Below, piece by piece: positions 1-41,086 of a DNA stretch of 41,086 bases. Source of the stretch: an uncultured Verrucomicrobiota bacterium (GTDB taxonomy: Bacteria > Verrucomicrobiota > Verrucomicrobiia > Limisphaerales > CAIQOK01); NCBI GenBank assembly GCA_903873415.1, contig CAIQOK010000176.1, positions 1 to 41,086 on the forward strand, read 5' to 3'. The notes below the pieces were generated by a model. That model saw only the letters and a list, made by a program, of their open reading frames with translations. It did no database searches and was not told the origin of the DNA. Position 1 is the first letter of the stretch. Each line of letters begins with the position of its first letter. Position numbers and translations under genes: made by a program.

Positions 1-90
1 CTGGTGCGCGATTACGAGACCACGGACTCCAGCGCAGAGGCTTTGGTATATATTGCAATGATACGAATCCAACTCCGCAGACTCGCTTGA
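1..90 (+). CDS. IS5-family transposase, C-terminal end (partial)
   Basis: The frame open from base 1 encodes 29 residues and stops with TGA at 88-90. It begins LVRDYETTDSSAEALVYIAM and ends with a basic RRLA tail. This pattern (R-D-Y/F-E-x-T, then S-A-x-A, a hydrophobic helix and an RRLA end) is the usual C-terminus of IS5-family transposases. Only this tail is present because the window starts inside the gene. No internal stop or frameshift is seen in the visible part, so whether the whole element is active cannot be judged. Confidence 0.75.
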   Translation: MVRDYETTDSSAEALVYIAMIRIQLRRLA

Positions 91-105
91 TTGCTGGACG
101 ATCAT

Positions 106-123
106 GACTTTTCAGACAGGCTC
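106..123. repeat. Candidate right terminal inverted repeat of the IS5-type element
   Basis: The 18 bases gacttttcagacaggctc lie 15 nt after the transposase stop codon. Read from the outside in they give gagcctgtctgaaaagtc, in keeping with the G-rich ends of IS5-family elements. The matching left end is outside the window. Confidence 0.6.
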
Positions 124-185
124 TTAGAGATACAAACACTTTTCACATCATGTTTAACAGAGACAAAAACCCATCCCGGAATTAT

Positions 186-1133
186 ATGATCAAGCGCAGT
201 GACCCCCTGAAGTCGCGCCAGTCGCGCCGCGAATTCGCAAAATTAACCCTCGGCGCACTGGCCTGCAGCGGCCTGGCGCCCCTGCTATCCGGGCGAGCTG
301 AGACGCGGGCCGGGCAGTCGGGGAAACCGGATTCAAAGGTGGCAGGAGTGCAACTAGGCCTGAACGTGCCCTACAGTTTCGGCAAGCCCCAGATGAGCGG
401 CGAGGAGATTCTCCAAAGCTGCGCTCTGTTGGGCATCAGCGCCGTTGAGTTAAGAACGCAGCCGGTGGAGGCCTTTCTGGGGGCTCCCGCCGCGGCAGCG
501 GGCGATCCCGGACCGCTCCGACGCTGGCGGCAGACAGCCTCACTGGAGAGGGTGAAGGAGTTCCGCGCCCATTACGAAGGGGCAGGTGTGAAGATAGAGA
601 TCGTAAAGGTGGACGGGATGTTCACCATGACGGACGGGGAGCTGGACTATGCTTTTGGCCTGGCCAAGGCGCTGGGAGGGCGGGCCATTTCCACCGAGAT
701 TTCGCATGAGAAGGATGCTCTCAAGCGTGTCGGCGGCTTTGCAGACAAGCACCGGTTCATGGTGGGGTATCACGGCCATGCCACCACCACTCCGGAACAC
801 TGGGAGACTGCTTTCTCACTGGCCAACCACAATGGGGCAAACGTGGATCTGGGACATTTCGTTGCGGGCAACAACTGTTCCCCAGTGCCGTTCATTCAAA
901 AGCATCATCAGCGGATCACCCATGTGCACCTGAAGGACCGCAAGTTTCATAACGGACCCAACACGCCCTTTGGCCAAGGGGACACGCCTATAATCGAAGT
1001 ATTGCAGCTGCTCCGGGACAAGAGGTGGGAGATTCAGGCAACGATCGAGTTTGAATACAAGGTTCCCTCAGATTCCGACCGGATGAAGGAGATAGCTCGG
1101 GCCTTGGCTTATTGCCGGAAAGCGCTGACCTGA
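186..1133 (+). CDS. Tat-exported sugar phosphate isomerase/epimerase-like TIM-barrel protein
   Basis: Predicted secreted member of the xylose-isomerase-like TIM barrel superfamily (AP_endonuc_2 type); the substrate is unknown. The N-terminus has a twin-arginine signal, SRREFAKLTLG, followed by a hydrophobic run ending near LSGRAE, so export by the Tat pathway is likely. The barrel begins at VQLGLNVPY. Later strands carry typical acidic and histidine metal-site candidates: YHGH, NVDLGHF, HVHLKD and IEFEY. The start at 186 is preferred because it puts the RR pair about 14-15 residues in and has a weak purine-rich site (cgga) before it; an in-frame ATG at 150 would add 12 residues. The gene begins only about 60 nt downstream of an IS element end, which may influence its transcription. 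Such proteins are numerous in Verrucomicrobiota and Planctomycetota. Confidence 0.85.
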   Translation: MIKRSDPLKSRQSRREFAKLTLGALACSGLAPLLSGRAETRAGQSGKPDSKVAGVQLGLNVPYSFGKPQMSGEEILQSCALLGISAVELRTQPVEAFLGAPAAAAGDPGPLRRWRQTASLERVKEFRAHYEGAGVKIEIVKVDGMFTMTDGELDYAFGLAKALGGRAISTEISHEKDALKRVGGFADKHRFMVGYHGHATTTPEHWETAFSLANHNGANVDLGHFVAGNNCSPVPFIQKHHQRITHVHLKDRKFHNGPNTPFGQGDTPIIEVLQLLRDKRWEIQATIEFEYKVPSDSDRMKEIARALAYCRKALT

Positions 1134-2183
1134 GATGCCGGAGCGGGTGGCGCAGCACGCGGCAAACCCGCAACAAAGCCGCGGGATTCCTTGTGACATC
1201 CGATTAAACCTAAAAACCGCACTTGGGATCAACCGCGGTTCTCCGACCACCCGAAAGTAACTTTGAGATAGAACTGAAGTAACCATGAAGCGCATGGAGT
1301 GCAGGGAGGGGGATGAATGAATTTTGTGACGGCGCAACATCTCTCGCCAATGCCTTGTGGCCGCCGACGTAAAAAGGCACTCCCGAGGGGGGCTAATCGC
1401 AAAGCGCGAAGAGCGAAGATCAAAGGGGAACTCCAGAGCCGGAGGCGCGGCGGGCGAGCCATTCGAAGGGGACATCAGTGATTTTGCGGGCGATCTGGCG
1501 CAGAAAGTCGCCGGGGATGAGGGTTGCTGCGCCCGGGATGGGCGCACTCCGCAAACCAAAACCGTCGCCTTGGGATTCCAACTGCGGCGCAGTTGGCGCC
1601 AACCCCATCCGCAGCTGCTCATAGCGGCCTCTCATTACCTGCCGCCACTCCCCGCTCACCGCCATAGCGCACTGCCACCTGTTCGGGCGTCGCCACGCCC
1701 CGATTCAGGTCCGTCACATGCCCGTGATTTCATCCCCAAGCGTTTCCCAGAACCAGATCCTGCGGGTGATCCCGAGGTGCTTGAGAAAAACGCTCCATGC
1801 GGCCAGACCGCCGCAAGGCGTGTGCACCTCTTTTGTTCGTGTGACCGTGAATTTCCCCGGCAAGGTGACCCCAGGAAATCTCATCCTTTCCTTCGCCCGC
1901 CAATTGAACCGAAGCCGGCGATGCAAAAGCCTTCATCGCCCCGGATTTTATTCACTTATCCAATTCTTGACCACGACTTCAATTGCGGAGATTAGGTTGA
2001 AAACGACCGGCCACCTGAGCGAACACGCCCCGGCAAAATGCGACCGAACCTGGGACGCAGACCGAACAAGTCCCCTGCCCTGCGGCAATCTATCCATAAA
2101 GGCAAGACCGACGGGGACTGTGCCCCCTGACCAAACCCCGCAACGGACCACCTCCCGCAGTAGTTGAATTGGGACAATCGGGT
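1134..2183. other. 1.05-kb region without an intact gene
   Basis: Several open frames exist on both strands but none has a convincing protein pattern; most overlap each other in a GC-rich background. On the minus strand, short stretches between about 1420 and 1926 look like pieces of a decayed transposase, broken by stop codons near 1700-1713. No RNA gene or clear terminator was recognised. Together with the IS end at 1-123 this suggests a site of repeated insertion and decay. Confidence 0.6.
1714..1926 (-). pseudogene. Possible N-terminal remnant of an IS1380-like transposase
   Basis: The minus-strand frame contains FTVTRTKEVHTPCGGLAAW followed by SVFLKHLGI. This recalls the N-terminus of IS1380-like DDE transposases, where a short beta segment precedes a P-x-G-G-L motif and a helical segment. 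It ends at a TGA soon after GDEITGM, far too early for a transposase of about 400 residues. A second minus-strand stretch at 1420-1665 could be from the other end of the same element, but I cannot place it in a family. The assignment is by eye only; a protein database search would confirm or remove it. Confidence 0.3.
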
Positions 2184-3179
2184 TCAGAACTGCGGGGCCG
2201 ACCGCCCTGCCAACTCTTTGGCCAGCCGAATGGCCGCCAGCATCGACGACGCTTCAGCCATCCCCCGCCCCGCTATGTCGTAGGCCGTGCCGTGATCGGG
2301 CGAGGTGCGGATGAACGGCAAGCCCAGGGTCCAGTTAACCCCGTTGTCAAAGGCAGCCAGCTTCAAAGGACCCAAGCCTTGATCGTGGTACATCGCCACC
2401 ACCGCATCGAAATCACCGCGGATTGCCTGATGAAAGACCGTGTCGCCACTCAATGGGCCGATAACGTCCAAGCCCCTTTGCCGGGCGGCGGCAACAGCGG
2501 GTTCGATGATGCGCGGTTCCTCGTCGCCAAACTCCCCCCCCTCGCCGCAATGGGGATTGAGGCCGCAAACGGCGATCCTGGCACGGGGCAGGCCCAGAGC
2601 GTGACAGGCCTGGGCGCTGCGTTCGATGGCCAGGTGGATTTTCTCCGGAGTCAACTTCCGCGGCACGTCACGCAAAGCGATGTGAACGGTGGCTAGGGCC
2701 ACACGCAACCAACGCCCGCGCTCATCCGGCCCGAGCAACATCATCACCGAGCGGTCCGCCCCGGCAAGTTGGGAAAGAAATTCAGTTTGGCCGACAAACG
2801 GGATACCGGCGCGCACGATGGCGTGCTTGTTGACCGGCGCGGTGACGAGCGCGTCCAACTCGCCCCGCAAGCAGAGCCGGGCGCCGTGTTCCAACCAAGC
2901 CACCGCGGCTTGGGCGGCTTCAGGCGCCCCGGCGGCCAAACCAGGAATGAGGGCGGCGGCCTGCGGGTTAAACACGCCAAACCGGCAGGCCGATGCCGGC
3001 CCGGCATACGGCTCGAGCGGCAGACACAACCCAAGCTCCTGATTGAGTCGTCCGACCAGAGCCGGGTCGCCGATGATCAGAAACCGGGTGGGGTCGGATT
3101 GAGGCTGCGCGGCCAGAGCCTTGAGAGTGACTTCCGGCCCGACACCCGTGGGGTCGCCAAGAGAAATGCCAATGATCAT
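2184..3179 (-). CDS. pdxA: 4-hydroxythreonine-4-phosphate dehydrogenase PdxA
   Basis: Catalyses NAD-dependent oxidation of 4-phosphohydroxy-L-threonine in the DXP-dependent pathway to pyridoxal phosphate; cytosolic. The chosen start gives 331 residues, the normal family length, beginning MIIGISLGDPTGVGPE. Further family motifs are TAPVNKHAI, GQTEFLSQL, LNPHCGEGGEFGDEE, PLSGDTVFHQA and the C-terminal MYHDQGLGPLK and TSPDHGTAYDIAG. The conserved histidines of the last two motifs and of NPHCGEGG are metal/substrate ligands in known PdxA enzymes. The frame is open further upstream to 3299, but those 40 residues are not family-like and overlap the preceding gene. The stop of the lipid-kinase gene lies only 37 nt upstream on the same strand, so the two are probably co-transcribed. 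Confidence 0.95.
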   Translation of the reverse strand: MIIGISLGDPTGVGPEVTLKALAAQPQSDPTRFLIIGDPALVGRLNQELGLCLPLEPYAGPASACRFGVFNPQAAALIPGLAAGAPEAAQAAVAWLEHGARLCLRGELDALVTAPVNKHAIVRAGIPFVGQTEFLSQLAGADRSVMMLLGPDERGRWLRVALATVHIALRDVPRKLTPEKIHLAIERSAQACHALGLPRARIAVCGLNPHCGEGGEFGDEEPRIIEPAVAAARQRGLDVIGPLSGDTVFHQAIRGDFDAVVAMYHDQGLGPLKLAAFDNGVNWTLGLPFIRTSPDHGTAYDIAGRGMAEASSMLAAIRLAKELAGRSAPQF

Positions 3180-3216
3180 AGACAGATTTTTATATGCCGA
3201 CAAACCGAAGGCCCGG

Positions 3217-4107
3217 CTAGGGAACCGCGACGCGCAGGGCGGCGCGTTGAACAGAAAACCTGACCGGTAGCTCGCCGATGAGTTCGCCGTCAATTTCAAA
3301 GGCCGCGCGGGTCTGACTGGTCAGGGTGAACGAGGCGGCTTGAAAATGCCGGGCAAGACCGGGGGGCAGGGAGCGCCGCAGGAGCAGCCGGGGTCCCACC
3401 CGCAAGAGGGTCTGCCAGTCGACCTTGGGAAACACGGTTATGTCCAGCCGGCCATCCGAAGATTGCGCGCCGGGAAACAATTGGAACGCCCCGCCATAAA
3501 AGCGTCCGTTGCCGACCAGCGCCAGTTCCCCGAGGGCTGAATGTGCGCCGTCGGAAAAAGTGATTTGAGATCGGGGCCGAGCCATGGCCCGCAGTCCAGC
3601 CAACACATAAGCCAGCGGGCCGACCCTTTTTTTGTGCTGCCAGTTTACCAATTGAATGGCTTGGGCATCCAACCCGGCACCGGCCAACTGGGCGAAATAC
3701 CGCCGCAGGATCCGGCCTTGATCGGAAAATTCGACGCATGGCAGGTCGATGAATTTTTCGCGGCCCTTGCGGATGACCTGCCAAGCGGCGTCCACGCGGA
3801 TGGGCAGGCCCAATTCACGGGCGAAAACATTGACCGTGCCCAATGGCAGCAACCCGAGCCGGGACCGCAGAAATCCGCCGGGAACATCGCCCATACCGTT
3901 GAGCACCTCGTTAAGAGTGCCGTCGCCGCCTGCGGCCACAATGGTGCCGAATCCCTCGCGCACCGCCTCCGCCGCAAGACGGCGCGCGTCACCAGGCCCA
4001 AGGGTTTGGCGCAGCGCACCATGGCCATCCATTCGCCCGAGATACGTATGCAGATGCCGGGCTTTGTCGCCCCGGGCGGCGGGGTTAAAGATGACGCAGA
4101 TGCGCAC
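3217..4107 (-). CDS. Diacylglycerol kinase-type lipid kinase (DAGK catalytic family)
   Basis: Predicted YegS/BmrU-type lipid kinase that phosphorylates a diacylglycerol-like lipid at the membrane. N-terminal DAGK catalytic domain: NPAARG near residue 8, the nucleotide-binding loop VAAGGDGTLNEVLNG near 60-75, and LGLLPLGTVNVFARELG, equivalent to the usual PLGTxNDFAR. The C-terminal part has the beta-rich fold with LVGNGRFYGGAFQLFPGAQ and DGRLDITVF. A GTG at 4107 is chosen as start because it begins VRICVIFNPAARG as in relatives and gives 296 residues. The open frame extends to 4254, but that would overlap the start of the divergent lspA. Which lipid is used, and whether it acts in phospholipid turnover or elsewhere, cannot be told from the sequence. 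Confidence 0.88.
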   Translation of the reverse strand: MRICVIFNPAARGDKARHLHTYLGRMDGHGALRQTLGPGDARRLAAEAVREGFGTIVAAGGDGTLNEVLNGMGDVPGGFLRSRLGLLPLGTVNVFARELGLPIRVDAAWQVIRKGREKFIDLPCVEFSDQGRILRRYFAQLAGAGLDAQAIQLVNWQHKKRVGPLAYVLAGLRAMARPRSQITFSDGAHSALGELALVGNGRFYGGAFQLFPGAQSSDGRLDITVFPKVDWQTLLRVGPRLLLRRSLPPGLARHFQAASFTLTSQTRAAFEIDGELIGELPVRFSVQRAALRVAVP

Positions 4108-4239
4108 GCCCCATCTTTTGGGCGGTTTTGCGGCGGGAGTCGAGGAGAAAGACCGGTTTTTCGGCGCGGCCGCCTGTGCGGCGGGGTCGGGAAAAGTTTG
4201 TGTTCCGCCACAAAACCCGGTTAAATCAGGTCGCACTTG

Positions 4240-4767
4240 ATGAATTCGACCCAATCAGCTCAAGCCAAACCCAACCTGCGCATCGCGATCATCGCACTGG
4301 GAGTGCTGACACTGGACCAGACCACCAAGGCTCTGGTTTTGCGCTTTCTCGGGTTTACCGAAGAACATGTGGTTGTTTCTGGTTTGTTCAAATTTGTGCA
4401 CTGGCAAAACACCGGTGCGGCTTGGAGCCTTTTTCGGGGCAATAACGGCTGGCTGGCCGTTGTCGCCGCAGTGGCCTTGGTCATTCTTTACCTGAGCCGT
4501 CACCATTTCGAGTCCCGGTCAATGCTGGGACAGGTGGCCTTCGGCTTGGTCTTTGGCGGGATTACTGGAAATCTCATCGACCGGATGTTTCGCAAGCACG
4601 TGATCGATTTCCTCTACTTTTTCATCCAAGGCGGCACCGGGGAGATTGGATTTCCAGCCTTCAATGTGGCGGACAGCGCCATCTGCACCGGGGTGGGGCT
4701 GGTGTTTCTGGTGACCTGGCAGGCCGAACGAAAAGCCCGGGCGACACCCCAGCGCGGAACAAAATGA
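4240..4767 (+). CDS. lspA: Lipoprotein signal peptidase (signal peptidase II)
   Basis: Inner-membrane aspartic protease that removes the signal peptide from prolipoproteins after diacylglyceryl addition. At 175 residues it is family length, with four hydrophobic segments. Diagnostic motifs are LDQTTK near residue 27, NTGAAWSLF, GGITGNLIDRMF with the first catalytic aspartate, and FPAFNVADS with the second. The ATG at 4240 is preferred; a TTG directly before it is also in frame. It begins a plus-strand run with the pseudouridine synthase 31 nt downstream. Substrates encoded in this window are likely to include the lipoproteins at 9330-9737 and 25568-26212. Confidence 0.95.
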   Translation: MNSTQSAQAKPNLRIAIIALGVLTLDQTTKALVLRFLGFTEEHVVVSGLFKFVHWQNTGAAWSLFRGNNGWLAVVAAVALVILYLSRHHFESRSMLGQVAFGLVFGGITGNLIDRMFRKHVIDFLYFFIQGGTGEIGFPAFNVADSAICTGVGLVFLVTWQAERKARATPQRGTK

Positions 4768-4798
4768 AGATCCATTCCACCCACTGCGAAGCGCTCCG

Positions 4799-5737
4799 AT
4801 GAACTCCCGCAGTGACACCCTGACAATAACGGGAAGCCGGCCAGCCGAGCGGTTGGACGCCTTTCTTCGCATGGAGTTCCCAGCTGTCTCCCGCAGCGCA
4901 ATCCAACGCATGATCGAGGAAGGCCACATCCGGGTCGATGGGCGCAAGGTCAAACCCATGCATAGCCCCCGGGCCGGCGAGGTGGTGGATGTCCACTGGC
5001 CGGAGGCCAAACCCGCGGAGGCTCAGCCGGAGGAAATCCCCTTGGACATCCTGTTCGAGGATGCTGACCTGCTGGTGGTCAACAAGCCGGCCGGACTGGT
5101 GGTGCATCCGGCCGCCGGACATGAGGAGCACACGCTTGTCAACGCCCTGCTCCATCATTGCGGCGGCAGCCTCAGCGGTATCGGCGGCGTGGCCCGGCCG
5201 GGAATCGTCCACCGGCTCGACAAGGAGACGAGCGGCTGTTTGGTCGCGGCCAAGAACGACACCACGCATCTGTCGCTTTCGGAACAGTTCGCCAGCCGGC
5301 AGGTGGGGAAAGTCTATTATGCCTTGGCCTGCGGCGAAATGCCGCGCGAGCAAGGGGAAATCCGGGCATCCATCGCGCGCCACACCTCGCACCGCAAACG
5401 CATGGCGGTGGATGACGACCGGGGGCGCGAGGCGCGGACCACTTATCGGGTAAGCGAGCGGCTGCGTTGCAGCACTCTCGCGGAGGTTGTCATCCATACC
5501 GGCCGGACCCATCAGATCCGGGTCCATTTTCAATTTCTGGGCTATCCGCTGGTGGGCGACGCCACCTATGGTGAGCGTCAGAACCAGCGCTGGCGGGAAG
5601 AGGTTGGTTTTGCCGCCCCGCGGGTGATGCTGCACGCCTTCCAGCTTTCTTTCATCCATCCCGTCACGGGAAAGAAAGTTTCCCTCGAAGCCCCCCGCCC
5701 TGCGGATTTTGAGGCTGTGCTCACCGCTTTGCGCTAA
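4799..5737 (+). CDS. rluD: 23S rRNA pseudouridine synthase, RluD family
   Basis: Isomerises uridine to pseudouridine in 23S rRNA. An N-terminal S4-like RNA-binding domain (about residues 15-75, with RLDAFLRMEFPAVSRSAIQ) is followed by the RluA/RluC/RluD catalytic domain. Motif II is HRLDKETSG, with the catalytic aspartate near residue 140; other conserved parts are VVNKPAGLVVHPAAGH, TGRTHQIRVH, GYPLVGDATYG and LHAFQLSFIHP. The 312-residue length fits RluD. Placement directly after lspA is a frequent gene order in bacteria, which supports RluD rather than RluC; the exact target uridines cannot be read from sequence. Confidence 0.93.
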   Translation: MNSRSDTLTITGSRPAERLDAFLRMEFPAVSRSAIQRMIEEGHIRVDGRKVKPMHSPRAGEVVDVHWPEAKPAEAQPEEIPLDILFEDADLLVVNKPAGLVVHPAAGHEEHTLVNALLHHCGGSLSGIGGVARPGIVHRLDKETSGCLVAAKNDTTHLSLSEQFASRQVGKVYYALACGEMPREQGEIRASIARHTSHRKRMAVDDDRGREARTTYRVSERLRCSTLAEVVIHTGRTHQIRVHFQFLGYPLVGDATYGERQNQRWREEVGFAAPRVMLHAFQLSFIHPVTGKKVSLEAPRPADFEAVLTALR

Positions 5738-5782
5738 AAACACGGGGCCGCTGTTTGCAATCCCCCAGCCAATCGCCTATCA

Positions 5783-6481
5783 ATGGGTTGCTCTATGCCC
5801 ACAAACGGCGCCATCGTCCAAATCCGCAACCTGTCCAAGATTTATGCCCAGGGCGAAATCCAAGTCACAGCGCTCGACAATGTTTCCCTGGACATTGGGG
5901 CATGTGAATTTCTCACCCTGATGGGGCCCTCGGGCTCCGGAAAATCGACCCTGCTGCATATCATCGCCGGGATCGACCGTCCCACGAGCGGCGAGTGCCG
6001 CGTTCAAAACATTGATGTGACCCGGCTCAATGAATCGCGGCTGGCGGACTGGCGCAACCAAAATGTCGGGTTCGTGTTTCAGACCTTCAATTTGATTCCG
6101 GTTCTGACGGCATTTGAAAACGTGGAACTGCCGCTGCTGCTCACACAGCTCTCGCGCAAAGAGCGCCGGCAGCAGGTGGAGACGGCCTTGGATCTGGTGG
6201 GGTTGGCCGACCGGGCGCGGCACCTGCCCCGCCAACTCTCAGGTGGACAGGAGCAGCGCGTGGCCATCGCCCGGGCCTTGGTGACCGATCCAACTCTGGT
6301 GGTGGCCGACGAGCCGACAGGCAATCTCGACTCCCACTCCGCCCAGGAAGTGCTCGGAGTGCTGAAGTCGCTCAGCTCCGACGCGGGCAAAACCGTCATC
6401 ATGGTCACCCACGATCCGAAGGCGGCGGCCTTTGGAACACGGACGATTCATTTGGAAAAGGGCGAGCTGATCAAGGACTGA
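5783..6481 (+). CDS. ABC transporter ATP-binding protein, LolD/MacB type
   Basis: Cytoplasmic ATPase of an ABC transporter. Walker [12 protein letters not shown] (about residues 50-60), Q-loop [13 protein letters not shown], signature [15 protein letters not shown], Walker [13 protein letters not shown] and switch histidine MVTHDP are all intact. The 232-residue length and the NLIP and EPTGNLDS sequences place it in the LolD/MacB/FtsE-like group that works with FtsX-type permeases. Two such permeases follow at once, so the three genes form one transporter. An alternative ATG lies four codons downstream at 5795; neither start has a strong ribosome-binding site. The cargo is unknown. Confidence 0.92.
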
Positions 6482-6583
6482 AATGGAGGCAGAACCTGCA
6501 ATTGCGAATTCCCGGTTGGAGTTTGAGCGGAACAGTTTTCCCGGAATTGGCAGGCTGGAATCGGGCTTTTGCCCCGCGTCACC

Positions 6584-7882
6584 ATGAGTATTGGCTCCTT
6601 CATCCTCAAGAACGCCCTGCGCAACCGGCGCCGAGCACTACTGTCCATCTTGAGCGTCTCGGTCAGCCTTTTCCTGCTGGTCTCGCTGCTAGTCACCCTG
6701 CGGGAGCTCACACTTCCGCCGGAAGACATGGGCGCGGCCCTGAGGGTCGCGGTGCGGAGCAAGCTTTCCATTGCCAATCTGCTGCCCGCCCGTCAACTTA
6801 ACCGCATCCAGAGCATTCCCGGCGTCTCCGCCGTCACCCCCTTCACTTGGTTTGGGGGGAAATACAAGAACGAGGAGAACATGACCTTCGCCCAATTCGC
6901 CATGGATGCGAAAAAGCTCCGGGCCGTGTTCGGCGAAGCCAAGATGTCCGAGCCGGAATATAAGGCGTTCGAATCGACACGAGATGCCTGCATCATTGGC
7001 CGGGTCACAGCGGACAAATACCAGTTCAAACGCGGGGACAGGCTCAGCTTGGAGAGCAGCATCTATCCGGTGACGTTGGATTTCACCATTGCCGGCATCT
7101 ATGAGGGGACGGTGGACGACCGGAACATGCTTTTCCACCAGGAATATTTGGACGAAGCCAGCGGCAACCCCGGCTGGGTCGGAATGTGGTGGCTGAGGGT
7201 GGCTTCCCCGGACGACATGCCGCGGGTCATCACGGCGATCAACACAGCCTTTGCGAACACCTCGGCGGAGGTTCGGGCGGAGAGCGAGCGGGCCTTCCAG
7301 CTGGGTTTTCTCTCGATGCTCGGCAATGTGCGTGTGCTCATCGGCTCGATCTCGGCGGTGGTGGTATTCACGCTGGTGCTGGTGTCCGCGAGCACGATGA
7401 GCATGGCGATCCGTGAGCGGTTTCGCGAACTGGCCATCCTCAAGGCCCTGGGCTTCCGGCGTCGCGAACTGTTTGTTTTCATTCTGGCTGAAAGCGTGGG
7501 GCTTTGTCTGGCGGGGCTGGTGGTTGGGGCGGGCGGGGCATGGCTTCTCTTCACGCACGGCTATGGCGCAGGATTGGCCCTGCTGTCAGGGGCGGGAGTT
7601 GCGCTCGGAGTTGCCCTCTGGAACCTGTTCCAAAAGAGATTTTCCCAGGCCGCCATGAACCTGCCCGTGTCCGGACTTCTAGCCAGTCTGGGAATCTGGG
7701 CGTGCCGGCATCCGAACATTTCAAAAATGACGAACGGCTTTTTCATCACCTTCGAGGTCACGCCGAAAATCTTGGGATTGGCGGCGCTGGTGGCAACCGG
7801 ACTGGGCATTGTGGCCAGCATCGCCCCGGCCATTGCCGCGGCCCGCATGAGCGTGGTCAGCGGTTTGAAAACACTGGATTGA
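6584..7882 (+). CDS. FtsX-like ABC transporter permease (first of a pair)
   Basis: Inner-membrane permease of 432 residues. The first membrane helix (about residues 20-40) follows a basic KNALRNRRRALLS stretch and is followed by a large periplasmic MacB_PCD-like domain up to about residue 240. The FtsX core begins near TLVLVSASTMSMAIRERFRELAILKALGFRRRELF and contains the ERxREhAILKALG motif of this family. The last helix ends with PAIAAARMSVVSGLKTLD, the usual coupling end. Extra hydrophobic and amphipathic sequence between the middle helices makes it longer than LolC/LolE types. A TTG five codons upstream is also in frame, but ATG at 6584 is more likely. It is separated by 3 nt from the next permease. 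Confidence 0.88.
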   Translation: MSIGSFILKNALRNRRRALLSILSVSVSLFLLVSLLVTLRELTLPPEDMGAALRVAVRSKLSIANLLPARQLNRIQSIPGVSAVTPFTWFGGKYKNEENMTFAQFAMDAKKLRAVFGEAKMSEPEYKAFESTRDACIIGRVTADKYQFKRGDRLSLESSIYPVTLDFTIAGIYEGTVDDRNMLFHQEYLDEASGNPGWVGMWWLRVASPDDMPRVITAINTAFANTSAEVRAESERAFQLGFLSMLGNVRVLIGSISAVVVFTLVLVSASTMSMAIRERFRELAILKALGFRRRELFVFILAESVGLCLAGLVVGAGGAWLLFTHGYGAGLALLSGAGVALGVALWNLFQKRFSQAAMNLPVSGLLASLGIWACRHPNISKMTNGFFITFEVTPKILGLAALVATGLGIVASIAPAIAAARMSVVSGLKTLD

Positions 7883-7885
7883 AGC

Positions 7886-9067
7886 ATGGCCTTGCCGCTC
7901 ACCTACAACCTCCGCAATGTGCTGGTCCGCTGGCGCGCCACACTGGCCACCATCCTCGGCATCGCACTGGTGGTCGCCGTCTTCATTCTGATCCAATCCC
8001 TGGCGGCCGGCCTGGAGCAATCCGGACGCAACACGGGAGATCCGAGAAACCTGATGATCGTCCGTAAGGGATCCACCGCCGAATCCTCCAGCCAGATCAG
8101 CCGCGAACAGCTCAAGACCTTCGGATATCTGCCCCAAATCGCCCGCGACGGGCGGGGACGGCCACTGCTCTCGGCGGACCTAACGGTGCTGGTCAGCCTG
8201 CCGCGCGCGGACGGGAACGGGGAGGCCAACGTGACGGTGCGCGGACTGGGACCGATGGGAATAGAGTTGCGTCCGCAGGTGACCCTGACGGCGGGGCGCT
8301 GGTTCATCCCGGGTCGGCGCGAGGCGGTGGTCAGCACTAAAATGGCGCAGCGTTTCGCCCATTGCGCCCCAGGCCAACATTTCAAAACCGGCGGCAAGGA
8401 ACTCACCGTCGCCGGCTGGTTTGACGGAGGCAATTCCGCTTTCGACTCGGAAATCTGGATGGATGCCGACGAGGCTCGAGATCTCTTCGACCGCGAAAGC
8501 TATTCCAGTGTGCTGGTGCGAATGATGGACACGAACGCCGCCGCGCAGTTTATGGGGCGGATGGAAAAAGACAGACGCCTGCCGATGCGCGTGGTGCCGG
8601 AGGTCGCCTACTACAGCGAGCAAACACGCACATCCGTGGTGTTCAAGGTGATCGGAACCTTTCTGGCCGTGGCGATGTCCGTGGGGGCCTTTTTTGCGGC
8701 TATGAACACCATGTATGCCAGCGTGGGTTCACGAACCCGGGAGATCGGCACGCTTCGGGTGCTGGGCTACCGGCGGCGCGCGATCCTGCTGAGTTTTCTG
8801 GTGGAAGGTGGGATTGTGGCGGCGCTGGGAGGGCTGCTGGGGTGCGCGACCTCGGTGGGGCTGCAAAGTCTTTCGGTGTTTCTCGGCTGGCAATTTGGGA
8901 CGATGAGCTTCAACACGTTCAGCGAGGTGGTCTTTCAGTTCAGGATCACCCCCGGACTGGCGGCGCAAGGACTGCTTTTCGCGGTGGTGGTGGGAGTTCT
9001 GGGCAGCCTGCTGCCGGCCATCCGCGCCGCGCGCTTGCCGGTCATCGCCGCTCTAAAGGAGGTGTAA
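7886..9067 (+). CDS. FtsX-like ABC transporter permease (second of a pair)
   Basis: Inner-membrane permease of 393 residues. First helix at about residues 18-40 (TLATILGIALVVAVFIL), then a periplasmic MacB_PCD-like domain containing PQVTLTAGRWFIPGRREAVVS, and the FtsX core from about residue 255. The core carries MNTMYASVGSRTREIGTLRVLGYRRRAIL, the standard SRTREIGTLRALGxRRxxI element. It ends PAIRAARLPVIAALKEV. It starts 3 nt after the first permease, which indicates translational coupling and a heteromeric permease pair. No periplasmic adaptor (HlyD/MacA) or outer-membrane channel gene is adjacent, so the system may resemble LolCDE or the adaptor-less exporters. Confidence 0.88.
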   Translation: MALPLTYNLRNVLVRWRATLATILGIALVVAVFILIQSLAAGLEQSGRNTGDPRNLMIVRKGSTAESSSQISREQLKTFGYLPQIARDGRGRPLLSADLTVLVSLPRADGNGEANVTVRGLGPMGIELRPQVTLTAGRWFIPGRREAVVSTKMAQRFAHCAPGQHFKTGGKELTVAGWFDGGNSAFDSEIWMDADEARDLFDRESYSSVLVRMMDTNAAAQFMGRMEKDRRLPMRVVPEVAYYSEQTRTSVVFKVIGTFLAVAMSVGAFFAAMNTMYASVGSRTREIGTLRVLGYRRRAILLSFLVEGGIVAALGGLLGCATSVGLQSLSVFLGWQFGTMSFNTFSEVVFQFRITPGLAAQGLLFAVVVGVLGSLLPAIRAARLPVIAALKEV

Positions 9068-9329
9068 AACCGGGGCATGCCCGGGAGCGGGTTGCCGCCA
9101 GCAGCACCACGCGCAATCTATCCCTGCAACCCCCCCGTCGAAACGGTTGAAAAACAGCAGCCGGACCGGCCGTGAGAATGCCCCAATGGCCCTGGATAAT
9201 TGCCTGCACAGCTTCGATTCAAGCGAGTCATCTCCAGCCATAGTGCTCCGAGCCACGCTCAAAATTCCGACTGCATCAACCCGAAAAACGTGGGGACCCA
9301 GCCTGAGCAACCGCTCCCTAGAACCACGG

Positions 9330-9737
9330 TCAACGCGCCAGTTTCAAAACAATCTGCTTGTCGATCTGGGCTGCCAGATCCAAATCGGCCCCGCCGGAGC
9401 GGGTGCGTACCTGGACGGTGACTTCGGAGATGCGGGGTTCGACCTGCTGCACCCGAACCCAGACCGTGGACTGGTTGACTTCGCCTTGGATGCTCTGCGC
9501 GATCTGGTTCACGGCATTGGTCTGACCATGGCGGGTGAGTTCGTTGATTAGAATTCCGTTGGCGGCGAGGACGTCTTTGGCCGCCTGCAATATCTCGGCT
9601 GCGGAACGGTCATAGCGGGTTTGAATCTGGTCCTTCACAAATGGAACACCGGCAGTGTGAGTGCCGCTGACTGTGTCCACACAACCCGCCGCCAACAACG
9701 CCATACCGAGGACTGCCGTCAGGAGTTTGATTTTCAT
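9330..9737 (-). CDS. Small lipoprotein, DUF3568-like
   Basis: Predicted 135-residue envelope lipoprotein. The N-terminus KIKLLTAVLGMALLAAGC has a lipobox LAAGC with the modifiable cysteine at residue 19. The mature part is a single small domain with an alternating pattern (TVWVRVQQVEPRISEVTVQV), compatible with an alpha/beta fold like the DUF3568 lipoproteins; that family name is a resemblance only. The start at 9737 gives a compact signal peptide; the frame is open four codons further. The gene stands alone between the ABC exporter (convergent) and larE (divergent). Function unknown. Confidence 0.75.
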   Translation of the reverse strand: MKIKLLTAVLGMALLAAGCVDTVSGTHTAGVPFVKDQIQTRYDRSAAEILQAAKDVLAANGILINELTRHGQTNAVNQIAQSIQGEVNQSTVWVRVQQVEPRISEVTVQVRTRSGGADLDLAAQIDKQIVLKLAR

Positions 9738-9925
9738 CAGGCAATCCAAGCAGATCGGCCGGGTGCGTCAAGCCCGGATTGAGGGGCCGTGAGCGGCGGC
9801 ACCGGCGGTTTTTCCATTCCGCGCGAAGGGGGCTGGCGGGTTGAAGTGCGGCAGGAACCATTGCCGGAGGGATTGAGCTTGCGCTGCGGCTCGACAAGGA
9901 CGGGATTAAATGTCATTTTCGGTGC

Positions 9926-10828
9926 GTGTCATTCGAAAAACTTGAGCAGCTTCGCCACATCCTGAGCACCTACGGCTCCTGCCTGGTCGCCTATTCGGGC
10001 GGTGTGGATTCAGTGTTTCTCGCCCGGGTGGCCCACTCAGTGCTTGGAAGCAAGTCGCTGGCGGTGATCGCCGATTCCCCCAGTCTGCCGAGGCGCGAAC
10101 TGGAAGAGGCGCTTTCACTGGGGGAGCAGTTCAGCTTTCCGGTGCGGGTGGTTCGCACCAACGAATTCGGCAACGAGAGCTACACGGCCAATCCGGCCAA
10201 CCGCTGCTATTTCTGCAAACACGAATTGTTCACGGAACTTGAACCTCTGGCCAAGGCGGAGGGTTTTGCCGTGGTGGCCTATGGTGAAAACGCCAGTGAC
10301 GCGGGCGATTTCCGGCCTGGCAACCAGGCGGCCAAGGAATTTCAAGTGCGCGCCCCGCTCAAGGAAGCAGGACTGACAAAGGCGGAGATCCGCGAATTGT
10401 CGGCTCGCCTGGGCCTGCCCACGGCCGACAAACCCCAAATGGCGTGCCTGAGTTCGCGCGTTCCCCACGGGGAAACGGTGACGCCGGAGAAATTACGGAT
10501 GATTGAGGCGGCGGAGAATGTATTGCGCGATCTGGGGTTTTACGATGTGCGTGTCCGGCACCATGAGCTGCCGGGCCTGCCTGTTCCTTTCTTGCTGGAG
10601 ACGGCGGTGGGAGAGAAGCCTCCCGTCAAACCGGCCGGCCGGCCGCTGGCCCGCATTGAAGTGGGGCCGGCAGAGTTGGCCAAGTTCCTCGCCGCCGACA
10701 CCTCAAACCAAGCCGTCGATGCGCTGCGTCAGTTGGGCTATGCCTACGTCACCGTGGATTTGCAGGGTTATCGACGGGCGGGTTTGAATGCTTCCGTCCA
10801 TCAAACCGGTTTCGGCCAGCCGGCATGA
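9926..10828 (+). CDS. larE: ATP-dependent sacrificial sulfur transferase LarE
   Basis: LarE adenylates the carboxylates of pyridinium dicarboxylate mononucleotide and adds sulfur to make the nickel-pincer nucleotide cofactor of lactate racemase and relatives. The PP-loop SGGVDS lies at residues 24-29. NRCYFCK (93-98) and QMACLSSR place a cysteine at residue 174, close to the position (176) of the sacrificial cysteine in Lactiplantibacillus plantarum LarE. Length is 300 residues, slightly above typical. The start is GTG; an ATG 16 nt upstream is in another frame and gives only a short peptide. No larB, larC or larA is next to it, so its partners must be elsewhere or the protein may have another sulfur-transfer role. 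Confidence 0.88.
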   Translation: MSFEKLEQLRHILSTYGSCLVAYSGGVDSVFLARVAHSVLGSKSLAVIADSPSLPRRELEEALSLGEQFSFPVRVVRTNEFGNESYTANPANRCYFCKHELFTELEPLAKAEGFAVVAYGENASDAGDFRPGNQAAKEFQVRAPLKEAGLTKAEIRELSARLGLPTADKPQMACLSSRVPHGETVTPEKLRMIEAAENVLRDLGFYDVRVRHHELPGLPVPFLLETAVGEKPPVKPAGRPLARIEVGPAELAKFLAADTSNQAVDALRQLGYAYVTVDLQGYRRAGLNASVHQTGFGQPA

Positions 10829-10920
10829 AAGCGGCTCCGGAAATCCGGGTGAGGGCTAAGCGAGATTCAAAGAGCAACTTTTGGGCGGTATCGGTTTAAA
10901 CAGAGAAGCAGTTTTAGATT

Positions 10921-12201
10921 ATGCCTCAATTCTCATACAAGGCGCGCCGCCGCAACGGCGAGGTGGTCCAGGGGCTTTTGGAGGGGGTGGACCGCCCGGC
11001 CGCGCTCCTGCAGATCGAGCGCCTGGGCCTCTTCCCAGTCTCGGTTGAAACCGCCAAGGCGGGGGCATCGGCGTCGGCACCGGGCATTTCCGCGCAGAAG
11101 ATCAATTTGACCTCGCTGCTACCGCCGGCATTGCGGGTGTCACTGACACGCCAGCGCAAACCCAAGCTCCAAGAGATGGCCACCTTTACCCAGCAGCTGG
11201 CCAACCTGCTAAACTCGGGCATGCCGCTGACCGTGGCCCTGCACAGCATGAGCCATCTGGAATCCAAGGGCATTCCCGCCGCGGTCACCAAGGAGCTGCG
11301 CCAGGAGGTCATGGAAGGCAAGAGCCTCTCGGACTCCATGGCGAAGCAGCCGGTGATTTTCTCGGATCTTTATATCAACATGGTTCGGGCCGGAGAGCAG
11401 AGCGGCGCGCTGGTGGAGGTGTTGAGGCGGATGGCCACCCACTTCCAACAGTTTGCCGAGGTTCAGGGCAAGATGACCAGCGCCATGGTGTATCCACTGA
11501 TGGTGTGCGGGGTGGGGATGGGCCTGATCCTGTTCTTCATCTATTTCATGCTGCCGCACTTCATCGAGATGTTCAACGGGTTCAACGTGGAACTGCCGCT
11601 GCCCACGCGGATGCTGATTTCACTGAGCTATTTTCTGACGCACCTGTGGTGGCTGGCGCTGCTGCTGCTCATGGCATCGGTGATTTTATTCCGCCGCTTC
11701 CAGAACACGGAAAACGGCCGGCGTCAGATCGACACCTGGACGATGAAACTCCCGGTCATCGGCAAGGTGATCAAGGTGAACCTCTTCGCCCAGTTCGCCC
11801 GGACCCTCTCCACCCTGCTGCAGAACGGCGTGCCCGTGCTCACGGCGCTGAAAATCACCGAGCAGGTGATGCCCAACCGCCTGCTCCGGGAGGCCATCGC
11901 CAAAACCCGGGAGGCGGTGACCGACGGCAAAACCATTGCCCAACCGCTGGCCCAGAGCAAACTCTTCCCCCAGCTGATGGTCGATCTGGTGAAGATCGGC
12001 GAGGACACCGGGGATGTGCCGGGGGCGCTGGCCAATCTGGCGGACACGTATGAGGGCGAGCTGCAAATCTCCCTGCGGGTGATGATGAATTTGATCGAGC
12101 CGCTGCTCATCATTGTCATGGCCGTGGGCGTGGGTTTCCTGCTGCTCAGCGTGCTGCTGCCCATGTTCAAACTCATTTCAAACATCAGCGCGGGCCGGTG
12201 A
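10921..12201 (+). CDS. gspF: Type II secretion/type IV pilus platform protein GspF/PilC
   Basis: Polytopic inner-membrane platform protein that couples the assembly ATPase to pseudopilus growth. N-terminal region PQFSYKARRRNGEVVQG is typical. Two T2SSF domains follow: about residues 78-205, starting EMATFTQQLANLLNSGMPL, and about 280-405, starting LFAQFARTLSTLLQNGVPVL. Each ends in hydrophobic helices, the last being LLIIVMAVGVGFLLLSVLLPMF. The 426-residue length is normal. It heads a plus-strand cluster of pseudopilin genes with gaps of only a few bases or overlaps. The ATPase (GspE) and secretin (GspD) genes are not in the window. Confidence 0.93.
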   Translation: MPQFSYKARRRNGEVVQGLLEGVDRPAALLQIERLGLFPVSVETAKAGASASAPGISAQKINLTSLLPPALRVSLTRQRKPKLQEMATFTQQLANLLNSGMPLTVALHSMSHLESKGIPAAVTKELRQEVMEGKSLSDSMAKQPVIFSDLYINMVRAGEQSGALVEVLRRMATHFQQFAEVQGKMTSAMVYPLMVCGVGMGLILFFIYFMLPHFIEMFNGFNVELPLPTRMLISLSYFLTHLWWLALLLLMASVILFRRFQNTENGRRQIDTWTMKLPVIGKVIKVNLFAQFARTLSTLLQNGVPVLTALKITEQVMPNRLLREAIAKTREAVTDGKTIAQPLAQSKLFPQLMVDLVKIGEDTGDVPGALANLADTYEGELQISLRVMMNLIEPLLIIVMAVGVGFLLLSVLLPMFKLISNISAGR

Positions 12202-12205
12202 GGCG

Positions 12206-12784
12206 ATGAGACTCCGCCCTGCCAACCGCCGTTTCCGGGCCTGCCGCAAAAGCGGGTCAGGCTCTTTTCCCGCGCTAGAAAAGCCCTGGACACCCCGGCA
12301 AGCCCGGGCTTTCACGCTCATCGAAATCATGGTCGTCGTCGGCATCATCGGGCTTATCATGACGGCGGGCATTCCCTCGCTCTACCAGTTGATGAGGCGG
12401 GATGGCTACCAGAAAGGGGTGAGCGACCTGCTGGACGTGTGCAACAACGCCCGGGCCCGGGCCGTGCTGCAAGACACGACCACGGCCATCGTCTTCCACC
12501 CGCACGAACGGCGGTGCGATCTGGAGGGCGGCGCCAAAGCCTCCATCATCAGCACGGCCGGGGGAACGGGATTGACGGCGCAGTTTCCCGACACCGTGAG
12601 CCTTGAGATGCTGGACGTGAATCTGCGCGAGTACAAGGACGCCGAAATCGCGCGCGTCCGCTTTTTCCCCAATGGCACCAGTGATGAAATGACTGTCATA
12701 GTCCGGGGCGACAACAACGAGTGGCGTAAAATCTCCCTCGAAATCACCACAGGCATGGTCTCCGTCACGGACAAAATCCAATGA
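12206..12784 (+). CDS. Type II secretion pseudopilin, GspH/FimT-like
   Basis: Minor pseudopilin of 192 residues. A long 35-residue basic leader ends RQARA before the mature N-terminus FTLIEIMVVVGIIGLIM, with the +5 glutamate. The residue before the cleavage point is alanine rather than the usual glycine. After the helix the protein continues with SLYQLMRRDGYQKGVSDLLDVCNNARARAV, then a beta-rich part in which VRFFPNGTSDEMTVIV recalls the GspH domain. It starts 4 nt after the gspF stop and overlaps the next gene by 4 nt (ATGA), so it is translated as part of the cluster. A GspH-like role at the tip complex is inferred from position and the C-terminal pattern. Confidence 0.82.
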   Translation: MRLRPANRRFRACRKSGSGSFPALEKPWTPRQARAFTLIEIMVVVGIIGLIMTAGIPSLYQLMRRDGYQKGVSDLLDVCNNARARAVLQDTTTAIVFHPHERRCDLEGGAKASIISTAGGTGLTAQFPDTVSLEMLDVNLREYKDAEIARVRFFPNGTSDEMTVIVRGDNNEWRKISLEITTGMVSVTDKIQ

Positions 12785-13242
12785 CTTCCCACGACCATCC
12801 CTCCGGACACCCCCGGCCCGGCCCGCAGACGCGGGGCATGCGGATTCCGCCGCCGGGGAGCCAGCCCGGGTTCACCCTGCTGGAAGTCATGATTGCTTCG
12901 GGGATTTTGTTCATCTGCCTTTTCTCGATTCTGGCGGTGTTGAGCAGTTCCCTGCGCAATGCGCGGGCGTTGCAAAACGCCCCGCTGGACGCGGCGATGC
13001 TGGCGGCGGAACTCTCTCTGACCAACAAGCTGGCTGAAGGGACCGAGTCGGGAAGCTGCGGCGATTTGTTTCCGGGTTACCACTGGACCAGGCAGGTCAC
13101 CGAAGCCTCCTCCAACGGATTGTTCCAGGTGGATTTTGTCATCACCCGCAGCGGCGGCGGCGGCGGACGCGCCGAGTCCTCCCACATGAGTATCCTGCTG
13201 TTCCGGGAGTCTCCCAGCCCGGGCCGGATCAGAGGCCGCTGA
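12781..13242 (+). CDS. Type II secretion minor pseudopilin, GspI-like
   Basis: Minor pseudopilin of 153 residues with a 30-residue proline-rich leader ending PGSQPG and the mature start FTLLEVMIASGILFICLFSI. Glycine precedes the cleavage site and glutamate is at +5, so this is a canonical prepilin peptidase substrate. The remaining part is short, as in GspI, and ends in an arginine-rich tail. Its start codon overlaps the stop of the H-like gene (ATGA) and its stop is one base from the next start. Assignment to I is from size and gene order F-H-I-J-K. Confidence 0.78.
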   Translation: MTSHDHPSGHPRPGPQTRGMRIPPPGSQPGFTLLEVMIASGILFICLFSILAVLSSSLRNARALQNAPLDAAMLAAELSLTNKLAEGTESGSCGDLFPGYHWTRQVTEASSNGLFQVDFVITRSGGGGGRAESSHMSILLFRESPSPGRIRGR

Positions 13243-13243
13243 A

Positions 13244-14113
13244 ATGAAATTGCAACAAGCGCAAAAATTGCAGGGCCCGGTGCCGGCACACCCGCTGGCG
13301 GCAGGGGATTTCACACGCCAGCCATTTGCCCGGCCGCCGCGGGCTTGCGCCGCGTTCAGCCTCATCGAGATCATCGTGGCACTGGCCATTTTGGGGATGG
13401 TTGTCACGGGGATTTATTCAAGCTGGATTGCCATTGCCCGGGGGGCGCGGATCGGGCTGGCGTCGGCGGTGGAAGTGCAGCGTTCGCGCATGGCGCTGCG
13501 CACCCTGGAGGACGCCCTCATCACAACCTGCTCGTTCAGCGTGGATCTGCCTTACTACAGCTTTGATGCGGGGAATGGGAACGAGGCGTCGCTGAGTTTT
13601 GTGTCGCGGCTGTCGGAGAGTTTTCCGCGCAGCGGGAAATTCGGCGACTTTGTGGTGCGGCGCTGCACCTTTGCCGTGGAATCGGGCCCCAATTCCAGCA
13701 AACAACTGGTGCTGCGCCAAAGACCGTTGCTGATGGACTGGGACAAGGACGAGATGCAACACCCCATCGTGCTGGCCCGCAACGTGAAGGAGTTCAGCTT
13801 GGGATTCTGGGACGAAAAGAGACTCGAGTGGGTGGAGGAATGGAACGATGCCCGGACCAACCAGATCCCCCCCTTGATCCGCGTTACGCTCAAATTAACC
13901 ACCGGGGATGCCTCTTCCTCGCAGGTCAATGAGATCACCCGTGTCATCGCCCCGGCGGCGGTCACGGTGCAATCGGTCTGGCAATCCCCCGCCCAACTGC
14001 CCAGTCGGGCGGGTGGGGCGGGACTGCCCGGTGCCCCCGGCACTCCGGGCACCCCAGGCATCCCCACTCCCCCCCCCTTCAGGCTGCCGGGCGGACCGGC
14101 TCTACCCAGATGA
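13244..14113 (+). CDS. Type II secretion minor pseudopilin, GspJ-like, with collagen-like tail
   Basis: Minor pseudopilin of 289 residues. A 37-residue leader ends ACAA before FSLIEIIVALAILGMVVTG, with glutamate at +5 and alanine at -1. The central domain (about 60-250) contains RMALRTLEDALIT, a poorly conserved beta region and PIVLARNVKEFSLGFWDE, similar in layout to GspJ (family-typical phrase RVLLEGVxxFxLxFYD). Unusually the C-terminus ends in a Gly-X-Pro stretch (GLPGAPGTPGTPGIP) followed by a proline-rich tail. It overlaps gspK by 4 nt (ATGA). Confidence 0.78.
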   Translation: MKLQQAQKLQGPVPAHPLAAGDFTRQPFARPPRACAAFSLIEIIVALAILGMVVTGIYSSWIAIARGARIGLASAVEVQRSRMALRTLEDALITTCSFSVDLPYYSFDAGNGNEASLSFVSRLSESFPRSGKFGDFVVRRCTFAVESGPNSSKQLVLRQRPLLMDWDKDEMQHPIVLARNVKEFSLGFWDEKRLEWVEEWNDARTNQIPPLIRVTLKLTTGDASSSQVNEITRVIAPAAVTVQSVWQSPAQLPSRAGGAGLPGAPGTPGTPGIPTPPPFRLPGGPALPR

Positions 14114-15192
14114 AACTGCGTCCCCACCCCAACTCCGGCGGCGTTGCGCTCGTCATTGTGATGATTGCCATCTTTGTGCTGAGCATGCTGGTGGCGGCAC
14201 TGGCCTACTCGATGAAGGTGGAAACGAAGCTGGCGATGACTGCGAACAACGAGGCGGCGTTGACTTGGCTGGGCCGTTCGGGGGTGGAACTGGCACGGTA
14301 TGCAGTTGCGCAGCAGTTAAGTGTGACCGCCGAACCCTATGATTCATTAAATCAAAAATGGGCGGGAGGTCCCGGCACTCTGGCTTCCGAGAACAGCCCG
14401 CTGGCCGGCCTTTCCATGGAGAACTTCCAGGTGGGCGACGGCCGGGTTACGGTCAAAATCACCGACCTGGAACGCCGGATTAACATCAACAAGGCCGACG
14501 CCGCCCTTTTGCAGCAGGCGCTGACACTTGTCGGAGTCAACGCCAGCGACATCTCCGCCATTTCCGATTCCATCCTCGACTGGCTGGATCCCAACCCGAA
14601 TTCCAATGTGCACCGTCCCAACGGGGCCAAGAGCGACTATTACCAGAGCCTGGACCCGCCCTATGAGGCGAAGAACGCGCCCATGGATGACCTATCGGAA
14701 CTGCTTCTCATTCGTGGCATCACCCAGGACATTTACTGGGGCAGCAGCAGCACCAATCATGCGCCGGCATTCTTCCAGAAGACAGATCGTTTCGGGCGGA
14801 TTCTAGACACCCCCGCCTACACCATCGGGCTGGCGGAAATTTTCACCCCCCTGTCCGACGGCCTCATCAACATCAACACCGCTTCCGTCAACACGCTGCA
14901 GGCCATCCCGGGGATCGATGCCAACGCGGCCGAACAGATCGTCAAATTGCGCTCGGGGCCAGATGGAACGGATGGGACCGAAGACGACATTCCTTTCCGC
15001 AATGTGGGCGAACTGGTCAACGCGGTGAACCCGCGGATCGTCCCCCAACTCGCCCGCTTCTGTGATGTCCGCAGCAAAACCTTTCAGGTTCAAGTGGATG
15101 CGGAGCTGGGAATGAGCAGGCGCACCTTTTACGCAGTCATCGGCAGGGCCGGCCCGCGGGATGTGCAAATCCTGAGCTTCTATTGGAAATAA
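14110..15192 (+). CDS. gspK: Type II secretion minor pseudopilin GspK
   Basis: Large minor pseudopilin (360 residues) that caps the pseudopilus tip with I and J. The N-terminus has a short leader, then a membrane helix GVALVIVMIAIFVLSMLVA, lacking the +5 glutamate as in known GspK proteins. The mature region contains VKITDLERRININKADAALLQQAL and, after an alpha-helical domain with SILDWLDPN, a helix-hairpin-helix-like motif LININTASVNTLQAIPGID followed by AAEQIVKLR. These are hallmark GspK features. It is the last gene of the cluster; a convergent infC follows. Confidence 0.9.
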   Translation: MKLRPHPNSGGVALVIVMIAIFVLSMLVAALAYSMKVETKLAMTANNEAALTWLGRSGVELARYAVAQQLSVTAEPYDSLNQKWAGGPGTLASENSPLAGLSMENFQVGDGRVTVKITDLERRININKADAALLQQALTLVGVNASDISAISDSILDWLDPNPNSNVHRPNGAKSDYYQSLDPPYEAKNAPMDDLSELLLIRGITQDIYWGSSSTNHAPAFFQKTDRFGRILDTPAYTIGLAEIFTPLSDGLININTASVNTLQAIPGIDANAAEQIVKLRSGPDGTDGTEDDIPFRNVGELVNAVNPRIVPQLARFCDVRSKTFQVQVDAELGMSRRTFYAVIGRAGPRDVQILSFYWK

Positions 15193-15328
15193 GCGGATGT
15201 GTGGATGGCAACGAGCGGCCCCATGCTTCCCGGAAGGGTTCCAGAAAAAAGAGGCGCTTAAGGATGAATTGAAAATCCAGCTCCTCAGCGCCCCAAAGCT
15301 CCGCTTGAAAATTGAGAAAAGGCGGGAC

Positions 15329-16042
15329 TTAAGTCTCTTCCACCTCAGCGGTTTCCCCGACCTCGTCTTCGTCCTGTTCCTCGGTAGGACTCGCGGCAGC
15401 GGGCTGGGATGACTTGCTTGAAGACGGGGGCTTGCCGGCGGAATCCGGACCGGTCTCGGCGCCTTGAAGCTCATTGGGATGCTTGGCGCGCTTGTTGCGG
15501 GGCAACGGACTGATCATAGCGTTGATGCCTTTGCCGATCAGTTTGGGGGTAAAATCCGGATGACCGTAGGGGGCGATCTCGGCCAGAAATTTCTGGATGA
15601 CTTGGAAGCCGAATTCGGTATGGGCCATTTCCCGGCCGCGAAACTTGAGGGTGATCTTCACCTTCATGTCTTCACAGAGAAAATCGATGGCATGGGCCAG
15701 CTTAACCGAAAGGTCATGAGGGTCGATGCGCGGGCTGAGCTGGACCTCCTTGACCAAGGTGGCGTGCTGGTGTTTTTTGGACTCCTTATCCTTCTTGGAC
15801 TGCTCGTAGCGGAATTTGCCGAAATCCACAATTCGGCACACCGGCGGATTGGCATTGGGGGCGATCTCGACAAGATCCACGCCATGGACTCTGGCCAGAT
15901 TGAGCGCATCACCCAAAGAAAGAACTCCCGCCTGCTTGCCGTCGGCACCGATAACCCGGACTTCACGGGCACGGATTTTACCATTGACCCGGACAAAAGA
16001 AGCGGAGGAGGAGGAACTGCGGGGGGCAAAGGGGCGACTCAA
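15329..16042 (-). CDS. infC: Translation initiation factor IF-3 with C-terminal extension
   Basis: Binds the 30S subunit, keeps subunits apart and checks the start codon and initiator tRNA. N-domain: VNGKIRAREVRVIG, then GVDLVEIAPNANPPVCRIVDFGKFRYEQSK; C-domain: KEVQLSPRIDPHDLSVKLAHA, VKITLKFRGREMAH and the end KGINAMISPLPRNKR. After about residue 185 there is a further tail of roughly 50 residues, serine/proline-rich then strongly acidic (EEQDEDEV). No ATG or GTG lies between the upstream in-frame stop (TAA) and the conserved VNGKIRA region; a TTG at 16042 is the only usual start candidate and gives the right N-terminal length. rpmI and rplT, the usual partners, are not adjacent. Confidence 0.93.
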   Translation of the reverse strand: MSRPFAPRSSSSSASFVRVNGKIRAREVRVIGADGKQAGVLSLGDALNLARVHGVDLVEIAPNANPPVCRIVDFGKFRYEQSKKDKESKKHQHATLVKEVQLSPRIDPHDLSVKLAHAIDFLCEDMKVKITLKFRGREMAHTEFGFQVIQKFLAEIAPYGHPDFTPKLIGKGINAMISPLPRNKRAKHPNELQGAETGPDSAGKPPSSSKSSQPAAASPTEEQDEDEVGETAEVEET

Positions 16043-16053
16043 GACACCCCCAT
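16039..16053 (-). promoter_or_regulatory. Short upstream frame overlapping the infC TTG start
   Basis: On the minus strand, ATG GGG GTG TCT TGA occupies the bases just before infC; its TGA overlaps the infC TTG (TTGA). The run GGGGG within it is the only purine-rich stretch at ribosome-binding distance (about 5-9 nt) from the TTG. It may simply be the infC leader, or it may couple infC translation to initiation at the upstream ATG. This is an observation without functional proof. Confidence 0.35.
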
Positions 16054-16176
16054 CGGTTGAAACTTATTCATGCAGATAGATAACGGATATATCGGGCTAC
16101 TTGTAACAGTGTTGATTAAATCAGTTTTTGAAAAATGCGCAAGCACATTTCCGAAGACAGCACGCCACTTGCCGGA

Positions 16177-16971
16177 TTAATGTGCGGTCTGGTTTTTCTT
16201 TAGAAACCCGCCCAAGCCTTTCACCTTGTCCAAAGTATTGCTGCCGCCCCCCGCCAGAGTCTTGTTAAGCAATCCGACGGCGTTCTTGCCGAGGTCTCCC
16301 GCCGCCCCCGCAGCAGCCTTGGCCGAAGCCTGCTCCAATGCTGAAACCACACGCTTGGTCAGCTCCACGCCGGTGATCCCCTCCGGCCCGGTGCCCAGAG
16401 CGGTGAGATGAATGTCAGGCAGCAGCACAGGCACGGACTTGCCCCCCATCAAACCCGCGACGCTGAGATTAAGCCTGGCGCCAGTGATCAGGAAATCGTC
16501 CACCTCAAGCTTTTTGCCCGGCTTTGGCGGGGCGGACTGGGCGGGAGGGGCCTTGCCGGCGGATCCGTCCGCGCTGATTTCATTGAGGTTGGCGATGATT
16601 TTCCCGAGATTGCTCCCGGCCAGACCGCCCTCAAAGGTTATGAGCGGAGAGTGCACTTGGATGGATTTGATGACGACCTTGCCTAAGAGCAGCGAAGCGG
16701 GACTGATCTCGAGGCTGGCACCGCCCACACGGATGGCTTCGGGCGTCTTGAATTCCGGCGGGTTGCCCACCACCAGACCGCGGATGCTCCCAGCCCCGGA
16801 AAATAAAGACACCCGGACGCTCTCCAGTTTGATGTCCACCTTGGCCAGTTTTGGGCCGAAGGCCTCCACGCCATGCTTGATGGCGTCGCCGAGGAAAAAA
16901 CCCAGCGCCACCAAACCAAGCAGCAACAGGACCATCACACCCATGACAATTCGGACGAGCTTTGTTTTCAT
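16177..16971 (-). CDS. AsmA-like membrane-anchored envelope protein
   Basis: Predicted 264-residue protein with one N-terminal membrane helix (about residues 8-28, MGVMVLLLLGLVALGFFL) and a periplasmic part. The segment IKLESVRVSLFSGAGSIRGLVVGNP followed by GGASLEISPASLLLGKVVIKSIQVHSPLITFE matches the repeated beta pattern of AsmA/DUF748-like proteins, which act in the envelope and in lipid transport. A Pro/Lys-rich linker (APPAQSAPPKPGKK) precedes a second strand-rich part, and the C-terminus is Ala/Gly-rich and helical. Its start overlaps the stop of the upstream response regulator by 4 nt (ATGA on the minus strand). Family membership is fairly likely, the specific role unknown. Confidence 0.7.
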   Translation of the reverse strand: MKTKLVRIVMGVMVLLLLGLVALGFFLGDAIKHGVEAFGPKLAKVDIKLESVRVSLFSGAGSIRGLVVGNPPEFKTPEAIRVGGASLEISPASLLLGKVVIKSIQVHSPLITFEGGLAGSNLGKIIANLNEISADGSAGKAPPAQSAPPKPGKKLEVDDFLITGARLNLSVAGLMGGKSVPVLLPDIHLTALGTGPEGITGVELTKRVVSALEQASAKAAAGAAGDLGKNAVGLLNKTLAGGGSNTLDKVKGLGGFLKKNQTAH

Positions 16972-17480
16972 AGTTTTTGAGACAATCGATCCCGGACGGC
17001 GGAGACCTCCCGCCCGCTTTCGGGTTGTTTTTTCGCTTCATGCGGGCCGGCCAGGAGCGCCCGCACTTTGGTCGTGAACTCCGCGATTCCGTAGGGCTTG
17101 GGTAAAAAACCGTCCGCTTTGACCGGAGAATCCCGGCAAACAAATTCCTCCATAACCCCGCTGATCAACAGAGTGCGCTGGCCCGGGTCGATGCGCTTGC
17201 TCTCCCGGATAAGGTCCATGCCCGTCATACGACCCATGGCAAAGTCGGTGATGATCAAGCGGGGCAAAGCAGGGCCGGCAATCAAAGCAGCCAATGCGCT
17301 TTCCGCGTCGGGAAAGGTCCGCACCGCGCAATCCGCAGCAGTCAGGATCGTCTCCGCCAAATCAAGCAGCACTTTTTCGTCGTCCACCACAAACACCAGC
17401 GGCCTGCTTTCCGGTCGCGCGCATGGAATTTGATCCGCTGACATCAATTGTGACGAGCCCATTTCCTTTAGTGGAAGCAT
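16968..17480 (-). CDS. Single-domain response regulator (REC only)
   Basis: Receiver domain without a recognisable output domain, 170 residues from the first ATG. Acidic pocket VVDDE at residues 33-34, phosphoacceptor aspartate in LIITDFAMGRMTG (about residue 79), switch residue S107 in TLLISG and the invariant lysine in FLPKPYG (about 128). About 30 further residues after the domain are charged and unlike any output domain. Other in-frame ATGs at 17462 and 17444 could be the start; an aaagga lies just before 17462 but is closer than usual. The stop overlaps the AsmA-like gene (ATGA), so the two are translationally linked. No histidine kinase is adjacent. Confidence 0.85.
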   Translation of the reverse strand: MLPLKEMGSSQLMSADQIPCARPESRPLVFVVDDEKVLLDLAETILTAADCAVRTFPDAESALAALIAGPALPRLIITDFAMGRMTGMDLIRESKRIDPGQRTLLISGVMEEFVCRDSPVKADGFLPKPYGIAEFTTKVRALLAGPHEAKKQPESGREVSAVRDRLSQKL

Positions 17481-17830
17481 TTAAGCTCAAAACCGTGGAA
17501 GGTCAAGAGAGAAGCCTAAAAAAGCGGCTCCGATGGCTCCGTCCTTGCGCCACATTTAGCCGTGAGTGAACGCACCTCCGGCTTTGGGGCTGAAAGGACA
17601 TCCGCATTCCGCCACCCCGCTTTTATTTTTTGTCCGCGCATGGCTTTGGGTCGGGGCGTGGCCCTCTCCGGGCAGAAGCGGATACGAGGGGGAATCAAAG
17701 CACGGCGCGCGGATTGGGCCGATAAAAAAACAGCCTTCCGCCGGCCCTTTAAGATTGCCTGCCCATGGACGATCAACTAGCTTCGTCGCTCGGATCGCTG
17801 AAATGTTATTGGCTGGAACCAGCAGATATT
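17481..17830. other. 350-nt intergenic region between divergent REC and gltA genes
   Basis: No gene with a protein pattern is seen; the short open frames are GC-rich noise. The region must hold promoters for both directions. A run of seven A residues near 17725 and an AT-rich stretch tttaagatt near 17750 lie upstream of gltA, but no confident -35/-10 pair could be assigned. Confidence 0.5.
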
Positions 17831-19117
17831 ATGAGCAAAACCGCAGAATTGAAACTGGAGGGGAAGACTTACCAGCTTCCCGTTATCGAGGGATCGGAGA
17901 AGGAACAGGGGATAGACATCTCGAGCCTGCGCAGCCAGACCGGCCATATCACGATCGACGATGGCTACGGGAACACTGGCTCCTGCCGCAGCGCCATCAC
18001 TTTCATCGACGGGGAAAAGGGGATTCTGCGCTACCGCGGGATTCCCATTGAGGAACTGGCCGACAAGTCCTCGTTCGTCGAGGTGGCCTATCTTTTGATC
18101 TGGGGCAAGCTGCCCACGAGCGAGGAGCTCCGGAAATTTTCCGAACTGTTCACGGAAAACGAGCTGCTGCATGAGTCGATGAAGCATCATTTCGAGGGCT
18201 TCCCCGCATCGGCCCACCCGATGGCGATCCTTTCCTCGATGATCAATGCGACGAGCTGTTTCTACCCAGAACTGCTCTCATCGGATGTCAAAGGGCATTT
18301 CAAGCTCGACGCAGTGCGCTTGATTTCCCAAGTCCGCACCATTGCGGCGTTTGCGCACCGCAAATCGCGGGGGTTGCCGATCATTTACCCCAAACCGGAA
18401 TACAAGTACACGGCCAACTTCCTACACATGCTTTTTTCGGTTCCCTACCGCGACTACGAGCTGAAGCCCGAAGTCGTAAGGGCTCTGGACCTGATTTTCC
18501 TGCTGCATGCCGACCATGAGCAAAACTGCTCCACCTCGACAGTGCGAATGGTGGCATCGAGCAAGGCCAACCTGTTTGCCAGCGCCGCGGCCGGAGTGTG
18601 TGCGCTCTGGGGACCGCTCCATGGGGGGGCCAACCAAGCCGTCCTGGAAATGCTGGATGAAATCCACCAGTCAGGCGACGACGGATCCAAATTCATCAAC
18701 GCCGCCAAGGATAAAAACAGCGGCAAGAAGCTGATGGGTTTTGGGCACCGGGTCTACAAAAACCACGACCCGCGCGCCAAAATCATCAAGAAGGCCTGCG
18801 ACGAGGTGCTCGAGAAACTTCAGGTGGACGACCCCCTGTTAAGCATCGCCAAGAAATTAGAGGAGGCCGCGCTCAAGGAATCTTACTTCGTCGAACGCAA
18901 GCTCTACCCCAACGTGGATTTTTACAGCGGCATCATCATGCGCGCCCTTGGCATTCCTGTGGAAATGTTCACTGTCATCTTTGCGATCGGGCGCATGCCG
19001 GGCTGGATCGCCAATTATAAAGAGGTCATGGAAGAGCCCACACGCATCTACCGTCCCCGTCAGATTTACACGGGGCCGACCCTCAACCCCTACATTCCGA
19101 TAAAAAACCGCCTTTAA
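17831..19117 (+). CDS. gltA: Citrate synthase
   Basis: Condenses oxaloacetate and acetyl-CoA to citrate, first step of the TCA cycle. From the ATG at 17831 the protein has 428 residues, matching the type II (GltA) hexameric enzymes. Typical features: [14 protein letters not shown] near residue 65, [15 protein letters not shown] with a catalytic histidine near 270, [17 protein letters not shown] with the second histidine near 308, and [18 protein letters not shown] with the catalytic aspartate near 360. The frame is open for 22 more codons upstream, but those residues are not family-like. sucC and sucD follow on the same strand after 76 nt, giving a small TCA-cycle cluster. Confidence 0.96.
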
Positions 19118-19193
19118 GCCGGCAGGCGGGAAGGTCTCCTGAGAACCATTTGATTTATTTCCGGGCGGCTCAGTCGCCCTTCCACTTTAAGAC

Positions 19194-20399
19194 ATGAACA
19201 TTCACGAATATCAGGCCAAAGAATTGCTCGCCCAATGCGGCGTCCCCATCCAGTTGGGCATCGCCTGCCAATCCCTTGACGAAGTCCGGCCGGCCGCGGA
19301 GAAGATCTTCGCCAGCGGCGCCTCCAGAGTGGTCGTCAAATCTCAAATCCACGCCGGCGGACGCGGCAAAGGCAGCTTCAAATCCGGTTTTCAGGGCGGC
19401 GTGAAACTGGCTGCCACCTGCGAGGATGCGCTGGCTTTTGCAGGACAGATGCTTGGCCAAGTGCTCGTGACCAAGCAGACCGGATCCGAGGGCCGCAAGG
19501 TTGGCACCCTGCTGCTGACCGCCGGCGCCCACATTAAAAAGGAGTTCTATTTGGCCGTTCTGCTGGACAGGGCCAACTCGCGCCCCCTCATCATGGCCAG
19601 CACCGAAGGCGGCATGGATATCGAGGAGGTCGCCGAAAAGACGCCCGAAAAAATATTCAAGGAATGGATCGACCCCGCCGTGGGCATCATGCCCTATCAG
19701 GCCCGCAAGATCAGTGCGGCCCTCGGCCTTCGGGGAGATCTCATCGCTTTGGGGGCAAAACTGATCTCCGGTGTCTACAAAACCTGGTGGGAAAACGATG
19801 CCACCATGGTCGAGATCAACCCACTCTGCGTCATTGAAGCCGCCGACGGAAAAGAGGCGCTCTTGGCCTTGGATGGCAAGATCAGCCTTGACGACAACGC
19901 GCTCTACCGGCACAAAAACATCCAAGCGATGCGGGATCTGAACGAGGAGGCGCCGCTGGAAATAGAAGCCAGCAAGTTCAATCTCAATTACATCAAGCTC
20001 GACGGATCCATAGCCTGCCTGGTGAACGGCGCCGGACTGGCCATGGCAACGATGGACATCATCCAGCATTTCGGGGGCAACCCGGCGAATTTTCTGGACG
20101 TGGGCGGCGGTGCCAGCAAGGAGCAGGTCACGGCTGCCTTCAAGATCATTCTGATGGATCCCCATGTGAAGGGCATCCTTGTGAACATCTTCGGCGGGAT
20201 CATGGACTGCAACGTGATTGCCACCGGCATTGTGGCGGCCGTCAAGGAAACTGGACTCACTCTTCCGCTGGTCGTGCGCCTCGAGGGCAACAATGTCGTC
20301 GCCGGCCAAAAAACCCTGGCGGAATCCGGCCTCACACTCATCACCGGAACCTCCATGGCCGACGCGGCCCAAAAGGTAGTCAAAGCAGTCGCCGCCTAA
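19194..20399 (+). CDS. sucC: Succinyl-CoA synthetase (ADP-forming) beta subunit
   Basis: With SucD converts succinyl-CoA, phosphate and NDP to succinate, CoA and NTP. At 401 residues it has family length. The N-terminal ATP-grasp domain starts MNIHEYQAKELLAQCGVP and includes VVKSQIHAGGRGKG; later features are WWENDATMVEINPL (metal-binding Asn/Asp/Glu), ALDGKISLDDNALYR, and the C-terminal domain with GAGLAMATMDII, FLDVGGGASKEQVTAAF and NIFGGIMDCNVIA. sucD begins 9 nt downstream. A long minus-strand frame across the whole gene is a compositional shadow. Confidence 0.97.
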   Translation: MNIHEYQAKELLAQCGVPIQLGIACQSLDEVRPAAEKIFASGASRVVVKSQIHAGGRGKGSFKSGFQGGVKLAATCEDALAFAGQMLGQVLVTKQTGSEGRKVGTLLLTAGAHIKKEFYLAVLLDRANSRPLIMASTEGGMDIEEVAEKTPEKIFKEWIDPAVGIMPYQARKISAALGLRGDLIALGAKLISGVYKTWWENDATMVEINPLCVIEAADGKEALLALDGKISLDDNALYRHKNIQAMRDLNEEAPLEIEASKFNLNYIKLDGSIACLVNGAGLAMATMDIIQHFGGNPANFLDVGGGASKEQVTAAFKIILMDPHVKGILVNIFGGIMDCNVIATGIVAAVKETGLTLPLVVRLEGNNVVAGQKTLAESGLTLITGTSMADAAQKVVKAVAA

Positions 20400-20408
20400 T
20401 TTCATCCC

Positions 20409-21308
20409 ATGTCAATTCTCGTCACCCCCAACACCAAGGTTCTTGTTCAAGGCATCACCGGCAGCTTCGGAGCGCGGCATGCCCAGCTTTCCCTCGATTA
20501 CGGCACGCATATCGTGGCTGGCGTCACGCCGGGCAAGGGCGGCCAGTTTTTCGAGCACGCCGGCGTCAAAGTGCCCATCTTCGACACCGTAGCGGAAGCT
20601 GTCCGGCAAACCGGGGCCACCGCCAGCGCGGTCTTTGTCCCGCCACCCTTTGCCGGAGATGCGATTCTCGAAGGTGCCGACGCGGGATTGGATCTGGTGG
20701 TGGCCATCACCGAGGGCATTCCCGTCAACGACATGGTGAAAGTAAAACGCGCCTTGGAAGGCAAAGCCACCCGGCTTATCGGTCCCAATTGTCCCGGCTT
20801 AGTGACCCCTGGCGAAGGCCCGGACTCCCATGGCGGCTGCCGCATCGGCATCTCCCCGGGTTATATCCATAAGAAAGGCAATATCGGCGTCGTCTCCCGC
20901 AGCGGCACACTGACCTACGAAGCGGTCTGGCAACTGACCTGCCGCGGGGTCGGCCAAAGCACCTGCGTGGGTATCGGTGGCGACCCTGTCAACGGCACAT
21001 CGCATCTGGACGTGATCAAGCTTTTCAATGCGGATCCCGAAACCCATGGCATCATAATGATCGGCGAAATCGGAGGCAGCGCTGAAGAGGAAGCAGCCGA
21101 ATGGATCGCGCAGCACTGCAAAAAACCGGTCGCCGGATTCATCGCCGGAACCACGGCGCCGCCCGGCCGGCGAATGGGCCATGCCGGTGCCATTGTCAGC
21201 GGCGGCAAGGGCACAGCCGAGGCCAAGATAGCAGCCTTCAAGGCTGCGGGGATCGGTGTGGCGTCCACACCAAGCGAGATGGCCGAGACGCTGCTGAAGA
21301 TGATGTGA
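20409..21308 (+). CDS. sucD: Succinyl-CoA synthetase alpha subunit
   Basis: Partner of SucC; carries the CoA-binding domain and the phosphohistidine. At 299 residues it has family length. N-terminal [20 protein letters not shown] and [14 protein letters not shown]; the middle has [12 protein letters not shown] and [21 protein letters not shown]. The phosphohistidine lies in [18 protein letters not shown] near residue 250. Spacing from sucC is 9 nt, so the two form one operon. Confidence 0.97.
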
Positions 21309-21377
21309 GGTCTGAGCTGCGCAACACCCCGCCATCGCCCGCCCCGCGGACGTCGGGTATGCAACCCGGTTTCGGGC

Positions 21378-22247
21378 ATGACCCTGATTGATTTTATTTT
21401 GAATGTGGCGGGTCTGCTTCTGGCGCTGAATCTGCGTTCGGTGCGTTTCGACCCCTTTGCGAGGGCACTACCTACCACGCTGGCCGGAACTCTGCGCCGG
21501 ACGGAGCCCCAGAACCTTCGCCGTTGGCACTGGCTGGCCGCTCTGGTCATCCTGCTTGGCTTGAGGGGTGTTTTCTATTGGCAAGTTGGGCCGGCGGTCA
21601 ACTGGACCCCAAAACTCGATCTGGCCTTTGTCGTTCTAGCCTTTCCGCTGCGCGACGACGCGTCGCATTTCGGTTCCGCCGAACTTTTTTCGCTCCTCAG
21701 CTGCCTGCAAACCCTTCTGGTCTTTCATTTCTGGCTGCTCACGCTTTTAGTCATCAACCGGGGGCGTAGCGAGTCGGACCCGCTGCATCGGATGATTGTG
21801 GTGCAGCTGGGGCGCCTGGCCCGATTTCCGACGGGGGCGCTGCTGTTGATGCCTGTGGCTGTCGTGGCCGCCCTGTGGGTGTCCTGCCATCCCCTGCTCG
21901 TGCAGGCGGGCATCGTGAACCGCTTCAAGGCCGTTTCCCATCTGCTGGGCCAGTCCGCTTTGGCGGGGATGGGCATTTACTCCAGCTTGAAATACCTGCT
22001 TCCAGCGATTTTGTTCGTCCATGTGATTACCAGCTACATCTATTTGGGGCAGAACCCGCTCTGGGATTTCATCGGGTCCACAGCACGGAACCTCCTGACG
22101 CCGCTCAAAGGGTTTCCTCTCAGGTTTGGCAAGGTGGATCTGGCGCCGGTGATGGGGATTGTGCTTATTCTGTTGGTCCTTCACACCGTGCCCTACTTGT
22201 TACTCAGTCAACTCAGCGCCCGCAACCTGACCATCTGGCCGCAGTAA
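21378..22247 (+). CDS. YggT-like polytopic membrane protein
   Basis: Predicted inner-membrane protein of 289 residues with about six hydrophobic segments. The C-terminal half ends HVITSYIYLGQNPLWDFIGSTARNLLTPL and then VDLAPVMGIVLILLVLH, the pattern of YggT domains (N-P-h-x-x-F, then L-P-F/P-x-R-x-x-x-x-x-D-h-x-P). The N-terminal half has a weaker similar arrangement, so it may be a tandem YggT protein. The family is linked in some bacteria to membrane organisation or osmotic stress; no specific role can be assigned. It lies 69 nt after sucD, with a convergent glycosyltransferase on its 3' side. Confidence 0.75.
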   Translation: MTLIDFILNVAGLLLALNLRSVRFDPFARALPTTLAGTLRRTEPQNLRRWHWLAALVILLGLRGVFYWQVGPAVNWTPKLDLAFVVLAFPLRDDASHFGSAELFSLLSCLQTLLVFHFWLLTLLVINRGRSESDPLHRMIVVQLGRLARFPTGALLLMPVAVVAALWVSCHPLLVQAGIVNRFKAVSHLLGQSALAGMGIYSSLKYLLPAILFVHVITSYIYLGQNPLWDFIGSTARNLLTPLKGFPLRFGKVDLAPVMGIVLILLVLHTVPYLLLSQLSARNLTIWPQ

Positions 22248-22357
22248 GGCGATATTGCGCCGGACTTTTGGGTTTCCAACCTTTTTCCAATTGCCCAAGG
22301 CTGCGGTTCCGCAAGAGTCCTCTGTGAATTTCAGGCGAGCCATCCCCCTAAATCCCC

Positions 22358-23431
22358 TCAACTCCGGGCCAGAGCATCCACAACCGCGGCATGCACGGCC
22401 GGCACAGTGACCGAGGTCATACAGCGGACCAGTGCGTCCTGGGTTCCCCGAATGCCCCGACCATCGTAACGATAGAAGTCCAGGTTCCGACCTGCCACTG
22501 CGGGATTGGGCACGACAATGGGAGGAGTGCCGCGGGGCGCATTCGTGGCATTGAGCGTGGGAGCTTCGATGACGATTTGCTGTCGGACCTTGACCGCCGC
22601 GGCCAGATGCATGAGGGCGGTGTCGACGCTCAGAAATGCGTCGCAACACCGGAGTAACGCGGCAGCCTGACGCAGGTTTTGGGTGGCAGCCCGCATGGCA
22701 AATCCAGGCTTGGTTTGGGCCAGAACACTTTGAATCTCCGCCGACTCTTCCGGCCCGCCAAAAAGCAAGATCCGCAAGTCCGGGCGGGAGATCTGAAGTT
22801 TTTGGAATAAGGCCAGATACTGTTCCAATGGCCAGCGTTTGAGGCGGAGGTTTTTCGTTCCACCGGAACCCATGTGGACTCCCAGGAGCTTGCAGCCGGC
22901 CAGGGCTGGATCCGATAGAAAAGAGCCGGCCCACACGTGCTCAGCCGGGGTGAGATAAACCTCCATCTCGTGTCGGGAAATGCTGGGACTCACGCCCATC
23001 AGTTCAAGAAAATCGAGGTTCTGCTCAATGGTATGACGCTTATAATCCTGCTCCAGCGTCCCGCTCACCATCCAGCGGTCAAGCAGTCCGGAACACTCAT
23101 AGACATGGCTCAGTCGCCGGCGCGCCGCCACCAGTCTGGCAATAAGCCGATAGTGCGTCCGGCTCTGAGGGTGGGTGTTGATCGACACGTCGTAGCCTTC
23201 GCGCCTCAAGTCCAGAAGGAACTTCAATGATGCCAGGGAGCGGTCCTTGAGCAGGTTTTTCTGCCAGACCCGGTTGATGTGGGGATTTCCCTCCAGCAGA
23301 TCGCGCGATCCGGACCAGAGGACCAAAGCGTCTATTTGGGCGGCGGGAAAACCCGCCCTTAACTCATGAATCAGAGGCGTGGCCAGCAGGGTGTCTCCAA
23401 TCCCGGCCATTGAGATGACGAGGATTTTCAT
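22358..23431 (-). CDS. Glycosyltransferase family 9 (heptosyltransferase-like)
   Basis: Predicted GT-B fold enzyme of 357 residues. N-terminal KILVISMAGIGDTLLATPLIHELRAGFP is the GT9 signature, with the GIGD loop. The C-terminal domain has LLGVHMGSGGTKNLRLKRWP, LRILLFGGPEESAE and ALLRCCDAFLSVDTALMHLAAAV; the D-T-A/G-x-x-H motif is characteristic. Such enzymes add heptose or a related sugar to LPS core or other glycans in the cytosol. No other LPS genes are next to it, so the acceptor is unknown. It is divergent from purH. Confidence 0.88.
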   Translation of the reverse strand: MKILVISMAGIGDTLLATPLIHELRAGFPAAQIDALVLWSGSRDLLEGNPHINRVWQKNLLKDRSLASLKFLLDLRREGYDVSINTHPQSRTHYRLIARLVAARRRLSHVYECSGLLDRWMVSGTLEQDYKRHTIEQNLDFLELMGVSPSISRHEMEVYLTPAEHVWAGSFLSDPALAGCKLLGVHMGSGGTKNLRLKRWPLEQYLALFQKLQISRPDLRILLFGGPEESAEIQSVLAQTKPGFAMRAATQNLRQAAALLRCCDAFLSVDTALMHLAAAVKVRQQIVIEAPTLNATNAPRGTPPIVVPNPAVAGRNLDFYRYDGRGIRGTQDALVRCMTSVTVPAVHAAVVDALARS

Positions 23432-23613
23432 GACGTCGACGCCAGGCCGGCCGGTGGCATGTGGTAGAGATTCGCGGGAACACTCACAGAGATATTCTGG
23501 CGATAATCATGGCCGGCTCGCAACGACTTTTACCGTCCCGATCAAGCGCCGTTCGATGGGGGCCGTTCATTTGCGGATTGACCGGGTGGGGCGGCTGCAT
23601 GATTTTACCAGCC

Positions 23614-25167
23614 ATGACGGCAAAGATTCAACGGGCATTGCTCTCGGTTTCCGACAAATCAGGTCTCATCCCTTTCGCGCGGGTTCTGGCGGGAGCGGGG
23701 GTGGAACTACTCTCCACCGGCGGCACAGCCAAAGCGCTCCGGGAAGCCGGCCTGACCGTCAAGGATCTGAGCGAGCACACGGGCTTTCCGGAAATGCTCG
23801 ATGGCCGAGTCAAAACCCTCCATCCCAAAGTCCACGGTGGTCTGCTTTTCATTCGCGGCAATGCGGCCCATGAGTCAGCCGCACAGGCCCACGGCATCAC
23901 GCCCATTGATTTGGTGGTGGTAAACCTTTATCCCTTCGAGCAGACCGTGGCCAAGCCGGGCGTTTCACTCCATGAGGCGATCGAGAACATCGACATCGGC
24001 GGCCCGTCCATGCTGCGCAGCGCGGCCAAAAACCATGAGAGCGTGACCGTGCTGGTGGATCCGCTGGATTACAGCGAGGTGGCTGGCCAGATTGAATCGG
24101 GTGGAGGGACAACGCTGGAGCTGCGCCGCAGGCTCGCTGCCAAGGTGTTTGCCCGCACCGCAGCCTACGATTCCGCCATTGCAGGCCATCTGCACCGCGA
24201 ATTCTCGGGTGCAACCACCGCACTTCCTCCCGCTCTGATGATTTCGGCCCCGCTGGTGCAGCCGCTGCGCTATGGTGAAAACCCGCATCAGAGGGCGGCG
24301 CTCTACGGCCGTTTCCCCGAATTCTTCCGGCAAATCCACGGCAAAGAACTCTCCTACAACAACATTCTCGACCTGACCGCGGCGGCAAATTTGCTGGCGG
24401 AGTTCGAGGGGGCCGCCCCTACTCTGGCCATTCTTAAACACACCAATCCCTGCGGCGTGGGACAAGGGACCACGCTCCGCGATGCCTGGGAAAAGGCCTT
24501 TGCCACCGACACTCAGGCCCCGTTCGGCGGCATCATCGCGGTCAACCAGCCCTTGGACGCGGCTTGCGCCGAGGCCATCGCGGAAATCTTCAGCGAGGTG
24601 ATCATCGCTCCGGACTTCACCACCGAAGCGCTTGAGGTGTTGCAGAAAAAAAAGAATTTACGTCTGCTCAAGATCCTCCAGCCTGCCGCACCCGGTGGGA
24701 TCTGGGATCTGCGCGGCGTGGGTGCCGGATCGTTTCTCCTCCAAGAGCGGGATTTGAAAGCGACTGCGCAGTCCGACCTGAGGATTGTCACCCGACGATC
24801 TCCCACGGAGACGGAATTGAGAGCGATGCTTTTTGGCTGGCGCGTCGTCAAGCACGTCAAATCCAACGCCATCGTCTACACCGGAATGGACCGGACGCTG
24901 GGTGTCGGAGCGGGTCAAATGAGCCGGGTGGATTCCAGCAGGATTGCCATCTGGAAGGCGGGGGAGGCAAAGTTGTCTTTATCGGGAAGCGTGGTTTGCA
25001 GCGACGCTTTTTTCCCGTTCCCGGACGGGCTGATTGCCGCGGCGGATGCGGGGGCCACTGCGGCCATTCAACCTGGCGGATCGGTGCGCGATGCCGAGGT
25101 GATCGCCGCCGCGGACGCCCGCGGCTTGGCGATGGCCTTCACTGGCGCGCGGCATTTCCGTCATTGA
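23614..25167 (+). CDS. purH: Bifunctional AICAR formyltransferase/IMP cyclohydrolase PurH
   Basis: Performs the last two steps of IMP synthesis. The chosen ATG gives 517 residues, matching the family. N-terminal IMP cyclohydrolase: [50 protein letters not shown] and [17 protein letters not shown]-terminal AICAR transformylase: [43 protein letters not shown] with the catalytic Lys-His pair, and [12 protein letters not shown]. The open frame extends 51 codons upstream, including another ATG at 23599, but without family similarity. It converges on the polysaccharide export operon. Confidence 0.95.
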
Positions 25168-25169
25168 AT

Positions 25170-25192
25170 GGCTGCCGCTCAGCGCGGCAGCC
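25170..25192. terminator. Hairpin between convergent purH and FHA genes
   Basis: A perfect 9-bp stem (ggctgccgc / gcggcagcc) with a 5-nt loop begins 3 nt after the purH stop and covers the last codons and stop of the convergent FHA gene. No T-tract follows in either direction, so it is either a weak bidirectional terminator or a transcript-end stabiliser. Confidence 0.45.
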
Positions 25193-25568
25193 AAAGCATC
25201 AGGGCGATCTCGCTTAGAACAACCGCCGCCAGCAGCACCCAGACCATCCACTCCCAAGACCGCAGCCTTCCCTGCCCCACAGCAGCCAGCCAGAACTGGA
25301 GTTTGACTGTGCCAAGCTCAAGCAGGTCTCCATTGGACAAAACCGAGGATTGGACGGCTTGTCCGTTGACCGCCAGAAAGGCTTCTGGTTTGGCTGCAAT
25401 TTGAAAGCCCACCCCGGGCTTCAGATCGATTTCAAAATGCTCCTCCCATACTCCATCGGCCTCGAGGCGGAGATCCGACCTGGCCCCACGTCCCACCCGG
25501 ACAGGAAAACGGCGGGCCACCCAGAAAGCGCCCGCCTGTCTGCCCGAAAGAATGTGGAGTTGAATCAT
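25179..25568 (-). CDS. FHA-domain protein with C-terminal membrane helix
   Basis: Predicted 129-residue tail-anchored protein. The FHA-like domain spans about residues 3-96: VRVGRGARSDLRL carries the conserved Gly-Arg, then VWEEHFEI, VNG near 67-69, LSNGDLLELG near 77-86 and a final strand VKLQFWL. FHA domains normally bind phosphothreonine peptides. Here the serine of the canonical S-x-x-H motif is replaced by tryptophan (W41) while the histidine (H44) remains, so classical binding is uncertain. Residues 105-127 form one hydrophobic helix. Its start overlaps the stop of the Wza-like gene (ATGA), so it is the last gene of the export operon. Its role there is unknown. Confidence 0.72.
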   Translation of the reverse strand: MIQLHILSGRQAGAFWVARRFPVRVGRGARSDLRLEADGVWEEHFEIDLKPGVGFQIAAKPEAFLAVNGQAVQSSVLSNGDLLELGTVKLQFWLAAVGQGRLRSWEWMVWVLLAAVVLSEIALMLWLPR

Positions 25569-26212
25569 CAGAACAGCCGGCGCGGAACGTAGATTTTGTC
25601 CCCGGGATAAACCGGAGGATCAAGTTCGGGATGTTCAATCGCTTTAAGGCAATCGATGACAATGGTTCGTCCATTGACATGGGTGAGTTTGACCTTGTGC
25701 TTGTTGGCGAAGTCGGTGAAATCGCCTGCGGACTGCACCGCCTTGAGAACTGTCGTTTCTCCCAGATAAGGATAGCGGTTGGCGGCTTTAACCTCGCCTC
25801 CGACGTAGAAATACTGGTTCTGAGACTGCACCGTGATCGTCAGATTCCGATAGTATCTGGGAACATAAAGGTCGCGGATCATGCGCTGGACCTCGCCGGG
25901 TGTCTTGTTCTCGACTTTCACGGAGTTGATCAAGGGCAGTGTGATTGTGCCGTCGTCCTTAACGCGCTCCTCATGGGGCGGAAGGACAATCTCAAGCCCT
26001 GAAAAGTTCACGGAGACAAGATCACCGACTTGGAATTTATTTCCGGCATCACCAATTCCGGCGGAGGCCGAGCCTGGGCTCAATTCGGGAACGGATTTAA
26101 AGACCGGGGTTGATTTGGAGAGGGAATGCTGGCAGCCGGTCAGGAAAAGCGCGGCGCCGGAACCCACCAGTAGACAAAACGTTCCAAGCGCAAATTTCAG
26201 TCGTAATTTCAT
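25568..26212 (-). CDS. Polysaccharide export lipoprotein, Wza-like (short)
   Basis: Predicted outer-membrane-associated export protein of 214 residues. Lipobox LTGC with cysteine 27. The Poly_export domain (about 60-140) starts FQVGDLVSVNF and includes VKDDGTITLPLINSVKVENKTPGEVQRMI with YYRNLTITV. A soluble ligand-binding (SLBB) type part follows: FYVGGEVKAANRYPYLGETTVLKAVQSAG, and the end YPGDKIYVPRRLF. It lacks the extra SLBB domains and amphipathic C-terminal helix of E. coli Wza, so it cannot by itself form the same outer-membrane pore; the barrel encoded upstream may provide it. It is 21 nt from the Wzc-like gene and overlaps the FHA gene by 1 nt of the codons (ATGA). Confidence 0.88.
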   Translation of the reverse strand: MKLRLKFALGTFCLLVGSGAALFLTGCQHSLSKSTPVFKSVPELSPGSASAGIGDAGNKFQVGDLVSVNFSGLEIVLPPHEERVKDDGTITLPLINSVKVENKTPGEVQRMIRDLYVPRYYRNLTITVQSQNQYFYVGGEVKAANRYPYLGETTVLKAVQSAGDFTDFANKHKVKLTHVNGRTIVIDCLKAIEHPELDPPVYPGDKIYVPRRLF

Positions 26213-26233
26213 TTTGCTCTAATCCGAATTGGG

Positions 26234-28441
26234 TCAGGCCTTGCCGGCAGGTTTATCGGCGCCTTTCTCGGCGCCTTTCTCGGCGCTTTTCTCAGGGGGA
26301 CGAACTTCCACGGCCTCATCGCTCTTGGCGTAATATTCGCTGTAGCCGCTGTAATAATAATAGTTCTCGTCTTGGGCAACATTGATGTTGTTGAGCACGA
26401 TGCCAATAAGATTGCCGCCCACCTTTTCAATCATCTGCTTTGCCCTGATGTTCATGGGCTGGGGATAGCGTCGATACTGAATGACTTGAATGGTCATATC
26501 GGCCTCGCTGGCCAGCACCGATGCGTCACTCACACCCATGATGGGCGGGGAATCAAAGAAAACAAACTCGTAGCGGGTTTTCAGTTCCTTGATCAATGCG
26601 TTCATATGAACCGAGCTCAAGATACCAAACGAACTGCTGGGGAGCTTTCCGCTTGCCATAATATCGAGAGTGGGCAGGGCTGTCGTCTGGATAACCTCCT
26701 CAAGAGTGTTTTGCTTCAGCAGATAGTTGGTCAGCCCAAGACTATTGGAAATACGCAGCATCTTGTGCAAGGTGGGACGCCGGAGATCTGAATCCACAAG
26801 CAAAACCCGACTTCCATTTTGGGCGAAGACCGTTGCCAGATTGAAGATGGTGGTGGATTTGCCCTCGCCCGCCCCGGCGCTGACAACCGCCACGGTGTTA
26901 AGCTTGTCGTCCTTACGGGAGAAAAGCAGGTTGGTTCGCAGGACTCGGTATGCCTCGGCGTGCGGACTCTCAGCTCCCTCGTCGATGAGAAATCCTACAT
27001 TTTGAGGCACAACCCCAAGCACAGGCACCTGCAATGTCCGCTCGACATCCTCAATGGTTTTAACACTCGTATCGAGATATTCAATAAAGAACGCAAGCCC
27101 CACACCGACCACCAAGCCGATGACAACCCCCAAAGCAATGTTGAGCGGCTTGTTCGGCCGCACCGGCTTCAAATTGGGCACTGCATGATCCTCGATCACC
27201 ACCATCGCCGACTTTGGAATGGTCAACTCAGTGTTGTCGGCGGCGATCTTCATGGCTAGGATCTGGCGGTAAGCCACCAGTTCATTGAGCTTGGCCTTGG
27301 CCTCGAAGTAGGGTCGGCTGGATTCCGCCAGTTCCAAGTCCCGTTTCTTGGCCTCCTCCAGCTTGCGGCGCAGATTGACCACTTGCGCATTGCCGGAGTC
27401 GACCTTGTTTTTCAAACCCAGAAGGATGCCGTTGACCCGCGAATCGATCTTCTTGTCCTGCTCCACGACCATTGCTTTTGCATTGAGGTAGGTGGGATTT
27501 TCCGTGCCGGCGTAGTCTTTTTCCAAGCTCAGCACCTTCTGCTGCGCCAAATCCAACTCATTGAGCAGGGTCCCCAATTCAGCATCCCCGCCTATGGCGG
27601 TCTGAATGGCGGCGCGCTGCTGTTCCAGTTTCAATTCCAAAAGTTTGCTTAGCTGAACCTCGTTTCTGGCCTGCTCCGTCTCCAGCAACATCAACGTCGT
27701 GTTGAGCTGCCGCAGCATATCCGCTGACAACTGCGGAGTGGGCGTCATGCTCATCGGATCGGGATCGTTGATCTTAAGAGCGGTGCGCAAATCATCCACT
27801 TTTTTCTGGGCGGTGGTGACATTGGTTTCCAGATCGCTCATGTTTTGCTCCAGAGCCTTGACCCCGCGGCGGGTCCGCTCCAGATACTGGTCCAAGCGGT
27901 CGGCCTTATACACCTCGGCAATGGCATTGGCCAAGGTTGCGGCGCAGGGACCATCGTTGGGCCTGCTGGCGTTGTCCTCGGCGTGGTCGCTGAAAACGCG
28001 GATTTCCACCAGGCTGGTGTTGCGCACAGGGCGCAGATCCATGACTTTTTTGAGCAAGTCTATGCTCTCCGAGTTTTTAAGCCTCATCCCGTTCTGAAAC
28101 TTGTTCCCCCAGATCTGGTTCAAATTCAGCTGCTCAATCACTTTGCCCAAGACACGCTCGGACTGCATAACTTCGAACTCCGTCTGAATGAAGTAGGGAT
28201 CGTAACCGCTAGCCACGCCACCCCCTCCGCCAGGACCGCTCACGTCGGGCGCATCCCGCTCAATCTTGATGCGGGCAGATGCGGAGAAAGACTCCGGCAG
28301 CATGAAGGTGACCAGAGTTGCCGTTGCCAGGACGAGAAAGAAAACGGCCAGAACCACCGTCTTGCGAATCCGCAGGATCCGCCAGTAATCCAAGAAATGC
28401 AGCTTGGCTTCTTGGGACGGGGTAACGTTTGATGAATCCAT
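26234..28441 (-). CDS. Polysaccharide co-polymerase with tyrosine autokinase domain (Wzc-like BY-kinase)
   Basis: Inner-membrane protein of 735 residues. An N-terminal Wzz domain with helix 29-47, a long periplasmic coiled-coil region (about 190-400), a proline-rich approach (PNLKPVRPNKPLN) and helix 434-453 are followed by a cytoplasmic BY-kinase. Kinase motifs: Walker A SAGAGEGKST (521-530), Walker A' LLVDSDLRRP (547-556), Walker B FVFFDSPP (626-633). A tyrosine cluster (ENYYYYSGYSEYY, about 692-704) is the expected autophosphorylation site. The last about 20 residues are an EKGA-rich tail. Such proteins control chain length and export of capsule or exopolysaccharide. The gene sits between the barrel gene (58 nt gap) and the Wza-like gene. 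Confidence 0.93.
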   Translation of the reverse strand: MDSSNVTPSQEAKLHFLDYWRILRIRKTVVLAVFFLVLATATLVTFMLPESFSASARIKIERDAPDVSGPGGGGGVASGYDPYFIQTEFEVMQSERVLGKVIEQLNLNQIWGNKFQNGMRLKNSESIDLLKKVMDLRPVRNTSLVEIRVFSDHAEDNASRPNDGPCAATLANAIAEVYKADRLDQYLERTRRGVKALEQNMSDLETNVTTAQKKVDDLRTALKINDPDPMSMTPTPQLSADMLRQLNTTLMLLETEQARNEVQLSKLLELKLEQQRAAIQTAIGGDAELGTLLNELDLAQQKVLSLEKDYAGTENPTYLNAKAMVVEQDKKIDSRVNGILLGLKNKVDSGNAQVVNLRRKLEEAKKRDLELAESSRPYFEAKAKLNELVAYRQILAMKIAADNTELTIPKSAMVVIEDHAVPNLKPVRPNKPLNIALGVVIGLVVGVGLAFFIEYLDTSVKTIEDVERTLQVPVLGVVPQNVGFLIDEGAESPHAEAYRVLRTNLLFSRKDDKLNTVAVVSAGAGEGKSTTIFNLATVFAQNGSRVLLVDSDLRRPTLHKMLRISNSLGLTNYLLKQNTLEEVIQTTALPTLDIMASGKLPSSSFGILSSVHMNALIKELKTRYEFVFFDSPPIMGVSDASVLASEADMTIQVIQYRRYPQPMNIRAKQMIEKVGGNLIGIVLNNINVAQDENYYYYSGYSEYYAKSDEAVEVRPPEKSAEKGAEKGADKPAGKA
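26258..26293. repeat. Three tandem 12-bp repeats in the wzc-like 3' end
   Basis: Three copies of ggcgcctttctc (third copy with one change) in a row on the plus strand. They encode the repeated E-K-G-A units at the C-terminus of the Wzc-like protein. In-frame slippage would lengthen or shorten this tail without a frameshift. Confidence 0.9.
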
Positions 28442-28499
28442 AAGTTAAAACAAGGGCCGGCCGAGATGATCGGCTGACCCCCTTCAGAATCTGCAAGTC

Positions 28500-29810
28500 T
28501 TAATAGCTGGCCGTCAACCCCAAATACACCCGGTTGCGATCATAACTAGCCCCTTGAATTTGCGTGTCGACCTTGTCGTAATCGTAGCCTGCATTGGCCG
28601 AGAAATTCGGATTGAAACGGTATTCCAGATTCAGCCCGATCAGGTAGATGTTTTCCGTCTGGCTATCCAGAGCCCCCCCGACGAACTTGGAGTCTTGAAA
28701 CTGACCCGTCACAGAGCCGTAGAGGCGGCTCACCAAACGATGCTTGACTGTCCCGAACACCGTTGCCGATTGCTGGTCCCTCACAAAACTGTTGTTCAAC
28801 TGGGAAGGATCCACCCGGTCGGTCGCATTGCGGTCATAGTTGAATCCCACCTGCAAGGATGTGTCGGGACTGAAGGTGTAACTGATGTTCGCATTGGCGT
28901 AGGGGCTCAGGTCCGTGGAGTGGGAGGGATCGTTGTAATAATCCGTGGAACGCAAGCCCCCCCGAACACCCACCTGCAAATCCGGGGTGAATCGATGTTC
29001 CGCACCGACATATCCGTAATTGGCACGGTTGTTGCGAGAGTCGCTCATCAACACAATATTGCTGGGCTGCAGGATACCGATCTTCTCGTCCCCGGTGAAA
29101 TTAGCCATCGAATACTGGTAGCCGACCAAGGCTGTCGTTTCGGGTTGGACCTGCCAACGGGCGTCAAGATGGAGGGAGTTCTCCAACCGATTCAGAGTGC
29201 CTGCGGGGCTTGGGAAAATATTTGTGGAGGTCGGCCCCGAACTCACCGCCGCACCGGAAGCGGCATAGTCCGAGAGGGAGTTTTGGTAGCCGGACAGCAA
29301 CGAGAGCACCGGAGTCATCTGAGCGTTGAAGGAAATCGAACCCGTATTGCGGATGTTGTCTCCGGGCAGGCGCTGCGTGGTTCCCAAAGCGCTGCCGGTG
29401 CGAAGCGTGTCCGGCTCCTGGCCCACCACAAAATTATCCAACACGCTCACCTGATACCGCTCGCTAAACGCGTGCTCAAAGCTGGCGTTGAAGGAATGAT
29501 CCTGATCCGCCTTGTCCAAACGTCCGCCCACACGCTTGTCAAAATAAATATACGAGTAAAGGTAGTCCAGCTTTAGGGACGTGGGCCCGCTCGACCATGC
29601 ATATTTCGCACCGGGGCTCACGGTGTATCCATAGGAGCCTGACTTCTCGCCGCCGGATTGGGTGGCGCTGTTATCATCGTAAAACCCCCGAAGTGCTGCC
29701 GATACGGCCCACGGTTTGGCTGCCCCCTGACTCATCAGCGCGGTGTCCACGGCTTTTGCTCCGGTGAGACCAAGAGCCACAAACCCGACGGAAAAAACAA
29801 TTTTCTTCAT
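28500..29810 (-). CDS. Outer-membrane beta-barrel protein, BBP2-like
   Basis: Predicted outer-membrane barrel of 436 residues. The signal peptide is about residues 1-21 (MKKIVFSVGFVALGLTGAKA). The mature protein shows many alternating strands with aromatic belts and polar turns, for example LKLDYLYSYIYFDKR, TALVGYQYSMANFTG, LQVGVRGGLRSTDYYND, ANISYTFSPDTSLQVGFNYD and a final strand ending with an aromatic residue. This looks like the putative beta-barrel porin 2 group often found with exopolysaccharide genes. The start at 29810 is supported by the signal peptide; the frame is open 28 codons further. As first gene of the export operon it is a candidate outer-membrane conduit. Confidence 0.85.
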   Translation of the reverse strand: MKKIVFSVGFVALGLTGAKAVDTALMSQGAAKPWAVSAALRGFYDDNSATQSGGEKSGSYGYTVSPGAKYAWSSGPTSLKLDYLYSYIYFDKRVGGRLDKADQDHSFNASFEHAFSERYQVSVLDNFVVGQEPDTLRTGSALGTTQRLPGDNIRNTGSISFNAQMTPVLSLLSGYQNSLSDYAASGAAVSSGPTSTNIFPSPAGTLNRLENSLHLDARWQVQPETTALVGYQYSMANFTGDEKIGILQPSNIVLMSDSRNNRANYGYVGAEHRFTPDLQVGVRGGLRSTDYYNDPSHSTDLSPYANANISYTFSPDTSLQVGFNYDRNATDRVDPSQLNNSFVRDQQSATVFGTVKHRLVSRLYGSVTGQFQDSKFVGGALDSQTENIYLIGLNLEYRFNPNFSANAGYDYDKVDTQIQGASYDRNRVYLGLTASY

Positions 29811-29930
29811 AATTTTTGATGTCGTGTCCAACCCAAGATAACAATGTTTTGGCAACACTCCCCTTATTAAGCATGTTTGATGGATGAGAGTCAAACAAGA
29901 TTGTGCACTTCCAGCTTATGATAACAAGCA

Positions 29931-29958
29931 AAAAAACCACCCGCTGCGGATGGTTTTT
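29931..29958 (-). terminator. Rho-independent terminator downstream of the NarL-type regulator
   Basis: The plus strand reads aaaaaccacccgctgcggat followed by ggttttt, giving a stem with A/T-rich base (AAAACCA-CC / GG-TGGTTTT, one mismatch) and a short loop. Read on the minus strand it follows the regulator stop at 29999 and ends in a run of T. It separates the regulator gene from the export operon, whose first start codon is at 29810; it could also act on the plus strand. Confidence 0.75.
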
Positions 29959-29998
29959 AAAAAGGACGTTCGCCCCCTGTTCAGCCCGCAGGCTTGGC

Positions 29999-30796
29999 TT
30001 AACTGGCCTTCGTGTTCAGGGTGATGAGGCCCGTGTTCAAAGCATATTTTGTAAGCCCGGCCACACTCCGAATGTTGAGCTTCTTCATGATGTGCTCCCG
30101 GTGGGTTTCCACCGTCCGCACACCCACCCCGAGCCGGCTGGCGACCTCTTTGTTGCTCAAACCCTCGGCAATCTGCACCAGAACCTCCCGCTCACGCTGG
30201 GTTAGCTGGACCGCGTTGCCACCCAAACCACCCCGGACATACTGGTTGAGGGCGGAGCGGGCCGCCTCCGGACTGAAAAAAGTCTCCCCGGCACTGATGG
30301 TTTCAATGGCTTTAGCCAGCTCCTCAGTGGGCGCGTCCTTAAGCACATACCCCTGCGCCCCAGACTGCAAAATACGCAAAACATACTCGGGATTGGTATG
30401 GACAGAAATAATCAGCACCTTGATCTGGGCCAACTCCTTTCGCAACAGTTCGGTTGCGGCCAACCCGTTGAGCTGCGGCAAATCAATATCCATGAGCACC
30501 ACATCCGGCTTGAGTTCCCGCGCCAGCGTTAACGCCTCACTTCCGCTGGATGCCTCCCCGATCACTTTAATGTTCCCGCGCCCTTGAAGACAGAATGTGA
30601 TGCCTTTGCGCACCACCGGATGGTCGTCCACAATCATCAGGCGGATCGGCTTCTTCGACGGGCTGGGCTTGCTGGTTTCCGACGCGGCACCGGTCAGGGA
30701 GGATCGCAGCTGACGAGTCTGACCAACCGACAAGGAGACCTGACTGGAGCCGGGGATCGGGCTCATGGCCGCACGAGGGATGATAGTTGATTTCAT
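29999..30796 (-). CDS. NarL/FixJ-type response regulator with N-terminal extension
   Basis: Two-domain DNA-binding regulator of 265 residues from the chosen ATG. A serine/threonine-rich extension of about 48 residues precedes the receiver domain (IRLMIVDDHPVVRKG, phosphoacceptor D103 in VLMDIDLP, lysine in YVLKDAP). A LuxR-type helix-turn-helix follows: LTQREREVLVQIAEGLSNKEVASRLGV and VRTVETHREHIMKKLNI. The frame stays open upstream to 31018, but that part is low-complexity and unlikely to be coding. No ribosome-binding site is evident; the bases before the ATG are CCTCC-like instead. It ends at a terminator just upstream of the polysaccharide export operon. Confidence 0.88.
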   Translation of the reverse strand: MKSTIIPRAAMSPIPGSSQVSLSVGQTRQLRSSLTGAASETSKPSPSKKPIRLMIVDDHPVVRKGITFCLQGRGNIKVIGEASSGSEALTLARELKPDVVLMDIDLPQLNGLAATELLRKELAQIKVLIISVHTNPEYVLRILQSGAQGYVLKDAPTEELAKAIETISAGETFFSPEAARSALNQYVRGGLGGNAVQLTQREREVLVQIAEGLSNKEVASRLGVGVRTVETHREHIMKKLNIRSVAGLTKYALNTGLITLNTKAS

Positions 30797-31262
30797 GAAA
30801 TTTAGGAGGGCGGTTGGTTTTTGCGAAACGGGCGGCGGATGCGATTGCTCTTGAGGCGCAAAGGCATCTTTTGGGGCGGTGTCTTCATGCGCACAAGTGC
30901 CGCAAGCGTCACCACACCGACCGCCTGAATCATTACTTTTAGGATCATCAGATTTGCACTGCGGCTTTAAGCTCGCATTGACTGATGTGACTATGAACGG
31001 ATCACCCCCTCCCGACAATCGGGGCCACCCATGGACAGAGCCCGAGGGTTCCCCTCAATCCTCCCCCGGGAAATCCCCGGGACAACTCGGCTCTCAAGTG
31101 AGCATTCCGCCGGAGTTCCTGCTGGTTTTCAGACCGCTCCCGGGCCACACCACCAAGCCTGCGCGGCGTTTGAGGTCACCGGGATCCGCCTAAACGCGGC
31201 ACCGGAAAGGCGGGAAGATGAGAAGTCCAACCGCGCGCGCCGGGTGGCACCCGGGGCCGGGG

Positions 31263-31967
31263 TCAATTCGTGGTCTCGCGGGCGACCCAGGCGGTGGCAT
31301 GCTGGGTGAGTTCCGCCGCGCTTTTTAAATTCAACTTCCGTTTGATCTGCTCCCGGTAATACTCGATGGTTTTGATGCTCAGGTGCAGTTCCGCCGCAAT
31401 CTCACTGGTCTTTTTCCACTGCCCGATCATCTGAAACACCTCCAGCTCACGGTCGCTCAAAGCCTTCACCGGAGAGTCCTGCAGGTCGGTCTTACCCCGG
31501 ATTTGCTGCTCCAGCATGCGGGTTGCCTGGGCGTCACTCACGTAAATCGCACCGCCCAACACCCGCCTGATGGCTGGGATGACCTGCTCCAGCGCCTCTT
31601 TTTTCATGAGGTAGCCCAGAGCCCCGGCGCGAAACACCAACTCGGCATACACGGATTCATCATGGGTGCTGACCATGAGCACTGGCAGCTTGGAAAACTG
31701 CACCTTGATGTTGCGCATCAATTCCAAACCGCTGCTGTCTTTGAGCGAAATGTCCGTGACGACCAGATCGGGCTTGAGCTTTTCAATGGCCCTCAGGGCC
31801 TGCGAAGAGTCCTCCTCCTCTCCACACACCATCAGATCAGGCTCGCGGTTGATCAATTGAGCGATTCCAAAACGCACGACAGCATGGTCGTCCACCAGCA
31901 AAATCCGGGTTTTGTCCGATTTGGACTCCCTAATGTGGAGCTTGGAGGTCTTGGAGGTCTTGGCCAT
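31263..31967 (-). CDS. NarL/FixJ-type response regulator
   Basis: DNA-binding regulator of 234 residues. A basic N-terminal segment of about 20 residues leads to the receiver domain: ILLVDDHAVVRFG (acidic pocket 26-27), phosphoacceptor D72 in LVVTDISLKDSSG, switch residues in VLMVSTHDE and the lysine in YLMKKEA. The LuxR-type helix-turn-helix is LSDRELEVFQMIGQWKKTSEIAAELHLSIKTIEYYREQIKRKL. It differs enough from the neighbouring regulator (other HTH, no long leader) that the pair is not a recent duplication. No sensor kinase gene is next to it. It may control the export operon; this is inference from position. Confidence 0.88.
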   Translation of the reverse strand: MAKTSKTSKLHIRESKSDKTRILLVDDHAVVRFGIAQLINREPDLMVCGEEEDSSQALRAIEKLKPDLVVTDISLKDSSGLELMRNIKVQFSKLPVLMVSTHDESVYAELVFRAGALGYLMKKEALEQVIPAIRRVLGGAIYVSDAQATRMLEQQIRGKTDLQDSPVKALSDRELEVFQMIGQWKKTSEIAAELHLSIKTIEYYREQIKRKLNLKSAAELTQHATAWVARETTN

Positions 31968-32136
31968 GGTTGTAAAAGATTTAAATCCTGTTTATTCAAA
32001 CATATCTTGGCTTAAAAAACAACCGTGGGCAACTGCATTTGGACCCAGCCCGCTTCATTCCAGACGCCTTTTCTGAAAATTCGATTGTCACCTTCTCTCA
32101 AACGGCTAGCATCGCCCACTTTGAAACAACCGAAGT

Positions 32137-33249
32137 ATGCAAATGAACACCTTCAAAATCGCAGCCCTCGCCGGCGACGGCATCGGCCCTGAAGTCATGC
32201 GCGAGGCCCTTAGGGTCCTGCACGCCACCGCAAATAAATTCGCCTTCCAGCTCTCCGTCACCCAAGCCCCTGTCGGCTGGGCCGGTATCGACACCGCAGG
32301 CAAAGCCCTCCCCGATGCCACGCTCGCCTTGTGCCGGGAATCCGACTCTATTCTCTTCGGCTCCGTCGGCCTGCCCGACCGGGATCCCACAATCCCCAAA
32401 GAGGAGCGACCGGAACGGGCCGCCCTGCTCCGCATCCGCAAGGAATTCGGCCTCTTCGCCAACCTCCGCCCCGTATCCCTTCCCAAGGCCCTGGCACACG
32501 CCTGCCCCCTGGCCAAGGAACGTCAGGGCGACGGCATCGACATCCTCGTCGTCCGCGAGCTGACCGGGGGCATGTATTTCGGCCAGCCAAAAAAAACCGA
32601 GGATATCGGAGGCGGACACCACCGCGCCACCGACACCATGGTCTATACAACCTCGGAGATTGAGCGCATCGCCCACGTGGCATTCCAATCCGCCCGGCTG
32701 CGCCGCAAAAAACTCACGAGCATCGACAAGGCCAACGTCCTCGAGAACGGCATTCTCTGGCGCGAAACCGTCACCCGCATCGGCAAACAATATCCCGATG
32801 TCTCCCTTGAACATATGTTTGTGGACAACGGCGCCATGCAGCTCATGCTCCGCCCCACCCAGTTCGACGTGATGCTCTGCGAAAATATGTTCGGTGATAT
32901 TTTGAGCGATGAAGCCGCCGCTCTGGGCGGGTCCCTGGGCATGCTTCCCAGCGCCAGCCTCGGAGCCACAACCGGAGGCAACACATTCGGCTTCTATGAA
33001 CCGGCCGGCGGCACCGCCCCGGACATCGCCGGCAAAAACCTGGCCAACCCCATCGCCCAAATCCTCTCCTGCGCCCTGCTCCTGCGCCACAGCTTCGGCC
33101 TCAATGAACCGGCCCTGGCCATCGAACAGGCTGTCACCCGCGCCATCAACAGCGGCCTGCGCACAGGCGACATCTTCAGCCCCAACGAACCCAACGCCCG
33201 AAAAGTTGGCACCCGGGAGATGGGCGACGCCATCGCTGCTGCAATTTAA
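32137..33249 (+). CDS. leuB: 3-isopropylmalate dehydrogenase
   Basis: Oxidises and decarboxylates 3-isopropylmalate with NAD in leucine biosynthesis. The 370-residue length is normal. Motifs: KIAALAGDGIGPEVM at the N-terminus, GSVGLPDRDP, LLRIRKEFGLFANLRP (substrate arginines), VVRELTGGMYFGQPK, the metal-site aspartates in MLCENMFGDILSDEAA, and NAD-binding YEPAGGTAPDIAGKNLANPIAQILS, where the sequence after GGTAPDIAG favours LeuB over isocitrate or tartrate dehydrogenase. A second ATG two codons in is possible. A strong terminator follows; leuA, leuC and leuD are not in the window. The 399-residue minus-strand frame over it is a shadow. Confidence 0.96.
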   Translation: MQMNTFKIAALAGDGIGPEVMREALRVLHATANKFAFQLSVTQAPVGWAGIDTAGKALPDATLALCRESDSILFGSVGLPDRDPTIPKEERPERAALLRIRKEFGLFANLRPVSLPKALAHACPLAKERQGDGIDILVVRELTGGMYFGQPKKTEDIGGGHHRATDTMVYTTSEIERIAHVAFQSARLRRKKLTSIDKANVLENGILWRETVTRIGKQYPDVSLEHMFVDNGAMQLMLRPTQFDVMLCENMFGDILSDEAAALGGSLGMLPSASLGATTGGNTFGFYEPAGGTAPDIAGKNLANPIAQILSCALLLRHSFGLNEPALAIEQAVTRAINSGLRTGDIFSPNEPNARKVGTREMGDAIAAAI

Positions 33250-33267
33250 CAAGCCCACTTCATTCAA

Positions 33268-33315
33268 AGCCCCCTGATTGACGGATCGCAAATCCACAAT
33301 CAGGGGCTGCTTTTT
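33268..33315 (+). terminator. Rho-independent terminator after leuB
   Basis: An inverted repeat agcccc(c)tgattg ... caatcaggggct, with one bulged C and a 16-nt loop, is followed by gcttttt. It starts 18 nt after the leuB stop and lies 72 nt before queE, so it separates the two units. Confidence 0.85.
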
Positions 33316-33386
33316 GTCGCGTCGGGTTTTCCGTTCCCTTCCGCTATCCTCTTTCCGTCCCGCAGAATCGCCGCTACTCTGTCCAG

Positions 33387-34130
33387 ATGTCCGAAACGCT
33401 GGTCGTCAATGAAATCTACCTGAGCCTGCAGGGCGAAAGCACCTTCGCCGGCCTGCCCTGCGTCTTCATCCGATTGACCGGATGCGATCTGCGTTGCTCC
33501 TATTGTGACACCGCCTATGCCTTCAACGCCGGGAAGGTTAAAACACTTTCTGAAATCCTTTCCTCCGTCCACCATCTCGCCCTCCCTTTCCCAGACTCAA
33601 AACTCCCCGGTCAAACGGGCCGACTCCCCTTGGTCGAACTAACCGGAGGTGAACCATTGATCCAGAAAAATTCCAGGCCTCTGATGCAGTCCCTCTGCAA
33701 CGAAGGCTTTACCGTGCTGATCGAAACGAGCGGAGCCCACGACATCTCGGGCATTGATCCCCGCGTCCACCGGATCATGGACTTGAAATGCCCTTCCAGC
33801 GGCGAGTCGGGGCGCAACCTTGAGTCCAACATTTCACACCTGAAACACACCGACGAAATCAAATTCGTCATGGGGACCGTGGAGGATTACGAGTGGGCAA
33901 AGCAGCAGATTACCAAGCACCGCCTCAACACAATCTGCCCGCTGCTCTTTTCCTGGGTGCAGCCGCTGACTCCTGAACAGCAGAGCAAAGTTCTAAAACC
34001 CGTTCCGAGCGGGCTAACTCCCCTTTCCCGCCGTGAGTTAGTTGAAAAAATCATCGCAGACGCCCTGCCTGTGCGCTTTCAGGCCCAGCTGCACAAGGTC
34101 ATCTGGCCGCCGGAAGAGCGTGGCGTCTAA
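33387..34130 (+). CDS. queE: 7-carboxy-7-deazaguanine synthase QueE
   Basis: Radical SAM enzyme that forms the deazaguanine ring from CPH4 in queuosine/7-deazaguanine synthesis. N-terminal VNEIYLSLQGESTFAGLPCVFIRL is typical, with the cluster motif C33-x3-C37-x2-C40 in GCDLRCSYCDTAYAF. ELTGGEPLIQKN is the SAM-binding GGEP-type motif, and DLKCPSSGE and EIKFVMGTVEDYEWA fit QueE. At 247 residues it is slightly longer than average. The downstream aminotransferase starts 10 nt later. queC, queD and queF are not present nearby. Confidence 0.93.
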   Translation: MSETLVVNEIYLSLQGESTFAGLPCVFIRLTGCDLRCSYCDTAYAFNAGKVKTLSEILSSVHHLALPFPDSKLPGQTGRLPLVELTGGEPLIQKNSRPLMQSLCNEGFTVLIETSGAHDISGIDPRVHRIMDLKCPSSGESGRNLESNISHLKHTDEIKFVMGTVEDYEWAKQQITKHRLNTICPLLFSWVQPLTPEQQSKVLKPVPSGLTPLSRRELVEKIIADALPVRFQAQLHKVIWPPEERGV

Positions 34131-34140
34131 CCCCCACCGG

Positions 34141-35469
34141 ATGAACACCCGAGAAACCCTGACACTGCTCCGGGCCCATGAATCGCGCAACGTGCTCTTC
34201 ACCGAACCCGACGGGTCCTGGCCGATTGTCTGGAGACGCGCTCGCGGCGTTCATGTCTGGGATGCCGAAGGCAGAAAGTATCTCGATCTTACCGCCGCCT
34301 TCGGTGTGGCCGCCGCCGGCCATGCCAATCCAGCCGTTGTAAAAGCAGGACAAAGACAAATGTCCCGGCTGCTTCATGCGATGGGCGATGTGCATCCCCA
34401 CGAACTCAAGGCCCGGCTTGCCAGGGAATTGAGCCGGATCACCTTTGAACGCTGGAACAGGACAAGGATTCGGCTCACGGGTAAAGTCATTTTCTGCAAT
34501 TCAGGCTTCGAGGCTGTGGAGGCAGCGCTCAAAACCGCCCTGCTCGCCACCGGCAAACGCGAAGTTCTGGCTTTTGAAGGTGGCTATCACGGCCTAGGCT
34601 ACGGTGCTCTCAACGCCACTCATCGGGATTTATTCCGCAAACCCTTTCAGAACCAGCTGGGTAACTTCGGCCATTTCGTCCCATTCCCGAAACGCCCACA
34701 GGATCTGGTCCCCCTCGAAAAATCAATTCGCCGCCTCCTCCAACGCAAAAAAACCGGCGCCATTCTGGTTGAACCGATTCAGGCTCGCGGAGGCATTCAG
34801 GTGCCGCCCCCGGAATTTCTGCCGCTGCTGCGAAAACTCTGTGATGCGCACGGCGCTCTGCTGCTGTTGGATGAGATCTACACCGGCTTTGGCCGCACCG
34901 GAAAATGGTTCGCTTGCGAACACTCCGGTGTAATACCCGACCTCATCTGCCTGGGCAAAGCCCTCACCGGCGGGTTCCCTTTATCAGCCTGTGTCGGCCG
35001 GGCGGATGTGATGGATGCCGCCTGGCCCGCTTCGGATGGAGAGTCGATGCATACCAGCACTTTCCTCGGGCACCCGGTGGGCTGCGCCATGGCCTTGGCC
35101 CAGATCGCTGAGATCGACCGCCTGCACCTCTGCGAGCGCAGCGCCAAGCTGGGTGAATTTCTACTGGCCGAGCTGGCCTCCCTGAACACCTCGAAAACCG
35201 GCGTTCAAACTTCGGTCCGTGGTTTGGGACTGATGGCAGGAGTGGAGTTGACCCGCAAAGACGGGCAACCAGCCACCGCACGGGCCTTGGATGCCATCAA
35301 ACACCTGCTTCAGGCAGGCTATGTTTTTCTCCCGGAAGGCGAGCATGGCAACATCCTCGGCCTCACACCCCCATTGACCATTACCCAGTCACAGCTGCGC
35401 TTGTCCGTGGCTGCACTCAACTCGGCTTTGACCCGACCCACCCTCCGCCGCCCCCTACCACTTTCATGA
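34141..35469 (+). CDS. Class III PLP-dependent aminotransferase (acetylornithine/GABA aminotransferase-like)
   Basis: Fold-type I aminotransferase of 442 residues. Motifs: KYLDLTAAFGVAAAGHANP, FCNSGFEAVEAALKTALLAT (phosphate-binding), FEGGYHGLGYGALNAT, ILVEPIQARGGI, LLLLDEIYTGFGRTGKWFACEH with the PLP aspartate, LICLGKALTGGFPLSACVG with the Schiff-base lysine, and HTSTFLGHPVGCAMALA. The Gly-His-x-x (FLGHPVGCA) and YTGFGRTG patterns fit the omega-aminotransferase group that includes ArgD and GabT; the substrate cannot be fixed. ATG 34141 is preferred; the open frame upstream overlaps queE. The stop overlaps the rsmA start (ATGA). Confidence 0.9.
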   Translation: MNTRETLTLLRAHESRNVLFTEPDGSWPIVWRRARGVHVWDAEGRKYLDLTAAFGVAAAGHANPAVVKAGQRQMSRLLHAMGDVHPHELKARLARELSRITFERWNRTRIRLTGKVIFCNSGFEAVEAALKTALLATGKREVLAFEGGYHGLGYGALNATHRDLFRKPFQNQLGNFGHFVPFPKRPQDLVPLEKSIRRLLQRKKTGAILVEPIQARGGIQVPPPEFLPLLRKLCDAHGALLLLDEIYTGFGRTGKWFACEHSGVIPDLICLGKALTGGFPLSACVGRADVMDAAWPASDGESMHTSTFLGHPVGCAMALAQIAEIDRLHLCERSAKLGEFLLAELASLNTSKTGVQTSVRGLGLMAGVELTRKDGQPATARALDAIKHLLQAGYVFLPEGEHGNILGLTPPLTITQSQLRLSVAALNSALTRPTLRRPLPLS

Positions 35470-36299
35470 CTCTCAACGAAATGCGCGAACTGCTGACCAA
35501 GCGCAACATCCAATTGACGCGATCCCTCGGCCAGAATTTCCTCCATGACGGCAATCAACTCCGCCGCATCGTCGACTCGGCCGATCTCACCGCAACCGAT
35601 AAAGTGCTCGAGATCGGCCCAGGGCTGGGACCCCTGACCGAGCTGCTGCTCGCAAAGAGCGCCGAGGTTCTGGCCATCGAAAAAGACGGACGCCTCGTCG
35701 ATGTCCTAAACCACCGCTTCGCCGCCGACTCGCGGTTGACCCTGCTGCACGACGACGCCCTCGATCTCGTGAAGCACGAACCCCGCGACTGGACGGACTG
35801 GAAGCTGGTGGCCAATCTCCCCTACTCTGTCGCCTCGCCCATTCTTGTGGAACTGGCGCAGTCGCACCAACGCCCCAAGCGCATGGTGGTCACCCTCCAG
35901 CTCGAAGTGGCCCGCCGCCTCATGGCCTTGGCCGATGAAGACGATTACGGACTCCTCACCTTGCTGGTGCAACTGGACTATGAAGCCCGGAGCTGGTTCA
36001 AGATTCCTGCGGAATGTTTCTTCCCCGCACCCGATGTGGAGTCGGCCTGCGTGGTCCTGATTCGCCGAGAACAACCGCTCCTGCCGGAAACGCTTCGACC
36101 CGGGTTTGTGAAGATGGTGAAACGCGCCTTTTCGCAACGCCGCAAGATGATGCTCAAACTCCTCAAGCAGGATTGGGCTCAGGACAAACTGGTGGCAGCC
36201 TTCACCGAATTGAACATCTCCCTTCAGGAACGCGCGGAAAAACTCAGCTTGCAACAATTCGTCGCCCTCGCAAAACTATTGATTCCCGAGGGCGCCTGA
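35466..36299 (+). CDS. rsmA: 16S rRNA dimethyladenosine methyltransferase RsmA/KsgA
   Basis: Dimethylates two adjacent adenosines in the 3' hairpin of 16S rRNA during small-subunit maturation. At 277 residues it has family length. N-terminal RSLGQNFLHDGNQLRRIV, SAM motif I VLEIGPGLGPLTELLL (47-62), acidic motif IEKDGRLV, the catalytic NLPY at 117-120 followed by SVASPIL, and the C-terminal domain with VKRAFSQRRKMMLKLL. Translationally coupled to the aminotransferase (overlap ATGA). Confidence 0.96.
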   Translation: MTLNEMRELLTKRNIQLTRSLGQNFLHDGNQLRRIVDSADLTATDKVLEIGPGLGPLTELLLAKSAEVLAIEKDGRLVDVLNHRFAADSRLTLLHDDALDLVKHEPRDWTDWKLVANLPYSVASPILVELAQSHQRPKRMVVTLQLEVARRLMALADEDDYGLLTLLVQLDYEARSWFKIPAECFFPAPDVESACVVLIRREQPLLPETLRPGFVKMVKRAFSQRRKMMLKLLKQDWAQDKLVAAFTELNISLQERAEKLSLQQFVALAKLLIPEGA

Positions 36300-36360
36300 T
36301 AACCACCCGGCAAGAGTAGGGTCACACATTGCTGCCGCGCGTCGGCGGCTCACAGCCCGA

Positions 36361-36891
36361 CTAGAACTGATCCTCCTTGTCCTTGAACAGCACGTTGAAC
36401 GTGGTCAGCGACCCGTAGCACCGCGTCAGATACTGCTGCATCTCCACCTTCTCGCCATCAGAGAGTTTCTCGTGGGCGTTGATCTTCTGTTCCAGCACGC
36501 GCAGCTGGTTGCGGATCATAACCACCTTGTGAAAAAAGGTTTCCAACGGCACGTCCTTGGTCAGGAGCGTGGGATCGGCGGGATGCAAGACCGCCTTGCC
36601 GCCATGCCATCGGGCGCCAAGCAATTCAACCACCGCATCGGGCTTCTCCAGCCCCAACTTGCGCACGGCCGCATCGAGCGTCTGCTCCACAAATAGCTTG
36701 AGCGGCATTTCCAGACCGGTGACCGCCGCCTGAGGCTCGGCGGGTGCCAAACCGGCGGCTTCCGGGGAAACCGTCCGCTTGCCTTCGGCAAACAGTATTT
36801 CGGCCGCGGCTTCAGAAATACTTTTCACCACCCCCAGCCCATACTGCGGGTGGCGCACATTCATACCGACATGCAACACTTCTATCTTCAT
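36361..36891 (-). CDS. CarD-like N-terminal domain protein of unknown function
   Basis: Predicted cytosolic protein of 176 residues. The N-terminal 45 residues (VLHVGMNVRHPQYGLGVVKSISEAAAEILFAEGKRTVSP) look like the small Tudor-like fold of CarD/TRCF and UvrD C-termini (V-x-H-x-x-F/Y-G-x-G-x-V). A Pro/Ala-rich linker leads to a helical part with DAAVRKLGLEKPDAVVELLGARWHGG, then PLETFFHKVVMIRNQLRVLEQKINAHEKLSD and a C-terminal helix. The second domain is not CarD-like and I do not recognise it. Divergent from rnhB, convergent with rsmA. A link to transcription or DNA repair is only suggested by the N-terminal fold. Confidence 0.65.
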   Translation of the reverse strand: MKIEVLHVGMNVRHPQYGLGVVKSISEAAAEILFAEGKRTVSPEAAGLAPAEPQAAVTGLEMPLKLFVEQTLDAAVRKLGLEKPDAVVELLGARWHGGKAVLHPADPTLLTKDVPLETFFHKVVMIRNQLRVLEQKINAHEKLSDGEKVEMQQYLTRCYGSLTTFNVLFKDKEDQF

Positions 36892-36983
36892 GAGGAAACC
36901 TTAACCGCGGATCCTCCGGGATGCACCCCGATTTTTCACGGGTTTTTCAGGGTTTTTTATTGCCACCAACCACATAGACCGCC

Positions 36984-37655
36984 ATGGTGACTCCCATCGC
37001 AATGCCCGCCAAACGTGCCGACCGCCTTGAATTTGAATGCCTGCTCTGGCGCCGCAAAGTCGCCCTGGTGGCAGGCGTTGACGAGGCGGGGCGAGGCCCC
37101 CTGGCCGGCCCGGTCGTCGCCGCAGCCGTCATCCTGCCGGCGCACTGGCTCGAACCGGGAATAGAAACCCAACTGCGCGACCTGACCGATTCCAAACAAC
37201 TCACCGAGGCGCAGCGCGAATCGTTTTTCGACATTCTTTCCAACCACCCCCAAATCCGCCACGCCATCGCTGTGGTCGATTCAAAAACCATCGACCAAAT
37301 CAACATCCTCCAAGCAACGCATCGGGCTATGAACGCAGCCTTGGCCAAACTCAAACCCGCACCAGAGCACGTTCTGGTGGATGGACGGGCGGTCAAAACC
37401 ATGCGCTTTCCCCAGACCGCCTTGATAAAGGGCGATTCCCTCAGCTACTCCATCGCCGCCGCCAGTGTTCTGGCCAAAGTGACCCGCGACCGCATGATGC
37501 TGCAATACGAAGCGCAATTCCCCGGATACGGTTTTGCCAGGCACAAGGGCTACGGCACGACCAACCATTTGGAGGCCCTCCAGAAAATGGGCCCCTGTCC
37601 CATCCACCGCCGCAGCTTCGCCCCGATCCGACAGGAAGAGCCGCGCTTGTTTTAA
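36984..37655 (+). CDS. rnhB: Ribonuclease HII
   Basis: Cleaves RNA in RNA-DNA hybrids and at single ribonucleotides in DNA. The 223-residue protein has VAGVDEAGRGPLAGPVVAAAV with catalytic D33 and E34, DSKQLTEAQRE, the third acidic site in VLVDGRAVKTM (D133), and the later SYSIAAASVLAKVTRDRMM. The C-terminal KGYGTTNHLEALQKMGPCPIHRRSFAP is typical of RNase HII. A second ATG six codons in (37002) may be the true start; the first is kept. Confidence 0.95.
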   Translation: MVTPIAMPAKRADRLEFECLLWRRKVALVAGVDEAGRGPLAGPVVAAAVILPAHWLEPGIETQLRDLTDSKQLTEAQRESFFDILSNHPQIRHAIAVVDSKTIDQINILQATHRAMNAALAKLKPAPEHVLVDGRAVKTMRFPQTALIKGDSLSYSIAAASVLAKVTRDRMMLQYEAQFPGYGFARHKGYGTTNHLEALQKMGPCPIHRRSFAPIRQEEPRLF

Positions 37656-38240
37656 CCCCAGGTCATCCCCCCTGCCAGCCCGCCAAACCCCATTCCCCAA
37701 CCTTGATAACAACCGCCTCCCTCATGCCAGCTTCTCCGCTCCATCCCCCTGCGCCCGAGGACGGGCGCACTCCGGAATGGATTGCCGCGTTGGAGTGTGC
37801 ACTTGGACACCCCCGCGGATCCGAAGGAGCAAACCCGTCCCACCGCCCAACACTCTAAAAACGCTGATCGGATCGGATCGTGCGATTGCTCTGGAAACAC
37901 GCCATTTCCCCGGACAGACCGGAAAAATCCGGTTTTCCAAAAAAACGGAAAAGGCAAAATTGCTGGATTCAGATGGATTATAACCGAATTCACCAGTTTA
38001 AAACCGAATTTGAACCTGCAAAGTTGACGGTAGAGAATCTTGGCGCTTTGCGATCCCAGAAGCACCTCCTCACGTTGGCGGCCACAGGACGGGGAAACAC
38101 CTCATCGCGCACAAAACCAATCTCTTTGGCGCACGGCGTAAGAAGTGCCTGATGTTCGGTGCAAACCCCTCGAAGTAACAGGGGTTGAAGCCGGGTTTGA
38201 CCCATCTCTGACCTTTACTGGTTTAGATCTCAGATTTGGT
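37656..38240. other. 585-nt region without a recognisable gene
   Basis: Open frames on both strands here are short, overlap each other and show no protein pattern. The composition falls from GC-rich to A-rich around 37900-38020. A small inverted repeat (accgg/ccggt followed by tttt) lies at 37918-37936 and a second hairpin at 38162-38187; the second may end the minus-strand gene at 38241. Confidence 0.5.
38162..38187 (-). terminator. Possible terminator downstream of the secreted-protein gene
   Basis: Inverted repeat caaacccct / aggggttg with a 9-nt loop, 54 nt after the stop codon of the minus-strand gene at 38241. The T-run on the minus strand is only three bases, so the call is weak. Confidence 0.35.
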
Positions 38241-38798
38241 CTACGGACTGCTCAGTCGGAAGAACAAATTCCCCGACGCCTGCTTGATCGTAACACTACT
38301 AATGCCGTTGGCGGTGGTCACTGTAAATCCGCTCCCCACCCAGCCACCCGGGTTAGCCGGGTTCGCGTTCTGTTGCAATGTGTAGCTCCCCGTTGCGGGC
38401 CACGAGATGGTGACACTGTTCCCGCCATGCGTCAGGGTCAGGTTGGACAGGCCTGCGGTCTGGATCACCTGAATAAGAGACCAAAAACCACCCGTAAGGG
38501 AATAGATCCCGCCAGACATGGATGCGGCGGCATCCGGCTGACCGAGGGTGCCGCTGACTTGGTATACACCGCCCGTGCTAGTCCCACCCCCGCCGGCAAT
38601 CTTGTAGTAGTCCACCGAGTAGGTCTGGGCTGAAGCGAAACAGCTGAAAGTAAAAAGGAGAAAACAGAAAAGGAACAGTTGCGTGAAGACACCGACACAC
38701 ACGAGTCGGGCGTGGACTCCGTTGCGCGGCCCGGCGGGCAATGGAATGCCAGCCCTGCCTTCCAATCCATCCGTCACCTTAATTTCTTTTATCTTCAT
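38241..38798 (-). CDS. Secreted protein with C-terminal small beta-rich domain
   Basis: Predicted exported protein of 185 residues. The N-terminus is long and basic (about 35 residues, starting MKIKEIKVTDGLEGRAG), followed by a strongly hydrophobic helix (about 36-56, QLFLFCFLLFTFSCFASA) ending in an A-S-A signal-peptidase site. The mature part begins QTYSVDYYKIAGGGGTSTGG, has VSGTLGQPDAA and LTGGFWS, then LTLTHGGNSVTISWPATGSYTLQQ and ends LFFRLSSP. The last about 85 residues resemble a small C-terminal domain seen on many Verrucomicrobiota surface proteins (from memory). ATG 38798 has an agaggg site before it; the frame is open further upstream. The 5' part is repeated upstream at 38953-39182. 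Function unknown. Confidence 0.7.
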   Translation of the reverse strand: MKIKEIKVTDGLEGRAGIPLPAGPRNGVHARLVCVGVFTQLFLFCFLLFTFSCFASAQTYSVDYYKIAGGGGTSTGGVYQVSGTLGQPDAAASMSGGIYSLTGGFWSLIQVIQTAGLSNLTLTHGGNSVTISWPATGSYTLQQNANPANPGGWVGSGFTVTTANGISSVTIKQASGNLFFRLSSP

Positions 38799-38870
38799 TT
38801 TGCCCTCTTGATTAGGGGTTTGTTCAGAAACGAAGGCGCGCAGACTTCGCCGGGATCTCCTGACTTCTGG
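38641..38870. repeat. Direct repeat copy A (leader and signal peptide of the secreted protein)
   Basis: This 230-bp segment aligns without gaps to 38953-39182 at an offset of exactly 312 bp. Well-conserved anchors are ccttccaatccat (38758 and 39070) and aatttctttt. In minus-strand orientation the copy covers the upstream leader, the ATG at 38798 and the codons up to the end of the signal peptide. Confidence 0.85.
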
Positions 38871-38936
38871 CACCGGACTGCCTGAGCAAACCGGTAAGGG
38901 CGCACACGCCACCCCTAGCTAGCCAAGGAACGCTGA

Positions 38937-39110
38937 TTATCCTATAACAGCCCACTGAAGACCCAAAGCCGAAAATGGAAAGCAGAACAACCGCGCAGAA
39001 ACGCCGATGCACAAGGGCCGGGCGCGGACTCCATTCTGCGCCGCGACGGGCAACGCAGTGCCCACGCTGCCTTCCAATCCATCTTTGACTTGAATTTCTT
39101 TTGTTTCCAT
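38937..39110 (-). pseudogene. Truncated paralogue of the secreted-protein N-terminus
   Basis: A 57-residue frame starting METKEIQVKDGLEGSVG parallels the first residues of the neighbouring secreted protein (MKIKEIKVTDGLEGRAG) through LCIGVSARLFCF and then ends after LGLQWAVIG. The mature domain is absent. It may be a remnant of a lost tandem gene, a small peptide, or just the translated part of a repeated leader element. The upstream sequence is conserved about as well as the coding part, which argues against a simple coding constraint. Confidence 0.6.
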
Positions 39111-39182
39111 TTTGCAATCTTGATCCGGGATTTTATCCGAAACTACGGCGTGCAGGCTTCGCGGGGATCTTCTAGCTGCGGA
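38953..39182. repeat. Direct repeat copy B (diverged second leader)
   Basis: Second copy of the 230-bp segment, diverged by many substitutions but without indels by eye. It carries the equivalent ATG at 39110. Similarity stops at about the point where the signal peptide ends in copy A; the mature-protein part is missing. Confidence 0.85.
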
Positions 39183-39329
39183 CGTTGGGCTATCCCAATA
39201 GCGCGGTATCGACACGCGCGCCGCCACCTCGGCGGCTACAGGACCTTTTCTGTGGCGCACGGCACCAAGCAAGCCGTAGCGGTCTGGATCGGTGTTGCCA
39301 GAGCATTCATCGGTCTTTAGCCTCTGGCC

Positions 39330-40670
39330 ATGCCTACTAAAAGACGGATTTATCCCGCACTTCTAGCGTTACTCTGGTGTCTGGCTCCACTCCCCAAGAC
39401 CCGAGCAGGGTTGCCTGAGAAGCCGAACCTGATCTTCATCCTCTGCGACGACCTCAGCATGGGTGACCTCGGCTGCTTCGGCCAAAAGAAGATTCAGACG
39501 CCCAACATCGACCGGATGGCCACCGAGGGAACACGTTTCACACAGCTCTACAGCGGGACGAGCGTCTGCGCTCCGGCCCGATGTTCATTGATGACCGGCC
39601 TGCACCTCGGGCATGCGGCGATCCGGGCAAACCGTGAGCTCAAGCCCGAGGGACAGTATCCGCTGCCATCAGGCACTTTCACCGTGGCGCAACTCCTCAA
39701 GAGCGCCGGATACACCACCGCCTGCATTGGCAAGTGGGGACTGGGCATGTTCGACACCACCGGCTCCCCGCTGAAGCTTGGATTTGACCATTTCTACGGC
39801 TACAACTGTCAGCGCCATGCCCACGATTACTTTCCGACCTATCTCTACAATGAGTCAGTCCGCTTTCCGCTGGACGGAAAAACCTATTCGCAAAACCTGA
39901 TCGCCGACGACGCGATCGCTTGGGTAAGGAAGTCCAGAAGCCAGCCCTTTTTCCTCTATTACGCCATTACCCTCCCGCATGCCAATTATGAGATCGACGA
40001 CCTCGGCATCTATGCAAACCGGGATTGGGCGAAAGTGGAGAAGACTTATGCAGCCATGGTTACCCGACTCGATAGGGATGTGGGCAGACTTCTCGGGCTG
40101 CTCAAGGAACTAAAACTCGACGAGAAGACCCTGGTCATCCTGAGCGCCGGGGACAACGGTTCCGCCTTCGATCCGAAGTCCGGGCCCGGGACCTTTTTCG
40201 CCCAATCCCACGGGCTGCGAGGTGCCAAGCGCACAATGTATGAAGGGGGGTTGCGCCAAGGCGGAATTGTCTGCTGTCCCGGCATTGTGCCGGCCGGCAG
40301 AGTGAGCGACGAGCCCTGGGCTTTCTGGGATTTCCTCCCCACCGCCGCCCAATTGTCCGGCGCACCGCTGCCGGCCGGCAGGCATTTCGACGGCTATTCC
40401 GTGGTGCCGCTTCTGACGGGCGGCGCTGCGCCCGAGCGGAATTTTTTCTACTGGGAACTGCACGAACCCCATTTCATGCAAGCCTTGCGGTCGGGCGATT
40501 GGAAAATCGTCAAGCCCTCGCCTCAAAACCCCGCGGAGCTTTATGACCTCCGGCACGATCCCGGCGAACGAACCAATCTGGCCGGCCGTGAACCAGATCG
40601 GCTCAAGCAGCTCACCAAGCTCATGGTTGGGGCCCGGGTGAATTCGCCCGACTGGCACACGCAGCCGTGA
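39330..40670 (+). CDS. Secreted sulfatase (formylglycine-dependent arylsulfatase family)
   Basis: Predicted exported hydrolase of sulfate esters, 446 residues, with a signal peptide of about 26 residues (ALLALLWCLAPLPKTRAG). Alkaline-phosphatase-like fold: NLIFILCDDLSMGDLGCFG carries the metal aspartates (D40, D41). The formylglycine motif C80-A-P-A-R84 in GTSVCAPARCSLMTG is intact, then TACIGKWGLGMF with the conserved lysine, and VILSAGDNGSAFD with the Asp-Asn metal ligands. The C-terminal part has DGYSVVPLLTG and ELYDLRHDPGERTNLA, as in arylsulfatase A-like enzymes. It needs a sulfatase-maturating enzyme encoded elsewhere. The sulfated substrate (for example an algal or host glycan) is unknown. 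Confidence 0.93.
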   Translation: MPTKRRIYPALLALLWCLAPLPKTRAGLPEKPNLIFILCDDLSMGDLGCFGQKKIQTPNIDRMATEGTRFTQLYSGTSVCAPARCSLMTGLHLGHAAIRANRELKPEGQYPLPSGTFTVAQLLKSAGYTTACIGKWGLGMFDTTGSPLKLGFDHFYGYNCQRHAHDYFPTYLYNESVRFPLDGKTYSQNLIADDAIAWVRKSRSQPFFLYYAITLPHANYEIDDLGIYANRDWAKVEKTYAAMVTRLDRDVGRLLGLLKELKLDEKTLVILSAGDNGSAFDPKSGPGTFFAQSHGLRGAKRTMYEGGLRQGGIVCCPGIVPAGRVSDEPWAFWDFLPTAAQLSGAPLPAGRHFDGYSVVPLLTGGAAPERNFFYWELHEPHFMQALRSGDWKIVKPSPQNPAELYDLRHDPGERTNLAGREPDRLKQLTKLMVGARVNSPDWHTQP

Positions 40671-40952
40671 AAACAACCGGCCGCCAATTGACAGCAAACC
40701 GGATGTGGCCGTTAATCTAGGCGAGTGGGAACGTTAGAAGCATACTCTTGCAGCACAACACCGAGCTGCAAAGCACAGGATCTTTAACATGGACTAAACA
40801 TTCCGGTGAAAGGACTGAACATGCCCAACGCAGCAAGGAACTCATTTCAGACAGACACAGAGCTCAACGATGGATCGTTTCGCTGCGATCCCCGGGCGCC
40901 GGTGTAAATTTCTTTCTGTAAATTGCTTTCTTTCCCTGCTGCTTCGCCCCTT
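40671..40952. other. Intergenic region between sulfatase and transposase fragment
   Basis: No gene is seen. The sequence holds a short tandem repeat at 40904-40931 and otherwise nothing recognisable; no clear terminator for the sulfatase gene was found. Confidence 0.5.
40904..40931. repeat. Two tandem 14-bp repeats
   Basis: gtaaatttctttct is followed at once by gtaaattgctttct, one mismatch. It lies about 20 bp before the transposase fragment and may be part of the end of that element. Confidence 0.7.
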
Positions 40953-41086
40953 TGGGGTGATGGCAAGCGCAGCCTGCTCGGCGTTAGCGTCGCGCTCAGC
41001 GAGGCGGAGGTCCACTGGCGGGCCTTCTTTCAAAGCCTCGTTCAGCGCGGCCTCTGCGGGGTCAAGCTCATCACCAGCGACGATCA
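40953..41086 (+). pseudogene. IS256/mutator-family transposase fragment (runs off the window)
   Basis: The frame encodes WGDGKRSLLGVSVALSEAEV followed by HWRAFFQSLVQRGLCGVKLI and TSDD at the edge. This matches the middle of mutator-type transposases, where a G-x-x-x-D-G-x-R-x-x-L-G segment precedes W-x-x-F-L-x-x-L-x-x-R-G-L-x-G-V-x-L-V-x-S-D; the final aspartate is a catalytic DDE residue. Upstream codons in this frame do not look like the N-terminal half of such a protein, which normally has about 180-190 residues before this point, so the copy seems to be 5'-truncated or internally deleted. The 3' part is outside the window. Confidence 0.72.

Follow-up and report, generated by a model that had tools for sequence, protein, structure and literature searches.

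A duplicated gene start beside a sulfatase gene

We analysed a window of 41,086 nucleotides (the whole stretch of DNA under study) from an uncultured Verrucomicrobiota bacterium whose genome assembly (G000; 3.8 Mb, 97.8% complete) also defines the scope of our searches for further repeat pairs and for RAYT genes. Towards the end of the window lie a gene for a small predicted secreted protein (copy A), a truncated and diverged second version of the 5' end of that gene (copy B) and, adjoining copy B, a divergent sulfatase gene (Table 1).

Table 1. Features of the repeat pair and its surroundings (window positions; L030 is the reference REP dimer described in the text)
Feature	Position	Strand	Basis
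Gene of copy A, encoding P0001 (predicted secreted, 185 aa)	38241..38798	-	ORF
Repeat unit copy A: leader, ATG and first ~40 codons	38680..38870	-	Ungapped match to B at +312
Degenerate GTAG-type REP dimer of copy A (units oppositely oriented)	38705..38758	-	45/54 to L030 dimer
Unique spacer between units A and B	38871..38991	.	blastn against surroundings: chance matches only
Truncated ORF (stub) of copy B, 57 codons	38937..39110	-	Likeness to A ends about codon 47
Repeat unit copy B	38992..39182	-	Ungapped match to A
Equivalent REP dimer in copy B	39017..39070	-	43/54 to L030 dimer
Divergent sulfatase gene adjoining copy B (context)	39330..40670	+	Pfam PF00884, E 3.9e-50

A preliminary description of this DNA had reported two segments that align without gaps at an offset of exactly 312 bp. 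This pair is real, with copy B lying upstream of copy A: blastn within the same genome aligns 38689-38861 with 39001-39173 (173 bp, 76% identity, E 2.6e-30), and identity per 20-bp bin stays at 70-85% across 38700-38859. Over the full unit, identity is about 71-75%. Below ~38680 it falls to background (35% at 38640-38659 and 50% at 38660-38679), and the unit is therefore ~190 bp long rather than the ~230 bp first given. Each unit comprises a leader, an ATG and ~40-47 codons, and the motif M-x-x-K-E-I-x-V-x-D-G-L-E-G was found in both copies, as described. Leader and coding part are also, as had been noted, conserved to a similar degree, with differences at 19 of 72 positions (26%) in the former and at 44 of 141 (31%) in codons 1-47. 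Such a near-even spread is as expected for the mostly neutral drift of a duplicate. A blastn comparison of the 121-bp spacer between the units with its surroundings detected no relic of a mature part of copy B.

The core of the repeat is probably a REP dimer read in frame

The middle of the repeat contains a double-hairpin palindrome that is absent from the preliminary description. More specifically, copy A reads GCAG-GGCTGGCA-TTCCAT-TGCCCGCC-GG-GCCGCGCA-ACGGAG-TCCACGCC-CGAC and copy B reads GCAG-CGTGGGCA-CTGCGT-TGCCCGTC-GC-GGCGCAGA-ATGGAG-TCCGCGCC-CGGC. A perfect dimer of this kind, L030, occurs in another genome of the class (G162) and reads GTAG-GGCGGGCA-GTCCCT-TGCCCGCC-GC-GGCGCGGA-ACGGAG-TCCGCGCC-CTAC. 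Both copies have the tag of a GTAG-type REP, here degenerated to GCAG, directly before a short GC-rich stem-loop. In both, the two units stand in opposite orientation, and the outer ends GCAG...CGAC and GCAG...CGGC are degenerate forms of the GTAG...CTAC of L030 (terminal GTAG to GCAG, distal CTAC to CGAC or CGGC).

Pairing is found at 12 of 16 stem positions in copy A (first stem 7/8, second 5/8) and at 14 of 16 in copy B (first stem 7/8 with wobbles, second 7/8), levels reached by 29 and 4 of 20,000 shuffles, respectively. The imperfect stems, and the 29 shuffles that attain the pairing of copy A, would suit a reading of the locus as a plain partial gene duplication, with a GC-rich core of ordinary coding sequence whose likeness to REPs is accidental. 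Against this, copies A and B match L030 in register along 54 bases (45 and 43 identities), compared with 31/54 at the next best same-strand site of the 41-kb window, in a comparison not shaped by either copy except that L030 was discovered through copy A, as a weak match of its leader 'protein' in a class-wide search. We consider a chance resemblance unlikely.

In the frame of copy A the palindrome reads approximately GRAGIPLPAGPRNGVHAR (codons ~14-31), supplying small and basic residues, and this segment is probably an in-frame REP insertion. The finding corrects a tempting reading of the locus: for the greater part, the conserved 'signal-peptide motif' common to the two copies is most likely a hairpin repeat of a type known from bacteria that happens to be read in frame.

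The leader was found in one pair only

The preliminary description had suggested that the repeat could be a dispersed element that supplies various surface proteins with a promoter, a ribosome-binding site and an export signal, and had proposed a search of the whole genome and relatives. That search gave no matches before unrelated secreted genes. Copies A and B form the only pair in G000, whether by DNA, by leader protein or by the DGLEG-coding motif in context; the motif itself has ten other sites in this genome, none of them with the KEIxVxDGLEG context. DNA searches of 57 relatives did not find the leader, and a protein search across 384 class genomes gave no convincing case. A profile of the two copies detected no further leader in 320 genomes of the order, and scanning the GTDB genome contigs of 84,980 species with both P0001 and this profile gave none either. 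There was no match in a plasmid collection and nothing above gathering scores in Rfam. Inspected singly, the best sub-threshold leader matches proved to lie in other frames or to represent either unrelated proteins or REP-like palindromes.

A portable leader would agree with a leader as conserved as the coding part and with the dispersed type of palindrome in its centre. However, the genome holds a single pair with just one downstream gene, none of the searches found another leader, and the dispersed copies have the REP core, not the flanks, in common with copies A and B. We thus reject the dispersed-leader hypothesis at the sensitivity reached and regard it as extremely improbable. What is dispersed here is most likely the ~54-bp REP palindrome that the repeat contains, rather than the leader with its signal peptide. 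Two observations had been named in advance as speaking against a portable leader, namely a pair unique to its genome and a full tandem paralogue at the place of copy B in relatives. The first was made, together with the failure to find the leader in relatives; the second was not seen in the same-genus genome G001, where the site as such is absent rather than vacant. On balance, the outcome mostly counts against a portable leader.

Copy A opens a predicted secreted protein and copy B is a stub

The N-terminus of P0001 consists of a ~58-residue extension plus a signal peptide, ending ...CFASA|QTYS. Judged from the long hydrophobic segment followed by an ASA|Q-like end, the copy A product is predicted to be exported. 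No Pfam or NCBIfam family matched P0001 above its cut-off. Homologues of its mature domain are present in G001 at 71-74% DNA identity; they lie elsewhere in that genome and carry ordinary, shorter signal regions (MNMKKFVLLCALLVPGLLRAQSYSIDWYK... and MKTITCNWLTSFRVHYSFIVLLLLSTNSFQLSTHAQSYSIDWYK...). At two G001 loci (L131 on contig C360 and L132 on contig C88), such homologues (SIDWYKIAGGGGTSTGGV...) stand directly 3' of large reading frames of repetitive sequence (520-630 aa), an arrangement that suggests a recurrent gene pair.

Copy A also has an in-frame GTG at codon 33, downstream of the REP, and translation might start there; the REP in copy A would then be extragenic. An extension of the coding region upstream of the ATG, where the frame is open in both copies, was considered and found no support, as no coding bias was present there (P about 0.45).

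As first described, copy A opens a complete secreted protein, here a predicted one of 185 aa. The copy B match, said to stop near the end of the signal peptide, ends inside the hydrophobic stretch, and the copy B ORF itself has 57 codons. The Shine-Dalgarno-like AGAGGG of copy A is AGATTG in copy B. The alternative of a 'dead tandem gene', also offered in the preliminary description, agrees well with these data: copy B is truncated and diverged, has no mature part, has lost the Shine-Dalgarno-like site and adjoins its parent. The simplest reading is that copy B is a decaying stub that lacks a mature part and has a weakened ribosome-binding site, and we infer that it is non-functional.

We also weighed the possibility that selection maintains copy B, either as a short peptide with a function or as an RNA leader acting in cis; it might, for instance, regulate the divergent sulfatase or copy A. 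Its 57-codon frame is open, its hairpin potential is good, and comparison of copies A and B with simulated substitutions weakly suggests coding constraint in codons 1-47 (BLOSUM P about 0.02), but neither in the 24 upstream codons (P 0.44-0.47) nor in the REP part alone (P 0.35-0.49). Yet the frame is expected to stay open by chance in 33-39% of simulated cases, the differences by codon position (11/14/19) are not far from even, the Shine-Dalgarno-like sequence is gone and no Rfam family scored above its gathering threshold. A functional copy B is accordingly improbable in our judgement. The weak constraint over codons 1-47 may reflect selection on copy A, or the time before copy B was truncated.

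A likely history of the pair

We think it likely that a REP dimer entered the n-region of a signal peptide and that the gene start was later copied locally, with copy B decaying since. In this scheme, a GTAG-type REP dimer (two opposite hairpins, ~54 bp) would first have inserted in frame into the n-region of a small secreted protein. The ~190-bp 5' end of the gene, containing the leader, the start codon, the REP-bearing n-region and the start of the hydrophobic core, would then have been duplicated locally; alternatively, the whole gene would have been duplicated and most of one copy lost. Decay of copy B would have followed. Since the REP occupies the same site in both copies, the local duplication would place the insertion before the duplication. 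With no mature-part relic in the 121-bp spacer, either a partial duplication or a full duplication followed by deletion would account for the locus; as it now stands, the pair is a local partial duplicate.

GTAG REP dimers have been described in Verrucomicrobia, with Opitutus terrae highly enriched (BMC Genomics 2013, PMC3733652). Some dimer partners in that species are only 1-2 bp apart, and intragenic GTAG REPs, of which O. terrae has the most, often sit at the N-terminus of ORFs, for which the authors caution that the true start may lie downstream of the REP (PMC3733652). The dimers of copies A and B resemble those of O. terrae in the tetranucleotide tag, the ~8-bp GC-rich stem with a short loop, the opposite units with a 2-bp spacer, the dispersed relatives and the site in an ORF near the N-terminus. 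They differ in that the tag has degenerated to GCAG, the stems are imperfect and the dimers are trapped in a 190-bp local duplication. Like copy A, Rickettsia palindromic elements (RPEs; cited in PMC3733652) are palindromic repeats read in frame as extra amino acids, but they differ in repeat sequence and phylum. Copy B, in turn, resembles a partial tandem duplication or gene-fragment pseudogene in being a truncated, diverged second 5' end that adjoins the parent gene, except that a deletion step is not visible here, there being no mature-part relic between the copies.

The pair is a real but small feature, and its conserved centre is most likely an in-frame REP dimer, an element of a known kind. 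It seems to add one more case of a REP dimer lying in frame, here where a predicted exported protein begins. A broader proposal strikes us as very unlikely, namely that signal peptides of this class can recruit REP dimers as their n-region and that a REP-bearing gene start can be duplicated as a unit through REP-related recombination, REPs thereby contributing to the origin or remodelling of export signals.

Relatives of the REP dimer in the genome and the class

The compact REP dimer is multicopy in G162, where the L030 element has at least 36 matches. Among compact GTAG REP dimers of that genome (L134-L143), the first stems are variable (GGCGGGCA, GGCGGTGA, GGCGGCGA) and the second unit is nearly constant (GGCGCGGA-ACGGAG-TCCGCGCC-CTAC), so that they are heterodimers with one conserved partner. 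In G000 itself, related long-form dimers with a ~40-nt spacer are dispersed over several contigs (C183, C108, C90, C21, C158 and C105), and only the A and B sites were found in the compact form. As A, B and L030 had all contributed to the consensus used as query for this search, its matches to A and B are circular. Copies A and B lack the ~40-nt spacer of the G000 dimers and so come nearer to the compact dimers of another family in the class.

At five of the G000 sites (L073, L074, L075, L081 and L082, at C108:11022, C90:219, C21:95575, C158:80963 and C105:16982, respectively), the repeat is longer than a REP dimer. It consists of a GTAG-type dimer with the ~40-nt spacer, followed by a common 3' flank (CCTGTTTACTTCACACCCATCCCG...CGGTTGCACCATCAGAAA). 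This long dispersed repeat could be a MITE or a REP-associated unit.

No REP-flanked RAYT was found in G000, an assembly that is 97.8% complete. Its only Y1_Tnp (IS200/RAYT-like) match (L144, C172:10036-10380) is flanked by other inverted repeats, which lie around AAAGATGTCGCGCCTACGGCGC, and resembles the TIR-flanked RAYTs ('TIRtrons') of PMC3733652. According to the same study, REPtrons may be absent from species that carry REPs; a RAYT is therefore accessory, a property of the host genome rather than of the repeat.

Genomic neighbourhood

In G001, the sole same-genus genome compared, RNase HII is kept (71% DNA identity), and the 8 kb beside it contain neither copy A, copy B nor the sulfatase gene. 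A 60-bp piece of the window (40901-40960) is 82% identical to G001:C87:615-674, on a contig that also bears an IS256-like transposase reading frame; in translation, the window end appears to be a fragment of such a transposase.
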